60,401 nt of DNA from an uncultured Allomuricauda sp. Its GTDB lineage: Bacteria > Bacteroidota > Bacteroidia > Flavobacteriales > Flavobacteriaceae. Numbering within the stretch: position 1 is the stretch's first letter; every line of letters begins with the position of its first letter. Position numbers and translations under genes: made by a program. The DNA lies in NCBI GenBank assembly GCA_937899065.1, contig CALBPG010000175.1, positions 1 through 60,401 on the forward strand, given 5' to 3'. Positions 1 to 60,401 of the stretch are shown piece by piece. The notes beneath the pieces were generated by a model. It was not told the origin of the DNA, searched no databases, and was given only the letters and a program-made list of their open reading frames with translations.

Positions 1-660
1 GAATTGGAACCAGAGTATGCCTACAATATTGAATTGGGAGTTCGAAAGAACTTTCATGACAAACTGGTGCTTCGAGGTTCTACGTTCTACACCTATCTCG
101 TCGATGCGTTGGTCCGCCGGGATTTTTCATTTAATGGCCAGGATGAGATTTTATACAATGGAGAGCTTAGCAATGTCCAAGCCATTCAAAATGCCGCGAA
201 GGCTTACGTCTATGGTTTTGAATTAGGTCTCAATGCCTTTTTTACAGAGCGTTGGTCCTTAGCTTCAAATTTGACTATAACTGAGGGAATTGAAGAAGAA
301 GCCAATGGGGAAGATACTCCAGCACGACATGTAGCGCCTACTTTTGGGGACATCCATCTAATTTGGCAGAACCAGAAACTGAAGGCTGATTTTTTTGTGA
401 ATTATAATGGAGAAATCCCTTTTGATGACCTAGCCCTTTCAGAACGGAACAAGCCTTTTATCTATGAGAGCGATGCAAATGGCAATCCTTTTTCTCCCGC
501 TTGGTACACTTTGAATTTTAGGTCTCAATATCAAATTTCGAATGCCTTAACGGGGTCACTTAGTTTGGAAAACCTAACCGACCAAAGGTATCGCACCTAT
601 TCCTCGGGAATTGTAGCGCCAGGCACAAACCTGATACTTTCCTTGGATTACGCTTTTTAA
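1..660 (+). CDS. TonB-dependent receptor, C-terminal part (5' end outside window)
   Basis: This is the last 219 residues of an outer-membrane TonB-dependent receptor; the reading frame is open from the first base, so the start, signal peptide and plug lie upstream of the window. What is visible is beta-barrel: the segment begins with EPEYAYNIELGVRK, the usual pattern for a late barrel strand, and continues with alternating strands and aromatic girdles. It ends in SLDYAF, and the terminal Phe is the signal recognised by the BAM complex. Such receptors import siderophores, glycans or other ligands using TonB/ExbBD energy; the substrate cannot be read from this portion. A strong bidirectional hairpin follows the stop codon and separates it from the convergent lipoprotein gene. 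Confidence 0.85.
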   Translation, partial: ELEPEYAYNIELGVRKNFHDKLVLRGSTFYTYLVDALVRRDFSFNGQDEILYNGELSNVQAIQNAAKAYVYGFELGLNAFFTERWSLASNLTITEGIEEEANGEDTPARHVAPTFGDIHLIWQNQKLKADFFVNYNGEIPFDDLALSERNKPFIYESDANGNPFSPAWYTLNFRSQYQISNALTGSLSLENLTDQRYRTYSSGIVAPGTNLILSLDYAF

Positions 661-665
661 ATAAA

Positions 666-691
666 AAAAGCCCGGAAGTCCGGGCCTTTTG
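666..691. terminator. bidirectional rho-independent terminator
   Basis: The stem GCCCGG with AAGT loop and CCGGGC (670-685) is flanked by an A-tract on the left and a T-tract on the right. It can therefore terminate both the TonB receptor on the plus strand and the convergent lipoprotein gene on the minus strand. Confidence 0.85.
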
Positions 692-710
692 AGTTTTAAA
701 AAGAAAGGAT

Positions 711-1064
711 TTATTGCTTCATCTTTTCTTTGGCGTCCTCAGCAGCCTTTTTCACATCATCAGCCGCTTCATCCATTGTTTTTTTGGCGTCTTCGCCCAT
801 CTCTTTTGCTTTTTCCATGGTGTCTTCACCCATTTTCTTGATACTGTCCATGGCCTGTTCTCCCATTTCCTTGGCTTCTTCACCAGCTTCTTTGGCGGCA
901 TCCATGGCTTCGTTAGCAGTTTCTTTAAGCTCGTCTCCCGCTTCTTCCAAAGTTTCAGCGGCTTCCTCAGTGGCCTCTTTGGCCTTATCAGAAGCCTCTT
1001 TGCATGAAATGGCTCCAACAAATGTCAAGCTGAGAACCATTAGGGATAAAACAATTCGTTTCAT
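711..1064 (-). CDS. small Ala/Lys/Glu-rich lipoprotein (LEA/YtxH-like repeats)
   Basis: The protein has 117 residues. The ATG at 1064 is chosen because it begins a normal lipoprotein signal, MKRIVLSLMVLSL, with lipobox GAISC (Cys21); an upstream TTG only adds a nonsignal leader. After Cys21 the whole protein is a low-complexity amphipathic helix built from units such as KEATEEAAE, KEAGEEAKEMGEQ and KEMGEDAKK, with a near 11-residue period. That resembles LEA-type and YtxH-type stress proteins. No catalytic residues are present. It probably sits lipid-anchored in the envelope as a helical rod, perhaps in stress protection; this function is inferred from composition only. A TTG-N18-TATTTTAG promoter lies upstream (1090-1118). 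Confidence 0.75.
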   Translation of the reverse strand: MKRIVLSLMVLSLTFVGAISCKEASDKAKEATEEAAETLEEAGDELKETANEAMDAAKEAGEEAKEMGEQAMDSIKKMGEDTMEKAKEMGEDAKKTMDEAADDVKKAAEDAKEKMKQ

Positions 1065-1089
1065 AATAAATAAGATTAGTGTTATGGCT

Positions 1090-1118
1090 CTAAAATACGG
1101 ATTTCGTTTCACTAACAA
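1090..1118 (-). promoter_or_regulatory. putative promoter of the small lipoprotein
   Basis: On the minus strand TTG (1116-1118) is followed after 18 bases by TATTTTAG (1090-1097). This is one base off the Bacteroidota -7 consensus TAnnTTTG at a suitable spacing from the -33 TTG. Confidence 0.4.
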
Positions 1119-1199
1119 GATATCGGGCTTATCATCTTTAGGTTAAGGCCTTAAGGATAAAACGACATGGTTTTACTGCCGCTGTTTCAGCTAAATTCA

Positions 1200-1207
1200 T
1201 AATTTTG
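1200..1207 (+). promoter_or_regulatory. -7 box upstream of ileS
   Basis: TAATTTTG matches the Bacteroidota -7 consensus TAnnTTTG exactly and leaves a leader of roughly 25 bases before the ileS ATG. The -33 TTG is not clear; only a T-rich run at 1171-1174 is seen. Confidence 0.45.
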
Positions 1208-1238
1208 CAGACTTGCAATTTTAGACGAGGAAAGAATC

Positions 1239-4200
1239 ATGAAGTTCGCTGAATACAAAGGGTTGGATTTGCCGAAAGTCGCAGAAGGAGTTTTACAGTT
1301 CTGGAAGCAGGAGAAGATTTTCGAAAAAAGCGTCTCTACACGAGAAGGCAAAGATAGTTATGTGTTTTATGAAGGTCCCCCTTCTGCTAACGGTATGCCC
1401 GGTATTCACCACGTTATGGCGCGAACCATAAAAGATATTTTTCCACGCTACAAAACCATGAAAGGGTTCCAGGTGAAGCGAAAAGCAGGCTGGGACACCC
1501 ATGGTCTTCCAATTGAATTGGGCGTTGAGAAAGAGCTTGGCATTACCAAAGAAGATATTGGAAAAACCATTTCGGTAGAAGAGTATAACGAAGCCTGTAG
1601 AAAGGCAGTGATGCGCTACACGGATGTTTGGAATGAAATGACCGAACAAGTAGGGTATTGGGTGGACATGGATGACCCCTACATCACCTACAAATCTAAA
1701 TACATGGAATCGGTGTGGTGGTTGCTCAAACAGATTTACGACAAAGGGTTGTTGTATAAAGGGTATACCATTCAGCCATACTCCCCTAAAGCTGGAACAG
1801 GACTTAGTTCTCATGAATTGAATCAACCGGGAACCTATCAAGATGTAACGGATACTACGGTAACGGCACAGTTCAAAGCGATTAAAGAATCTTTGCCCGA
1901 GCCATTTCAAAAAGTGGATGGAGAAGTATTTTTCTTGGCTTGGACGACCACACCTTGGACCCTTCCATCGAATACAGCCTTGACCGTTGGTCCCAAGATT
2001 GATTATGTACTAGTGCGCAGTTTCAACCAATATACCTTTGAACCTATCCATGTAGTTCTGGCAAAGGCCTTGGTCAACAAGCAGTTCTCCGGAAAGTTTT
2101 ACGAAGCTGAAAATTCATCGGATTTTGAACAGTTTGAAAAAGGGCAAAAAAAGATTCCATTTCAGGTTTTGGAAACTATAACTGGCGCTGAATTGGTTGA
2201 AAGTCGATATGAACAAATTTTGCCGTATACCCTACCGTATCAAAATCCCGAAAATGCATTTCGTGTCATTTCTGGAGATTTTGTGACGACCGAAGATGGT
2301 ACTGGAATCGTGCATACGGCGCCTACTTTTGGTGCGGATGATGCCTTGGTGGCCAAACGTGCCCAACCCGAGGTGCCCCCTATGTTGGTTTTGGATGAAC
2401 AAAACAATCCCGTTCCCTTGGTGGATTTACAAGGGCGTTTTCGTCCTGAATTAAAAGAATTGGCGGGGAAGTACGTCAAAAACGAATACTATCTCGATGG
2501 CGAGGCCCCCGAAAAATCCGTAGATGTTGAGTTGGCCATTGCTTTGAAAGAGCAAAATCGTGCTTTCCGAGTGGAAAAGTATTTGCACAGTTATCCCAAC
2601 TGTTGGCGTACTGATAAACCCATTCTATACTATCCGTTGGATTCATGGTTCATCAAGGCTACAAAGGTCAAAGACCGAATGTTTGCATTGAACCAAACCA
2701 TAAATTGGAAACCGAAGGCTACGGGTGAAGGACGTTTTGGAAACTGGTTGGCTAACGCAAATGATTGGAACCTTTCCCGCTCAAGATATTGGGGTATTCC
2801 ACTACCCATCTGGCGGACCGAAGATGGAAGTGAAGAGAAAATCATTGGCTCGGTTGAGGAGTTGAAAACCGAAATGCATAAGGCCATTGCAGCTGGATTA
2901 ATGACCCATGACGTCTTTGAGGATTTTGAGGTGGGGAATATGAGCGAAGCCAATTACGACAAAGTGGACCTTCACAAGAATGTGGTTGATGCGATTACCC
3001 TGGTGTCCGCTTCAGGACAACCGATGCGTCGCGAATCAGATTTGATAGATGTTTGGTTTGATAGTGGTTCTATGCCCTATGCGCAATGGCACTATCCGTT
3101 CGAAAATAAAAACTTGATTGATGATGGCGTGTCTTTCCCAGCGGATTTTATTGCCGAAGGGGTTGACCAAACCAGAGGTTGGTTTTACACCCTACATGCC
3201 ATAGGCACAATGGTATTTGATTCCGTAGCATATAAAAATGTGGTCTCCAATGGTTTGGTGTTGGACAAAGACGGCAAAAAAATGTCCAAGCGATTGGGGA
3301 ATGCGGTTGATCCTTTCAAAACATTGCCAGAACACGGAGCGGATGCGACGCGTTGGTATATGATTTCAAATGCCAACCCTTGGGACAATTTGAAGTTTGA
3401 TATTGATGGGGTGGTTGAAGTGAAACGCAAGTTCTTCGGAACCCTCTACAATACGTATTCCTTTTTTGCCCTGTATGCCAACATTGATGGTTTTGCCTAC
3501 AATGAGGCAGACACGCCCTTAAAGGAAAGACCAGAGATTGATCAATGGATTTTATCTGAATTAAATACGTTGATAGCTAAGGTTGATGAAGCATATGCGG
3601 ACTATGAGGCAACGAAAGCAACCCGTTTGATTTCTGAATTCGTTCAAGAGAACTTGAGCAACTGGTACGTGCGCCTTTGCCGAAGAAGATTCTGGAAAGG
3701 GGACTACCAAAAGGACAAAATATCGGCCTACCAAACCCTGTATACCTGTTTGGTTGAGGTTGCAAAGCTATCAGCACCGGTGGCTCCCTTCTATATGGAT
3801 CAACTGTATAAAGATTTGGTTGCGGTTACTGGAAAAGATGCCTTTGAAAGCGTGCACCTTGCTGATTTTCCAAAATCTGATTCTGGAATGATTCAAGCCG
3901 ATTTGGAAGAAAAGATGCAAATGGCACAAAAGATTTCCTCTTTGGTGTTGTCCATCCGACAGAAAGAGAAGATAAAAGTGCGTCAGCCGCTGCAAAAGAT
4001 TATGGTGCCTGTTTTGGACGAGCATCAAAAAACGGCGATTGAAGCGGTATCCGATTTAATCAAGTCCGAAGTGAACGTAAAAGAGCTTCAGTTGTTGGAT
4101 GATGCTTCCGGAATTCTGATCAAGAAAATCAAGCCTAATTTCAAGGTTCTAGGACCTAAGTATGGTAAGGACATGAAGGCTATTGCAGGTGCGGTGGCAA

Positions 4201-4640
4201 CCTTGGGACAAGAGGATATCCAAAAAATTGAACGGGAAGGCGAATTATTGATTCCTGTAGAAAATAAAAACATTAAATTACAGTTAACCGATGTAGATAT
4301 CAGTTCCCAAGATATCGAAGGATGGTTGGTTGCAAGCGCTGGCCCATTGACGGTAGCCTTGGACATCACCATCGATGACGCCTTAAAACAGGAAGGTATC
4401 GCTAGGGAATTGGTAAATCGAATCCAGAATCTGAGAAAAGAATCCGGATTTGAGGTTACCGATAAAATTGATATCAAAGTGATGAAAGATGGGTTGGTCG
4501 AGGATGCAATTTCCAACAATGAGGAATACATCATGACAGAAACCTTGACTGCCGAATTGAATCTAGAGGAACATCTAGACGAAGGAGTGGACATCGCTTT
4601 TGATGACGTTAACACAAAATTGTTGATTCAAAAACATTAG
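1239..4640 (+). CDS. ileS: isoleucyl-tRNA synthetase, type 2 (GxHH variant)
   Basis: IleRS charges tRNA-Ile in the cytoplasm. The 1133-residue length fits the long IleRS2 type found in Bacteroidota and eukaryotes. Visible in order: the class I signature, here ANGMPGIHH (G55-I-H-H58) where most enzymes have HxGH; the conserved GWDTHGLPIELG; the CP1 editing domain with WTTTPWTLPSN (about residue 235) and GTGIVHTAPTFGADD (about 354); KMSKR (681-685); then the helical anticodon-binding domain and a C-terminal extension without a cysteine zinc cluster. The swapped GxHH signature is associated in the literature with very high resistance to mupirocin. The gene starts an apparent operon with a DksA-like protein (4-base gap), an exported protein and lspA, an order common in flavobacteria. 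Confidence 0.98.
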   Translation: MKFAEYKGLDLPKVAEGVLQFWKQEKIFEKSVSTREGKDSYVFYEGPPSANGMPGIHHVMARTIKDIFPRYKTMKGFQVKRKAGWDTHGLPIELGVEKELGITKEDIGKTISVEEYNEACRKAVMRYTDVWNEMTEQVGYWVDMDDPYITYKSKYMESVWWLLKQIYDKGLLYKGYTIQPYSPKAGTGLSSHELNQPGTYQDVTDTTVTAQFKAIKESLPEPFQKVDGEVFFLAWTTTPWTLPSNTALTVGPKIDYVLVRSFNQYTFEPIHVVLAKALVNKQFSGKFYEAENSSDFEQFEKGQKKIPFQVLETITGAELVESRYEQILPYTLPYQNPENAFRVISGDFVTTEDGTGIVHTAPTFGADDALVAKRAQPEVPPMLVLDEQNNPVPLVDLQGRFRPELKELAGKYVKNEYYLDGEAPEKSVDVELAIALKEQNRAFRVEKYLHSYPNCWRTDKPILYYPLDSWFIKATKVKDRMFALNQTINWKPKATGEGRFGNWLANANDWNLSRSRYWGIPLPIWRTEDGSEEKIIGSVEELKTEMHKAIAAGLMTHDVFEDFEVGNMSEANYDKVDLHKNVVDAITLVSASGQPMRRESDLIDVWFDSGSMPYAQWHYPFENKNLIDDGVSFPADFIAEGVDQTRGWFYTLHAIGTMVFDSVAYKNVVSNGLVLDKDGKKMSKRLGNAVDPFKTLPEHGADATRWYMISNANPWDNLKFDIDGVVEVKRKFFGTLYNTYSFFALYANIDGFAYNEADTPLKERPEIDQWILSELNTLIAKVDEAYADYEATKATRLISEFVQENLSNWYVRLCRRRFWKGDYQKDKISAYQTLYTCLVEVAKLSAPVAPFYMDQLYKDLVAVTGKDAFESVHLADFPKSDSGMIQADLEEKMQMAQKISSLVLSIRQKEKIKVRQPLQKIMVPVLDEHQKTAIEAVSDLIKSEVNVKELQLLDDASGILIKKIKPNFKVLGPKYGKDMKAIAGAVATLGQEDIQKIEREGELLIPVENKNIKLQLTDVDISSQDIEGWLVASAGPLTVALDITIDDALKQEGIARELVNRIQNLRKESGFEVTDKIDIKVMKDGLVEDAISNNEEYIMTETLTAELNLEEHLDEGVDIAFDDVNTKLLIQKH

Positions 4641-4644
4641 GAAA

Positions 4645-5028
4645 ATGGCAGAAGATTTAAAAGTAAGATACGCTGACAGTGATTTGGAGGAGTTCAGAAC
4701 ACTGATTGAAGAAAAGATAGAAAAAGCACAAAAACACCTCGAGTTGCTAAAGAGTTCTTATATGAACGATGGCAACAATGGAACTGACGATACCTCTCCA
4801 ACCTTCAAAGCCTTTGAAGAAGGTTCGGAAACCATGAGCAAAGAAGCGAATACCCAATTAGCTATTCGTCAAGAAAAGTTTATCCGGGATTTGAAAAATG
4901 CTCTTTTGCGCATTGAGAACAAAACCTATGGTATCTGCCGTGTTACTGGAAAGCTTATCAATAAAGAGAGATTAAAGCTTGTACCCCATGCTACTTTGAG
5001 TATTGAGGCCAAGAACATGCAAAAGTAA
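4645..5028 (+). CDS. TraR/DksA-family regulator with degenerate zinc finger
   Basis: The protein has 127 residues: an N-terminal helical hairpin (about 1-90, Lys/Glu-rich coiled coil) followed by the DksA C-terminal segment TYGICRVTGKLI and VPHATLSIEAK. Family members bind the RNA polymerase secondary channel and alter transcription of rRNA and amino-acid genes, often with ppGpp. Only one of the four zinc-finger cysteines remains (Cys98), and the others are replaced as in the usual Bacteroidota version, so the fold is probably held without zinc. It lies four bases after ileS, so it is almost certainly co-transcribed. The family is clear; the regulatory targets in this organism are unknown. 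Confidence 0.88.
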   Translation: MAEDLKVRYADSDLEEFRTLIEEKIEKAQKHLELLKSSYMNDGNNGTDDTSPTFKAFEEGSETMSKEANTQLAIRQEKFIRDLKNALLRIENKTYGICRVTGKLINKERLKLVPHATLSIEAKNMQK

Positions 5029-5032
5029 GGCA

Positions 5033-5671
5033 GTGCCTTACTATGTTCGGAATAGCATTCCATTGATTATCCTCAGTTTGGGACTGTCCGTAACGGTATG
5101 CGCCCAAAAATTGGTGAAGAAAACCGTGGTTGACCCCGAAAACCAAGCCATAACCATTCAAGCAGACCGTTGTTTTCAAGTGGACATCTCCAATTCGGAA
5201 ACCGATGAGCTAGTGGTAGCCGCTGAAATGGAAGGAGAATATGCCTCGAACCTCTTGGTTAATTTGGAGGAAAAAGGAAAAACCATTTTTATTAGTACAG
5301 GCTTCACGCCAAATTTTGAACATCCTAACGATAAACTAAGTGCTCACAAGGTTATTGCCATTGCCTTGCAAATCAAGATTCCGAAATACAAACAAGTCAA
5401 TGTTTTCGGAACCGGGGCCCGAGTTTTGGTAACAGGGTTATATCGAAACCTTGGAGTAGTGCTTGCAGACGGGGAATGTATTTTGGATGATGTTGGAGAG
5501 ACCGTTGAGGTTAAAACCCAAAATGGAAATATACGTGTAGTTTCCGGCAAAGGCATCTGCGAGGCTTCTAGTGATTATGGCCAGGTCGTTGGTAGTTTGG
5601 ATACTATAGGAAATACGGTTTACAATCTTCATTCGAAGGAGGGCAACATCTACTTGAACAAAACAAAATAA
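5033..5671 (+). CDS. exported beta-strand-rich protein of unknown function
   Basis: About 212 residues. The start is uncertain: no ATG precedes the signal sequence, and I chose the GTG at 5033, five bases after the preceding stop, because it directly yields a signal peptide (IPLIILSLGLSVTVCAQ). A TTG further upstream would overlap the DksA-like gene and place charged residues ahead of the signal. The mature part is made of short repeated beta strands such as VEVKTQNGNIRVVSGKG and VYNLHSKEGNIYLNK. This resembles the right-handed beta-helix or adhesin-like proteins of the DUF4097 or head-GIN type, but I cannot assign a family firmly. It lies between the DksA-like gene and lspA and is probably part of the ileS operon. 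Confidence 0.7.
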   Translation: MPYYVRNSIPLIILSLGLSVTVCAQKLVKKTVVDPENQAITIQADRCFQVDISNSETDELVVAAEMEGEYASNLLVNLEEKGKTIFISTGFTPNFEHPNDKLSAHKVIAIALQIKIPKYKQVNVFGTGARVLVTGLYRNLGVVLADGECILDDVGETVEVKTQNGNIRVVSGKGICEASSDYGQVVGSLDTIGNTVYNLHSKEGNIYLNKTK

Positions 5672-5677
5672 TATGGC

Positions 5678-5685
5678 TACTTTTG
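5678..5685 (+). promoter_or_regulatory. -7 box upstream of lspA
   Basis: TACTTTTG fits TAnnTTTG exactly and lies 19 bases before the lspA ATG, so lspA may have its own promoter besides read-through from ileS. No convincing -33 TTG was seen at the right distance. Confidence 0.35.
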
Positions 5686-5704
5686 CCCATTCTTAGCTGT
5701 TGAC

Positions 5705-6328
5705 ATGAGTTTGAAGAAATCTTTACTGCTAATTGTTTTGGTACTTCTGGTAGACCAAATCAGCAAGATATACATCAAAACCAACTTTGCGCTGCAAGAG
5801 TCAGTGGAAGTGTTCAGTTGGTTCAAAATATTCTTTATTGAAAATGAAGGTGCCGCTTGGGGAACCAAATTGAGTGATCTCTTGCCCATATCAGAATCTA
5901 CCGGCAAACTCATTTTAACCGTTTTTCGATTGTTTGCCATTGTCGGAATTGGATACTGGCTAAGGGACATTATTGTGAAACAATCTCCTCGCACATTGAT
6001 ATTGGCCGTTTCATTAATTTTTGCTGGGGCTTTTGGCAATATTATAGACTCGGTATTCTATGGTGTCATTTTCGATGATAGCTATGGTCAGGTAGCACAA
6101 ATGTTTGCTGACGAACCCTACGGAAAGTTGTTTTATGGTAAAGTAGTGGATATGCTCTATTTCCCAATGATAGATACAACCTGGCCAGATTGGGTGCCAA
6201 AATTGGGAGGAAATCGTTTCCGTTTTTTCGAGCCTGTTTTTAATGTCGCTGACACGGCGATAAGTACTGGGGTTGGTATTTTAATCGTCTTCAACAAAAA
6301 AGCCTTTCCAAAAAACGAGGAGGCTTAA
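5705..6328 (+). CDS. lspA: lipoprotein signal peptidase II
   Basis: LspA is an inner-membrane aspartyl protease that removes the signal peptide from diacylglyceryl prolipoproteins; this window alone encodes several clients. It has 207 residues, longer than the roughly 165 of enterobacterial LspA, as is usual in Bacteroidota. Four membrane segments are visible. Conserved motifs are GNIID (111-115), KVVDM with catalytic Asp149, and FNVADTAI with catalytic Asp183. A 30-residue loop between the two aspartates (IDTTWPDWVPKLGGN and following) accounts for the extra length. It is the last gene of the ileS operon and its stop codon overlaps the convergent cyclo-ligase gene by four bases. Confidence 0.97.
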   Translation: MSLKKSLLLIVLVLLVDQISKIYIKTNFALQESVEVFSWFKIFFIENEGAAWGTKLSDLLPISESTGKLILTVFRLFAIVGIGYWLRDIIVKQSPRTLILAVSLIFAGAFGNIIDSVFYGVIFDDSYGQVAQMFADEPYGKLFYGKVVDMLYFPMIDTTWPDWVPKLGGNRFRFFEPVFNVADTAISTGVGILIVFNKKAFPKNEEA

Positions 6329-6894
6329 CGTTCAAAGTGATATACGGTTTTTGGGGTAACGCAATAATGCAATGGTACGTCATTGGGATGAACATCCGGA
6401 ATAGGTTCGGTTTCTGCTTCGAAGAAAGAAAGTCCCACAAAAATGGAATCTTCGCGACACTGGGCTAAAAAAGTATCATAAAATCCCTTACCATAACCAA
6501 CCCGATTACCCAGCTTGTCGAAAGCTATAAGGGGTACAAAAACGACGTCAATTTGGTTTTCATTCACTTCATAACCATTAACAGGTTCGGGTATATGCCA
6601 TTGGTTCGTTTTAAGGCGGGTGTTATCGGTAAGTAGATAATGGCGTAGGGTGTTCGGCCCGGTAACTTTAGGAACCACAATGTCCTTGTCTTTGCCGTGC
6701 AACAAAGTTAACAAGGGTTCAGTATCGATTTCGCGGTTTTGCGGAATACTAAGGAAGGTATGAAAACAAAAAAAATCCCAAATAGGGATTGACTGTAATT
6801 GATTTACTATTGAAATACTTTTCTCAACAACATCTGCTTCACCTAGTTGGTTTCGAAGTTGTTTGTATTTCTTTCTAAGTTCATGTTTCAACAC
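6325..6894 (-). CDS. 5-formyltetrahydrofolate cyclo-ligase
   Basis: This enzyme converts 5-formyl-THF to 5,10-methenyl-THF with ATP and so returns the folate to one-carbon metabolism. The protein is 189 residues, normal for the family. The N-terminal basic helix (KHELRKKYKQLRNQL) and the C-terminal folate/ATP site FDKLGNRVGYGKGFYDTFL match the MTHFS signature, and the family's PKV motif appears as VVPKVTGP. It is tail-to-tail with lspA. Upstream lies a 400-base AT-rich interval holding a possible 28-codon membrane peptide gene on the same strand. Confidence 0.93.
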   Translation of the reverse strand: MLKHELRKKYKQLRNQLGEADVVEKSISIVNQLQSIPIWDFFCFHTFLSIPQNREIDTEPLLTLLHGKDKDIVVPKVTGPNTLRHYLLTDNTRLKTNQWHIPEPVNGYEVNENQIDVVFVPLIAFDKLGNRVGYGKGFYDTFLAQCREDSIFVGLSFFEAETEPIPDVHPNDVPLHYCVTPKTVYHFER

Positions 6895-6938
6895 CTAAAA
6901 TGTTGAAGGGTTTGGGGGAAGGCTCAGGGAATCCGTGA

Positions 6939-7025
6939 TTACTTTTTAGTAGCCACAGAGAAAAAAATCTTGAAAAAAAGCATCAAGATTACATACATTC
7001 CAAGAACCATTATATAATTCTCCAT
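6939..7025 (-). CDS. possible 28-residue single-span membrane peptide
   Basis: The frame begins with ATG at 7025 and encodes MENYIMVLGMYVILMLFFKI followed by FFSVATKK and TAA. It is a textbook single membrane span: a short acidic N-terminus, about 19 hydrophobic residues, and a Lys-Lys end. It sits 44 bases upstream of the cyclo-ligase gene in the same direction, so the two could share a transcript. Nothing in the family record is recognised; the call rests on composition and position only, and a chance open frame of this size in AT-rich DNA is quite possible. Confidence 0.35.
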   Translation of the reverse strand: MENYIMVLGMYVILMLFFKIFFSVATKK

Positions 7026-7079
7026 TCTGATAGTTACATTGGTAGATTAAAATTACGTAAATAAATTGGTAAAACGCCA

Positions 7080-7114
7080 TGAAATGCACTTTTTATCGGT
7101 GAAAAGCACTTTTT
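7080..7114. repeat. 15-bp direct repeat with 20-bp period
   Basis: TGAAATGCACTTTTT (7080-7094) recurs as TGAAAAGCACTTTTT (7100-7114), 14 of 15 bases identical and exactly 20 bases apart. That places both copies on the same face of the helix. They lie in the divergent region between uvrC and the small membrane peptide, a plausible operator for a dimeric or tandem-binding regulator. Confidence 0.45.
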
Positions 7115-7278
7115 TTAGCAACAGTTTAACAGAAAACAATAAGTTTTTAAGCTAAATCTGCTTACGTGAAGTACATCTTTTTCCTTTGTATTTTAACGAT
7201 TGGTGAAATCAAATCGGACATCGACATGCATCAAACCGCCGTTTGTTAATTTTGAACCAAAAGACTTCAGAATCCTGC

Positions 7279-7286
7279 TAACTTTG
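7279..7286 (+). promoter_or_regulatory. -7 box of uvrC
   Basis: TAACTTTG is an exact TAnnTTTG match, 20 bases before the uvrC ATG. A TTG at 7252-7254 could serve as -33 element although the 24-base spacer is slightly long. Confidence 0.5.
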
Positions 7287-7306
7287 TAGTAATTGCAGTT
7301 CTTCTT

Positions 7307-9097
7307 ATGGCCCAACCTTCCATAAACGTACAAATACAAACTTTGCCCTCCCAACCTGGAGTTTATCAGTTCTTTGATGATGATGGCAAATACTTGTATG
7401 TAGGGAAAGCCAAAAACCTCAAAAAAAGGGTAAGTTCTTATTTCACCAAAAACCATGAATACGGTAAGACTCGGGTGATGGTGAAGAAAATTCATAGCAT
7501 TCGTCATATTGTGGTGGCTACGGAATCGGATGCGCTTTTGTTGGAGAATAACCTTATTAAGGAGCATCAGCCCCGTTATAATGTGTTGCTCAAAGACGAT
7601 AAATCGTACCCTTGGATTTGCATCAAAAATGAACGATTTCCTAGAATCTTTCCTACGCGAAAGCTCATAAGGGATGGTTCGGAATACTATGGCCCATACA
7701 CCAGCATGAAAACGGTCCGTACGCTTTTAGATCTGGTGAAAAGCATTTACCCGCTTCGCACCTGTAATTATGATTTGTCTGAAGAAAAAATTGAAGCAGG
7801 AAAGTATAAAGTGTGTTTGGAATATCACTTGAAGAATTGCAAAGGCCCTTGTGTGGGCTATCAGGATGAGGCTGAATATCATGCCCAAATCACGAATATT
7901 CGTGACATTATCAAGGGAAATTTTAAAGCTTCGGTTGCCCATTTAAAAGCCAAGATGCAAGAAAAGGCGGAAAACATGGAATTTGAGGAAGCCCAACAAA
8001 TCAAGGACCGAATTGGAATCTTGGAAAACTATCAAGTCAAATCCACAGTGGTGAATCCCAAAATCACCAACGTTGATGTGTTCACTATTCTTTCGGATGA
8101 GACTCATGCCTACGTGAATTTTTTGCAGCTTTCCCATGGTTCGATAACCCGTTCGCACACCATGGAAATCAAAAAACGTTTGGATGAAACCGATGAAGAG
8201 CTATTGGCCTTGGCCATTACAGAACTACGGCAACGATTCGAATCCGATTCCAAGGAAATTTACTTGCCCTTTCCCGTTTTGGTTGATAGTGAGTTGAGGA
8301 TTACCATACCGAAACTTGGAGATAAAAAAAGAATCATGGAATTGTCGGAGCGAAATGCTCGTTTTTTCCGACAAGACCGCTTTAAGCAGATTAAGATTAT
8401 TGACCCTGACCGGCATACCAAACGGTTGATGGGTCAAATGAAATCAGATTTGAGATTATCTGAAGAGCCTAGACACATTGAGTGTTTTGATAACTCCAAC
8501 ATTCAAGGGAGCAATCCCGTGGCGGCCTGTGTAGTTTTTAAAGAGGGTAAACCCTCTAAAAAAGACTACCGCCACTTCAATATCAAAACGGTTGAAGGTC
8601 CAGATGACTTTGCCAGTATGGAAGAGGTAGTGTTTCGACGGTATCGAAGATTGTTGGAAGAAGCCACTCCGTTACCCCAACTAATAGTAATTGATGGTGG
8701 AAAAGGACAACTATCCGCAGCCTTGAAAAGTCTTGATGTTTTGGGACTTCGCGGTAAAATCGCCATTTTGGGTATTGCAAAACGATTGGAAGAAATCTAT
8801 TTTCCTAATGACCCCATTCCTTTGTATTTGGACAAAAAATCTGAGACCCTAAAAATCATTCAACAACTTCGAAACGAAGCCCACAGGTTTGGAATTACCC
8901 ATCACCGTAACAAAAGAAGCAAAGGAGCACTTTTGTCTTCGCTTACAGATATTGATGGCATTGGCGAAAAAACAGCCAACGAGCTTTTGAAAGCGTTTAA
9001 ATCCGTAAAGCGGATTAAAGAAGCGCCGGTTGAAAGTTTGGCGAAAACGGTAGGAATGGTGAAAGCAAAAAAGATTTATGAAACATTCCACTCGTAA
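7307..9097 (+). CDS. uvrC: excinuclease ABC subunit C
   Basis: UvrC makes both incisions in nucleotide-excision repair after UvrAB find the lesion. It is 596 residues, the family norm. In order: GIY-YIG nuclease for the 3' cut (GVYQFFDDDGKYLYVGKAK, about residues 18-36); Cys-containing segment (KVCLEYHLKNCKGPCVGY); UVR domain that binds UvrB (ENMEFEEAQQIKDRI); RNase H-like nuclease for the 5' cut (ECFDNSNIQGSNPVA, then VIDGGKGQL); and paired helix-hairpin-helix motifs (DIDGIGEKTANELL). An exact -7 box precedes it, and its last 20 bases overlap the start of the patatin gene, so the two are translationally coupled. Confidence 0.98.
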   Translation: MAQPSINVQIQTLPSQPGVYQFFDDDGKYLYVGKAKNLKKRVSSYFTKNHEYGKTRVMVKKIHSIRHIVVATESDALLLENNLIKEHQPRYNVLLKDDKSYPWICIKNERFPRIFPTRKLIRDGSEYYGPYTSMKTVRTLLDLVKSIYPLRTCNYDLSEEKIEAGKYKVCLEYHLKNCKGPCVGYQDEAEYHAQITNIRDIIKGNFKASVAHLKAKMQEKAENMEFEEAQQIKDRIGILENYQVKSTVVNPKITNVDVFTILSDETHAYVNFLQLSHGSITRSHTMEIKKRLDETDEELLALAITELRQRFESDSKEIYLPFPVLVDSELRITIPKLGDKKRIMELSERNARFFRQDRFKQIKIIDPDRHTKRLMGQMKSDLRLSEEPRHIECFDNSNIQGSNPVAACVVFKEGKPSKKDYRHFNIKTVEGPDDFASMEEVVFRRYRRLLEEATPLPQLIVIDGGKGQLSAALKSLDVLGLRGKIAILGIAKRLEEIYFPNDPIPLYLDKKSETLKIIQQLRNEAHRFGITHHRNKRSKGALLSSLTDIDGIGEKTANELLKAFKSVKRIKEAPVESLAKTVGMVKAKKIYETFHS

Positions 9098-11369
9098 ACG
9101 GTTCCAATACCAATATATATTCAGTGTGCTTTTTTGCTTTTTATGGGGGGGTACAGGACCGTTGTGGGCACAAGACCAAGATGTAAAAGTGGGTTTGGTG
9201 CTCAGTGGTGGTGGGGCCAAAGGTCTTGCGCATGTTGGTGCCATAAAGGTAATTGAAGAGTCCGGAGTTAAAATCGATTATATCGGGGGCAGCAGCATGG
9301 GGGCCATTGTGGGCGCCTTGTATGCCTCTGGCTATTCCGCCAAGGAATTGGATTCCATTTTCAGAAATACCGATTTCTCAGCTTTAATCCAAGATAACTT
9401 CCCCAGAAGCTCCAAAACGTTTTATGATAAGGATGATGCCGAACGGTACGCCTTAAGTCTTCCTTTTGATAACTTCAGTGTCTCTTTTCCGCAAGGGATA
9501 TCAGGCGGACAAACGATTTACAATGAATTGGTAAGATTGCTTTTTCACGTAAAAGACGTCAATAACTTTCAAAACCTGCCCATTCCTTTTTTATGTATTG
9601 CCACCAATGTGGAAACAGGAGAAGAGGTCTTGCTGGACCGGGGATACCTTCCAGAAGCGATTATGGCCAGTGGTACATTTCCGTCCTTATTTGAACCCTC
9701 TGAAGTGGATGGCCAAATATTGATTGACGGGGGAGTGGTAAACAATTATCCGATTGACCAAGTGCGTGAAATGGGGGCCGATATTATCATAGGAAGTGAT
9801 GTGCAACATGGCTTGGTGGATAGAGAATCCCTGACCTCAGCCACGGAAATTTTGTTACAAATCAACAACTATCGAACGGTTCGGGATATGGAGAAGAAAT
9901 CGCAGCAGACCGATATCTACATCCGACCCGATATTGATGGGTTTACGGTAATTGATTTTGAACGGAGTTTGGACATCATGGAAACCGGAAAAGTTGCGGC
10001 AGAAAGCAAAATAGAAGATTTAAAAGCCTTGGCCGCACAACAAAATAAACAGGGCGAAATTATCAGTGACAATGTTACGGTTATGGATTCGCTCACCATT
10101 AATCGTTTGATTATCAGAGGAAACGACCGATATACACGAGGGTTCATTAAAGGAAAACTTCGCTTTGACCTTGGGGAGGCCATTTCATTTGAGGATTTTA
10201 AACAGGGCATCACCAATCTTTCAGCTACCGGAAACTTCAAAGCGATACGCTATGAGCTCATTTCTAATGGATTGGGAACTGATTTGATTTTGAAATTGAA
10301 AGAAAACGACACCAAGATGTTCATCAAAATGGCAGCACACTATGATGATTTGTACAAAAGTGCAGCCATGATAAACCTCACCAAAAAGAACTTGCTTTGG
10401 AACGATGATGTTGCTTCATTCGATTTTATTTTAGGAGACCATATCCGATACAACTTCCAATACTATGTTGACAAAGGTTCGTATTGGAGCTTTGGGGTCA
10501 ATTCAAATTTCAACACCTTTGATGAGCAGGTTGATTTTAACCTCATTCGTTCAAATTTTGATGTGCCGGATGACCCTAATATTAGGGAAATCAACCTTGA
10601 TGTAACCGACCTGACCAATCAAGTGTATTTACAAACAGTACTGCGAGAAGAGTTCGCCGTTTCCCTAGGTGTTGAACATAAGCTTTTACGTTATAGCACC
10701 ACTACCTTGAATGATTTTGCTAGGGATATTGAAACCAGTTTTGTGCCTACGGGTAGTGACCGCACCTTTTTTGAAGATTCCAATTACTTCAATGCTTTTG
10801 GTACGGCAACTTTGGATACCTATGATGACAAGTACTTTCCTTCCCGTGGACTGTATTTCAACGGAGATTTCCATGTCTATCTATTTTCTTCAGATTTTAA
10901 TGACAATTTCAAGGAATTTTCTATTGCCAAAGGAAGACTTGGAACAGCTATTTCCGTGTTTGATTGGTTGAGTTTGAATCTGGAAGCAGAAGGCGGTGCA
11001 AAATTTGGAACATCCAATGTGACCTCTTTTGATTTTGTTCTGGGAGGATACGGTAACGATTTGATAAACAATTTTGTCCCCTTCTTTGGATACGATTTTT
11101 TAAGTCTTCCAGGGAACAGCTTCGTAAAAGCGTTTGCTCGCACCGATATTGAGTTTGCGCGCAAAAACCACTTTTTATTTGCAGCGAACTACGCCAATGT
11201 GGACGACGACTTGTTTCGTACGGGAGATTGGTTTACCGCGCCTACCTTTTCTGGCTACGGTGTGGGTTATGGGTATGAATCCTTCCTTGGGCCGGTACAG
11301 GTATACTATTCTTGGGCTCCAGAAAGTGGAAACGATCATATTTTCTTCAGTGTCGGCTTTTGGTTCTAA
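9078..11369 (+). CDS. patatin-like phospholipase with POTRA and outer-membrane barrel (type Vd-like)
   Basis: The 763-residue protein has a Sec signal ending LWAQ (about residue 31), then a patatin lipase domain: oxyanion loop GGGAKG (44-49), nucleophile elbow GSSMG with Ser73, and the DGG of the dyad at Asp217. A POTRA-like segment (SLTINRLIIRGNDRYT, about 335-350) and a bacterial surface-antigen beta-barrel reaching the terminal FWF follow. This order, lipase-POTRA-16-strand barrel, is that of PlpD/FplA proteins (type Vd secretion), in which the lipase is carried to the cell surface. It probably hydrolyses phospholipids or acyl esters at or outside the outer membrane. The start codon lies within uvrC; the pairing with a repair gene looks like shared transcription rather than shared function. 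Confidence 0.92.
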   Translation: MKHSTRKRFQYQYIFSVLFCFLWGGTGPLWAQDQDVKVGLVLSGGGAKGLAHVGAIKVIEESGVKIDYIGGSSMGAIVGALYASGYSAKELDSIFRNTDFSALIQDNFPRSSKTFYDKDDAERYALSLPFDNFSVSFPQGISGGQTIYNELVRLLFHVKDVNNFQNLPIPFLCIATNVETGEEVLLDRGYLPEAIMASGTFPSLFEPSEVDGQILIDGGVVNNYPIDQVREMGADIIIGSDVQHGLVDRESLTSATEILLQINNYRTVRDMEKKSQQTDIYIRPDIDGFTVIDFERSLDIMETGKVAAESKIEDLKALAAQQNKQGEIISDNVTVMDSLTINRLIIRGNDRYTRGFIKGKLRFDLGEAISFEDFKQGITNLSATGNFKAIRYELISNGLGTDLILKLKENDTKMFIKMAAHYDDLYKSAAMINLTKKNLLWNDDVASFDFILGDHIRYNFQYYVDKGSYWSFGVNSNFNTFDEQVDFNLIRSNFDVPDDPNIREINLDVTDLTNQVYLQTVLREEFAVSLGVEHKLLRYSTTTLNDFARDIETSFVPTGSDRTFFEDSNYFNAFGTATLDTYDDKYFPSRGLYFNGDFHVYLFSSDFNDNFKEFSIAKGRLGTAISVFDWLSLNLEAEGGAKFGTSNVTSFDFVLGGYGNDLINNFVPFFGYDFLSLPGNSFVKAFARTDIEFARKNHFLFAANYANVDDDLFRTGDWFTAPTFSGYGVGYGYESFLGPVQVYYSWAPESGNDHIFFSVGFWF

Positions 11370-11462
11370 ATGCGATAAAGTAAATAATAACCCGATTTGT
11401 CAAAGAATAGTAAAGGTTAGTTAAAGTACGTTAAAAACTTATTTTCCTACAAAACCTTAAAG

Positions 11463-11576
11463 TATCTTTACAAAACATAAGGGGTGGTTCCCTTATCACT
11501 TTAAGTATTGGTTTTTCATAATTTAAAGTTTGGTTGGTTATTTAGGAAAAGCCCAGTTGATACTGGGCTTTTTTTG
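11463..11576 (+). ncRNA. candidate structured small RNA or structured 3' region with terminator
   Basis: Three consecutive perfect stems fill this gap: ATAAGGG/CCCTTAT (11477-11483 with 11490-11496), ACTTTAA/TTAAAGT (11498-11504 with 11523-11529), and the terminator stem AAAAGCCCAGT/ACTGGGCTTTT (11547-11575) with a T-tract. A TATCTTTA box (11463-11470) is one base off the -7 consensus and would start a transcript of about 100 bases just before the first stem; no -33 TTG was found. There is no protein frame. Alternatives are a long structured 3' UTR of the patatin gene or an attenuator ahead of the DUF3108 gene. Confidence 0.4.
11547..11576 (+). terminator. rho-independent terminator
   Basis: An 11-bp stem, GCCCAGT with TGAT loop and ACTGGGC extended by A/T pairs, is followed by seven Ts. 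It ends transcription from the patatin gene or from the candidate RNA before the DUF3108 gene. Confidence 0.85.
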
Positions 11577-11671
11577 TGGCACAATATTTTGGAACAGCTT
11601 TTGTTTAAGTAATTGTAAACAACGAATACAAGAAATTGAATCTTAGTAACTTTACAATAAGAATAAGCGCT

Positions 11672-12451
11672 ATGAAGAAAATATGTATCCTACTTTGCAT
11701 CGTGCTGTCAACATCTGCTTTTGCCCAAAAGCGGAATCCCGCCTATAAATCGGGAGAATGGCTCAAATTCAGAATTCATTATGGGTTCCTGAACGCTAGC
11801 TATGCTACCCTACACCTAAGCACTGATAAAATAGATAGTATTCCTGTATACCACGTTGTTGGCAGGGGACAGACCACAGGTTTTGCCAGCATTTTCTTCA
11901 AAGTAGATGATACTTTCGAAAGTTACTTTGACCGATATGACGGTAAACCCTATCGGTTCATTCGTAAAACCAACGAAGGCGGATATACCAAGGATATTGA
12001 AATAGACTTCAATTACGCAGATGATAAGGCCGTTCTAACAGATAACAAAAGCGGTAATGTCCAGGATTTTTCGGTGAATACCAATATTCAAGATCTGCTT
12101 TCGGCGGCGTACCATTTAAGAAATCGTTACGAAATTGATGATTTTGAAGTAGGGCAGTCCATTAATATGGATATGCTATTCGATGATGATGGTATTTTTA
12201 AGTTTAAGCTCAAGTTTTTGGGGAAAGAAGTCATTCGAACCAAATTTGGCAAAGTAGAATGCCTTAAATTTAGGCCCTTGGTTCAGTCTGGGCGCGTGTT
12301 CAAGGAAAAAGAAAGTTTAACCCTTTGGGTTTCCAACGACCTAAACAAAATACCAGTTCGAATTAAAGCAGACTTGGCGGTAGGTTCTCTTAAAGCCGAT
12401 TTGGATGCTTTCAATGGACTACGCAACCAGTTTAAGATTATCATGAACTGA
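11672..12451 (+). CDS. DUF3108 domain-containing exported protein
   Basis: The protein is 259 residues from the ATG at 11672, chosen because it begins a clean signal peptide, MKKICILLCIVLSTSAFAQ; an upstream TTG adds only a nonsignal stretch. The mature part starts with YKSGEWLKFRIHYGFLNASY, typical of DUF3108, and continues as beta-strands with alternating charged loops (FKVDDTFESYFDR, EIDFNYADDKAVL, SLTLWVSNDLNKIPVRI). Family members are periplasmic or outer-membrane-associated proteins of unknown function with a lipocalin-like or half-barrel fold. It is followed after 19 bases by the dioxygenase gene and heads a same-strand run to pgi, an order often seen in Flavobacteriaceae. Confidence 0.85.
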   Translation: MKKICILLCIVLSTSAFAQKRNPAYKSGEWLKFRIHYGFLNASYATLHLSTDKIDSIPVYHVVGRGQTTGFASIFFKVDDTFESYFDRYDGKPYRFIRKTNEGGYTKDIEIDFNYADDKAVLTDNKSGNVQDFSVNTNIQDLLSAAYHLRNRYEIDDFEVGQSINMDMLFDDDGIFKFKLKFLGKEVIRTKFGKVECLKFRPLVQSGRVFKEKESLTLWVSNDLNKIPVRIKADLAVGSLKADLDAFNGLRNQFKIIMN

Positions 12452-12470
12452 GACTAAGCGTCTTTTACCT

Positions 12471-13433
12471 ATGGATGAACATATTGAGTCCCAGATAAAC
12501 AAACTTGAAGAAAAATTCAAAGACTCGGGACAAGACCTAAGCTCTTATTTAGACGGGCTGCTCTATCAACGGTATCTAACCTATTGGGACTACATACACC
12601 TCGATACCCTGTTAAGTCTTCAGGTACCAAGAACCCATTTTCCAGACGAAGAGATTTTCATCATCTATCATCAGATTACAGAATTATATTTCAAGTTGAT
12701 ACTTCATGAACAAAAGCAAATCGTGGAGGATAAATCCAATGATTTGGGCTTTTTTCAGGAAAAGGTAAACCGCATCAATAGTTATTTCAAGGCTCTGATT
12801 TCTTCCTTTAGTATTATGATTAAAGGAATGCAACGCGAACAATTTCTGCGCTATCGTATGGCCTTGCTCCCTGCAAGCGGTTTTCAATCGGCGCAGTATC
12901 GTATGATGGAGATATATGCCACACCTCTGTATCATTTGGTGCATCATACAGAACGCGATACCTATTCTGAAGAAAATAGTATTGAAGAGCTTTTTGAACA
13001 TATTTACTGGAAAAAAGGGGCAACCGATGTCCGCACAGGCGACAAAACCTTAACCCTGAAACAGTTTGAATTTCGCTATACACCAAGACTGCTTCGTATT
13101 TCAAACCAAGTAAAAAACCAGACGCTATACCACAAGTTTTTGCAATTGTCAAAAACGGACCAAGCGAATGAAGGTTTGTTGGAGGCAATGCGGTTGCTAG
13201 ACGTGAACGCCAACGTAAATTGGCCCTTAATGCATATGGGTTCGGCCTATCGTTATTTGGCCAAAGACAAGCAAGAAGTTGACGCCACTGGAGGTACTAA
13301 TTGGAAGACCTATTTACCTCCAAGTTTCCAGAATATTATTTTTTTCCCAAATTTGCACTCAGAAGAAGAACGGAACAATTGGGGCAAGCAGTGGGTCGAC
13401 CATGTTTTCAACCCCGATAAAAATAAGTTGTAG
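12471..13433 (+). CDS. kynA: tryptophan 2,3-dioxygenase family protein
   Basis: This heme enzyme opens the indole ring of tryptophan to N-formylkynurenine, the first step of the kynurenine route. Family features are clear: LDTLLSLQVPRTHFPDEE (the family's LLxLQ..RTHxPDE), HQITELYFKLILHEQ, the substrate-binding block RMALLPASGFQSAQYRM, and the C-terminal MHMGSAYRYL...DATGGTNWKTYL that carries the proximal heme His and the GTGG-type loop (here ATGGTN). At 320 residues it is somewhat longer than the 280-residue bacterial enzymes, as in other Bacteroidota. No kynurenine-pathway partner lies nearby; the neighbours are DUF3108, an M23 peptidase three bases downstream and pgi. The symbol is by family and the activity is not proven. 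Confidence 0.88.
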   Translation: MDEHIESQINKLEEKFKDSGQDLSSYLDGLLYQRYLTYWDYIHLDTLLSLQVPRTHFPDEEIFIIYHQITELYFKLILHEQKQIVEDKSNDLGFFQEKVNRINSYFKALISSFSIMIKGMQREQFLRYRMALLPASGFQSAQYRMMEIYATPLYHLVHHTERDTYSEENSIEELFEHIYWKKGATDVRTGDKTLTLKQFEFRYTPRLLRISNQVKNQTLYHKFLQLSKTDQANEGLLEAMRLLDVNANVNWPLMHMGSAYRYLAKDKQEVDATGGTNWKTYLPPSFQNIIFFPNLHSEEERNNWGKQWVDHVFNPDKNKL

Positions 13434-13436
13434 CGA

Positions 13437-14717
13437 ATGAAATATTGGGGCATCTGTATGGCATTGGCCATATCTATCCAGCTTACGGGTTGTAAAGAAA
13501 CACCCAAAACCGAAACCCTTGAAATAGCCCAAATACCCGTAGAACCTGTCATCCAAAAGGTATATGGGTTCAACAAAGAAGACTTCACTATTGTTCACGA
13601 TACCGTTAAAAACGGAGATAGTTTTGGTCAGTTGATGCTGCAAAACCATGTGGACTATCCTAAAATCGTAAAGATATCCGAAGAGTACAAAGACAGCTTC
13701 GACGTAAAACGCATCAAAGTTGGAAGACCCTACACCATTCTAAAGTCTAAAGATTCTTTGGAAAAGGCGGAAATCTTTATCTACGAAAACGATAAAATCA
13801 ATTTCACGGTGGTGGATTTAAGGGATTCTGTTACCGCCTACAAAAGCAAAAAGAAAGTCACCTACAAGCAACGTGAAGTTGCTGGGGAAATCCAAGGTTC
13901 ACTATCCATGAGTCTTGATAGTTTGGGCGTGGATTACTTGGTGACGATTGATTTATCTGAAATTTATGCGTGGACGATTGATTTCTTCCGTTTGGAGAAA
14001 GGCGACCGCTTTAAGATATTGTTTAAAGAACGTTACATCAACGATTCCATTTATGCAGGGGTTGAGCCTATTGAGGCGGCATTGTTCGAACATAAAGGCA
14101 AACAGATTTATGCGTTTCCCTTTGTAACCGATTCCTTGAATCAAGTATCTGACTTTTTTGATTTGGACGGAAACAATTTGCGAAGCACCTTTTTAAAGGC
14201 GCCCATCAAATTTGGATATCGCCTCTCTTCGCGTTTTAACCTAAAACGTCGTATCGCTTACTACGGATACAAAGTACGACCCCACCGTGGGACAGACTAT
14301 GCCGCTCCTATCGGAACACCTATTGTCGCTACTGCCGATGGTACTGTGACAGAATCCACCAGAAGAGGTGGTAACGGAAAGTACGTCAAAATCAAGCATA
14401 ACGGTATGTATAGCACCCAATACCTACATATGAGAAAGCAGGCGGTACGCCGTGGCGATTTCGTGCGTCAGGGAGATGTTATTGGTTGGGTAGGTATGAC
14501 TGGAAATACGGGTGGCCCCCATGTTTGTTATCGTTTCTGGAAGAATGGAGTTCAAGTGGACCCACTTCGTGAAAAACTACCTTCGGCTGAACCGCTAGCG
14601 GACTCCCTTAGACCTCGCTTCAACGAATTTATAAAACCTATCAAACAGCAACTGGACTGTATCGAATTTCCAAAACGCGATAAGCCAAAAACGGACAATC
14701 TTTTAACCCTCAACTAA
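13437..14717 (+). CDS. M23-family peptidoglycan endopeptidase, lipoprotein, HxC variant
   Basis: The 426-residue protein has lipobox QLTGC (Cys19) and so is membrane-anchored. Residues 60-230 form a LysM/OapA-like region, and the LytM/M23 domain fills about 265-400: HRGTDYAAP with zinc ligands His283 and Asp287, YLHM with His331, and GGPHVCYRF. In the last motif the usual HxH is H362-V-C364, so the third zinc ligand would be Cys rather than His. The family cleaves peptidoglycan cross-links or activates amidases; here a periplasmic cell-wall hydrolase is likely. It is three bases after the dioxygenase and four before pgi, in one operon. Confidence 0.93.
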
Positions 14718-14721
14718 CGCC

Positions 14722-16359
14722 ATGGCCCTTCCCAAATTCAACCCAATCGAAACCGAAAGCTGGCAAAAACTACAACAACATTTTAATGAAATCCAAAATC
14801 AGCACCTAACCGAATGGTTTAAAGCTGATGCAAAACGTGCAGAAAAGCTTAGTCTGGTCTGGAACGATTTTTTGGTGGATTTCTCTAAGAATAGGATTAC
14901 TCCAAAAACCTTGGAACTGCTTCTGGATTTGGCCAAGGAGGTAAAGCTCGAAGAAGCGATGTCGGCTTATTTTGATGGAGAAATCATTAACGAAACCGAA
15001 CAAAGAGCTGTACTGCACACGGCGCTGAGGGCCAATACAGAAAGTACAATTCTGGTGGATGGCGAAAATGTTGTTCCAGGTGTTCAGGACGTACTAACTA
15101 AAATGAAAAGCTTCTCCAACGCGGTGCTCGACGGAGAAATCAGCGGCCACACAGGAAAAAACTTTACCGACGTAGTCAATATAGGTATTGGCGGTTCCGA
15201 TTTGGGGCCTGTGATGGTGACCGAAGCCTTACAATACTATAAATCCCATCTTAAGGTACACTTTGTAAGCAATGTAGATGGCGATCATGTACAAGAAGTG
15301 CTGAAAGGCTTAAACCGTGAAACTACCCTATTCGTGGTAGTATCTAAATCGTTCTCAACCCAAGAAACCTTGACCAACGCTGAGACGATTAAAAAATGGT
15401 TTTTGCAAAACGCTTCGCAAGAAGATGTTGCCAAACACTTCGTTGCAGTTTCCACCAACTTGGCCAAAATTCAAGAATTTGGAATTGATGAGGACAATGT
15501 TTTCCCAATGTCGGATTGGGTGGGAGGACGATTTTCGCTTTGGAGTTCGGTAGGACTTTCCATTTGCTTGGCGGTTGGTTTTGACAACTTCAAACAGCTT
15601 TTGGAAGGTGCCCAAGCTATGGATGAGCATTTTAAGACTAGCAGTTTAGACAAAAACATCCCTGCAATATTATGGCTGCTGACCGTTTGGTACAACAACT
15701 TCTTTGGTTCCCAAACCGATGCTGTGATTCCTTATACTCAATACCTAAGTCGTTTTCCAGCCTATCTTCAACAAGGTATTATGGAGAGTAATGGAAAAAG
15801 TGTTGACCGCGCTGGGAATCCTGTCACTTATCAAACTGGTAATATCGTTTGGGGTGAACCCGGAACGAATTCCCAACACGCTTTCTTTCAATTAATTCAT
15901 CAAGGAACTAAGCTCATCCCCGCAGATTTTATCGGGTTTAAAAAATCCCTTCACAGCGAAACCGACCATCACAACAAGTTAATGGCCAACTTTTTCGCAC
16001 AGACGGAAGCTTTGATGAATGGGAAATCAGGGCATGAAGTTCGGGAAGAGCTTTCGAGCCAGGGTCTTTCGGAAGCAGAGATGGATGCACTAGCCCCCTT
16101 TAAGGTTTTTGAGGGGAACAACCCTACACCCAGTATTCTAATTAAAAAATTGACCCCATTCAACTTGGGGGCTTTGATAGCCCTTTATGAACACCGCATT
16201 TTTGTGCAGGGCGTGGTTTGGAATATTTTCAGTTACGACCAATGGGGGGTAGAATTGGGCAAACAATTGGCCAAAACCATCCTTTCAGATATTGAAAGTT
16301 CCGAAATTGGCAATCACGATGGTTCTACAATGCTTCTTCTTCAAAATTTCAAGGGCTAA
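14722..16359 (+). CDS. pgi: glucose-6-phosphate isomerase
   Basis: PGI interconverts glucose-6-phosphate and fructose-6-phosphate in the cytoplasm, linking glycolysis with the hexosamine branch that starts at GlmS. It is 545 residues, the full bacterial length. Both family signatures are present, [16 protein letters not shown] (about 264) and [18 protein letters not shown] (about 495), as are [14 protein letters not shown] and the catalytic [10 protein letters not shown] block. It is the last gene of the DUF3108 / dioxygenase / M23 run. A weak hairpin TTGATAA/TTATCAA followed by GCTTTTT (16389-16417) may terminate the operon. Confidence 0.98.
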
Positions 16360-16450
16360 TTTGTCATATTGAGAATTGTTAATTTTAGTTGATAACAATT
16401 TGTTTATCAAGCTTTTTCATGTGTTAACATATCGTTAACTTGACGTGGGT

Positions 16451-16485
16451 TTTTTAACATTCCCTTAATAAGGGAGTGTTAAAAA
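16451..16485. repeat. 35-bp near-perfect palindrome, probable operator
   Basis: The left arm is TTTTTAACATTCCCTT (16451-16466), then loop AAT, then right arm AAGGGAGTGTTAAAAA (16470-16485); 15 of 16 pairs are Watson-Crick and one is G-T. There is no T-tract after it, so it is not a standard terminator. It ends six bases before the putative -7 box of the TonB receptor and covers the place where the -33 element should be. This suggests a repressor or activator site. Confidence 0.55.
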
Positions 16486-16490
16486 TGACA

Positions 16491-16498
16491 CACTTTTG
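16491..16498 (+). promoter_or_regulatory. putative -7 box of the Oar-like TonB receptor
   Basis: CACTTTTG differs from TAnnTTTG only in the first base and lies 30 bases before the chosen ATG. The expected -33 position falls inside the adjacent palindrome. Confidence 0.35.
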
Positions 16499-16528
16499 CA
16501 GGGCTATTTAAACAAATTAAACTTGAAA

Positions 16529-19500
16529 ATGAGAAAATTTTACTTGGCTTTAGTGGCGGTTTTAGCATCCACTATGGCATTTGCACAAGGGGTTACCACA
16601 TCCTCCATGGGGGGTAAGATAACCGACACGGCTGGAGAACCCTTAGCGGGTGCCAGCATTGTAGCCATTCACGTTCCCACTGGAACTACGTATGGTGCGG
16701 CAACGGATTTCGATGGTTTCTACAGAATCTCTGGTATGAGGTCAGGAGGACCTTACAAGATTACCATTTCCTATGTCGGATTCAATGATGATATCAAAGA
16801 GGGCGTGTTCCTTAACTTGGGTTCAACGGAAAGAATCAGTACGCAACTACAAGAATCTGCCACGGCACTTGACGAAGTAGTGGTAACCGCGGTTTCAAGT
16901 GGAGTATTTGGGGCGAATAAGACTGGTGCGGAAACCAACATTTCGCAACGCCAAGTAGCAACAACCCCAGCAGCCTCAAGGTCCATTGCGGATTTTGTGC
17001 GATTGACGCCTCAAGCCCAGCTGACCGAGGGAGATGATGGTTTTTCTATATCACTAGCTGGTCAGAATAACCGATACAATGCAATTTATGTGGATGGAGC
17101 GGTAAACAATGACGTCTTCGGACTTGCAGGTTCAGGAACCAATGGTGGTCAAACTGGAGTTAATCCGCTATCCGTTGACGCGATTGAAACATTTCAGATT
17201 AACATTGCTCCTTTTGATGTGAGACAATCTGGTTTCTCTGGAGGTTCCATTAACGCTATTACACGTTCAGGTTCCAACGAGTTTCAAGGCTCGGCCTATT
17301 ACTTCACTAGAAACGAAGCGATTTCAGGTAAAACACCTGGTGCGCTTTTGAATGAGGGTGATGAAAGAGAAAAGCTTGCTGAATTTTCTGCGAACACTTA
17401 CGGTGTTCGATTAGGTGGGCCACTTATCAAGGATAAACTGTTCTTTTTCGTAAACTACGAGAAAGGTGAAACCGAGATTCCCCAACCTTTTATCTTCAGC
17501 AATTACACAGGTCGTTCTACTCAAGCGGAGCTCGCAGGTTTATCAAGTTTCTTGCAAAGTAGCTTCGGTTATGATGCTGGAATTTTTGATAACAATACCA
17601 GAACGCTTGAGAGTAATACACTTGTTGCGAAGTTGGATTGGAACATCAATGAGAATCACCAGCTTTCTTTAAGACATAGTTATGTAGGGGCTGAAAACCT
17701 CGAAGCTAGAACCTCTGGAAACCGGGAAATTGGTTTTCTTAATGGTTCAGAATTCTTTGAGTCCAATACCAACTCTACAGCATTGGAATTGAACTCAAGA
17801 TTCGGAAACAAATTCAGTAATAACTTGGTAATTGGGTATACCGCCGTTCGTGATGATAGAGACCCACTCGGTGCCGAATTCCCATCGGTTGAGATTCAAG
17901 ATGGTGATGGAGATATCTTCTTCGGAGCGGAACCTTTCTCAACAGCCAACTTGTTGAATACGGATTACCTTACTATTACAAACAACTTCAACATCTATGC
18001 CGGTAGACATACCGTTACCGTTGGGGCGAACCTTGAATTTGCTGAGGTGAAAAACTTATTCTTCGCCTTTAACTTTGGTTCTTATGTTTTTGAAGACCAG
18101 TTTGACGATGACGGAAACTTGTTGTCTACAGGTTTAAATCAATTCTTGACGAATCAAATAGCTAATGAATATAGCCATGGATACTCTTTGGTAGGAGACC
18201 GAACTGTAGGGGATGAGTCTGCTGGTTCAGCTGACTTTAAAACAGAACAATATGGTTTTTATGTTCAAGATGAAATTGACGTAAGCGATAATTTCAGAGT
18301 AAGCTTGGGTGCGCGTATTGACATCCCTGTTTGGAAGGATGGACCCGTTAACGAAGAGTTCAATACTACCACAGTTGGATTACTTGAAGCAGCTGGTAAA
18401 GACCTTCAAGGTGCCCGAGTTGGACAACAAATCAGCAATGCTGTATTCTCTCCTAGATTAGGATTCAACTGGGACGTGAATGGCGATCGTACCACACAGA
18501 TTCGTGGTGGATTAGGGGTATTTACTTCTCGTCTACCATTGGTATGGCCTGGGGGTACCTACAACAACAATGGTGTAACCGGTGGTTTCGCATTTGATGC
18601 CACTTTCTTTGGCCCTGGCGCAGGACAGTTATTTGAGCCAGACGTGAACAATCAGTTCAAGTCTGTTGAGCCGGGTACTGGCGGATTGGGTGGGAACAGC
18701 GATTTGGTTGCTGCCGATTTCAAATTACCTCAAGTAATGAAGTACAACATCGCGGTTGACCAAAAACTTCCTTGGTGGGGATTGATTGCTTCTGCAGAAT
18801 TTCTTTACACTGATGTGATTCAAGATATCTATTACGAGAACTTGAACCTACGTGGCCCTGTCAGGTTCTACGATGGAGCAGATAATCGCCCCGTCTACAA
18901 CAGAGGTGACGAGATTGATGATACCTACGGGCGTATTATTTTGGCTTCGAACACTGGTGCTGGTGATGCAACAAACGTTACCTTCACATTAACCAAGCCT
19001 TATGAAAATGGGTTTGCAGGTTCTATTTCCTATACCTACGGAGAGTCTAGCAAGATTTTTGACGGAACCTCTTCACAGAATAGCTCGCAATGGAGAAACA
19101 TCCAGACCGTTAATGGTAAAAACTCTCGTTTGCCTGTAACACGTTCTGACTTTGCTTTGGGAAGCAGAATTGTAGCAAGTACTTCTTACAGATTGAATTG
19201 GAACGAAAACTTGGCTACTACGCTATCCTTGTTCTATCAAGGTTTCCAAGGATCTCCGTACAGCTTTATTTATAATGAAGGACGTGACATCTTAAATGAT
19301 GATTCAAGAGATAATGCATTGATTTATGTGCCAAGAGATGCTAGTGAGATTGTGTTTGCCAACCTTACCGATGCTGATGGTAACCTAGTCGCTACTCCTG
19401 AGGAGCAATGGCAAGCCTTTGACACGTTTATCAGCAACGATGATTACCTAAGTACAAGAAGAGGGGGTTATGCAGAGCGTAATGCTTCACGAGGACCTTG

Positions 19501-19816
19501 GAGTCATATCGTTGACTTGAAACTTCTGCAAGATTTCAAAATCAAGTTTGGAAATACAAAACACACGTTCCAACTATCTGCGGACATCTTTAACTTCACC
19601 AACTTGTTGAACAAGGATTGGGGAAGACTTAAGTTCGTAAACAACGGGGAAGCGAGTCCATTGACTACAATTTCCAATGGAGACACCCCTACATTCAACC
19701 TTAATACAGGAACTGTAGGATTGGATGGTACGCCAAACTTTGTTGAGTTTGACGACGAGGGAATCCAGTCATCTAGATGGCAGGCCCAAATCGGTATACG
19801 TTATATCTTCAATTAA
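16529..19816 (+). CDS. Oar-like TonB-dependent receptor with carboxypeptidase-regulatory domain
   Basis: A large outer-membrane receptor of 1095 residues. The ATG at 16529 is preferred because it directly gives the signal peptide MRKFYLALVAVLASTMAFAQ. A carboxypeptidase-regulatory-like Ig fold follows (GGKITDTAGEPLAGASIV to about residue 105), then a TonB box/plug (LDEVVVTA, then RSIADFVRLTPQAQL and NAIYVDGAVNNDVFG) and a long barrel ending IGIRYIFN. The layout matches the Oar/OmpA-like group of TonB receptors common in Bacteroidota. No SusD partner follows, so it is not a standard glycan-utilisation pair; the substrate is unknown. Expression is probably controlled through the upstream palindrome, and a strong terminator follows. 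Confidence 0.92.
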   Translation: MRKFYLALVAVLASTMAFAQGVTTSSMGGKITDTAGEPLAGASIVAIHVPTGTTYGAATDFDGFYRISGMRSGGPYKITISYVGFNDDIKEGVFLNLGSTERISTQLQESATALDEVVVTAVSSGVFGANKTGAETNISQRQVATTPAASRSIADFVRLTPQAQLTEGDDGFSISLAGQNNRYNAIYVDGAVNNDVFGLAGSGTNGGQTGVNPLSVDAIETFQINIAPFDVRQSGFSGGSINAITRSGSNEFQGSAYYFTRNEAISGKTPGALLNEGDEREKLAEFSANTYGVRLGGPLIKDKLFFFVNYEKGETEIPQPFIFSNYTGRSTQAELAGLSSFLQSSFGYDAGIFDNNTRTLESNTLVAKLDWNINENHQLSLRHSYVGAENLEARTSGNREIGFLNGSEFFESNTNSTALELNSRFGNKFSNNLVIGYTAVRDDRDPLGAEFPSVEIQDGDGDIFFGAEPFSTANLLNTDYLTITNNFNIYAGRHTVTVGANLEFAEVKNLFFAFNFGSYVFEDQFDDDGNLLSTGLNQFLTNQIANEYSHGYSLVGDRTVGDESAGSADFKTEQYGFYVQDEIDVSDNFRVSLGARIDIPVWKDGPVNEEFNTTTVGLLEAAGKDLQGARVGQQISNAVFSPRLGFNWDVNGDRTTQIRGGLGVFTSRLPLVWPGGTYNNNGVTGGFAFDATFFGPGAGQLFEPDVNNQFKSVEPGTGGLGGNSDLVAADFKLPQVMKYNIAVDQKLPWWGLIASAEFLYTDVIQDIYYENLNLRGPVRFYDGADNRPVYNRGDEIDDTYGRIILASNTGAGDATNVTFTLTKPYENGFAGSISYTYGESSKIFDGTSSQNSSQWRNIQTVNGKNSRLPVTRSDFALGSRIVASTSYRLNWNENLATTLSLFYQGFQGSPYSFIYNEGRDILNDDSRDNALIYVPRDASEIVFANLTDADGNLVATPEEQWQAFDTFISNDDYLSTRRGGYAERNASRGPWSHIVDLKLLQDFKIKFGNTKHTFQLSADIFNFTNLLNKDWGRLKFVNNGEASPLTTISNGDTPTFNLNTGTVGLDGTPNFVEFDDEGIQSSRWQAQIGIRYIFN

Positions 19817-19840
19817 GAATAACCACCACGATAATGAAGA

Positions 19841-19867
19841 GACCCCGCCAATTGGCGGGGTTTTTTA
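19841..19867 (+). terminator. rho-independent terminator
   Basis: The perfect GC-rich palindrome CCCCGCCAATTGGCGGGG (19843-19860) is followed by six Ts, directly after the TonB receptor. Confidence 0.92.
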
Positions 19868-19909
19868 TTGCCAAAAATCCCTATTTTTAAAGCTCAAACC
19901 ACTTACCTG

Positions 19910-20347
19910 ATGGAAATCTTAAGAAATCTACACTCTTATTTGGCTTATATCGTTTTGGCCGTATTGGTATTTGCCGTCTTCAATGCTATCACCGGATGGT
20001 TGGGCAAAAGGCAGTTCACCATGCACAAGGACTTAAGAATAAGCCTATTCGCCCTTATTTTCAGTCATATTCAGTTGTTGATTGGCCTAATCTTGTACTT
20101 TGTTTCCGAGAGTGGTTTAAAAGCCTTGCAAACCTTGGGCATGTCGGGTTTGAATGCCGCCGCACGCCTTTTGGCTGTGGAGCATCCTTTCACCAATATC
20201 ATAGCCATTGTTTTGATTACCATTGGCTGTTCCATACATAAAAAGTCCGATGACAGCACAGGCAAATTCAAGCGCATTGCCATTGGTTATGGTTTGGGAC
20301 TACTACTCATCTTGAGCCGCATCCCCTGGGGGCAGTGGTTTAATTAG
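19910..20347 (+). CDS. small four-span membrane protein (cytochrome-b-like)
   Basis: This 145-residue protein starts at the ATG at 19910, which removes a nonsensical 14-residue leader encoded across the terminator. Four membrane spans are evident: YLAYIVLAVLVFAVFNAITG, LFALIFSHIQLLIGLILYFV, FTNIIAIVLITIGCSI and IGYGLGLLLILSRIPWG. Histidines at or near the helix ends (His8, His39, His52, His91, His104) would suit heme b ligation, and similar flavobacterial proteins are commonly labelled cytochrome b-like. That label is tentative and no reaction can be assigned. It overlaps the convergent nuclease gene by eight bases. Confidence 0.65.
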   Translation: MEILRNLHSYLAYIVLAVLVFAVFNAITGWLGKRQFTMHKDLRISLFALIFSHIQLLIGLILYFVSESGLKALQTLGMSGLNAAARLLAVEHPFTNIIAIVLITIGCSIHKKSDDSTGKFKRIAIGYGLGLLLILSRIPWGQWFN

Positions 20348-21386
20348 AAACCTTTTTCAACAAATACATATAAATCGGAAAATGGTCGCTGTAGCCACCG
20401 GCGTAGCGCCCACCCGCATACGTACGAAAGGGATATCCCTTGTACCTTCCTTTTCGGGTAATCAAAAATTTGGGTTTCCAAACCCCTGCTTTCCAAAAAG
20501 AGAGGGTTTCCTTTGATTCCGAAATAAGATTTTGGGTTATATAAAACTGGTCAAACAAGTGCCAACTATCCCAATGTGCTAAACTACCCACTCCCTTTTT
20601 ATACAAGGCATCCATGGGATTATAAAGTTGATGTAAACTGTCGGGCCGTTTCAGGTTCCCAGTTTTCAGGGTTTTCTTTAAGCTAGTATCAAAAGGGTCA
20701 TCATTAAAATCACCCATACCCACGATTTTGGCTTGAGGCTCCAAGGTCAAAAGTGAATCGGTTATGCGTTTGTTCAAAAGTGCAGCTCGAATACGTTTGG
20801 GATTGGAAATAACCGCTCCCCCTCTTCTTGAGGGCCAGTGGTTCACAATAAAGTAGAATAGTTCTCCATCCAAATAACCCCCAACTACAAGTTGGTCGCG
20901 GGTGTATTGACGGGTACCGTCATCTTCAAATAGGAGCAGGCGCCTACTTTGAAAAGAAGTAGGGGTAAAACTTTCTTCGCGACATAAAAGCGCTACATCG
21001 ATTCCACGTTTGTCAGGAGAATCATAATGAATGATATCGTAGCCCAAACGCTGGAGTTCAGGATGCGCTACCAAATCCTCCAGTACCTTGCGATTTTCAA
21101 CTTCACAAATGCCAATTACATCGGGTATAACAGGACTTCCCTTTGGGGTTTTGAAACTGCGAAGAACTTTTGAGATGTGGTCAAGTTTGGTTTCATACCG
21201 GTTTTGTGTCCAATGGTACCGACCTTCTGGTGTTCTGTCATCATCCCAAACTAATGAGTCATTTGTGGTATCAAATAAGTTCTCCACATTATAGAAGACT
21301 ATGGTACGAAGTGAAAAACGTTCTGACGATTGTGCAAATCCTCGGGTACAACAAATCAGTAAAAGCAGTGTTAAGTAGGTTCTCAT
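20340..21386 (-). CDS. secreted endonuclease/exonuclease/phosphatase (EEP) family protein
   Basis: The protein has 348 residues with signal peptide MRTYLTLLLLICCTRGFAQ. EEP-fold motifs are FYNVENLF (Asn of the active site), GICEVENRKVLEDL (metal-binding Glu), RGIDVALLCRE, NHWPSRRGG (catalytic His), GMGDFNDDP (Asp and Asn pair), and SDHFPIYMYLL (terminal Asp-His). All metal and catalytic residues are present, so it is probably an active phosphodiesterase, most likely a nuclease, in the periplasm or outside the cell. It is divergent from the TonB receptor / DUF5689-LTD pair with only 91 bases between starts; together they look like one nucleic-acid scavenging locus. The exact substrate is inference. 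Confidence 0.9.
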   Translation of the reverse strand: MRTYLTLLLLICCTRGFAQSSERFSLRTIVFYNVENLFDTTNDSLVWDDDRTPEGRYHWTQNRYETKLDHISKVLRSFKTPKGSPVIPDVIGICEVENRKVLEDLVAHPELQRLGYDIIHYDSPDKRGIDVALLCREESFTPTSFQSRRLLLFEDDGTRQYTRDQLVVGGYLDGELFYFIVNHWPSRRGGAVISNPKRIRAALLNKRITDSLLTLEPQAKIVGMGDFNDDPFDTSLKKTLKTGNLKRPDSLHQLYNPMDALYKKGVGSLAHWDSWHLFDQFYITQNLISESKETLSFWKAGVWKPKFLITRKGRYKGYPFRTYAGGRYAGGYSDHFPIYMYLLKKVSN

Positions 21387-21477
21387 GAAATAAAATTTGG
21401 GATGGAAAAATAAAAATGATTATTTTTCGCCCCATAAAGAAAGACAATAACCTCAGTCTTTACAAAAAATTCGTACA

Positions 21478-24216
21478 ATGAGGTTATTGTTACTCTCCTT
21501 TTTCCTTTTTACTTCTCTGTTTGCAATGGGTCAGAATCCAGTGGAATTGACCGGACTGCTTTTGGATGCTGCAACCAAGTTCCCGTTGGAAAATGTAAAG
21601 GTTCAAATAGAAGGAGAAGTTACGGAAACCTACTCTGATAATGCAGGCTTCTTCACGCTTAAAATACCTAAAGGATTTGATGGGATTCTAAATTTTTCAA
21701 AGAAGGATTATCAAATCAAACGGATTCCGCTTGACGTTGTCGAGAATGATTTGGCTTTTGGAAATATTTTTCTTGAGAAAGATGTTACTCAAGAACTCAC
21801 GGACAATCTGATCACTTTGACAGATGCTGAACTATTGGATGAGAATGAGGCGGATGTTTTTTCAGGGGGCTTGTTGCAGGCGAGTAGAGATATCTTTTTA
21901 AGAAGAGCTGCGTTTGATTTTGGACAAGCTTTCTTTAAGGTAAGGGGTTATGATTCGCGTTACAGCCGTGTTTTTTTGAATGGGATTCCGATGAACCAGC
22001 TTTTTAATGGGCGACCTCAGTGGAGTCAATGGGGAGGGTTGAATGATGTCATGCGCAATCAAACTTACACCCATGGAATCACCCATAACCCTGCAGGAAT
22101 CAATCAACTTTTAGGAGGGACCACAATCGATACCAGACCTTCCCAGATGCGAGAGGGAATACGAATCTCTTCATCCTTATCCAACCGAACGTATACGGGT
22201 AGAGCTATGGCTACTTATGTGGCGGAAAATTCCAAAGGGAATCTGGCCTATGCTGTTTCAGGCTCGCGCCGCTGGGCGCAAGAGGGTTTTATTTCTGGAA
22301 CGCCTTACGACGCTTGGGCTTTTTTTGGTGCATTGGAGTACAAACTAAATCCCACAAATAGTTTCCTTTTAACCAGTATCCTATCGAAAAACCGAAGGGG
22401 ACGCTCTTCCGCCATTTCGGAAGAAGTTTTTGACATGATGGGTGGTCGCTACAATCCCAATTGGGGCTTTCAAGATGGTGAAGTTCGAAACGCCAGGGAA
22501 AACCGACTTTTCAAACCCATATTGATGTTGAATCATTGGTTTACTTCTGAAAAGGTCTCTGTTAGCTCCGGATTGATGTATCAGTTTGGAAAAGACGCCA
22601 GAAGCCGACTTGGGTATTACAACGCACCAAATCCAGACCCAACGTATTATCGATATTTACCCAGTTTTCAAATTAATAGCCCAATAGGTGCAAATTTTAT
22701 CGCCGCGGATAAAGCGGAAGAGGGGTTTTCGGAACAAGCCCAAATCGATTGGCAACGTTTATACCAAGCCAATCAAAACAGCGCATCAGGTCTGGCGGCG
22801 TACCTTTTGTATGATGATGTTTCTGAAGACCGTATTATGGCCTTCAATACCATGTTTGAGTTGCAACTGATTCCTAAAACCAACATTTCCGGTGGATTAC
22901 GATATCGACGCGAAAACACCCAAAACTATGCTTTGATTCAAGATTTGTTAGGGGCCACGTTTCATGAAGACATTGACGTGTTTTCAGAAACCCGAAATGA
23001 CTTGAATGGAACCTTGCAAAAGGGAGAAGGCGATAGATTCAACTACCATTATGATATGGTTTCTTCAAGATTTGATACGTTTCTCCAGGGGCAGTATACC
23101 GGGAAGAACTGGATGGGATTCCTTGGTTTGGGCTTGAGCAGTTTGAGCAGTCAAAGAACCGGGCGGTTTCAGAATGAAAGATTCTTATCGAATTCGGTTG
23201 GGGCCGGCGAAAAGATTGGGATTTCTTCAATTTCAATGAAAGGTGGTGGACGCTATTTTCTCACGGGGCGTCATTTTTTCGAAGCGAATTTGGGGCAACT
23301 TCAGGCGCCTCCTGCTTTACAAAACCTTTACATCAATCCAAGGGAGAACCAACTACAAATAGACCAACCGCAGCCTGAAAATATCACAACGGTTGACCTA
23401 GGCTATCATTTTCGGTTGCCAAAACTTACGGGTAGGATAACGGCTTACTACACACGTTTTCAAAACGGTACGGATATCAACTTCTTCTTTGTAGATTCTG
23501 GTTTGGGTTCAGATTTTGTGCAGGAAACGGTTACAGATTTAGACCAACTGCATAAAGGGTTTGAGCTTGGAATTGAATATGCTTTTTCACCCACTACTAC
23601 ATTTTCCTTAGCAGCCAATTTAGGAGAATATGTATATGCCAATGCCCCCGAAATCGAAATCAATTTTGACCCCAGCGGAGATCCCGAAACCTTAATTGAT
23701 GCCTCAGGAAACAAAAACTTGGGTATTGCAGATTTAAAAGGCCTACGAGTTAGCCAAGGCCCACAAACGGCCATTGCTTTAGGAACTACTTACCGAGACC
23801 CCAAATACTGGTGGGTAGGAGTGACAGCAAACTACCTGGAGAACAATTTTGCATCGTTTTCGACCATTAATCGAACCAATAGTTTCGTGCTAGACCCCGA
23901 AACAGGCTTGCCTTTTGCCGCCGCGACACCGGAAAATGTGAACAACTTATTGGAGCAAAAAGCATTGGAAGCCATCCATTTATTGAATCTCGTCGGTGGA
24001 AAATCATGGTACCTAAAAAAGAAATATGTTAGTGTTTTTATGAGTGTCAACAATCTTTTTGATACGGTTTTTCGCAGTGGCGGATTCGAGCAGAGTCGCA
24101 ATGGCAATTACGCTCAATTAGCGGCAGATAACCTTAGCGGTTCTCCTTCTTTTGGACCGAAATATTGGTATGGCTTCGGAAGAACGTATTTCTTGAATCT
24201 GGCCGTTAGTTTCTAA
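21478..24216 (+). CDS. TonB-dependent receptor linked to DUF5689-LTD lipoprotein
   Basis: A 912-residue outer-membrane receptor. Signal peptide MRLLLLSFFLFTSLFAMGQ is followed by a carboxypeptidase-regulatory-like domain (GLLLDAATKFPLENVKV, to about residue 100), a plug (DFGQAFFKVRGYDSRYSRVFLNGIPMNQ and on), and a barrel ending in NLAVSF with the BAM-type Phe. The next gene, 16 bases on, is a DUF5689 plus lamin-tail lipoprotein, and the divergent gene is an EEP nuclease. The receptor may import products of extracellular nucleic-acid breakdown; this is inferred from context alone. No SusD homologue is present. Confidence 0.92.
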   Translation: MRLLLLSFFLFTSLFAMGQNPVELTGLLLDAATKFPLENVKVQIEGEVTETYSDNAGFFTLKIPKGFDGILNFSKKDYQIKRIPLDVVENDLAFGNIFLEKDVTQELTDNLITLTDAELLDENEADVFSGGLLQASRDIFLRRAAFDFGQAFFKVRGYDSRYSRVFLNGIPMNQLFNGRPQWSQWGGLNDVMRNQTYTHGITHNPAGINQLLGGTTIDTRPSQMREGIRISSSLSNRTYTGRAMATYVAENSKGNLAYAVSGSRRWAQEGFISGTPYDAWAFFGALEYKLNPTNSFLLTSILSKNRRGRSSAISEEVFDMMGGRYNPNWGFQDGEVRNARENRLFKPILMLNHWFTSEKVSVSSGLMYQFGKDARSRLGYYNAPNPDPTYYRYLPSFQINSPIGANFIAADKAEEGFSEQAQIDWQRLYQANQNSASGLAAYLLYDDVSEDRIMAFNTMFELQLIPKTNISGGLRYRRENTQNYALIQDLLGATFHEDIDVFSETRNDLNGTLQKGEGDRFNYHYDMVSSRFDTFLQGQYTGKNWMGFLGLGLSSLSSQRTGRFQNERFLSNSVGAGEKIGISSISMKGGGRYFLTGRHFFEANLGQLQAPPALQNLYINPRENQLQIDQPQPENITTVDLGYHFRLPKLTGRITAYYTRFQNGTDINFFFVDSGLGSDFVQETVTDLDQLHKGFELGIEYAFSPTTTFSLAANLGEYVYANAPEIEINFDPSGDPETLIDASGNKNLGIADLKGLRVSQGPQTAIALGTTYRDPKYWWVGVTANYLENNFASFSTINRTNSFVLDPETGLPFAAATPENVNNLLEQKALEAIHLLNLVGGKSWYLKKKYVSVFMSVNNLFDTVFRSGGFEQSRNGNYAQLAADNLSGSPSFGPKYWYGFGRTYFLNLAVSF

Positions 24217-24232
24217 CTCATTATCCATCAAT

Positions 24233-25591
24233 ATGAAAACATTTCGTTTGACCTACTTACTGATAACCCTGCTGAACTTTTCCTGTAAAAACAACTACGA
24301 TTTTGACACGCTTTCCTCACCTTGCCCAGCTTCATTGGAAGTCAATATGAGTCTTAGTGAGCTGGCGGAACGGTTTGAAGGGGAGCTTTTTCAAATTCAA
24401 GAAGATTGGATTGTAGAGGGTTATGTGATTTCTTCTGACAAAGCGGGTAATTTTTTTAACGTACTTCATATTCAAGACCATCCGTCAGAACCCACCATAG
24501 GTGCGGTTTTGGAAATTGACCAACGGGAATCACATCTCTTCTATCCGGTGGGTAGCAGGGTCGGAATCAAACTAAAAGGTCTTTACATGAATAAAAATGA
24601 TAGCCTTCTGGAATTCGGAGGCGCTTTTACTGCTTTTGGTTCGTTGTCAGTAGGTCGAATTCCCTCTTCTGCCGTACCCTTGCAAGTATTTGCATTGTGT
24701 GACGAGCCTACTGATTTGTTGCCCACCCCAGTTAATCTGCAAACCTTGGGTCAGCAACCTTCTGGAACCTTGATTCAGCTGCAAGAGATTGAGATGGCCG
24801 ACGCAGAGATTGGAAATACATTTGCTATTGAAACCGAGGATACCGAGCGAATCTTGCAAGATTGTGAAGAAACACAGACCATTTTATTGAATAGCGGGTA
24901 CTCCGATTTTCAAAATGAATTTTTGCCTTCGGGTAGGGGAACACTAACCGGTATTCTTCTGAAGGATGGAGAAGATATTCAAATTGTAATTCGTGATTTG
25001 GGTGATATTGAGTTCACAGAAGAACGTTGTCCAGAGATTATCACGGAGTTTACATCCGAAAATATCTTCATTTCTGAACTCGCTGACCCCGACAACAATG
25101 CGAAAGCAAGGTTTGTAGAGTTGTATAATTCAGCTGATGACCCCTTGGATTTAAACCTTTGGACTTTAAGACGGTACACCAATGACAACCTAGAAGTCAG
25201 TTCAGAGATTGATTTGTCCGGATATATTTTGGACGGGAAAAGTACTTTGGTGATTTCGCCCAATGCTGGGGAATTTGAATTGGCATATGGTTTTCCTCCG
25301 GACTTGGGTGTTTCCACAAACAGTCCTGCCGATTCAAATGGCGATGACAACTTAGAATTAATTGACCCTTTTGGAAAGGTCATTGACGCATTCGGAATCA
25401 TCGGTGAAGATGGTTCGGGAACCAATCATGAATTTGAAGACGGTCGGGCCTTTCGAAAACCAGAAGTAGTCAAAGGAAACCCGGTGTATACCGTCGAGGA
25501 ATGGATTCTATACAATGATACCGGCGAATCAGGAACGATTAAAGAACCCAAAATAGCACCACAAGATTTTACGCCGGGGGATAGAAATTGA
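24233..25591 (+). CDS. surface lipoprotein with DUF5689 (OB-like) and lamin-tail domains
   Basis: The protein has 452 residues. Lipobox NFSC (Cys18) marks a lipoprotein. Residues about 35-260 match DUF5689: WIVEGYVISSDKAGNFFNVL, LHIQDHPSEPTIGAVLEID, then VGSRVGIKLKGLYM, a pattern like OB-fold domains. Residues about 275-420 are a lamin-tail domain (IFISELADPDNNAKARFVEL, YNSADDPLDL). In secreted nucleases of the ExeM/NucH kind, a lamin-tail and an OB-fold domain are fused to an EEP catalytic domain. Here they form a separate lipoprotein beside a separate EEP enzyme, and a TonB receptor lies 16 bases upstream. A role in binding extracellular DNA is plausible but unproven. A 207-base gap with no convincing gene follows. 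Confidence 0.85.
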   Translation: MKTFRLTYLLITLLNFSCKNNYDFDTLSSPCPASLEVNMSLSELAERFEGELFQIQEDWIVEGYVISSDKAGNFFNVLHIQDHPSEPTIGAVLEIDQRESHLFYPVGSRVGIKLKGLYMNKNDSLLEFGGAFTAFGSLSVGRIPSSAVPLQVFALCDEPTDLLPTPVNLQTLGQQPSGTLIQLQEIEMADAEIGNTFAIETEDTERILQDCEETQTILLNSGYSDFQNEFLPSGRGTLTGILLKDGEDIQIVIRDLGDIEFTEERCPEIITEFTSENIFISELADPDNNAKARFVELYNSADDPLDLNLWTLRRYTNDNLEVSSEIDLSGYILDGKSTLVISPNAGEFELAYGFPPDLGVSTNSPADSNGDDNLELIDPFGKVIDAFGIIGEDGSGTNHEFEDGRAFRKPEVVKGNPVYTVEEWILYNDTGESGTIKEPKIAPQDFTPGDRN

Positions 25592-25798
25592 TGGACATTT
25601 TTTTCAAAAGTAGTAGAGATATAGAGAAAAGGTTGGCAACTCGTAAAGGCGATGTTAGTAGTCATAAGAACGAAACGTGTGTCTTTTGATTTTGAATAAA
25701 ACTTTCAGGGAATCTAATATTGGATAGGTAAGTGCAATTGTAGTAGTAGTTTATAATACTTGCCCTAGATTCACAACTTTAAGTTTTCTAAAGAGTTG

Positions 25799-28054
25799 TT
25801 AGTTAACCAATTCGAGGGCCTGTTCCAAAAACTCATCTCTACCTGCCGTTACACCATCTATTGTCTTCGAAAGAAATACATCTGGGATGACACCGATGAT
25901 ATGATGTTGAGCACCATTATGTTTAACAACCTTTATCCCTGTCCAGTTTATGCTAATATTTCCTTCAAGTTCGAAAGTGTTGATATTACCATTTGTTCCT
26001 GCAGTGGGCTGGCCTATGATTTTTCCAAGCTTGTAGTCTTTGATAAAAGCCAAGTAACTTTCAGCAGAACTTATTGCGCTACCATCGGTAATGAAAACGA
26101 TTTGCTTGTCTCCTAAATAAGGAGATGCAGTTGGCAGGGACCATCCAAACTTTTCGAAACCCTGGATGTTTTTTCTATCCGGAAAAATACAATTTGGAAT
26201 TTGCATCCAAGAAACTGAAGTATCCTTCTCTTTGAGAAAATACGAAATCAATTTATGGTTTACATTGGGGTAACCTCTGAGGTCACAAATAATAGCTTTG
26301 GATTTCTGTAATTCCGGTAACAATCTTGAAATGGTGTCCATTTCGATAAGCGTTAGATTTAGGTAATAGGTACTATCCCCAATCTTTTCATAAGCGGACT
26401 GACGCGGTGGTTCGTTGTAGACCAGGCTTTCCCTTTTTAAGGAGATTTCCCTTCCACCTACTTTTACAACCATACTGGTTTTCCATTCACCTAACAGACT
26501 TTTTGTTTTGGCTTTGTGGTCTAGCCAACCCTTAGTTCCTGCTGATATCCGCGATTCTACCTCGTTAAAATAGGCTTTGGAAGGAACCCCATCAATATGT
26601 GTGACAACATCGCCAATTTTCAGGGGTATATTATGGTCTAGTACATTGGTGATGATTAAATTATCTTCCACCCATTCCCAGGTAATTCGAGGTGCATAAA
26701 TCTTGCTGAGAGACGGAAAGTTGATATAAACATGCCCATCTCTCAATGAGGCGGTGAATTTTTCTAAAGTAACATAATGATCGTATTCAGTGCTATCAGT
26801 CAAACTTCTTGAGAGGGCATTTGTAAGTTCGTTTTCCCAGTTGACATCTACCACATCCATATAAGGATAGAAATGCTGGAATACATTGTAAGTGTTGATG
26901 ATGTTACCCAGTCGAACATTTAGGTCTTTGGTACTACCGGGCATGGAATCGACCTTTTGTCGAAATCTTTGTAAGCGTATGGAATCCACTTTGGGAAAAG
27001 TTCCGTTGTCGTTCCTGTAAAGAGCAATCGGTACTTGGCAAAAGATGGAATTCCCGATTTCCTCATTTACCATTTCTCCAAAAACAGGGGCGGCATCAAA
27101 TATTTTCTTGTTGATTTCGAGGGCTGGTTCCTCATAAAAAAAACGAGCAAATCTGTTTGTGTGCGCAGAAGTGTCTTTTGAAATCTCCAAGGTATACCCT
27201 GAACCTCTAGCAAACCAAGTTTCAGTACTTTTTGAAGCACTCGTTTGAGCTTTTTCAAAATCACCGTTATGAACTGGAATTGCCTCCCATTTATTTCCGT
27301 TCCAATAATCTAGCTTTACATTATCTAAGAGCAAGGAGGTATTCCCTTTAAGGGCTACGCCAATTTCTAGACGTTCCATTTCATCTCCGGAGTCATATAT
27401 AATTTCATATGGACTCCAAAGACTACCCTTGATATTGCCCTTTTCCAAAATGGTGCTTCCATCGGCATTGATGGCGGCCAGACGCAGATATGCGGATACT
27501 TTTGCTGTATCGGCCAGTTTGGCCATTGCTCTTAGACGTAGTTTGGTGTTTCGGTATTCCTTGGCGTTCAATATTTTTACCATTGTACCATGGTTTCTAC
27601 CTATCTCAATTTTTGCTGGACTGTTTACACGCATACTGGCGTACGGATATCCTGGATACGACTTCATGCCGATACTTACTCCTCTATGCTGCCAAAAAGT
27701 GAGTTGGTACCCCATAAGGTTTTTGGGCCTTATTTTGGATAGCTCATTACCATTGATCCTTTTGCTTGAAAAGGTCACGGAAGGTGCGATTGGTCCAAAA
27801 AGTTGCTTTAACTCATCTAACAGTTCCGCATCTGTATTGCAATCTATCACTTTGGATACCCCATAAGAGGCAAACTTTTTCCAATCTATATTAGACGCTT
27901 CATCACTTGGATGGAAATATTTGACAAATCCGTAAACACGTGCAAAAGTCTTAAGATTTTCAATCTTACGTGGGGTGTCCAACGGTTTTGACTCAGAAGA
28001 ACATGCCATTAGCACCAAGAGAGCCATAACAAAATATTTGGTTCTGCTCCTCAC
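25799..28054 (-). CDS. S41-family (C-terminal processing type) peptidase, lipoprotein
   Basis: The protein is 751 residues from a GTG at 28054. The GTG is preferred over the internal ATG at 28027 because it supplies the basic RSRTK n-region ahead of lipobox LMAC (Cys18). The N-terminal half is mostly beta (LRLRAMAKLADTAKVSAYLRLA), like the extra domains of Bacteroidota S41 enzymes. A PDZ-like segment (IPLKIGDVVTHIDGVPSKAYFNEV) and the S41 core follow: ICDLRGYPN, VFITDGSAISSAESYLAF with the probable nucleophile near Ser663, then IGQPTAGTNGN and GVIPDVFLSKT. It is probably an envelope protease. It is alone in an AT-rich, accessory-looking stretch. Confidence 0.88.
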   Translation of the reverse strand: MRSRTKYFVMALLVLMACSSESKPLDTPRKIENLKTFARVYGFVKYFHPSDEASNIDWKKFASYGVSKVIDCNTDAELLDELKQLFGPIAPSVTFSSKRINGNELSKIRPKNLMGYQLTFWQHRGVSIGMKSYPGYPYASMRVNSPAKIEIGRNHGTMVKILNAKEYRNTKLRLRAMAKLADTAKVSAYLRLAAINADGSTILEKGNIKGSLWSPYEIIYDSGDEMERLEIGVALKGNTSLLLDNVKLDYWNGNKWEAIPVHNGDFEKAQTSASKSTETWFARGSGYTLEISKDTSAHTNRFARFFYEEPALEINKKIFDAAPVFGEMVNEEIGNSIFCQVPIALYRNDNGTFPKVDSIRLQRFRQKVDSMPGSTKDLNVRLGNIINTYNVFQHFYPYMDVVDVNWENELTNALSRSLTDSTEYDHYVTLEKFTASLRDGHVYINFPSLSKIYAPRITWEWVEDNLIITNVLDHNIPLKIGDVVTHIDGVPSKAYFNEVESRISAGTKGWLDHKAKTKSLLGEWKTSMVVKVGGREISLKRESLVYNEPPRQSAYEKIGDSTYYLNLTLIEMDTISRLLPELQKSKAIICDLRGYPNVNHKLISYFLKEKDTSVSWMQIPNCIFPDRKNIQGFEKFGWSLPTASPYLGDKQIVFITDGSAISSAESYLAFIKDYKLGKIIGQPTAGTNGNINTFELEGNISINWTGIKVVKHNGAQHHIIGVIPDVFLSKTIDGVTAGRDEFLEQALELVN

Positions 28055-28412
28055 CTTTCAAATAGTCCGTTAATTATATAGAAATCAAAGCGATGTTTTA
28101 CCATTACATTTTTCCATTGTGTTCAATAGCAATGGACGATGTCGGAAGCTATGGTTAAAACACGTTAGAAATACTTGTGAATTTGAAGAGAAAAACAATC
28201 AACATGGTACCCATGAGGCTAACAAGAACGATAGTCCACGACTCATTCATAAAAGACGAGTATAAACCTTACGAATAAATATAAATTTAAGAAATTTCTC
28301 TCGAATGTTATTATGCTACTTTCATAATGAAAAACGCATACTATACATAAGTTCAGTACCAATCCTTTTTTTGATTGTAACTAATAAGCAAGCTAATAGA
28401 TAGAAGTTAAGA
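28055..28412. other. AT-rich gap without recognisable gene
   Basis: These 358 bases upstream of the S41 gene are AT-rich and stop-dense in all frames. I see no convincing frame, hairpin terminator or repeat. The interval probably holds the S41 promoter and otherwise decayed or neutral DNA. Confidence 0.5.
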
Positions 28413-28721
28413 CTATTGTTCTGACATTTCTGAAACTAAACTACTTATAACCTTACTCAATAAGTCCTTCTCTTTCCTTTTAAAAATGTTGACTATGAAA
28501 ATTGGTTGATTTTTGCCTCGGTAACAGTATAGCAAACTGTACTCATGCTTTTTGTTCAAAGTACACCCTAAATCAACTTTAAATATGTTATTCACCGCTG
28601 TAAATTTTTTACCCATTCGAGGTTCACGGGAAATTTTTTCAATCATAGATTCGATGTAATCAGAATCATATTTGCCTTTTACTTTGTTTTGAAAAGTTAT
28701 GCTGGTAATTGTGGTGTGCAT
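28413..28721 (-). CDS. RelE/HigB-like toxin, orphan (tentative)
   Basis: This 102-residue protein starts from ATG. The second half, EYSLLYCYRGKNQPIFIVNI followed by FKRKEKDLLSKVISSLV, has the pattern of RelE/Gp49-type toxins: a central strand pair with a YR motif, then hydrophobic IFxxNIFxK, then a basic KEKxxLSK helix. The first half (MIEKISREPRMGKKFTAVNN) agrees with the helical N-terminus and the P-x-x-G turn. Family members cleave mRNA at the ribosome. I find no antitoxin frame on either side, so it is either an orphan or inactive. The assignment is by pattern only. Confidence 0.45.
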   Translation of the reverse strand: MHTTITSITFQNKVKGKYDSDYIESMIEKISREPRMGKKFTAVNNIFKVDLGCTLNKKHEYSLLYCYRGKNQPIFIVNIFKRKEKDLLSKVISSLVSEMSEQ

Positions 28722-28826
28722 TGTGTTGAAGTTTACTTAAATACATTGGTTGATTAAGCCATGCTTTTTTGAACTTTAAAATTCAGATTCTGGAATTCCC
28801 AATTAAGTATTTCTTGTTTTAAATCT

Positions 28827-29213
28827 TTAACTGTTCAAAACCCGTTTAAGATTATAAATTCCCCAGACCATCATGAAAAACTCCAATAACATACCTACTG
28901 TATATTGAATGGAAACGCCATCGACAATCAAGCTTATTATTCTTCCGAAAGCCAAACCTCCCATAAAGATGACATTACACAGGGTTGCACCTTTCCAATA
29001 TTTAGGTTGTTTTAGCGCCCATATCCAATAACAGGCAAAAGCAATATACAACCCCATAATTCCTCTGAAGATGTTTTTAAGCTCAAGATTTTCTAATCTA
29101 AAATCAAAGAATATTGGGAGTAAAGTTTTTGGAGCTCCACCATAAACAATGGCAGCAAAAATTACTACTACGGCGGAAATACCTAAATGTAACTTTATCG
29201 ATTTTGTATCCAA
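28827..29213 (-). CDS. DUF4345 family membrane protein
   Basis: The protein is 128 residues with four membrane spans (HLGISAVVVIFAAIVYGG, GIMGLYIAFACYWIWAL, CNVIFMGGLAFGRIISL, TVGMLLEFFMMVWGIYNL). The GLYIAFACYW and GGLAFGRIISL blocks are typical of DUF4345, an uncharacterised inner-membrane family. The only in-frame start giving the first span is a TTG at 29213, because the upstream frame closes six codons earlier. No function is known. It stands in the accessory stretch with an orphan toxin on one side and a gene remnant on the other. Confidence 0.75.
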   Translation of the reverse strand: MDTKSIKLHLGISAVVVIFAAIVYGGAPKTLLPIFFDFRLENLELKNIFRGIMGLYIAFACYWIWALKQPKYWKGATLCNVIFMGGLAFGRIISLIVDGVSIQYTVGMLLEFFMMVWGIYNLKRVLNS

Positions 29214-29265
29214 ATTATGATGGCTTATTCAAATTTTAGTTTTACCCCGGATAATTTATCGGGTT

Positions 29266-29457
29266 TCAAAGAAAGTTCAATCCCTGTCTTAGGCTATTTA
29301 AGGTAGTATTAAATTCTTTAATGCTACTCGTATTGGTAACCTCTTTATTTAATTGAAGAATGAAGTATTTGGGATTTTCCTGGTAATAAGGCCCCCAAAA
29401 AATAGTATGGAAAAGACTTAGAACAGAGCAGATAACATCTCTTGTAGTCTGAACAAA
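29266..29457 (-). pseudogene. possible gene remnant, 63 codons, no start codon
   Basis: The minus strand is open for 63 codons between TAG and TGA and reads like protein, for example HTIFWGPYYQENPKYFILQL followed by NKEVTNTSSIKEF. There is no ATG or GTG in the frame and the only TTG is near the end. Balanced polar and aromatic composition suggests the 3' end of a lost gene rather than noise. I do not recognise the family. It lies between DUF4345 and the RadC-like gene, both on the same strand. Confidence 0.3.
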
Positions 29458-29485
29458 CTAACTCCTATTTAGGACGAACAAGAAA

Positions 29486-29893
29486 TCAAGGCCAAATGGA
29501 AACAAAATCCTCTTCCGTAATGATAATATGGTCGAGCAGTTCCATTCCTAAAATAACAGCTGCCTTGGCCAAATTTTCCGTTAGGGCTATATCCGCTTCG
29601 CTGGCTACAAGATTGCCTGAAGGATGATTATGGCAGCATATGATTTTCAAACACTTTTTGGACACAGCTAGACTTAGAACTTCAGCTGGAGCTAATATAT
29701 TCCTGTTCTGTGTACCGATGGTAACCAATTCGATATACTCAATATCGTTCGCACGGTTTAGACCTATTGTCCAAAAATATTCCTTCGCCCGATGGTGTTT
29801 GTTTTGGCGGAGAAGCACCTTTTGCATGATACGTGCAATATCTCCAGCCTCGGAGACATTTTTGTTTTCATCTTTTGGTAGTCTAACGGTCAC
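29486..29893 (-). CDS. RadC-like JAB-domain protein of mobile-element type
   Basis: The protein is 135 residues, only the JAB/MPN metalloprotease-like domain of RadC; the helix-hairpin-helix part of full-length RadC (about 225 residues) is absent. The metal motif is complete: an upstream Glu, then CCHNHPSGN with two His and Ser, and a downstream Asp in ASEADIALT. The start is a GTG at 29893 immediately after an in-frame TAA; the next Met (MQKVLL) would cut into the domain. Short JAB-only RadC proteins are typical of plasmids, integrative elements and phages. No integrase, att repeat or transfer gene is seen here, so it may be a relic of such an element. Confidence 0.82.
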   Translation of the reverse strand: MTVRLPKDENKNVSEAGDIARIMQKVLLRQNKHHRAKEYFWTIGLNRANDIEYIELVTIGTQNRNILAPAEVLSLAVSKKCLKIICCHNHPSGNLVASEADIALTENLAKAAVILGMELLDHIIITEEDFVSIWP

Positions 29894-29968
29894 TTAGGTA
29901 TACAACAAATTAGCCCACAAAAGGTAAGATATTCTTGTGCGCTACAGTTAAAAAAGAAAGAAAAAAGA

Positions 29969-30499
29969 TTAGAAAGGCTTAAACTTAAACTTCTGCCCAC
30001 CTACAGAGGCATCGGCCATAAAACCAGCCTTGGGCATCGCAAATACCGCTACGCCATCCTTGTATTTGGCATTGGCCGCCACACCAGATTTTAGAGCGAC
30101 TGCCGAAGCTTCCGCTGCAAACTCAAAGGTACCTTGGGTAAAGCGCTCCAAATCCACATAGGTTTCAAAAAAGATGACTTCAATAATGGCCTGGCCCCCT
30201 GCTTGGAAACCAACATTCAGTTTCTTTAGGTTGGCCATACCTATCATTTCACCACCATCATACACCACTCCGTTGCCTGCGGCCCCACCAATAATGAAAC
30301 CACCTTTACCGACATTGGGAAATAAAACATATCCCGCAGATTTTTCAAAAAAGCTATCCAAACCAACATTGGCATCCAACAGGGTTTGTTTGGCTTTCTC
30401 GGCATCATCAATAATTTTTTGGTCTTTCGCGGTTTGGGCGTTTAGGTTAAACAATCCAACCGAAAAAAGTAGGGCAATAAGGGAAAACGTAGTCTTCAT
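29969..30499 (-). CDS. SYLF (YSC84) domain exported protein
   Basis: The 176-residue protein has signal peptide MKTTFSLIALLFSVGLFNLNAQ and then a single SYLF domain: SAGYVLFPNVGKGGFIIGGA, GNGVVYDGGEMIGMANLKKL, and GFQAGGQAIIEVIFFETYVDL. SYLF domains bind lipids in eukaryotes (YSC84/SH3YL1); bacterial versions are exported proteins of unknown role, probably at a membrane surface. A good promoter with TTG, 22-base spacer and TACTTTTG lies upstream (30520-30552). It marks the return to conserved chromosome after the accessory stretch. Confidence 0.88.
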   Translation of the reverse strand: MKTTFSLIALLFSVGLFNLNAQTAKDQKIIDDAEKAKQTLLDANVGLDSFFEKSAGYVLFPNVGKGGFIIGGAAGNGVVYDGGEMIGMANLKKLNVGFQAGGQAIIEVIFFETYVDLERFTQGTFEFAAEASAVALKSGVAANAKYKDGVAVFAMPKAGFMADASVGGQKFKFKPF

Positions 30500-30519
30500 A
30501 AAAGGGAATTTAACAGCTC

Positions 30520-30552
30520 CAAAAGTAACTAAATAACTTGGCGACCGAGCAA
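30520..30552 (-). promoter_or_regulatory. promoter of the SYLF gene
   Basis: On the minus strand TTG (30550-30552), 22 bases, then TACTTTTG (30520-30527) match the Bacteroidota -33/-7 pattern. The leader to the ATG at 30499 is about 20 bases. This is the most complete promoter seen in the window. Confidence 0.6.
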
Positions 30553-30678
30553 GGGTGCTCCTAATATATTGTTAATCCGAATGTTGTCTTTTCGATTAAA
30601 ACAGAGGAAGGATAGAAAAATCCTATGTGTTGATAAATTCAAGTTGTACGAAAAGTAAGCATAACGGCCACATTTCAC

Positions 30679-30686
30679 TAGTTTTG
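30679..30686 (+). promoter_or_regulatory. -7 box of the ankyrin / NUDIX / amidase operon
   Basis: TAGTTTTG is an exact TAnnTTTG match 23 bases before the ankyrin-protein ATG. A -33 TTG is not evident at standard spacing. Confidence 0.45.
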
Positions 30687-30709
30687 TTGAGGTTGCAATC
30701 TGAAAACGT

Positions 30710-31192
30710 ATGAAAGCACAAGAAGAACTTTTTTTCACTGAAATCAAGAATGGAAATGCAAAAGCCCTTGCAAAGATGTTTGAAGCGGATGCCTCACTTT
30801 TGCAAGCGAAAGATGGACGCGGTTCCACACCTTTAATTCTTGCCGCCTACTATAATCACCTTGAGGTGGTGAAGCTTTTGTTGGAACAGGGTGCTGAAGT
30901 TGATGCGGTAGATGGTTCGGGCAATACGGCCCTGATGGGCGTCGCTTTTAAGGGCTATGAAGAGGTTGTTGCCCAACTTTTGGATGCTGGTGCGGCGGTA
31001 GATACGGTAAATGTGATGGGTGCTACTGCTTTGATTTATGCGGCTACCTTCAAACATGTAAAGATTACCAAAATGCTTCTGGAAAAGGGAGCAAATACAC
31101 AGATAAAAGATGCTCGCGGTAACACAGCGCTCGACCATGCCAAACTGCAAGAAATGCCAGAATTGGTAGCACTTTTGGAAAAACACGCGTAG
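30710..31192 (+). CDS. ankyrin-repeat protein
   Basis: The 160-residue protein has no signal peptide, so it is cytoplasmic. After a short helical cap there are about four ankyrin units, recognised by GRGSTPLILAAYYNHLEVVK, GNTALMGVAFKGYEEVVAQL, GATALIYAATFKHVKITKML and GNTALDHAKLQEMPELVALL, each about 33 residues. Ankyrin repeats bind partner proteins; the partner is unknown. In several bacteria such a gene stands beside a catalase; here katG is about 10 kb away, so no link is claimed. It begins a three-gene operon with NUDIX (8-base gap) and the omega-amidase. Confidence 0.88.
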   Translation: MKAQEELFFTEIKNGNAKALAKMFEADASLLQAKDGRGSTPLILAAYYNHLEVVKLLLEQGAEVDAVDGSGNTALMGVAFKGYEEVVAQLLDAGAAVDTVNVMGATALIYAATFKHVKITKMLLEKGANTQIKDARGNTALDHAKLQEMPELVALLEKHA

Positions 31193-31200
31193 GCCCTAAT

Positions 31201-31824
31201 ATGGAGGACAAAGAAATCCTAAACCAAATCAAGCGCTTGAATGCTTTGGCGGATATGGGCTTGGTGTATGCCGAAAACGGATTTGACAAGGAGCGTTATG
31301 AGGAACTCAAGTTTATTAGCCAAAACTTGATGGCGCATGTAGGCAAGGTACAAATCAATGACCTAGCTCCCCTACTAATGCCTCCGAAGGACTATCCCAC
31401 ACCAAAAGTGGATGTGAGAGGATTCGTTTTGAATGAAAAAAAGGAGGTGTTGATGGCTCGGGAGCAAGTTGACCAAAAATGGACGATTCCCGGAGGTTGG
31501 GCCGATATTGGGAGCACGCCTTCGGAAATCGCAGTAAAAGAGGTTTTTGAGGAAACCGGGATGCAATGCAAAGCCGTTCGCTTGCTCGGGGTTTGGGACA
31601 AACAGGTACATCCCCATCCACCTGAACCCTATTACATTTACAAACTGATGTTCCATTGTGAGTTGGTGGGTGGAACCTTAACGCCTGGTTTCGATATGAT
31701 GGAAGCCGGTTTCTTTCCCTTGGATGCTTTACCACCACTATCCGAAGAGCGTATTTTGAAATCACAAATTGAGCAGCTTTACCATATGGTGGAGCACGAT
31801 GTTCAAGACGTCTATTTTGATTGA
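31201..31824 (+). CDS. NUDIX hydrolase with N-terminal helical domain
   Basis: The protein has 207 residues. Residues 1-65 form the small helical NUDIX N-terminal domain (ILNQIKRLNALADMGLVYAE), and 70-190 the NUDIX fold. The box reads GGWADIGSTPSEIAVKEVFE followed by ETG: the pattern GX5EX7REUXEEXGU is met except that Arg is Lys (VKEVFEETG). The metal-binding glutamates are intact, so it is probably active. Relatives of this layout hydrolyse ADP-ribose or similar nucleoside diphosphate derivatives. It is four bases ahead of the omega-amidase gene. Confidence 0.92.
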   Translation: MEDKEILNQIKRLNALADMGLVYAENGFDKERYEELKFISQNLMAHVGKVQINDLAPLLMPPKDYPTPKVDVRGFVLNEKKEVLMAREQVDQKWTIPGGWADIGSTPSEIAVKEVFEETGMQCKAVRLLGVWDKQVHPHPPEPYYIYKLMFHCELVGGTLTPGFDMMEAGFFPLDALPPLSEERILKSQIEQLYHMVEHDVQDVYFD

Positions 31825-31828
31825 AACG

Positions 31829-32602
31829 ATGCAAGAAGACCTTAGAGTAGCCTTGGTACAAACCCATCTGCATTGGGAAAACCCCATAGCAAACCGGCAG
31901 TACTTGCAAGAAAGGTTTCAGGAGCTTAAAACGCCCGTTGACCTTATTGTTCTTCCTGAGATGTTTAGCACAGGCTTTACGATGACTCCCCAAAATATTG
32001 ATGAGGTTGAAGCGGAACAAACGCTGTTTTGGATGCAAGAAATGGCCAAAAAATACAAATCCGTTGTGGGTGGGAGTCAAGGGTTTACTGAAGAGGGAAG
32101 GTACTTCAATAGGTTATTTTGCGTAATTTCAGACGGGTTTTTCGGGGAATATGATAAGCGCCATACATTCACCCTTGCGGGCGAGGACCGGGTATATGAA
32201 AAAGGTGAAACAAGGCTTCAGCTTGAAGTAAACGGGTTCACCATTTGTCCCTTGATATGTTATGATTTACGATTTCCGGTTTGGTCTCGAAATGTAGCCG
32301 ATTATGATGTTTTGCTTTATGTCGCGAACTGGCCTAGTCCTAGAATTTCAGCTTGGGATACGCTTCTGAAAGCGCGCGCCATTGAAAACATGGCCTATTG
32401 TATTGGGGTAAATCGTATTGGATTGGACGAAGAAGGCCACTCGTATCCCGGGCACTCTGCCGTTTACGATGTGTTGGGAAATCAAATTGCGTTTTCTCAA
32501 AAAGAGGAGGTCGTTACGGTGAGTTTGAGCAAATCCCATATCACGAAATATCGGGATAAACTCAAATTCCTTGATGATAGGGATTCTTTTATTGTGAAAT
32601 GA
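31829..32602 (+). CDS. nitrilase-superfamily omega-amidase (Nit2/YafV-like)
   Basis: The protein is 257 residues from the ATG at 31829, four bases after the NUDIX stop; an earlier TTG lies inside the NUDIX gene and is rejected. The Glu-Lys-Cys triad is visible: LPEMFSTGF (Glu), YDKRHTFTLAGE (Lys), PLICYDLRFPVW (Cys). The LPEMFSTGF and CYDLRFPVWSRN blocks are those of YafV/Nit2, which hydrolyse alpha-ketoglutaramate and alpha-ketosuccinamate, by-products of glutamine and asparagine transamination. The enzyme is cytoplasmic. The 3' end overlaps the convergent Ig-like lipoprotein gene by 14 bases. Confidence 0.92.
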   Translation: MQEDLRVALVQTHLHWENPIANRQYLQERFQELKTPVDLIVLPEMFSTGFTMTPQNIDEVEAEQTLFWMQEMAKKYKSVVGGSQGFTEEGRYFNRLFCVISDGFFGEYDKRHTFTLAGEDRVYEKGETRLQLEVNGFTICPLICYDLRFPVWSRNVADYDVLLYVANWPSPRISAWDTLLKARAIENMAYCIGVNRIGLDEEGHSYPGHSAVYDVLGNQIAFSQKEEVVTVSLSKSHITKYRDKLKFLDDRDSFIVK

Positions 32603-34208
32603 TAAAGTTCTGTTCTAACTCCCAGTTTGCGCGAACTTCAATTTTGTCAGGATAATAGCTAATCCGTTCGGGCTGTAATCCTTTCAAGTAGTTTCCGGTA
32701 TCCCAAATACCATTGCCATTGGTATCAAAAATCACTCGAATTACATATTGACTAGGGTCAAGGTTGTTGAATTCCAACACGCCTGGTTCTTTTGAAATGA
32801 TTTCCCGTTGTATTTCTCCTTTTTCATTAGCGAGCTGAACTACTACAGGGTATACCACTTCGCCACTCAAGAACAATCTTAAATTCCCATAGTCGGCATA
32901 GCTTCCCGTGGATAATGAAAAGGAAAGGGAATCACTTTCCATACCGAAAAAGTCCGTTATGGTACCGGGCAGCATCTCAAAACCATATTGCTGGTTAGGC
33001 TCCACAGGAAAACTAAAGTCAATTTTGTTGCCAAGGGTGTCTTTTTGGAATTCATACTTCCCAGGAAGGCTATCGTTGATAGTGAAGGAGATTTTGCTGG
33101 TATCAAAACCAACAATTGGTGTATTGGCCAAAAGACTGAACGAATCCTCAAAACCTAGTTTACCTCTCAAATTGGAGGATACCAAAAGCGAATCCAAAGG
33201 TAGTTTTCTCGTTTTCACAGTAAAGGTGTCCAATTTGTCCAATTTCTCGTTTTTCACAAGGAACAGAATGGAGTCCACATCCGTGGGTGTCAACCAATAG
33301 TTCAAGGTGTCCTTCTCCCTATCCTTTAAAATCCTGGTTTGTACTGAATCGGGTAAGGGAAGTAGAGTTTCAATGGCAACGTCTTCGAAATCCCCTTGAA
33401 AACCAAATAGCACTCGGTTCTTCGCCACATAGCTGGGCACGGAAGCACTGTAATTGGGAATTTCTGTGAATAAGTTCAACAAGTAGACAGAGTCGGTTGG
33501 AATGGTAATGGTATCGGATAAAAAGCCAATTTTATCTTGACGCTGGTCAAAAAGGTTGTTTTTATTGACATCCTTAATAGCAAATAGCTTGTATTGACCT
33601 GCCTTTAGGTTTTTAAGCTCAAATATGGGGAGGCTATCCAGCGTATTCGTAATATAGTTCGGAGGCCTTTGATAAATTACGCTATCAGTATAAGCGCTAT
33701 CAAGCGCGTACAACATAACAGACACAAATTCATCAGCCTTTCTGTTGAATGCATCTTTGACGGCTCCGGCAACGGATAGGGAATCAATGTAATCCCCGGT
33801 GGAAAAAACATAGGTCAAAAAACTGTTGGGGTTTCCTTCATTGTTGTCGACTATACTCTGCCCAAAGTTGATGGTATAGGTAGTATTTTCAAGCAGTGTA
33901 TCCTTGATGACTACCTCCACATATTTACTTGCCCCACTTTGTGGACTAATAATTGGCTTGTACTGTAATGGGGGAGATACCACCAATTGATTTTGAACGT
34001 CTTCCAACTTGATAAACTCGTCAAAATATAGCCGAATCCGCTTGGCTTCAAAGTTGATGGTGTAGTTTTCAGGTTCCGTTTTGGTAACTTTTGGAGGAGT
34101 AACATCTTTTTCACCTCCTGAAGGGGCACCCCTTCTTGCACAATGCCAAAGTGCAGTGGTCATCAAGACCAGAAATAAAAGTGCTAAAAATCGACGTACG
34201 TACTGCAT
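32589..34208 (-). CDS. Ig-like domain lipoprotein
   Basis: The 539-residue protein starts from the ATG at 34208, preferred over an upstream TTG because it begins a compact signal, MQYVRRFLALLFLVLMTTAL, with lipobox Cys about five residues later (LWHC). The mature part begins with a bacterial Ig-like domain (PPKVTKTEPENYTINFEAKR, then IRLYFDEFIKLEDVQNQLVV). Several beta-sandwich modules follow, one containing the EF-hand-like stretch DVNKNNLFDQRQDKIGFL and another DTNGNGIWDTGNYLKG. Such proteins are common surface lipoproteins in flavobacteria and have no known activity. It lies 66 bases downstream of comF on the same strand and may be co-transcribed. Confidence 0.85.
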   Translation of the reverse strand: MQYVRRFLALLFLVLMTTALWHCARRGAPSGGEKDVTPPKVTKTEPENYTINFEAKRIRLYFDEFIKLEDVQNQLVVSPPLQYKPIISPQSGASKYVEVVIKDTLLENTTYTINFGQSIVDNNEGNPNSFLTYVFSTGDYIDSLSVAGAVKDAFNRKADEFVSVMLYALDSAYTDSVIYQRPPNYITNTLDSLPIFELKNLKAGQYKLFAIKDVNKNNLFDQRQDKIGFLSDTITIPTDSVYLLNLFTEIPNYSASVPSYVAKNRVLFGFQGDFEDVAIETLLPLPDSVQTRILKDREKDTLNYWLTPTDVDSILFLVKNEKLDKLDTFTVKTRKLPLDSLLVSSNLRGKLGFEDSFSLLANTPIVGFDTSKISFTINDSLPGKYEFQKDTLGNKIDFSFPVEPNQQYGFEMLPGTITDFFGMESDSLSFSLSTGSYADYGNLRLFLSGEVVYPVVVQLANEKGEIQREIISKEPGVLEFNNLDPSQYVIRVIFDTNGNGIWDTGNYLKGLQPERISYYPDKIEVRANWELEQNFIISQ

Positions 34209-34274
34209 AAGTGACCTCAAACGGAGCAAAGAAACAACTAATTTGTATGCTTCAGGTTTCGATATATGAAAAAT

Positions 34275-34982
34275 TTAACCCTTGGGTACAACGGCCAAGC
34301 TGGCCACCGAAACGTTAACCCCTTTTAGGGTTTGTAATGCTTGCACACAAGCTTCAATAGTGGCCCCAGTGGTTATGACATCATCTACCAATAAAATGTG
34401 CTTTGGCAAAACGTCAGGTTTCTCGCCCAAGGTAAAAGCGTCCTGACTATTCTGCCACCGAAGTTCCCGGTCTTTTTTGGTTTGTGAACGAATGTTTTTC
34501 GTTTTTTTCAGAACGTTTTCAGAGAAGGGAATATCCAATTCATGGGCCAATTGTTTGGCAAAAGGCGTTACCTGGTTATACCCTCTCTTTCGAAGTTTTT
34601 TGGGATGAATGGGTACCGGAACTACCAAATCAAAAGGATTGTTACCATTTTCTTTTATTTGAGCCCCAAACCATGTCCCAAAATGGGAACCAATCTTTTT
34701 CTGATTGCGATATTTTAAAAAATGCAACAGGTTTTTGGTAACACCTTGTTTGGAAAAATAGAGAAAAGCAGCCCCCTTTTTCACCTTTGAACGGCCATAA
34801 AAAAGACGGTCTACGGAGTTCTCTTCCTTGAAGTTATAGTCGGTGAGTGGTAAATCATGTCGACAAACGGTACACAAGACGTTTTCTCCTCCCGATAATC
34901 GCGCGTTACATCCAAAACATACTGGTGGCAATAGTATGTTATTAATCTCGTTTATTATCTTAGCCAACCGTTTATACACCAT
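34275..34982 (-). CDS. ComF-family phosphoribosyltransferase-like protein
   Basis: The protein has 235 residues: an N-terminal four-cysteine zinc finger (Cys22, Cys25, Cys37, Cys40; PPVCFGCNARL and VLCTVCRHDL) and a C-terminal PRTase domain with the PRPP loop ILLVDDVITTGATIEAC (about 197-212) and the conserved VPVPIHPKKLRKRGYNQ block. ComF proteins take part in uptake of DNA in naturally competent bacteria and are widespread with otherwise unknown role. Here it is alone, without other competence genes in the window. It is divergent from the coiled-coil membrane protein with 32 bases between starts. Confidence 0.92.
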   Translation of the reverse strand: MVYKRLAKIINEINNILLPPVCFGCNARLSGGENVLCTVCRHDLPLTDYNFKEENSVDRLFYGRSKVKKGAAFLYFSKQGVTKNLLHFLKYRNQKKIGSHFGTWFGAQIKENGNNPFDLVVPVPIHPKKLRKRGYNQVTPFAKQLAHELDIPFSENVLKKTKNIRSQTKKDRELRWQNSQDAFTLGEKPDVLPKHILLVDDVITTGATIEACVQALQTLKGVNVSVASLAVVPKG

Positions 34983-35014
34983 AAACTGTATTTAGCTGGA
35001 GCAGCTATAACCCC

Positions 35015-35911
35015 ATGGACGCCCAAGATAATAATTTCAACTACAAGATTATTTTTGCTGCCCTTCTGGCTGTCATTGTGGGTATTCTCATTGCATTTTA
35101 TTACAGCTACGCCCAATCCAAAAATCAAATGGTTTTTCTCGAGCAAGAGAAATCTTTATTGGTCAAAGATTTGACCTTAATGAAGGCTGAGGTGGACCGC
35201 TTATCGGGACTGAATGAAGTCAACGAAATTGAATTGCTAACTTCCCGATTCAAAGTGCAACAATTATTGGATTCGGTAGGAAGGTTGAATTTCAGCCTGA
35301 CCAAACTAAAAGAAACGCGAAAAGAGTTGCGTACACTTGAAATCACGTTTGATAGTTTAAAACTGAAAAACAACTTCTTGCGCTACAACAATAGATTATT
35401 GGCCGACCGATATGAAGAAACGCGCAGACAGCTCACCGAAGCCAAAGGTCGCGCAACCGATTTTGAACGTTCGGAATCGGTTTTACGAGAAGCGAACAGA
35501 GAATTGAGTAGGGAGTTGAAAATAAAAAGCTATCTAAAGCTGCAGAATGCAGAGGGTAACGGATTTCGTTTACGAGCCGGTAGACCATTAAAAACGAATA
35601 AGGCATCAACCATTGAAAAGTTAAGAGGATGTGTTACCGTTTTGAGTGACCCTTCTGAAAAAGGTAACGTCCGCGTGCTATACCTTCAATTCTTAGGCCC
35701 GGATATGAAGGTCATTGAGGATAATGCATCTACTATCAGCGTTGGGGGGAATACTTACAGCAAAAAAGTTGAAATTGTCTATACCGGAAAAGAAATCAGC
35801 ATTTGTGATGCGATTACCGTTCCCGAAAACTCATTGGTAGAGGGAATCTACACCCTTAACGTCTACGAAGACGAAAGACTTTTGGCCTCGACTGAATTTC
35901 AGTTGAAATAA
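35015..35911 (+). CDS. membrane-anchored coiled-coil protein with C-terminal beta domain
   Basis: The 298-residue protein has one N-terminal membrane span (IIFAALLAVIVGILIAFYYS, about 12-31), a long coiled coil (about 40-175; LEQEKSLLVKDLTLMKAEVD and following heptads), and a C-terminal beta-rich domain (about 195-298; RVLYLQFLGPDMKVIEDNAS, VVLS-like strands ending STEFQLK). The layout suggests an inner-membrane protein with the rod and head in the periplasm. The family is uncharacterised but recurrent beside glyS and comF in flavobacteria. The next gene, glyS, begins 35 bases on and has its own -7 box. Confidence 0.8.
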   Translation: MDAQDNNFNYKIIFAALLAVIVGILIAFYYSYAQSKNQMVFLEQEKSLLVKDLTLMKAEVDRLSGLNEVNEIELLTSRFKVQQLLDSVGRLNFSLTKLKETRKELRTLEITFDSLKLKNNFLRYNNRLLADRYEETRRQLTEAKGRATDFERSESVLREANRELSRELKIKSYLKLQNAEGNGFRLRAGRPLKTNKASTIEKLRGCVTVLSDPSEKGNVRVLYLQFLGPDMKVIEDNASTISVGGNTYSKKVEIVYTGKEISICDAITVPENSLVEGIYTLNVYEDERLLASTEFQLK

Positions 35912-35934
35912 CTACACATTTTTGGGTAAAATTC

Positions 35935-35942
35935 TATTTTTG
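35935..35942 (+). promoter_or_regulatory. -7 box of glyS, four bases before ATG
   Basis: TATTTTTG fits TAnnTTTG exactly and ends four bases before the glyS ATG. If used, transcription would begin at or next to the start codon, giving a leaderless mRNA. No TTG sits at a standard -33 distance. Confidence 0.4.
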
Positions 35943-35946
35943 CCCA

Positions 35947-37488
35947 ATGGCGAATCAAGACGATATTTTCAAGAAAGTTATTTCCCATGCTAAGGAATAT
36001 GGGTACATATTTCAATCTAGCGAAATCTATGATGGCCTAAGTGCTGTTTACGACTATGGGCAGAACGGGGTAGAACTCAAAAAGAACATCCGAGAGTACT
36101 GGTGGAAAGCCATGGTACAACTCAATGACAATATTGTTGGGATTGATGCCGCCATTTTGATGCATCCTACCACTTGGAAGGCATCTGGACACGTTGATGC
36201 CTTCAACGACCCCTTAATTGATAACAAAGATTCCAAAAAAAGATATCGTGCTGACGTTTTGGTAGAAGACCATGTAGCCAAAATTGAAGGAAAAATTGAA
36301 AAGGAAGTCAAAAAAGCTGCAAAACGCTTTGGCGATAGTTTTGATAAGGACCAATTCCTATCCACTAATCCGCGGGTGTTGGACTATCAATCAAAAGCAG
36401 ATTCCATTCTCAAACGCCTTGGCAAATCTTTAGAAAACGAAGACCTAGCGGATGTCAAAGCCCTCATTGAGGAATTGGAGATTGTTTGCCCGGTTTCCGG
36501 TTCAAAGAATTGGACGGATGTGAAGCAATTTAACTTGATGTTTGGCACCAAGCTAGGCGCTTCCGCAGATACGGCCACAGATTTGTATTTAAGACCGGAG
36601 ACCGCGCAGGGTATTTTCGTCAATTTCTTGAATGTTCAAAAAACAGGGCGGATGAAAATTCCTTTTGGGATTGCGCAAACCGGTAAAGCGTTTCGAAATG
36701 AAATTGTAGCACGACAATTTATTTTCCGTATGCGGGAGTTCGAGCAAATGGAAATGCAATACTTCATCAAACCTGGCACCCAAAAAGAATGGTATGAAAC
36801 CTGGAAGGAGAAGCGGATGAATTGGCACCTTTCACTGGGAATGGGCGAGGATAACTATCGTTTCCACGACCACGAAAAACTGGCGCATTATGCTGATGCC
36901 GCTGCCGATATTGAATTCAGGTTTCCATTTGGTTTCAAAGAGTTGGAAGGCATTCACTCTCGAACGGATTTTGATTTGGCCAACCATGAAAAATATTCCG
37001 GAAAGAAGCTTCAATATTTTGATCCTGAACTGAATGAAAGCTACGTCCCATATGTTTTGGAAACTTCGATTGGTTTGGATAGAATGTTCCTAGCAGTTTT
37101 TTCCAATTCCCTTGAAGAAGAACAATTGGAAAACAATACGTCACGGGTAGTCCTCAAACTACCAGCCGTGTTGGCTCCAACCAAGGTTGCCGTGTTGCCC
37201 CTTTTACGGAAAGATGGCCTTCCAGAAATAGCCCAGAAGTTGGTGGACGAATTGAAATGGAATTTCAGTGTGGTGTATGATGAAAAAGATGCTGTAGGAC
37301 GCCGTTACCGCCGTCAAGATGCCGTGGGGACTCCTTTTTGTGTTACCATAGACCATCAAACGTTAGAAGATGAAACCGTGACGATTCGCCATCGTGATTC
37401 TATGGAACAGGAGCGAATTCCACTAACTGAGGTTGCAAGCACAGTCTCCAAAGCGGTAGACCTAAAAGAGTGGCTCCAGAAGCTTTAA
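35947..37488 (+). CDS. glyS: glycyl-tRNA synthetase, class II homodimeric type
   Basis: This enzyme charges tRNA-Gly. It is 513 residues, the single-chain alpha2 type rather than the alpha2-beta2 (GlyQ/GlyS) type. Features: N-terminal FKKVISHAKEYGYIFQSSEI with GLSAVYDYGQNGVELK; RPETAQGIFVNF; motif 2 around FRNEIVARQFIFRMREFEQM (from residue 249); motif 3 GLDRMFLAVF; and a C-terminal anticodon-binding domain (KVAVLPLLRKDGLPEIAQKL). All class II motifs are intact. Its end overlaps the convergent alpha/beta-hydrolase gene by four bases. The -7 box immediately before the ATG suggests a leaderless transcript. Confidence 0.98.
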   Translation: MANQDDIFKKVISHAKEYGYIFQSSEIYDGLSAVYDYGQNGVELKKNIREYWWKAMVQLNDNIVGIDAAILMHPTTWKASGHVDAFNDPLIDNKDSKKRYRADVLVEDHVAKIEGKIEKEVKKAAKRFGDSFDKDQFLSTNPRVLDYQSKADSILKRLGKSLENEDLADVKALIEELEIVCPVSGSKNWTDVKQFNLMFGTKLGASADTATDLYLRPETAQGIFVNFLNVQKTGRMKIPFGIAQTGKAFRNEIVARQFIFRMREFEQMEMQYFIKPGTQKEWYETWKEKRMNWHLSLGMGEDNYRFHDHEKLAHYADAAADIEFRFPFGFKELEGIHSRTDFDLANHEKYSGKKLQYFDPELNESYVPYVLETSIGLDRMFLAVFSNSLEEEQLENNTSRVVLKLPAVLAPTKVAVLPLLRKDGLPEIAQKLVDELKWNFSVVYDEKDAVGRRYRRQDAVGTPFCVTIDHQTLEDETVTIRHRDSMEQERIPLTEVASTVSKAVDLKEWLQKL

Positions 37489-38435
37489 TCCAGAATAAAT
37501 GCTGCCAACAATTCGGTTAATCCAGCAGCGAGGGGTAAATTCGGATTAGAATAGGTTTGCAGGTTGGGTAAGTAGGCTTCATCCGCAATTTTAAGGATAT
37601 GGTTCATTCCCTCAATCACCTCCATTTGGGCTTTAGGATTCCCTTCGGAAAGCAATTTTGCTTCAGAAAGCTCAAGTTGAATATCGGTTGTTCCGTGAAC
37701 AAGCAATATCGGAACCTGTAACTTGGCAATTTCGACTTTAGGGTCATACTTTATCCACGAAATCATATAGGGTTGAACACTTGGTCTGAAAATGGAAAAT
37801 AAGGCCATGGGGACCTCTTCCACAGTTTCTCCTTGTTCCAGTTTCTCAAAAATGGGCAATGCCTCTTCCAAAAGTGAGGGAGATTGCTTTTCAAGTTGTT
37901 CTTTTAGTAAAGCGGAGGCATTTTGCCCAGCTCCCGCCAATGAGATGAATTGGTCCACTTTCATTTGCTGGCAGGCTAGCATTCCGAGTAAAGAACCTTC
38001 GCTATGTCCAACAAGGACTAGCTTGGAGAATCGGGTATAGGATTGCAATTTTTTAAGCCACCCAATAGCATCGTTTGCATAGTCTTCAAAACGCAAGTCC
38101 TGCTCATTAAAGTTTTGAAGGGCACTTTTCCCGACACCCCTTTTATCATAGCGCAGACTGGCTATGCCTTTTTCGGCAAGTCCTTCTGCCAGTAACTTAA
38201 GATGATTATTGGTCATCATCATATTGTTGCCGTTTCTGTCGGTCGGTCCAGAACCAGCATCGATAAGCGCTATGGGAACCTTTTTATCCGTTTTGGGGAT
38301 TAGAAGCGTCCCTTTTACGGAGCCATTTTCAATCTCGAGTGAAAGAGCTTCTTCTTGATGTTGTGCATGAACTAAAGCTGTTGAAGTGCATAACAAAAGG
38401 AAAAAACAATAGAATAGATTTTTGGTTCGTGGCAT
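37485..38435 (-). CDS. secreted alpha/beta hydrolase
   Basis: The protein is 316 residues from the ATG at 38435, which begins the signal peptide MPRTKNLFYCFFLLLCTSTA (cleaved near VHAQ). A longer frame upstream only adds a nonsignal leader. The alpha/beta-hydrolase fold shows the nucleophile elbow GHSEGS (in LVLVGHSEGSLLGML), the preceding strand with RYDKRGVGKS, an acid in the VHGTTDIQLELSEA block, and catalytic His in EGMNHILKIA. It resembles the BAAT/Fes-like or serine aminopeptidase S33 esterases that are common in Bacteroidota. The substrate is unknown. It is convergent with glyS and divergent from the hybrid kinase. Confidence 0.9.
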   Translation of the reverse strand: MPRTKNLFYCFFLLLCTSTALVHAQHQEEALSLEIENGSVKGTLLIPKTDKKVPIALIDAGSGPTDRNGNNMMMTNNHLKLLAEGLAEKGIASLRYDKRGVGKSALQNFNEQDLRFEDYANDAIGWLKKLQSYTRFSKLVLVGHSEGSLLGMLACQQMKVDQFISLAGAGQNASALLKEQLEKQSPSLLEEALPIFEKLEQGETVEEVPMALFSIFRPSVQPYMISWIKYDPKVEIAKLQVPILLVHGTTDIQLELSEAKLLSEGNPKAQMEVIEGMNHILKIADEAYLPNLQTYSNPNLPLAAGLTELLAAFILD

Positions 38436-38633
38436 TTTACAAATAGAGGTTAGCGAAGCTGATTTTTTTAAATATACTGCTTTAGGGAATTTGGTGTTAT
38501 GTCCAATGACGGATGTTTTTATGATAAGCATTGGATTTACAATGGGTTGAGTGTAAGAAATCCCTGTAAGTAGGTACTAAAACCAGTTTCTTCACGTTTA
38601 CATATTGCCTTCGTAAGACCCAAATTTTTGAAG

Positions 38634-40862
38634 ATGCGCAAACCACACCTATTACTTTGCATATTTTTTTGTTTCAGTCTTGTCTCTGCACAGCAAGAAT
38701 CCTTCGATTATTTTACACCTCCTGAGGATAGTTCTGAGGCGGAAATATTGACCATTTTGGATAGTTTGAAACAAAGACTTACCCATGACTACTACAAGAA
38801 TAATTATGTAGATGTTCTGAAGTATGGGGATTTGGGATTTAAGCTTGCAGAGCGCATTAAGAACTTGGAATGGGAAGTTGAAATCGCGAAGTATACTGGA
38901 AGTGCCTTGGTTAAAATGAAGGATACACTGCGGGCACAGAAGACCTTCACCGAATCTTTGCAAAAGGCTCAAATCATTAATGATTCCATTTTGATTGCCG
39001 ATACCTTCAACAACTTGGGCAACTTTAACAATGAAATAGGGACTGATGAAAAGGCCATAGAATACTACAACGAGGCGGTCAAAATTTATAAGGCCAAACA
39101 AAACATTACACGGGTTTTCGTTATAAACTTTAACCTGAGTGACATCTATTTGGACCAAAAGAATGTCGAAAAGTCTAGACGGCATGTAAAAGTGCTAGAA
39201 AAATACATTGATTCAGTTGAGATACCGCTTCTTAAAGCGGGATACCTTTTATCGCAGGGAAAGCTTGCGTTGTTGGAAGGCAATTATGACCGCGCCATTG
39301 TCTTTCTTACGGAAAATATTGAGCTATCCAAAAACTCGGATTACACCGATGGTATCATTCAAGGCTACGAACATCTATTGGAAGCATACGCTCAAAAAGG
39401 GGATTACAAACAAGCGCATTTTACCCGTCAAGAGTTGGATGTTTATGCCGATAAAAAACAAGAAATAGAGAAAGCAACGGCAATCAATGAGGTTATTGCT
39501 CGAATGAACGTCAACCAGTACAAACAGGACTTAAAGGCAAAGGAGCTGGAAAACGAAGTCAATCGCCAAAATGCAAACCGAAATAAGATTATTGTTTACA
39601 TCACCTTGGGGGCGACTTTGGCCGTGTCCATTTTTGCTTTTGCCCTATTATTATTTTTCAAAAGGAGAAAAGCCTTAGTCAAGAGCTTACAAGAAAGCAA
39701 TACCCAATACCTTAAGGCCAAGAAGAAAGCAGAAGAGCTTTCGGAAGTAAAGACCAACTTTTTGTCCGCTATCAGTCATGAGTTGCGAACACCTTTATAT
39801 GGTATTATTGGTATTTCTTCCATTTTGCAACAAGACAAATCCCTCGGAAAATTTAAGGAAGACATCACGTCCCTAAAATTCTCAGCAGACTACCTATTGG
39901 CGTTAATCAATGATTTGCTTTTTCTGAACAAGTTGGATGCGCTGAAAAACAGAAAGCTAGAACAAAAGCCTTTTCAACTACGTGAACTTGTAGTGAACAT
40001 TATCAATTCGTTGGAGTTCATGCGCTCGAAAAACAATAATGTTTTCGAAGTAAAAATTGCTGATGAGGTCCCAAACTTTTTAAAGGGGGATTATGTAAAG
40101 CTTTCGCAAATCTTGATTAATCTTATCAGTAATGCCTGTAAGTTTACTGAAGAAGGAACCATCACCATTGACATTCAACCTGAAGAAGTTTCCAACAAGA
40201 CCATCAAACTGAATTTTAGAATTGCTGATAACGGTTTGGGGATTTCAGAGGAAAAACAACGGATTATTTTTGACGAGTTCACTCAGGACAAAAAATCCAA
40301 CGACTTTCAAGGTACAGGCTTGGGGCTTGCCATCGTAAAAAGATTATTGGATTTGCATGATGCACCCATTGGGTTAAAGAGTGAAAAGAACGTTGGAACG
40401 GAATTTACGTTTACCATCGTTTACGACATTGCTCAAAAAACCGAAGTTGAAGTTGTTCAGAAAAAGGAAAAAGTCAACCGAAATGTAGAAGGCAGTCACA
40501 TCCTTATCGTTGATGACAATCGCATCAATCGCCTAGTAACCCGTAAGATTTTGGAAGGGAACAAGTTTACCTGTTCCATGGCCGAAAACGGACAAGAAGC
40601 CCTCAACATCATAGAAAACGAAGTTTTTGATATGATTCTCATGGACGTAAATATGCCCGTAATGAATGGTTTCGAGGCAACTAAGGCCATTAGAACCTTC
40701 AACAAGGCAGTACCCATTATTGCCCTAACAGCCACAGACCCGACCAAATCCTTTGAAGACCTTCGCCAAATTGGATTCACGGATTTGATTATTAAACCCT
40801 ATGATACGACAGACTTTTTGGAGGTCATCAAAAAGAACTTTAATTCTACCGTTATTGTTTAA
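38634..40862 (+). CDS. TPR-sensor hybrid histidine kinase with receiver domain
   Basis: The protein has 743 residues from the ATG at 38634, giving signal peptide MRKPHLLLCIFFCFSLVSAQ. The periplasmic sensor (about 30-310) is built of TPR units (ADTFNNLGNFNNEIGTDEKA, IEYYNEAVKIYKAKQNI). One membrane span follows (IIVYITLGATLAVSIFAFAL, about 322-341), then HisKA with AISHELRTPLYGI and phospho-acceptor His382, the HATPase domain (LINLISNACKFTEEG; GTGLGLAIVKRL), and a C-terminal REC domain with Asp671 in LMDVNMPVMNG. No DNA-binding partner lies beside it, so output is probably by phosphotransfer to an unlinked regulator. The next gene is katG, 144 bases on, with no evident shared promoter. Confidence 0.96.
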   Translation: MRKPHLLLCIFFCFSLVSAQQESFDYFTPPEDSSEAEILTILDSLKQRLTHDYYKNNYVDVLKYGDLGFKLAERIKNLEWEVEIAKYTGSALVKMKDTLRAQKTFTESLQKAQIINDSILIADTFNNLGNFNNEIGTDEKAIEYYNEAVKIYKAKQNITRVFVINFNLSDIYLDQKNVEKSRRHVKVLEKYIDSVEIPLLKAGYLLSQGKLALLEGNYDRAIVFLTENIELSKNSDYTDGIIQGYEHLLEAYAQKGDYKQAHFTRQELDVYADKKQEIEKATAINEVIARMNVNQYKQDLKAKELENEVNRQNANRNKIIVYITLGATLAVSIFAFALLLFFKRRKALVKSLQESNTQYLKAKKKAEELSEVKTNFLSAISHELRTPLYGIIGISSILQQDKSLGKFKEDITSLKFSADYLLALINDLLFLNKLDALKNRKLEQKPFQLRELVVNIINSLEFMRSKNNNVFEVKIADEVPNFLKGDYVKLSQILINLISNACKFTEEGTITIDIQPEEVSNKTIKLNFRIADNGLGISEEKQRIIFDEFTQDKKSNDFQGTGLGLAIVKRLLDLHDAPIGLKSEKNVGTEFTFTIVYDIAQKTEVEVVQKKEKVNRNVEGSHILIVDDNRINRLVTRKILEGNKFTCSMAENGQEALNIIENEVFDMILMDVNMPVMNGFEATKAIRTFNKAVPIIALTATDPTKSFEDLRQIGFTDLIIKPYDTTDFLEVIKKNFNSTVIV

Positions 40863-40985
40863 AAGGTCTTGGCTTATCATAAGTGTAAGCAATAACCCCC
40901 ATAGTCAATCTTAATATCCGCATAACGCAAATAGATCAGGGGTAGTGTAAATTTATTGGGGATAGAATTATTTTTATCTCAATAA

Positions 40986-43208
<2,223 letters not shown>

Positions 43209-43228
43209 TACCTAATATGGCTTTTGAA

Positions 43229-43258
43229 GAACGCTCCGCTTGTCGGGGCGTTTTTTTT
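43229..43258 (+). terminator. rho-independent terminator of katG
   Basis: The stem AACGCTCCG/CGGGGCGTT with a single mismatch (43230-43250) is followed by eight Ts that run into the stop codon of the convergent TonB receptor. Confidence 0.88.
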
Positions 43259-45329
43259 ATAAATCATATTGCAGTCGAAGCCCGGCGTACCAATTTCGTC
43301 CCTCTCCTGGATAAAAGAATCGTGGAGCATTGCCTCCGAACCCTACTGCGTTTATCAAAACAGATTGGGCATAGTTGGTGTCAAAAACATTGTTGACACC
43401 GAGGTTTAAACCGGCATTCAGATTTGGTAACACATCAAATGCGTAGCGGACATTGCACCGAAATACGTTGAAGGATTCACTTTGCAACGTACTGGCATCA
43501 TTCAATGGGATGTCGTCCACATATTGATGGTTGAACGCAAATCGAAACCCTTTGTCGTTACCTAATAACACACCCGATTGGATTCTATTTTTCGGAACAC
43601 CCGTTAAAGCATTTCCAGAAAAATCATCATCGCCATCAACAAACTCTACAAAAGAATGGTCGTTTAAAGTGTAACTCAGATAAGGAGCGGCCCAGAAGTT
43701 TTGTGCTAACTTAAAACGATATCGCACATCAAGTTCCCAACCTTGATGTCGGGTTTCTCCCGCATTGATGCCTATGAATTGGTCTTCTGCCGTTCTTCTC
43801 GATACCAGCAAGTCTTCAATATTCATACGATACAAAACGGAAGTGATACAAAGACGATTATCAAAAAATGAAAAACGACCTCCTATCTCATAACTCGTAC
43901 CGTTTTCCTGTGCAATTTCAGGATTAATCACACCATCTGGGGTTAGTGTTTCTTCCAAACCAGGGTTCGAAAAGCCGCGCGCCACATGGGCAAAAAGCAT
44001 TCCCTTGTTTAGGGTGTACCTCGCTCCAAAACTGGGTAGAAAAATGGAATCAAACCCTCTTTCTGCAGAGGTATTTGCTTCACCTTGGTTGAACAAATCC
44101 CGAAAATCAAATTGGGTTTGGTTCCAAGCCAATCCTGCTTGGAGGGTAAATCGTTCCCCCAAAGGAAGAACGTATTGTCCAAAAACATTCCACAAATCCC
44201 GGAACTCCTTATTTCTAGAAAGTCTTTCGCCTTGAAGGCTGCCATTGCCATCGTTATCCCGAAACTGATTCCTGAATGTGCTCCAATGGTATTCATCTTT
44301 ATATAGTTCAGTTCCAAAGCTGAATTCCCCGGGTCCCAACGTTCCCTTGAAGATAGAACGAATCCCAAATCCGGAGGTATATTCATCCAAAATATTAAAC
44401 GGGCGCGGTTCGTAGCGGTCTAAATAGGTATAGAATACGCTTGTGGTGTTTTGAAAGTTTGGGCTAAAGTCATACGTGTGTGAAAGCCCGGTGAGCGTAT
44501 AGCGATTGTCTTCAAATCCTCGTGCTGCCAGCCAATTTGCTGCTGCCAATCTTGGGTTTTCTCGAAAATCTGTTTCATTTAAAGAACTTGGAATGCCTGC
44601 ATTGTAATCGATATGATTCACCAAAAGGTCAAGTTTTGACTTAGGCGAAATCCGAATGGCAGAGGTCAACAAAACACCATCGCGGTCAAAGCTGTTATTT
44701 TGGCGAAAACCATCCGTGCTGAAATGGTTATAGCTCAGACTTATATTAAAGTTGCGTTCGGAATGCCGAAACGAAACATTGTTTTTCACTTGATTGAAAG
44801 ACCCAACTGTAAATCGATTGCTTAAAAAAGTTTTCCCTACTTGGGGTGGCCTTGTGGAAAGTACAATAGCGCCGCCAAGGTTCGTGCCCAGTGTGACGCC
44901 TTTCGGTCCTTTGACGACTTCAATATTTCCCAGATTCTCAAAATCAAAGGCCTCAATAGTTGAGACGCCCGTACCGTTGGTGATGGGAATGCCATTGAAA
45001 TATATTCGAAGTTTATCGGTACTAAATGGGGTTCTAGCCCCTACACCACGAATCGTAATACGGTTGGTGTTCAATGCTCCGGACAACAAATAAACACCAG
45101 AAACTTGGTTCAGTCCAGAGGCAAAATCAGCAGGGCCGAATTGTTCTAATTCGGCGATGCCGATTTCAGAAGAAGGAGTAATACCAGATGCTTTTTTTTG
45201 GATGAGATTCTCCAAAAGAATGACTTCATCCAAGTTGGTAATGGAATCTGTCGGTGACACCTGTGCCTGATTGATTCCGTATGCTAACAGTAGAACAAGT
45301 AGTTGAAAATTAAGGAAAGAGGTTTTCAA
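43257..45329 (-). CDS. TonB-dependent receptor (siderophore-type)
   Basis: The receptor has 690 residues with signal peptide MKTSFLNFQLLVLLLAYGIN (to about NQAQ). No carboxypeptidase-regulatory domain is present. A TonB box (LDEVILLENLIQKKA) leads to a plug with ADFASGLNQVSGVYLLSG, RITIRGVGARTPFSTDKLRI, YFNGIPITNGTG and EVVKGPKGVTLGTNLGGAIV, the last matching the family's KGP..SLYG..AxGGxI pattern. The barrel ends GLRLQYDL. The size and plug are like FecA/siderophore receptors. It follows the exported Gfo/Idh/MocA oxidoreductase after five bases, so both are one operon; a role in ferric-siderophore or sugar-derivative uptake is open. Confidence 0.92.
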   Translation of the reverse strand: MKTSFLNFQLLVLLLAYGINQAQVSPTDSITNLDEVILLENLIQKKASGITPSSEIGIAELEQFGPADFASGLNQVSGVYLLSGALNTNRITIRGVGARTPFSTDKLRIYFNGIPITNGTGVSTIEAFDFENLGNIEVVKGPKGVTLGTNLGGAIVLSTRPPQVGKTFLSNRFTVGSFNQVKNNVSFRHSERNFNISLSYNHFSTDGFRQNNSFDRDGVLLTSAIRISPKSKLDLLVNHIDYNAGIPSSLNETDFRENPRLAAANWLAARGFEDNRYTLTGLSHTYDFSPNFQNTTSVFYTYLDRYEPRPFNILDEYTSGFGIRSIFKGTLGPGEFSFGTELYKDEYHWSTFRNQFRDNDGNGSLQGERLSRNKEFRDLWNVFGQYVLPLGERFTLQAGLAWNQTQFDFRDLFNQGEANTSAERGFDSIFLPSFGARYTLNKGMLFAHVARGFSNPGLEETLTPDGVINPEIAQENGTSYEIGGRFSFFDNRLCITSVLYRMNIEDLLVSRRTAEDQFIGINAGETRHQGWELDVRYRFKLAQNFWAAPYLSYTLNDHSFVEFVDGDDDFSGNALTGVPKNRIQSGVLLGNDKGFRFAFNHQYVDDIPLNDASTLQSESFNVFRCNVRYAFDVLPNLNAGLNLGVNNVFDTNYAQSVLINAVGFGGNAPRFFYPGEGRNWYAGLRLQYDL

Positions 45330-45334
45330 GAAGA

Positions 45335-46444
45335 CTAGTCTTTTTTGAGGGTTATGGTTTTACCTTCTTTCGCACTTTTTCGTGCGGCATCCAATATTTC
45401 CATGACCACCATATTGTTTTCCAAGGCGGAAAGGTCACTGGGGTTCAACTTCAATTTGCCTTTTACTACGGAAGCCAAAAGGGAAAAAGGGTCATTTAAG
45501 GGCGCTGGCCTTTCTTTCAAATCGAAGACTTCTTCGCTAAATCCATCATAACCTTCCGCTACCCGCAAACGTAATTGATTGCGATTGTCTGCGAACAAGG
45601 CCCCGGTCAACCCATACAGTTCCATATCTTTTCTACCAATGGGCCAATTCCAGGAAGCTTGGATAATCGCTTGACTGCTTGGATATTGGAGTAAAATAAT
45701 CGCGTCATCATCTACTTTGGGGTTGTTCTCCGCTTGCAGTTGTTGGGTGATGGCCGTGACTGAAATAGGTCTTTCGCCCTCCATCAACCAAGTCATTAAA
45801 TTGGCACCGTAACACCCAAAGTCCATGATGGCCCCACCACCATTTTCTTTGGGGTCGAACAACCAATCTAAGAATTCTTGGTCAATGCCAAGCTTGGCCG
45901 GCCCTCGATGCCCATCCCGGACAATTACTTTTCGAAGCGCTCCAATACTTCCATCCTCCAATAATGCTTTCGCTTTATGGTTCGTAGGATACCATGTCGT
46001 TTCGTAATTGGTCAGCAAATGAGTGTTGTGTTTTTTGGCCAAAGCTTTCATTTTTTCAGCATGTTTCAGGCTAACAGCTAGTGGCTTTTCCACCATCACA
46101 TGAATACCTTTTGGCGCGCAGGTTTCAACAACCTCAAGGTGTTCGTAGATGCTTCCGAAGGCAGTTATTGCTTCCGGTTGGGTTTGCTGAATCATTTCTT
46201 CTAGGGAGTCATACACCAAATCCATGGAAAGCCCATGTTGTTTAATATATCGCGTGGCCAATTCGCGATTGGGTTCAGCTATGCCTACAATTTCAATATC
46301 ACCAATAGCGTCCCTTCCCAAAATCCAATGTACATGGGTATGGGTGAGACCTGCGACCCCTACTTTAAGTGGAGCTTCTTGTGCAAAAGCGGATAATGGT
46401 GTCATGGATATCAGGCAAAAAAGAAGAAACAAAATACGGTGCAT
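45335..46444 (-). CDS. exported Gfo/Idh/MocA-family oxidoreductase
   Basis: The protein has 369 residues with a Sec signal peptide MHRILFLLFCLISMTPLSAF (AQ cleavage), so it acts outside the cytoplasm, which is unusual for an NAD(P) enzyme although known in Bacteroidota. A Rossmann start VGVAGLTHTHVHWILG, then EIVGIAEPN, the conserved EKP in GIHVMVEKPLAVS, and a C-terminal alpha/beta domain with GGGAIMDFGCYGANLMTW identify the family. Substrates are usually sugars or inositols. A tightly bound cofactor would be needed in the periplasm. It is five bases upstream of a TonB receptor, so the pair probably handles a compound imported by that receptor. Confidence 0.9.
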   Translation of the reverse strand: MHRILFLLFCLISMTPLSAFAQEAPLKVGVAGLTHTHVHWILGRDAIGDIEIVGIAEPNRELATRYIKQHGLSMDLVYDSLEEMIQQTQPEAITAFGSIYEHLEVVETCAPKGIHVMVEKPLAVSLKHAEKMKALAKKHNTHLLTNYETTWYPTNHKAKALLEDGSIGALRKVIVRDGHRGPAKLGIDQEFLDWLFDPKENGGGAIMDFGCYGANLMTWLMEGERPISVTAITQQLQAENNPKVDDDAIILLQYPSSQAIIQASWNWPIGRKDMELYGLTGALFADNRNQLRLRVAEGYDGFSEEVFDLKERPAPLNDPFSLLASVVKGKLKLNPSDLSALENNMVVMEILDAARKSAKEGKTITLKKD

Positions 46445-46524
46445 TCGTATGAGAATAGATGGATTAGCCGTAAAAGTATGTAAATGATAGGGTATTCTTT
46501 CTGATAATACTAGTAGAGAAAGGT

Positions 46525-47040
46525 TTAAAACCGAAATCCGATAGAAAGTCCGCCACGGTACATGAATGCATCTTGAAAACGCTCAGGATTAATGTTTCGA
46601 CCAAAGCCGCCAAAAATTTCTAAGGTAAACTTTTCGCTACGGGTGGCCCATTTGCTTCCGCCACCCAATCCTAATGCGACAGTATTGTATTCATTATCGG
46701 GCAAAGGGTTTTCTGGGTTTTGTTCTTCTTCTCCGGAATAATATTGAGCAAAAGCTTCCGCAAAAAAACCGGCACGGTGCTTGTACCCAAAATAGGCTCG
46801 GAAATTTCCACTGATACCAAAATTCCCATTGAAGTCTGTTGCATCATCATCGAAATAAACGGTGCCTCCAATACTGGTATCTTCGGAAATGTAGTGTTCA
46901 TAGGACCCTTCGATTGAGGTTGTGGCTAAAAACAAACCAATGTTGAATTTGACTTCATGGTTCAAACGAAAGGTAGGATAAGCTTGTGCCAATAAGGCAC
47001 TTGAGGTGAAAAGAAGGAAAACAACAAGGAGCTTTTTCAT
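46525..47040 (-). CDS. small outer-membrane beta-barrel protein
   Basis: The 171-residue protein has signal peptide MKKLLVVFLLFTSSALLAQ and then about eight amphipathic beta strands (KFNIGLFLATTSIEGSYEHY, FGISGNFRAYFGYKHRAGFF, KFTLEIFGGFGRN) ending GGLSIGFRF with a terminal Phe. That fits an eight-stranded OmpX/OmpW-like barrel. The family is not pinned down and no ligand is apparent. It is monocistronic between the oxidoreductase gene and the divergent xth gene. Confidence 0.8.
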   Translation of the reverse strand: MKKLLVVFLLFTSSALLAQAYPTFRLNHEVKFNIGLFLATTSIEGSYEHYISEDTSIGGTVYFDDDATDFNGNFGISGNFRAYFGYKHRAGFFAEAFAQYYSGEEEQNPENPLPDNEYNTVALGLGGGSKWATRSEKFTLEIFGGFGRNINPERFQDAFMYRGGLSIGFRF

Positions 47041-47131
47041 AAAAGATTCGCTTTAAACAAAGGTAACTTTATTCTCAACGGATATTTTACCACCCTTATT
47101 ACAATGCCTATTTTTAGTGAAAATTTATCAT

Positions 47132-47896
47132 ATGACCATAGCATCCTATAATGTGAACGGAATACGTGCCGCAATGAACAAGGGTTTTGTGGAATGGTTA
47201 CAAGCCGTGAATCCTGACGTTATCTGTTTGCAGGAAATCAAGGCCATGGAAGAACAGGTTGATATAGCGGCATTGGAAGCCATCGGCTACACCCATAATT
47301 ATTGGTTTAGCGCACAGAAGAAAGGCTACAGTGGAGTAGCATTGCTTTGCAAAAACGCACCTGACCATGTTGAAGTGGGTACTGGAATTGATTATATGGA
47401 TTTTGAAGGACGAAATATCCGTGCTGATTTTGGAGATATTTCCGTGATGAGTATGTACTTGCCTTCGGGTACAAATCTGGACCGGCTTGAACACAAGCTA
47501 AAGTATATGGCAGACTTTCAGGAATACGCGAATGATTTGCGAAAGGAACGTCCCAATCTTATTGTCTGCGGCGATTATAATATTTGTCATGAAGCCATTG
47601 ATATCCATGACCCAGTTCGAAACAAAAATGTATCTGGATTTCTTCCCGTAGAACGGGAATGGATTGGAAATTTCATCAAAAGTGGATTCATTGACAGTTT
47701 TCGTCATTTCAATTCTGAACCCCACAATTATACTTGGTGGAGTTATCGCGCCAATGCACGCGCAAACAATAAAGGCTGGCGTTTGGACTATGGTATGGTT
47801 TCAGATACCTTAAAAGACCGTTTGAAAAGGTCAGTGATTTTGAACGAAGCCAAACACAGCGACCATTGTCCCATTCTTTTGGAAATTGAAAAATAA
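47132..47896 (+). CDS. xth: exodeoxyribonuclease III
   Basis: Exo III acts in base-excision repair as AP endonuclease and 3'-5' exonuclease. It is 254 residues from the ATG at 47132, preferred to a GTG fifteen bases upstream because it gives the canonical N-terminus MTIASYNVNGIRAAMNKG. Active-site motifs in order: SYNVNGIRA (Asn), CLQEIKA (metal Glu), GYSGVALL, CGDYNICHEAIDIHDP (Asp and Asn), WRLDYGMVS, and HSDHCPILLEI (Asp-His pair). All are intact and there is no signal peptide, which separates it from the secreted EEP enzyme elsewhere in the window. Confidence 0.97.
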   Translation: MTIASYNVNGIRAAMNKGFVEWLQAVNPDVICLQEIKAMEEQVDIAALEAIGYTHNYWFSAQKKGYSGVALLCKNAPDHVEVGTGIDYMDFEGRNIRADFGDISVMSMYLPSGTNLDRLEHKLKYMADFQEYANDLRKERPNLIVCGDYNICHEAIDIHDPVRNKNVSGFLPVEREWIGNFIKSGFIDSFRHFNSEPHNYTWWSYRANARANNKGWRLDYGMVSDTLKDRLKRSVILNEAKHSDHCPILLEIEK

Positions 47897-47945
47897 CCCA
47901 GCGGTAAAGCACTAAACCACCGAAACCCTTACTTTTGGGGTTTGC

Positions 47946-47953
47946 TATTTTTG
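47946..47953 (+). promoter_or_regulatory. -7 box of aldo-keto reductase, five bases before ATG
   Basis: TATTTTTG is an exact TAnnTTTG match ending five bases before the ATG at 47959. If used it would give a leaderless or near-leaderless transcript. Confidence 0.4.
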
Positions 47954-47958
47954 ACCAC

Positions 47959-48999
47959 ATGAAATACACTCGCATTCCGCATACCGATATCCGTATCAGC
48001 AAAATATGTTTGGGCACTATGACCTACGGAAGACAAAATTCCGAAGAAGAAGGTCATGCACAAATGGATTACGCTTTGGATCAAGGGATAAACTTTTTTG
48101 ATACTGCCGAGTTGTATCCCATTCCGGCCAAGAAAGAATTGTACGCTGTGACCGAGGAAATCATCGGAACCTGGTTCAAAAAAACAGGGAATCGAGATAA
48201 AGTGGTTTTGGCCACTAAAATTGCGGGGCGTGCAGAGTTCACGAAGCACATCAGAACTACAGGTTTTACCAAGGATTCTCTGATTGGCGCGGTAGACGGG
48301 AGTTTGAAGCGCTTGCAAACCGACTATATCGATTTGTATCAATTACATTGGCCCGAACGAAACACCAATTACTTCGGCCAAAGAGGATATGATTCCCATG
48401 CAGTAGACCTTTGGGAAGATAACATCCATCAAGTCTTGGAAACTTTAAGGGATTTGGTTAGCGAAGGAAAAATTAGGCATGTTGGACTTTCCAACGAATC
48501 TCCTTGGGGAACCATGCGGTTTTTGGAAGAAAGCAAGGTGCACCAAAGCCTTCCGCGCATGCGTACCATACAAAATCCGTTTAGTCTGTTGAATCGCTTA
48601 TTTGAGGTAGGATTATCTGAAATTTCGCAACGCGAAGGTTGTGGTCTTTTGGCGTATTCACCGCTTGGATTTGGGGTGCTAAGCGGAAAGTACCTTGGCG
48701 AAATACAACCTAGAAAAGGAAGAATAACCCTTTTTCCTGGGTATAAGCGTTATAGCGGAGAGAATTCGGTGACTGCTACCCGTAGGTACCAAGAATTGGC
48801 ACAAGCACATGGATTATCCTTAGCGCAAATGGCGTTAGCCTTTGTGAATACACGACCTTTTCTAACGAGTAACATCATAGGAGCAACCACTATGGACCAG
48901 CTCAAGGAAAACATTGGAAGTATTGATATTTCCCTCTCGGATGAGGTTTTGGAAGGAATTGAAGCCATTCACGCAGATATTCCGAATCCAGCACCTTAA
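47959..48999 (+). CDS. NADP-dependent aldo-keto reductase, Tas-like
   Basis: The protein is 346 residues from the ATG at 47959; a TTG 24 bases upstream lies in the promoter. It has the aldo-keto reductase barrel with all four catalytic residues: FFDTAELYPIP (Asp and Tyr), VLATKIAG (Lys), and LYQLHWPERNTNYFG (His). The WPERNTNYFG block and overall length match the E. coli Tas group. The physiological substrate of this group is not settled. It is convergent with radA with only four bases between them. Confidence 0.93.
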   Translation: MKYTRIPHTDIRISKICLGTMTYGRQNSEEEGHAQMDYALDQGINFFDTAELYPIPAKKELYAVTEEIIGTWFKKTGNRDKVVLATKIAGRAEFTKHIRTTGFTKDSLIGAVDGSLKRLQTDYIDLYQLHWPERNTNYFGQRGYDSHAVDLWEDNIHQVLETLRDLVSEGKIRHVGLSNESPWGTMRFLEESKVHQSLPRMRTIQNPFSLLNRLFEVGLSEISQREGCGLLAYSPLGFGVLSGKYLGEIQPRKGRITLFPGYKRYSGENSVTATRRYQELAQAHGLSLAQMALAFVNTRPFLTSNIIGATTMDQLKENIGSIDISLSDEVLEGIEAIHADIPNPAP

Positions 49000-49003
49000 G
49001 GCT

Positions 49004-50365
49004 TTACCCAAAAAGATGCTCGGCGACCTCTTCAGTTTTGGAGACGACTATAATTTGAATTCCTGATTTTTTGATTCCAATAGTATTGTTTTGAGAAACA
49101 AAGATTTTGGAGAATCCCAGCTTCTCCGCTTCCAAAATACGTTGGTCTATGCGTTGTACCGGTCGGATTTCTCCTGACAAGCCCACTTCCGCAGCAAAGC
49201 AAACACCCTTTTCAATAGGGATATCAGCGTTACTTGATAAGATGGAAGCCATTACTGCCAAATCCGTAGCGGGATCATCAACCGAAATGCCTCCTGTGAT
49301 ATTGAGAAACACATCTTTGGCGGCTAGTTTGAATCCTGCTCTTTTCTCCAAAACGGCCAAAAGCATGTTTAAACGTTTGGCATTAAAACCTGTGGTAGAA
49401 CGTTGTGGTGTACCATACACCGCGCTGCTCACCAAGGCCTGGATTTCAATCAGCAATGGACGCATACCTTCCACGGTAGCCGCGATTGCCGTTCCGCTTA
49501 AGTCCCCATCATTTTTTGACAACAGTACTTCTGAAGGATTATTTACTTCACGCAGGCCGATTCCTTGCATTTCATAAATTCCCAACTCGGCGGTGGAGCC
49601 AAAACGGTTCTTCAGGGCCCTCAAAATGCGATATACATAATTCCGGTCTCCTTCGAATTGTAGCACAGTATCCACCATATGCTCCAGAATTTTCGGTCCG
49701 GCAATGTTTCCGTCTTTGGTAATGTGGCCGACCAATATCACCGGGGTATGGGTCTCTTTGGCAAACCGTATCAATTCCGAAGTACACTGTCGAATTTGGG
49801 AAATACTACCCGCGGCAGCCTCAATTAAATCGGAATGAAGGGTTTGGATACTATCAATAACCACCAAATTGGGTTTGGTTTTTTCGATATGTCGAAAAAG
49901 GGCCTGCGTTTTGGTTTCAGTCAGGATAAAACACTGTTCAGAAGCCTTGCTCATTCGGTCGGCCCGCATTTTGATTTGTCTCGCACTTTCCTCTCCGGAA
50001 ATATACAAGACCGGAAAATCAACATGCAGCGCAATTTGAAGCAAGAGGGTGCTTTTTCCAATTCCAGGTTCCCCTCCCAAAAGTGTTACGGAACCAGGTA
50101 CGATGCCACCACCCAAAACACGGTCGAACTCTTGGTTGTGAGTGCTAAACCGTGGTTCGTTTTCTCCTTTTATTTGTGAAAGGGGTACAGGTGAAGGACT
50201 TTTTCTGGATCTTGGCGCACTGCTGTCCCACGAGGGAGCATCTGCCTTTTGTACGACTTCCTCAACAATGGTATTCCATTGTTTGCAAGAGGTGCATTGC
50301 CCTACCCACTTGGGGTATTGCGCTCCACAGTTTTGACAAAAAAAAGTTGTTTTGGTTTTGGCCAT
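49004..50365 (-). CDS. radA: DNA repair protein RadA
   Basis: RadA is a RecA-related helicase-like ATPase that helps branch migration in homologous recombination. It is 453 residues, the usual length. It shows the N-terminal four-cysteine zinc finger (FCQNCGAQYPKWVGQCTSCK), Walker A in GGEPGIGKSTLLLQIA, Walker B (LVVIDSIQTL), the RadA signature KNRFGS, and a C-terminal Lon-like domain (DDPATDLAVMASILSS, VGLSGEIRPV). It is the last gene of a panC-panD-flippase-esterase-like-radA run; a -7 box at 50403-50410 gives it a private promoter. Confidence 0.98.
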   Translation of the reverse strand: MAKTKTTFFCQNCGAQYPKWVGQCTSCKQWNTIVEEVVQKADAPSWDSSAPRSRKSPSPVPLSQIKGENEPRFSTHNQEFDRVLGGGIVPGSVTLLGGEPGIGKSTLLLQIALHVDFPVLYISGEESARQIKMRADRMSKASEQCFILTETKTQALFRHIEKTKPNLVVIDSIQTLHSDLIEAAAGSISQIRQCTSELIRFAKETHTPVILVGHITKDGNIAGPKILEHMVDTVLQFEGDRNYVYRILRALKNRFGSTAELGIYEMQGIGLREVNNPSEVLLSKNDGDLSGTAIAATVEGMRPLLIEIQALVSSAVYGTPQRSTTGFNAKRLNMLLAVLEKRAGFKLAAKDVFLNITGGISVDDPATDLAVMASILSSNADIPIEKGVCFAAEVGLSGEIRPVQRIDQRILEAEKLGFSKIFVSQNNTIGIKKSGIQIIVVSKTEEVAEHLFG

Positions 50366-50402
50366 TCCCCCAAATTAGATGCTAAATATAGCACAAAGGG
50401 GA

Positions 50403-50410
50403 CAAAATTA
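50403..50410 (-). promoter_or_regulatory. -7 box of radA
   Basis: On the minus strand TAATTTTG matches TAnnTTTG exactly and leaves 37 bases to the radA ATG. A second, imperfect TAATTTGG lies closer to the start codon. Confidence 0.4.
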
Positions 50411-50419
50411 GATGGGTAA

Positions 50420-51562
50420 TTAATACCCGAAATCCGCTTTTAGAGCATCTATTTTTTCCAAAGCCATATCCTTGGTCAAAAAGTCGATTTCATCCAATTG
50501 GAAGGCCTTTTCGAAAGCTTTGAACGCCTTTTTGGGTTCTCCAAGCTCTTCGTAATACTCACCTTCAAAATAAAAGCCCATCATAGTGTCGGGGAACTCA
50601 TCTTTGCACAATTCGGATAATGGCTTCAATGATTCAAAATCATCTTTTTTCAAACTGCCGGCATAGATGGCCATGATGTCATTGAGTTCAGTGGGTTTTT
50701 TGTACCCAAGTAGGTTCTCAATGGTTTCGTAGCGGGCAGTTAAATAATCGAAAACCGGTTCATCCGAAGTGAGGATTTCTGTTTTGTACTCCTTTGGGCT
50801 AATAGGACGAAATGCTTTGAAAACATTATCAAACGCTTTGCTGATGCCATAGGTGGCGATAGAAAGATGGTCTGCTTCATCATATTCATCGAAGAAATAA
50901 TGAAAGGTTTCTTTGCTGATAGAGGAAAGAGCACTGTTTAATTGCAAAATTCGCTGACGGTCTTCGCTTTTGTCCTTTTCAACAATAAGATTATAGAAAA
51001 TTTCCTGATTCAAATCTGAAAAACGAGAAGGTAATCTGCTTTCCATTTCAGTAGCCAGCACTGGAGAAACGATTACATATGAACTAAACAATGACTTGTT
51101 TTTGAACAAAAAATAGTTTCCGAAGTTCCCGGTGATGTCATAGCCGATAAACATTTTGAAAGGAGCAATGCTATAAGAGGTCTCGAGATAAGGGATTAGC
51201 TCCATGCCTAAAAATTCGTAAAAAGCAGCGCCTTTTTCCGTGGGGAGACCAGAGGTTTGGTCAAAATCGCAATCATCCCAGCGCAGGTCGTTCTCACTTT
51301 GGTGAACCCCAACCACAATTGCTTCTGGCATGCGGCCGTGTCGACTGTATAATTTGGAATTGGCCACGGTGATGTCAAACAAATACTCTGCGTCGAGCAC
51401 AACAATGAGTGCATACTGTTTCTCCTCACTGTAGTCTTCGGGAAAATAATAGGATACATCCCTTCTTTCCTGCAATTTGAAGGATTCAAAAATTTCTTGT
51501 TTGACTTGTCCATATGTCGCTAGGGAAAAGATTCCCAGACATACGAGTAGAATTCGTTTCAT
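50420..51562 (-). CDS. esterase-like alpha/beta-hydrolase-fold protein with TPR tail, nucleophile missing
   Basis: The protein has 380 residues with signal peptide MKRILLVCLGIFSLATYGQ. Residues 20-260 follow the esterase-D fold (RRDVSYYFPEDYSEEKQYAL, IVVLDAEYLFDITVANS, VGVHQSENDLRWDDCDFD). At the nucleophile elbow, where GHSxGG is expected, the sequence is IGYDITGNF, with Asp in place of Ser. The acid/His block is FFDEYDEADHLSIATYG, where His remains. A C-terminal TPR-like pair (MGFYFEGEYYEELGEPKKAF) ends the protein. It is probably a non-catalytic or altered-mechanism relative. It lies between the flippase gene and radA. Confidence 0.85.
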   Translation of the reverse strand: MKRILLVCLGIFSLATYGQVKQEIFESFKLQERRDVSYYFPEDYSEEKQYALIVVLDAEYLFDITVANSKLYSRHGRMPEAIVVGVHQSENDLRWDDCDFDQTSGLPTEKGAAFYEFLGMELIPYLETSYSIAPFKMFIGYDITGNFGNYFLFKNKSLFSSYVIVSPVLATEMESRLPSRFSDLNQEIFYNLIVEKDKSEDRQRILQLNSALSSISKETFHYFFDEYDEADHLSIATYGISKAFDNVFKAFRPISPKEYKTEILTSDEPVFDYLTARYETIENLLGYKKPTELNDIMAIYAGSLKKDDFESLKPLSELCKDEFPDTMMGFYFEGEYYEELGEPKKAFKAFEKAFQLDEIDFLTKDMALEKIDALKADFGY

Positions 51563-51589
51563 TTGGTTAAGCTTTTATTATGTAGGGAC

Positions 51590-52555
51590 TTAGCTGCTTT
51601 TGTTCAATAACGGTAATACCATAAAAGATATTGCCCCAAAAACAACGACCATGAGGGTTTGAGAAATCCACATGATCCAGCCAAAAGCATCCCCTGAAAC
51701 GGAACCTACTCCATAAATACCGAGTGCGGCACTCACTGCAATTGGGTACAGACCAATACCACCATTTGTTGCACTAATGGCAAAAGCCCCTGCAATAAAA
51801 GCAACCAAAATAGGACCAAGTCCGAGAGATGCGGTTTCAGGAAGGGTATATTTTATGACCCAGAACATCCCCACATAGGCCAACCAGATAAATAAGGTAT
51901 GACCTATAAAAGACCATTTTTTTTCCATTTTGAAGATGCTCAGAATGCCTTGCAGCAGGCCAGTCAAAAATGCTCTCAGCTTTTGAACCAACTTTGAATT
52001 TGACTTTTTGATGATTCTCAAGAAAATAACCAAACCAATCACACCCACTACGGCAACGCTAAGCATAGCTACCATGTTCAGGCCTTTGGTTTTGGCAATA
52101 TCCAGAATCACATCGGTTTGAAGAATTAAGGTTAAGATGATAACCAATAGCAACATGATTAGGTCAATAACCCTTTCAGTGACTATGGTCCCAAACCCTT
52201 TTTCGAAGGGAACTTTCTCGTATTTGGTCAATGCTGTTGCCCGCAACACCTCTCCAGAACGGGGAATACCCAAATTGGCGAAATAAGCAATCAAAACAAT
52301 AAAAAGATTGTTGCTTATTTTAGGTTGATATCCCAAGGGTTGAAGTAAATAATTCCAACGAATGGCTCGTGAAAGATGACTCAAAATACCAAGCAAAAGT
52401 GAGATAGCCACCCAAAAAGGGTCTACATTTTTAATGTAAAAAACGATTTGTTCTCTTTCCTCAGCACTGGTGGAAAAATAAGAATAGCCTACCAATCCCA
52501 AACCCAACAACATGGGAATGGCAATGTTCAGTGCTTTTTTTAAGGAAGGATTCAA
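51590..52555 (-). CDS. flippase-like lysylphosphatidylglycerol-synthase-type membrane protein
   Basis: The 321-residue inner-membrane protein has about seven to eight spans and belongs to the UPF0104/YbhN (LPG synthase transmembrane) family. Typical blocks are ILSHLSRAIRWNYLL (conserved SHxxRAxRW), NLGIPRSGEVLRATAL (PRxGExxRA) and SATNGGIGLYPIAVS (NGGxGxxP). The domain is related to the flippase half of MprF; stand-alone members may flip a lipid, with substrate unknown. The start is a TTG at 52555, one base after the panD stop; the first internal ATG would delete part of the first span. It is a tight member of the panC-panD operon. Confidence 0.88.
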   Translation of the reverse strand: MNPSLKKALNIAIPMLLGLGLVGYSYFSTSAEEREQIVFYIKNVDPFWVAISLLLGILSHLSRAIRWNYLLQPLGYQPKISNNLFIVLIAYFANLGIPRSGEVLRATALTKYEKVPFEKGFGTIVTERVIDLIMLLLVIILTLILQTDVILDIAKTKGLNMVAMLSVAVVGVIGLVIFLRIIKKSNSKLVQKLRAFLTGLLQGILSIFKMEKKWSFIGHTLFIWLAYVGMFWVIKYTLPETASLGLGPILVAFIAGAFAISATNGGIGLYPIAVSAALGIYGVGSVSGDAFGWIMWISQTLMVVVFGAISFMVLPLLNKSS

Positions 52556-52556
52556 G

Positions 52557-52907
52557 CTATTTCAATAGGTTGGTCGCTTCTTCGGGGAAAACCAGGGAAG
52601 GATTGAAGGTTTTGGCTTCTTCGATATCCATCCAGGCATAGGTAATCAGTATCAAAATGTCACCAACGGCAACTTTTCGGGCAGCTGCTCCATTCAAAGT
52701 TATTTCCCCAGAATTTCGAGGACCAGGAATGGCGTAGGTTTCCAACCGCTCACCATTATTGTTGTTCACGATTTGAACTTTTTCACCTCGGATAATGTTG
52801 GCGGCATCCATTAAATCTTCATCAATGGTGATGCTTCCAATATAGTTTAGGTCTGCTCCAGTAACTTTTACCCGATGTATCTTCGATTTTACAACTTCTA
52901 TCTGCAT
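52557..52907 (-). CDS. panD: aspartate 1-decarboxylase
   Basis: PanD decarboxylates aspartate to beta-alanine for pantothenate and coenzyme A. It is 116 residues, the family norm. Self-cleavage occurs at Gly24-Ser25 in NYIGSITID, making the pyruvoyl group; the active-site LNGAAARKV and the Tyr/Arg positions around [14 protein letters not shown] are present. It is 13 bases after panC, which supplies the next step. An exact -7 box (52912-52919) ends four bases before the ATG, so a leaderless second promoter is possible. Confidence 0.97.
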
Positions 52908-52911
52908 GGCG

Positions 52912-52919
52912 CAAAATTA
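52912..52919 (-). promoter_or_regulatory. -7 box of panD, four bases before ATG
   Basis: On the minus strand TAATTTTG is an exact TAnnTTTG match in the gap between panC and panD, four bases before the panD ATG. It would give a leaderless panD mRNA. Confidence 0.35.
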
Positions 52920-52920
52920 G

Positions 52921-53769
52921 TCAATTGAGTCTTAGATTGTCAATGAGCCGAACTTCATCAGCATAAACCGCGATAAAAGCTCGGTATTTTAGATTCTTCA
53001 AATGTTTTTGGGAAGGGGTCAAAGTCAATTCATCAACGATATCAAAATATTCCAAATCAAATGTTTCGTTATTTTGAAACGTTTTTTTGACCCATTCCGT
53101 AATATCATTTGCACTTTCCGTGCCAAATTTAGATTTGGCAGTTTGAAGACAGTTATGTATGATTCCCGCTGCTTTACGGGTATTGTCAGTGAGGCGTTGG
53201 TTTCTTGAACTCATAGCCAATCCATTGGATTCCCGCTCTATTGGGCAACCAATGATTTCAACTGGAAGTTTTTGCAATTCCACCAACTTTCGAATAATTT
53301 GAAGCTGCTGGAAATCCTTCTCGCCAAAATAAGCACTATGGGGTGCTACTGCTCTTAGTAAAAGTTCAACGATAGTACCTACACCATTGAAATGGCCAGG
53401 TCTAAAGGCACCTTCCATCACCTTGTCCAAACCATCGAATTCATATTCCTGGGATTTGGGTTGGTCGCCGTAAATCGCTTCAACCGTAGGAGCGAAAACA
53501 ACAATTTCCGAAGAAACTGTATCCAAAAGTTTCAAGTCACTTTCCAAGCCCCTAGGGTATTTTTCTAGGTCTTCAGCGCTGTTGAATTGAGTAGGATTCA
53601 CGAAAATACTAACCACTACAGTGTCATTCTCTGCCAGGCATTTTTTGACCAAAGCCAAATGACCATCGTGCAAAGCGCCCATGGTGGGAACAAGGCCTAT
53701 GGAAAGGGATGCATCCCGCTGTTGGGCGAGATGTTCGGAAAGCTGTTGTCTGGTTTGAAAAATAGGCAT
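52921..53769 (-). CDS. panC: pantoate--beta-alanine ligase
   Basis: PanC joins pantoate and beta-alanine with ATP to give pantothenate. It is 282 residues from the ATG at 53769; an upstream TTG lies in the promoter region and is rejected. Family motifs are VPTMGALHDGHLALVK with the nucleotide-binding HDGH (34-37), FVNPTQFNSAEDLEKYPR, GHFNGVGTIV, YFGEKDFQQLQIIR, and SSRNQRLT. It heads the operon with panD and runs divergently from the GT5-domain gene, sharing a 100-base region with back-to-back -7 boxes. Confidence 0.98.
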   Translation of the reverse strand: MPIFQTRQQLSEHLAQQRDASLSIGLVPTMGALHDGHLALVKKCLAENDTVVVSIFVNPTQFNSAEDLEKYPRGLESDLKLLDTVSSEIVVFAPTVEAIYGDQPKSQEYEFDGLDKVMEGAFRPGHFNGVGTIVELLLRAVAPHSAYFGEKDFQQLQIIRKLVELQKLPVEIIGCPIERESNGLAMSSRNQRLTDNTRKAAGIIHNCLQTAKSKFGTESANDITEWVKKTFQNNETFDLEYFDIVDELTLTPSQKHLKNLKYRAFIAVYADEVRLIDNLRLN

Positions 53770-53787
53770 GAACTGCACAAAGGCGTG

Positions 53788-53795
53788 CAAAAATA
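53788..53795 (-). promoter_or_regulatory. -7 box of panC
   Basis: On the minus strand TATTTTTG is an exact TAnnTTTG match, 18 bases before the panC ATG, in the divergent region with the GT5-domain gene. Confidence 0.5.
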
Positions 53796-53826
53796 CTATA
53801 AATACTGGTAATCAGCATAATTTTTG

Positions 53827-53834
53827 TACTTTTG
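53827..53834 (+). promoter_or_regulatory. -7 box of the GT5-domain / DUF4270 operon
   Basis: TACTTTTG matches TAnnTTTG exactly and lies 35 bases before the ATG. It is 31 bases from the oppositely directed panC box, so the two promoters are back to back. Confidence 0.5.
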
Positions 53835-53869
53835 CAGCTACGTTTTTTCGATAAACAAAATTTGAGTGC

Positions 53870-54679
53870 ATGAATGGTAAAAAGATATTGTTCGTATCTT
53901 CTGAACTAGTACCTTACCTCCCCGAGAATCCAGTTTCCTTAATGTCATACGAAGCCCCCAGAATGGTCAACAGTAATGGTGGGCAAATCCGTATTTTCAT
54001 GCCCCGCTACGGCAACATTAATGAAAGAAGGCATCAGTTGCATGAGGTCATCCGGTTGTCGGGAATGAACTTGGTTATCAACGATATGGATATGCCTTTA
54101 ATAATTAAGGTAGCATCTATTCCCAGAGAGCGCATTCAGGTATACTTTATTGATAACGAGGAATATTTCAAGCGCAAAGCCACCTTCCGCGATGCAGATG
54201 GCAACTTGTTTCCAGACAATGATGAACGCGCGATATTTTTTGCCAAAGGCGTTGTTGAAACGGTTAAGAAATTGAATTGGTCTCCTGACATTATACATGT
54301 GCATGGTTGGATGGCGTCCCTTTTGCCATTATATCTCAGAACCTATTACACCGACGAACCTTTGTTTGCCGATAGCAAAATCGTAACCTCAGTGTACGAA
54401 ACTGGTTTTGAAGGTGCCCTAGACGCAGAAATGTCAGGTAAAATCAAATTTGATGGTATCTCCGAAGATAGTGTGGAAGCATTGTCTACTCCGGACTATA
54501 ATAATTTGTTAAAGGTAGCTATTGATCATTCGGACGCGGTTATTTTAGCCTCTGAAACGGTTCCGGAGGATTTAAAAAGTCATGTTGACAGTCTTTCCAA
54601 GCCCGTTTTGGATTACGTTTCTCCGCAAGAAGCAGAGGAAGCCTATACCAATTTCTATAACACGGAAGTCCTAAAATAA
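53870..54679 (+). CDS. stand-alone glycogen/starch-synthase N-terminal (GT5) domain protein
   Basis: The protein has 269 residues and matches only the N-terminal Rossmann half of glycogen synthase (full enzymes are about 480). Recognisable parts are [60 protein letters not shown] and [15 protein letters not shown] (equivalent of the HxHDW motif). The ADP-glucose-binding KTGGL near the N-terminus is absent, and the whole C-terminal GT-B half with its catalytic Glu pair is missing. It therefore probably lacks normal synthase activity. Related short proteins recur in Bacteroidota upstream of DUF4270, which follows here after eight bases. Confidence 0.85.
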
Positions 54680-54687
54680 ATAAATCG

Positions 54688-56529
54688 ATGAAGGGTATGA
54701 GAGGGATGAAAATCTCGGTTTTGGCCGTGGTTTTGGCCTTGATGGCATGGTCTTGTGATGAAGAGTTAAGAACTATTGGTGAGGGCGTAATAGGAGGAGA
54801 ACCTTTTACCACCGGTAGCTTGGAATACGATGTTTTTGTATATAACAAGGGGTTGGAAGCGACTCAAACCAACCGACTTCCTCTATATCAATTAGGAACT
54901 TTCAATGACCCCATATACGGTAGCCGAACCGCTCGCATTGTCACTCAGGTGGCTTTCCAGGGTGCCTCAGGTAATCCAACCTTTGGCCAGTTGACACAAA
55001 CACAGGAGGACGAAGCAGATAGTGATGAAGACCCAAATACCATTCAAGAAAATGAAACTGTTGAAAGGGTCTTTTTATACATACCTTATCAATTACCCCC
55101 TTCTTCTGTTAGAGACAACGATGGCGATGGCGTAGAAGCGGGATTTGATTTGGATGATGATGACCCTGATTCTGATTCCGATGGTGATGGAGTGGTTGAT
55201 AATGATGAAAGAATCATTGGCTCAGACCCTTTGGATCCAAACGAGGACGGTACTGGTGACGATTTTGTACCCAATACTTTCCCCCGTAGTTTGGTTTTAG
55301 ATAGTATTTACGGAGCAACTACCGTACAACAAGGCCCTATTAATCTAAAGGTTACTACTTCCAACTTCTTTTTGAGGGATTTGGACCCAGACACTGATTT
55401 TCGCGAATCGCAACAATATTTTTCAAATCAGGATTTTTCTGCCTTTGAAGGGGAAACACTTTTTGACGGTACTTTTGAAATCAGTAATGAAGAATTTATC
55501 TTCTTTACTGCAGATGAAGATGATCCAGATACCGCGATAGATGAAACGCAAGAAGTGAGCTCGAGATTAATCCCAGGTATTCGGGTAGAATTGGATCGGG
55601 ATTTCTTTCAAACCAACTTTATCGATAAAGAAGGCCAGTCTGAGCTCTTGAGCCAATCCAATTTTAGTAATTTCATTCGTGGTTTGCAGATTTCTATTCC
55701 TGATACGGAAATCATGTTTTTGTTGGATTTGACGCAAGCCAATATTTCTGTGGAGTATAGTTATCAAGACTACATTACTACTACACAAGAAGTAGAAACC
55801 GTTGAGAGCAGCTTTACTTTGCGACTGTTTCATATCGTGAGTGGAAATTCCATTGGAAATGCTGTAAATACATATACAAGTGATGCCTTTCCGGCCGACA
55901 TCACAAGTCAATTGGATACAGGAGAGAATGCCTCTCGTATATTTTTAAAAGGAGGTGCTGGCGCTATATCAGAAGTATTGCTGTTCTCAGAAGAAGAAGA
56001 TACTGACACGCGCGGACGCAATTTTATTGAAGAAATCCGAGCCAACAATTGGATTATCAATGAAGCCAATTTGGTGTTTTATGTAGACCGAGATGCTTTG
56101 TTGGCTGCAGGCGGTAGTGTAATTGAACCTCCAAGGTTGTATCTCTACAATGCCGAAACCAATAGACCCTTATATAACTCCGCGAATGAAATCAACGATA
56201 GTGAAGAACCGCTAGGTCTTTTCTTGAGTTATGATGGCATACTGGAAAAGGAGGGTGGTCTTGGGCTCAAATATACAGTGCGTATTACCGACCATTTGAA
56301 CAATATCGTCTTACGGGATTCGGTGAATGCCAGACTGGGACTTTCTTTGACCTCAAACATTTCCATAATTGCTGACGCAAAGGCAGTTGGCACGGTAGAT
56401 ACTGAGATAGACTTACCGATTATGAGCAATGTGAATCCCTTTGGAACCATTTTGATTGGCAACAACGTTCCTGCTTCAGAGGAGAACCAAAAGCTCAAGC
56501 TCGAAATTTTCTATACCGAGTCCAACTAG
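54688..56529 (+). CDS. DUF4270 lipoprotein with acidic Ca-binding-like insert
   Basis: The 613-residue lipoprotein has lipobox AWSC; the signal begins at any of three close ATGs (54688, 54697, 54706). It is a DUF4270 member: [40 protein letters not shown], and the C-terminal [20 protein letters not shown]. An inserted Asp-rich stretch at about residues 143-192 ([40 protein letters not shown]) resembles thrombospondin type-3 calcium repeats. DUF4270 proteins are surface or outer-membrane lipoproteins of unknown role. It follows the GT5-domain gene by eight bases and precedes glmS by 105, a gene order common in flavobacteria. Confidence 0.88.
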
Positions 56530-56593
56530 CATACCTTTTATAGATTTTTTACGTTAAACAACTTAACGGGGTTTTTAGATAAAACTACCCTAT

Positions 56594-56601
56594 TACCTTT
56601 G
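56594..56601 (+). promoter_or_regulatory. -7 box of glmS
   Basis: TACCTTTG is an exact TAnnTTTG match 33 bases before the glmS ATG. Just upstream, CGTTAA/TTAACG with GGGGTTTTTA (56551-56577) could be a weak terminator for DUF4270. Confidence 0.5.
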
Positions 56602-56634
56602 CACTAAGGAAACGAACAAGCAAAATCAAAATTT

Positions 56635-57963
56635 ATGTGTGGAATTGTTGGGTATATCGGCAGTCGTGAAGCCTATCCAATCATTATGAAAGGACTTCAG
56701 CGTTTGGAATATCGAGGGTATGATAGCGCTGGTATCGCCCTATACTGCGATGAAGATATCAAGGTTTCCAAGACCAAGGGAAAAGTAGAAGATTTAAGAA
56801 AGAAAGCCGAGTCGGAGAACAACCAAAACGGAACTTTAGGCCTTGGCCATACACGATGGGCAACCCATGGGGTACCAAATGACACCAACTCCCATCCGCA
56901 CTATTCCAACTCTAGCAATCTGGTTATTATCCATAATGGAATTATAGAAAACTATGAGTCCATCAAAAAGGCCTTGATGGGTCGCGGATACGAATTCAAG
57001 ACTGATACGGATACCGAAGTATTGGTGAATTTGATTGAGGAGGTTAAGGAAAAGGAACAAGTTAAGCTGGGAAAGGCGGTTCAAATTGCGTTGAATCAGG
57101 TGGTAGGGGCTTATGCCATAGCCGTTTTTGATAGAACCAAACCCGATGAAATCGTGGTTGCCAAATTGGGAAGCCCATTGGCTATCGGAATTGGTGAAAA
57201 TGAATATTTCATCGCATCGGATGCTTCTCCTTTTATAGAATACACCAATAACGCCGTTTACTTGGAAGATGAGGAAATGGCCATTATTCGGTTAGGGAAA
57301 GAAATCAAACTTCGGAAAATAAAGGATGATGCCATAGCGTATCCCAATATTCTTGAACTTCAATTGAATCTTGAGGAAATTGAGAAGGGAGGCTACGACC
57401 ATTTTATGCTGAAAGAGATTTATGAGCAGCCTCGGGCTATTCTCGACACCTATCGCGGAAGGTTATTGGCAGACCAAGGGATTGTTCGCATGGCAGGCAT
57501 TGACCAAAATTTGGAAAAGTTCCTAAATGCCAATCGAATCATTATTGTAGCCTGCGGAACATCGTGGCATGCAGGACTTGTAGCCGAATATATTTTTGAA
57601 GACATGGCGCGTATTCCCGTAGAAGTGGAGTATGCATCCGAATTTAGATACCGAAATCCTGTCATCACCGAAAATGACGTATTGATTGCTATCTCACAAT
57701 CTGGCGAAACTGCCGATACCTTAGCAGCTATTAAACTGGCGAAGGAGAAAGGTGCTTTTGTTTTTGGAGTATGCAACGTGGTAGGATCATCCATTGCACG
57801 CGAAACCCATGCTGGCGCCTATACGCATGCGGGCCCAGAAATTGGTGTGGCTTCAACAAAGGCCTTTACGACCCAGATTACCGTATTGACTTTGATTGCA
57901 TTGAAGTTGGCCAGTGAGAAAGGGATTTTCTCGGCTTCAAAGTTTCATGAAATCCTAACGTAA
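56635..57963 (+). CDS. glmS: glutamine--fructose-6-phosphate aminotransferase, N-terminal part (gene interrupted by in-frame TAA)
   Basis: GlmS makes glucosamine-6-phosphate from fructose-6-phosphate and glutamine, the first step to UDP-GlcNAc for peptidoglycan and LPS. This 442-residue part holds the whole glutaminase domain (nucleophile Cys2 in MCGIVGYIG; GHTRWATHG; HNGIIEN; SDASPF) and the first SIS domain (IVACGTSWHAGLVAEYIF, AISQSGETADTLAAIKLA, STKAFTTQI). The frame is closed by TAA at codon 443 (57961-57963), between the two SIS domains, and the same frame continues at once with the rest of the enzyme. One base change from a sense codon (for example GAA) explains it; no insertion or deletion is involved. 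Sequencing error, readthrough, a two-chain enzyme or a dead gene are the options. Confidence 0.95.
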   Translation: MCGIVGYIGSREAYPIIMKGLQRLEYRGYDSAGIALYCDEDIKVSKTKGKVEDLRKKAESENNQNGTLGLGHTRWATHGVPNDTNSHPHYSNSSNLVIIHNGIIENYESIKKALMGRGYEFKTDTDTEVLVNLIEEVKEKEQVKLGKAVQIALNQVVGAYAIAVFDRTKPDEIVVAKLGSPLAIGIGENEYFIASDASPFIEYTNNAVYLEDEEMAIIRLGKEIKLRKIKDDAIAYPNILELQLNLEEIEKGGYDHFMLKEIYEQPRAILDTYRGRLLADQGIVRMAGIDQNLEKFLNANRIIIVACGTSWHAGLVAEYIFEDMARIPVEVEYASEFRYRNPVITENDVLIAISQSGETADTLAAIKLAKEKGAFVFGVCNVVGSSIARETHAGAYTHAGPEIGVASTKAFTTQITVLTLIALKLASEKGIFSASKFHEILT

Positions 57964-58482
57964 TTGGAAAATATTCCAGCGAAAGTAGAAACCACATTAC
58001 AATCCAATGATTTGGTTGCCCATATTTCGGATATATATAAGGACTCCACCAATTGTTTGTATTTGGGGAGGGGATACAATTTCCCAGTAGCCTTGGAAGG
58101 GGCGTTGAAGCTTAAGGAAATCAGTTACATTCATGCTGAGGGGTATCCAGCTGCAGAAATGAAGCACGGCCCTATTGCTTTGATTGATGAACAAATGCCC
58201 GTGGTGGTGATTGCTACCAAAAAAGGCCACTATGAAAAAGTAGTGAGCAATATCCAAGAAATCAAATCTCGAAACGGACGCATTATCGCTGTGGTTACTG
58301 AAGGAGATGAAGTGGTAAAAGAACTTGCGGACCACGTGGTTGAGGTTCCAGAGACTTTGGAATGTTTGACTCCTTTATTGACGACAATTCCTTTACAACT
58401 GTTATCATATCATATCGCGGTCATGCGAGATTGTAATGTAGATCAGCCTAGAAACTTGGCGAAGTCGGTTACTGTAGAGTGA
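57964..58482 (+). CDS. glmS: glutamine--fructose-6-phosphate aminotransferase, C-terminal SIS part
   Basis: These 172 codons continue the glmS frame directly after the TAA. They hold the second SIS domain ([40 protein letters not shown]), the catalytic-site [19 protein letters not shown], and the normal C-terminus [13 protein letters not shown]. Joined to the upstream part, the length is 615 residues, as expected for GlmS. The first codon after the stop is TTG, so re-initiation by a terminating ribosome could in principle make this as a separate chain. Sequence quality is that of a gene under selection: no further stops or frameshifts and all motifs kept. A terminator follows. Confidence 0.9.
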
Positions 58483-58505
58483 CCTTAAACAAAAGAAAAT
58501 CATTG

Positions 58506-58535
58506 AAAAAGGCGTCCATTTGGACGTCTTTTTTG
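58506..58535 (+). terminator. rho-independent terminator of glmS
   Basis: AAAAAGGCGTCC with loop ATTT and GGACGTCTTTTTT forms a 12-bp stem with one G-T pair and a T-tract, 23 bases after the glmS stop. Confidence 0.9.
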
Positions 58536-58689
58536 TTAAAAATGTATTTTTTGACCAATTTATTTAAGGAAAAAGTATTATGCATGCATAATTTTTGCTG
58601 CTTTACTATAATTGAACAGAAAAAAAATGTAACTTCCCCCGCAAAGTTTTACCAACTTTTAAAACTAATTTAACTCAAATTCAATCCTA

Positions 58690-60401
58690 ATGAAAAAGCT
58701 GTTCATGATTGCCCTATCTCTAGTCGGGGCCATGTCTTACGCACAAACCACGGTTACAGGTAAAGTAGTGGATTATAATGACCAACCTGTAATTGGTGCA
58801 AACGTAGTATTGATTGGAAAAGCTGAAGGAACGACGTCTGATTTTGATGGAAACTTCGTTTTCAATACTTCTGAAACACCACCGTTTCAACTCCGGATAA
58901 CCAGTGTTGGATACTCTGAGGCTACAGTCGATGTTACCGCCAACAATCAAAGCCTCACCATAACTCTGGAAGAAGCTTCGACTATGCTAGATGAAATTGT
59001 TATCTCAGCGTCGCGAACGCCAGAACGGATTTTTGAATCTCCTGTATCGGTAGAGCGTTTTGGAATTAGGGAAATTGCCAATACCACAGCGGAATCGTTT
59101 TATGGCGGTTTGCAAAACTTGAAAGGGGTAGATATCAATACCAATAGTTTAACGTTCCAATCTATCAATACCAGAGGTTTTGCCACTTTTGCGAATGTAA
59201 GGTTCATGCAGCTAGTAGATGGAATGGACAATACCGCTCCAGGTTTGAACTTCGTGTTGGGTAACTTGGTGGGTATGAACGAACTCGACGTGCAAAGTGT
59301 TGAAATTTTGCCTGGTGCTTCTTCCGCACTTTACGGGGCAGGTGCATTTAACGGTATCTTGTTCATGCGAAGTAAAAATCCTTTTGATTTTCAAGGAATT
59401 AGTTCTTATGTAAAAACGGGGCTAACGTCTCAAGAGGCGGCTGGCGATAACCCTTATTATGATGTGGGGATTAGAGCAGCTCATGCATTCAGCGATAAGT
59501 TTGCGATGAAGGCCAGTTTTTCTTATCAGCAAGGTGAAGATTGGCATGCGGTAAGAACTGATGATGTCAATAATCCAGGTGCTACAAGAAGCAATACAGA
59601 CTATGATGGTCTAAACGTATACGGGGATGAGGTTTCCATACCGATTGACTTTAATGCAGCTGCGGCAGGAGTAGGCTTGCCTAGTACTGAATTTGGTTCT
59701 GCAGTAGTTTCCAGAACAGGATATAATGAAAATGAATTAATGGATTACGATGCACAAAGCGTGAAAGCGGACTGGGCATTGCATTACCGTCCTTTTGGAA
59801 ACGATTTGGAACTAATTTATAATGGTCGAATCGGTAGAGGTACTACAATTTACCAAGGGATTAACCGATACTACGTAGACGGTTTCAAAATGCAGCAACA
59901 TAGGTTGGAATTAAAGAATGACAATTTCTTTGTTAGAGCATACATTGTAGCTGAGAATTCTGGGAACGCGTACGATACAAGATTTGCCGCCATCAATACC
60001 AACAGACGTTGGAAAGGAGATACCCAGTGGTTCACTGAATATGTAGGAGCTTATATTCCAGCATTTATTGCGGGGAGACAAGGGCAAGGGTTATCTATAG
60101 AAGATGCGCAGGTGGCAGCCCATGCAGCGGCACGAACGGCGGCTGATACAGGTCGATTGGTTCCAGGCACTCCAGAATTTCAAAGTGCCTTTAACTCGGT
60201 TATCTCTGATGGTGACTTGACTACGGGTGCACGTTTCATCGATAATACAAAGTTCCGTCACGCGAATGGAAATTATAACATCGCCCATTTAATTGATGAC
60301 TGGGCTGATATTCAAGTGGGAGGTTCTTTCAGAGAGTACGAATTGAACTCTCAGGGCACCATCTTTACCGATATCGACGGACCTATCACCTATAGCGTGT
60401 A
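58690..60401 (+). CDS. TonB-dependent receptor with carboxypeptidase-regulatory domain (3' end outside window)
   Basis: The gene begins at ATG 58690 and stays open for 570 codons to the window edge. Signal peptide MKKLFMIALSLVGAMSYAQ is followed by a carboxypeptidase-regulatory-like domain (TTVTGKVVDYNDQPVIGANV, to about residue 95), then a TonB box and plug: LDEIVISASRTPERIFESPV, NLKGVDINTN, QSINTRGFATFANVRFMQLV, and SVEILPGASSALYGAGAFNG. The barrel starts near GISSYVKTG. The plug is of the classical siderophore/cobalamin type with the LYG block. The substrate is unknown. No exact -7 box was found in the 150 bases between the glmS terminator and the ATG. Confidence 0.92.
   Translation, partial: MKKLFMIALSLVGAMSYAQTTVTGKVVDYNDQPVIGANVVLIGKAEGTTSDFDGNFVFNTSETPPFQLRITSVGYSEATVDVTANNQSLTITLEEASTMLDEIVISASRTPERIFESPVSVERFGIREIANTTAESFYGGLQNLKGVDINTNSLTFQSINTRGFATFANVRFMQLVDGMDNTAPGLNFVLGNLVGMNELDVQSVEILPGASSALYGAGAFNGILFMRSKNPFDFQGISSYVKTGLTSQEAAGDNPYYDVGIRAAHAFSDKFAMKASFSYQQGEDWHAVRTDDVNNPGATRSNTDYDGLNVYGDEVSIPIDFNAAAAGVGLPSTEFGSAVVSRTGYNENELMDYDAQSVKADWALHYRPFGNDLELIYNGRIGRGTTIYQGINRYYVDGFKMQQHRLELKNDNFFVRAYIVAENSGNAYDTRFAAINTNRRWKGDTQWFTEYVGAYIPAFIAGRQGQGLSIEDAQVAAHAAARTAADTGRLVPGTPEFQSAFNSVISDGDLTTGARFIDNTKFRHANGNYNIAHLIDDWADIQVGGSFREYELNSQGTIFTDIDGPITYSV

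Follow-up and report, generated by a model that had tools for sequence, protein, structure and literature searches.

Does a stop codon that interrupts glmS, an essential cell-wall gene, in a draft genome reflect the biology of the bacterium or the quality of the assembly? The question is raised by a locus in the window (the whole stretch of 60,401 nucleotides of DNA that was analysed), where the reading frame of GlmS, glutamine--fructose-6-phosphate transaminase (isomerizing), is closed by a TAA. An earlier reading of this DNA from its letters alone (hereafter, the sequence-only reading) offered four options for the break: a base-call error, readthrough or suppression, a GlmS made as two polypeptides by re-initiation, or a recently dead gene backed by another glmS or by amino-sugar use. 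A real TAA that the cell tolerates would call into question the idea that GlmS cannot be spared when no source of amino sugars is available. The comparisons reported below lead us to consider it highly probable that the TAA is a base error in the draft consensus and not biology.

Materials and Methods

The DNA analysed makes up contig C175 in the assembly of G000, a draft genome from the Flagellimonas/Allomuricauda group with 4.05 Mb in 269 contigs, with a contamination of 0.71% and a completeness of 92.3%, compared to 99-100% in most genomes of the genus. The gene neighbouring glmS (54688-56529) has named relatives in Flagellimonas, Allomuricauda, and other marine Flavobacteriaceae, with a best identity of 60-61%, and the closest glmS within the genus shares 78% DNA identity with the copy studied here. 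Among the genomes used for comparison, G085 was matched to Flagellimonas sp. S3867, G062 to F. allohymeniacidonis, G005 to an Allomuricauda metagenome bin, and G023 to another Allomuricauda bin (NZ_CAKZYF010000178.1, locus L069).

Genes were assigned to GlmS with the NCBIfam profile TIGR01135 (curated cut-off of 418 bits, set for the whole protein) in a profile search that read past stops. In-frame stops were sought in a sample of G000 consisting of the window and 40 further stretches (676,389 bases), using as queries 1017 ORFs from a 1.2 Mb sample of G085, which were aligned to the G000 sample and to the loci of the relatives. A stop was counted only when each side had at least 10 aligned residues and, within up to 12 residues, no fewer than 5 identities. 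A coding-statistics scan covered 445 kb of G000 and returned 12 matches at a looser threshold, versus 6 in 1.0 Mb of control loci. In scoring the substitutions behind the stops, nonsense by transition was taken to arise mostly from Gln, Trp or CGA codons.

Results

The glmS locus extends from 56635 to 58482 (Table 1), and the TAA is present in the assembly sequence, with the frame resuming unshifted as the sequence-only reading had described. An ORF of 442 aa with an ATG start (56635-57963) is followed in the same frame by 172 aa read from a TTG. Joined, the two pieces form a full TIGR01135 protein: the match from 56638 to 58479 spans positions 1-607 of 607 with 806 bits, well over the cut-off, and contains exactly one internal stop, while the first and second pieces scored 558 and 233 bits, respectively, when searched separately. 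The first piece begins with MCGI, providing the N-terminal Cys, and carries GATase_6 and SIS domains, and the second piece carries the other SIS domain. Since Pfam places one SIS domain at residues 296-423 in the first piece and the other at residues 27-154 in the second, the TAA sits in the linker between them, where the sequence-only reading had located it. The joined protein shares 94% identity with the G005 copy. The deposited sequence differs from a regular GlmS in that its single frame is broken by the TAA; membership in the family is not in doubt, because this codon is judged an error.

Table 1. Parts of the glmS gene in the window
Feature	Position	Strand	Evidence
Codons 1-442 of glmS, with the glutamine amidotransferase and first SIS domains	56635..57960	+	TIGR01135 positions 1-432; Pfam GATase_6, SIS
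In-frame TAA, codon 443	57961..57963	+	Glu in 111/114 other distinct sequences; an erroneous base in the consensus is most likely
Codons 444-615 of glmS, with the second SIS domain, C-terminus, and natural stop	57964..58482	+	TIGR01135 positions 437-607; SIS

Neither the profile search nor a DNA search found a second glmS in the genome, so that 56635-58482 is the only copy found and a dead gene backed by another glmS finds no support. Other SIS matches, on contigs C140 and C19, were considered as second copies and rejected, with scores far below the glmS cut-off.

The sequence-only reading had proposed aligning the interrupted codon with close relatives, and this alignment revealed a sense codon in all 114 other distinct sequences; apart from the 111 with Glu, Ala, Gln, and Thr occurred once each, and none had a stop at codon 443. 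The following codon encodes Leu or Met in 114 of 114 and is TTG in 54 of them, which indicates that the TTG abutting the stop is inherited coding sequence. Judged from this alignment, the TTG at 57964 is the ordinary codon for Leu-444 and not a start, contrary to its earlier description as start-capable. Moreover, the gene outside the TAA is, on the same kind of comparison, well preserved and without decay: leaving the stop aside, GlmS has no private changes at the 230 columns that are invariant in the 114 other sequences, and against its 25 nearest relatives it has two private changes at 406 invariant columns (relatives' median 1, maximum 8).

An internal stop in glmS is not what is expected by chance for this gene, considering that among 59 genomes searched, 54 had a match over the cut-off and only two of these (G000 and G023) contained a stop inside. 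The G023 gene, from the same genus, resembles the present case in having one in-frame stop in an otherwise intact glmS, but differs in that the stop is another codon (TGA) at another site and the gene is split over two contig ends. This TGA (L069:9609, contig C178) lies close to a contig end and is the sole stop in the 891 kb of aligned loci of relatives.

In-frame stops were found well beyond glmS. With the G085 ORFs as queries, 186,681 nt of G000 were aligned and 10 in-frame stops in 8 genes were counted, together with a single frameshift; the stops amount to about 54 for each Mb of coding sequence aligned. The control of 78 named loci of relatives, which is large but not random since these loci represent mostly one conserved neighbourhood, had one stop (G023 glmS) and no frameshifts in 891,114 nt. 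Small broad controls yielded no stops in 33,915 nt of G062 and, in 67,722 nt of G005, a single weak one, located in an ORF of 99 residues with 53% identity. If rates were equal, the probability that at least 8 of 9 interrupted genes would fall in G000 is P = 6e-6. The addition of further relatives as queries extended the alignment to 217,626 nt with 14 stops, two of which were dropped, leaving 12 stops in 10 genes. In the window alone, 46,890 nt were aligned and the glmS TAA was the only stop retained.

The interrupted genes include some that a living bacterium could hardly dispense with. The gene for lysyl-tRNA synthetase, lysS, has a stop at L215:2012 (C227) in the only copy over the cut-off in G000, and lysS carries no stop in any of the 33 other genomes whose match exceeds it; a search of G000 for an archaeal-type class I lysyl-tRNA synthetase found none. 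In rplR, interrupted at L152:5208 (C195), the halves match positions 5-54 and 62-114 of ribosomal protein L18. Neither rplR nor lysS can be lost in model bacteria. The glmS profile search in G000 itself gave a stop inside two of five matches, the second being an asparagine synthase, and in asnB, interrupted at L147:1097 (C134), the halves match profile positions 1-109 and 113-554. The coding-statistics scan added nadC (L149:6195, C10), a FecR-family gene, and a LytTR-domain gene; for these three and for lysS the profile match comes from the downstream piece only. All three stop codons (TAA, TAG, and TGA) occur inside G000 genes, and substitutions far outnumber frameshifts. With a stop only about every 19 kb, many genes should be intact, and many are, including ileS and the other long synthetase match as well as 9 of 10 ACR_tran matches.

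The nature of the substitutions was assessed at the 12 stops that had an aligned relative. The residue of the relative was never Gln or Trp and was Arg in one ambiguous case, varying otherwise by site (Glu, Lys, Leu, Cys, Gly, and others). Under uniform change, transitions are expected to account for 17% of stops, a share that rises to 45% when they carry a weight of 4; the probability of finding none among these 12, three of which lie in one transporter gene and are not independent, is 0.11 and 0.0008, respectively. Allowing one transition in 13 changes these probabilities to 0.32 and 0.005.

Two comparisons looked for the excess of missense errors that should accompany such stops if they are consensus errors, and neither showed it clearly. 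In the ribosomal operon, private changes at second positions stood to those at third positions in a ratio of 0.14, which lies inside the range of 0.05-0.20 seen in five relatives, with the G000 species on a longer branch. In nine proteins compared with up to 25 relatives each, the 1,662 invariant columns held 29 private changes, a number that exceeds the relatives' median in most of the proteins and is again in line with a longer branch. Several of these 29 changes need more than one base change, and such changes look like real divergence that fits the longer branch.

Discussion

The pattern found in G000, with 10 in-frame stops in 187 kb against one in 891 kb of relatives' loci and with lysS and rplR among the genes affected, is the one that false pseudogenes would leave. 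Base-level consensus errors in draft and metagenome assemblies are a general source of such genes. The likeness lies in many isolated in-frame stops, conserved and indispensable genes included, in one assembly and far fewer in its relatives; the difference is that here the pattern is judged from the assembled sequence, with low depth, damage or strain mixing as possible causes. The comparable stops inside other indispensable genes of the same draft, encoding a ribosomal protein and a tRNA-charging enzyme, argue that the glmS TAA is almost certainly an assembly base error. A single-base substitution error in the draft would then have turned codon 443 into TAA, and the living bacterium very probably carries an ordinary, uninterrupted glmS encoding a 615-residue transaminase. 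The completeness of 92.3%, below that of most genomes of the genus, agrees with this reading. The cause may be sought in base errors of the reads or the consensus, with a frequency near one in 1,000; assuming a uniform error rate, the 10 stops in 187 kb correspond to about 1.2 wrong bases per 1,000. The base-call error listed by the sequence-only reading is thus the option that gained strong support from the many other in-frame stops, and the lack of a nearby homopolymer that would favour an indel, which it pointed out, does not speak against an error, because a substitution error needs none.

The remaining options would require the stops to be real. A very recent nonsense mutation, leaving glmS dead, or in the course of being lost from some of the population, while imported amino sugars sustain the cell, would agree with the presence of the TAA and the single glmS copy, and the gene content is compatible with it, given that nagB scored over its curated cut-off (C19:459-1193) and amino-sugar metabolism therefore exists. 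We nevertheless regard this as very improbable: glmS shows no decay, stops exceed frameshifts 10 to 1 while decaying genes usually gather frameshifts too, and amino-sugar uptake cannot stand in for lysS or rplR, both of them also cut by stops in this assembly and left unaccounted for by this explanation. A lineage that is truly a mutator or in decay, and whose genome has gathered many genuine nonsense mutations throughout, would account for the scatter of stops over many genes and for the dominance of substitutions, but hardly deserves credence when indispensable genes are hit, the genome size of 4.05 Mb resembles that of the relatives, and the 12 scored stops include no clear transition, against the usual transition bias of mutation.

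Functional readthrough, suppression or reassignment of a stop codon, by which full-length GlmS would still be made, finds some agreement with the unshifted frame, the conservation of both halves and the recurrence of the pattern in many genes. It is even less probable than a recent loss of the gene, since the interruptions make use of TAA, TAG, and TGA alike, codon 443 is a stop in no relative, and the residues of the relatives vary by site, so that no single reassignment fits. Additionally, a suppressor tRNA was not found: 34 tRNA genes were found in the 92.3%-complete genome, none of them within the window, and among the 34 anticodons, all of which were read, there was no tta, cta or tca. 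With glmS, lysS, and rplR all cut, a living cell is credible only if it reads through every one of the three stop codons, and we give the slightest of chances to a lineage that would make full-length GlmS, lysyl-tRNA synthetase, and L18 by such efficient readthrough. Equally far-fetched is a two-polypeptide GlmS in which the second SIS domain would be made separately by re-initiation at the TTG at 57964. The TAA does fall in the linker between the SIS domains with the TTG immediately after it, but a dedicated start for the second piece was not found, as this TTG is the Leu codon that 54 of the 114 other sequences share; none of the 114 is split at codon 443, and a stop can easily land there at random, so that chance and ancestry suffice to account for both the linker position and the TTG.

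A consensus error as the origin of the TAA removes a false lead in glmS and flags the whole assembly. Isolated stops anywhere in G000 should not be taken as pseudogenes, split genes or recoding without a check of the reads, and any other finding from this assembly that depends on a lone stop should be regarded as suspect, as illustrated by lysS, rplR, asnB, and nadC.

Several candidate stops were rejected during the analysis. Three lay at alignment ends and were lost under the counting filter (L212:2741, window 47054, and L210:309), and two were dropped as gene-boundary artefacts, namely a gene junction at L152:4474 and window 52564, which is within the frame of another gene. Among the 12 matches of the coding-statistics scan, several were ordinary gene ends and were dropped; presumably these precede infA, rpoA, parB, and ribH, follow a sirtuin-like gene, or fall between xylA and a transporter. 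The scan match at L149:13175 had no Pfam match and is kept as a candidate. Some features of the sampled stretches stand apart from the isolated stops. A gene that we take to be ABC-permease-like contains three in-frame stops within about 50 bases, two of them adjacent (L151:8530-8581, C255), and may represent either an error cluster or a true pseudogene. The only frameshift in the sample (L159:12454-12490, C180) has a run of six A nearby. In lysS (L215), residue 371 is Cys instead of the Lys present in 25 of the 25 relatives compared, a replacement that needs more than one base change.
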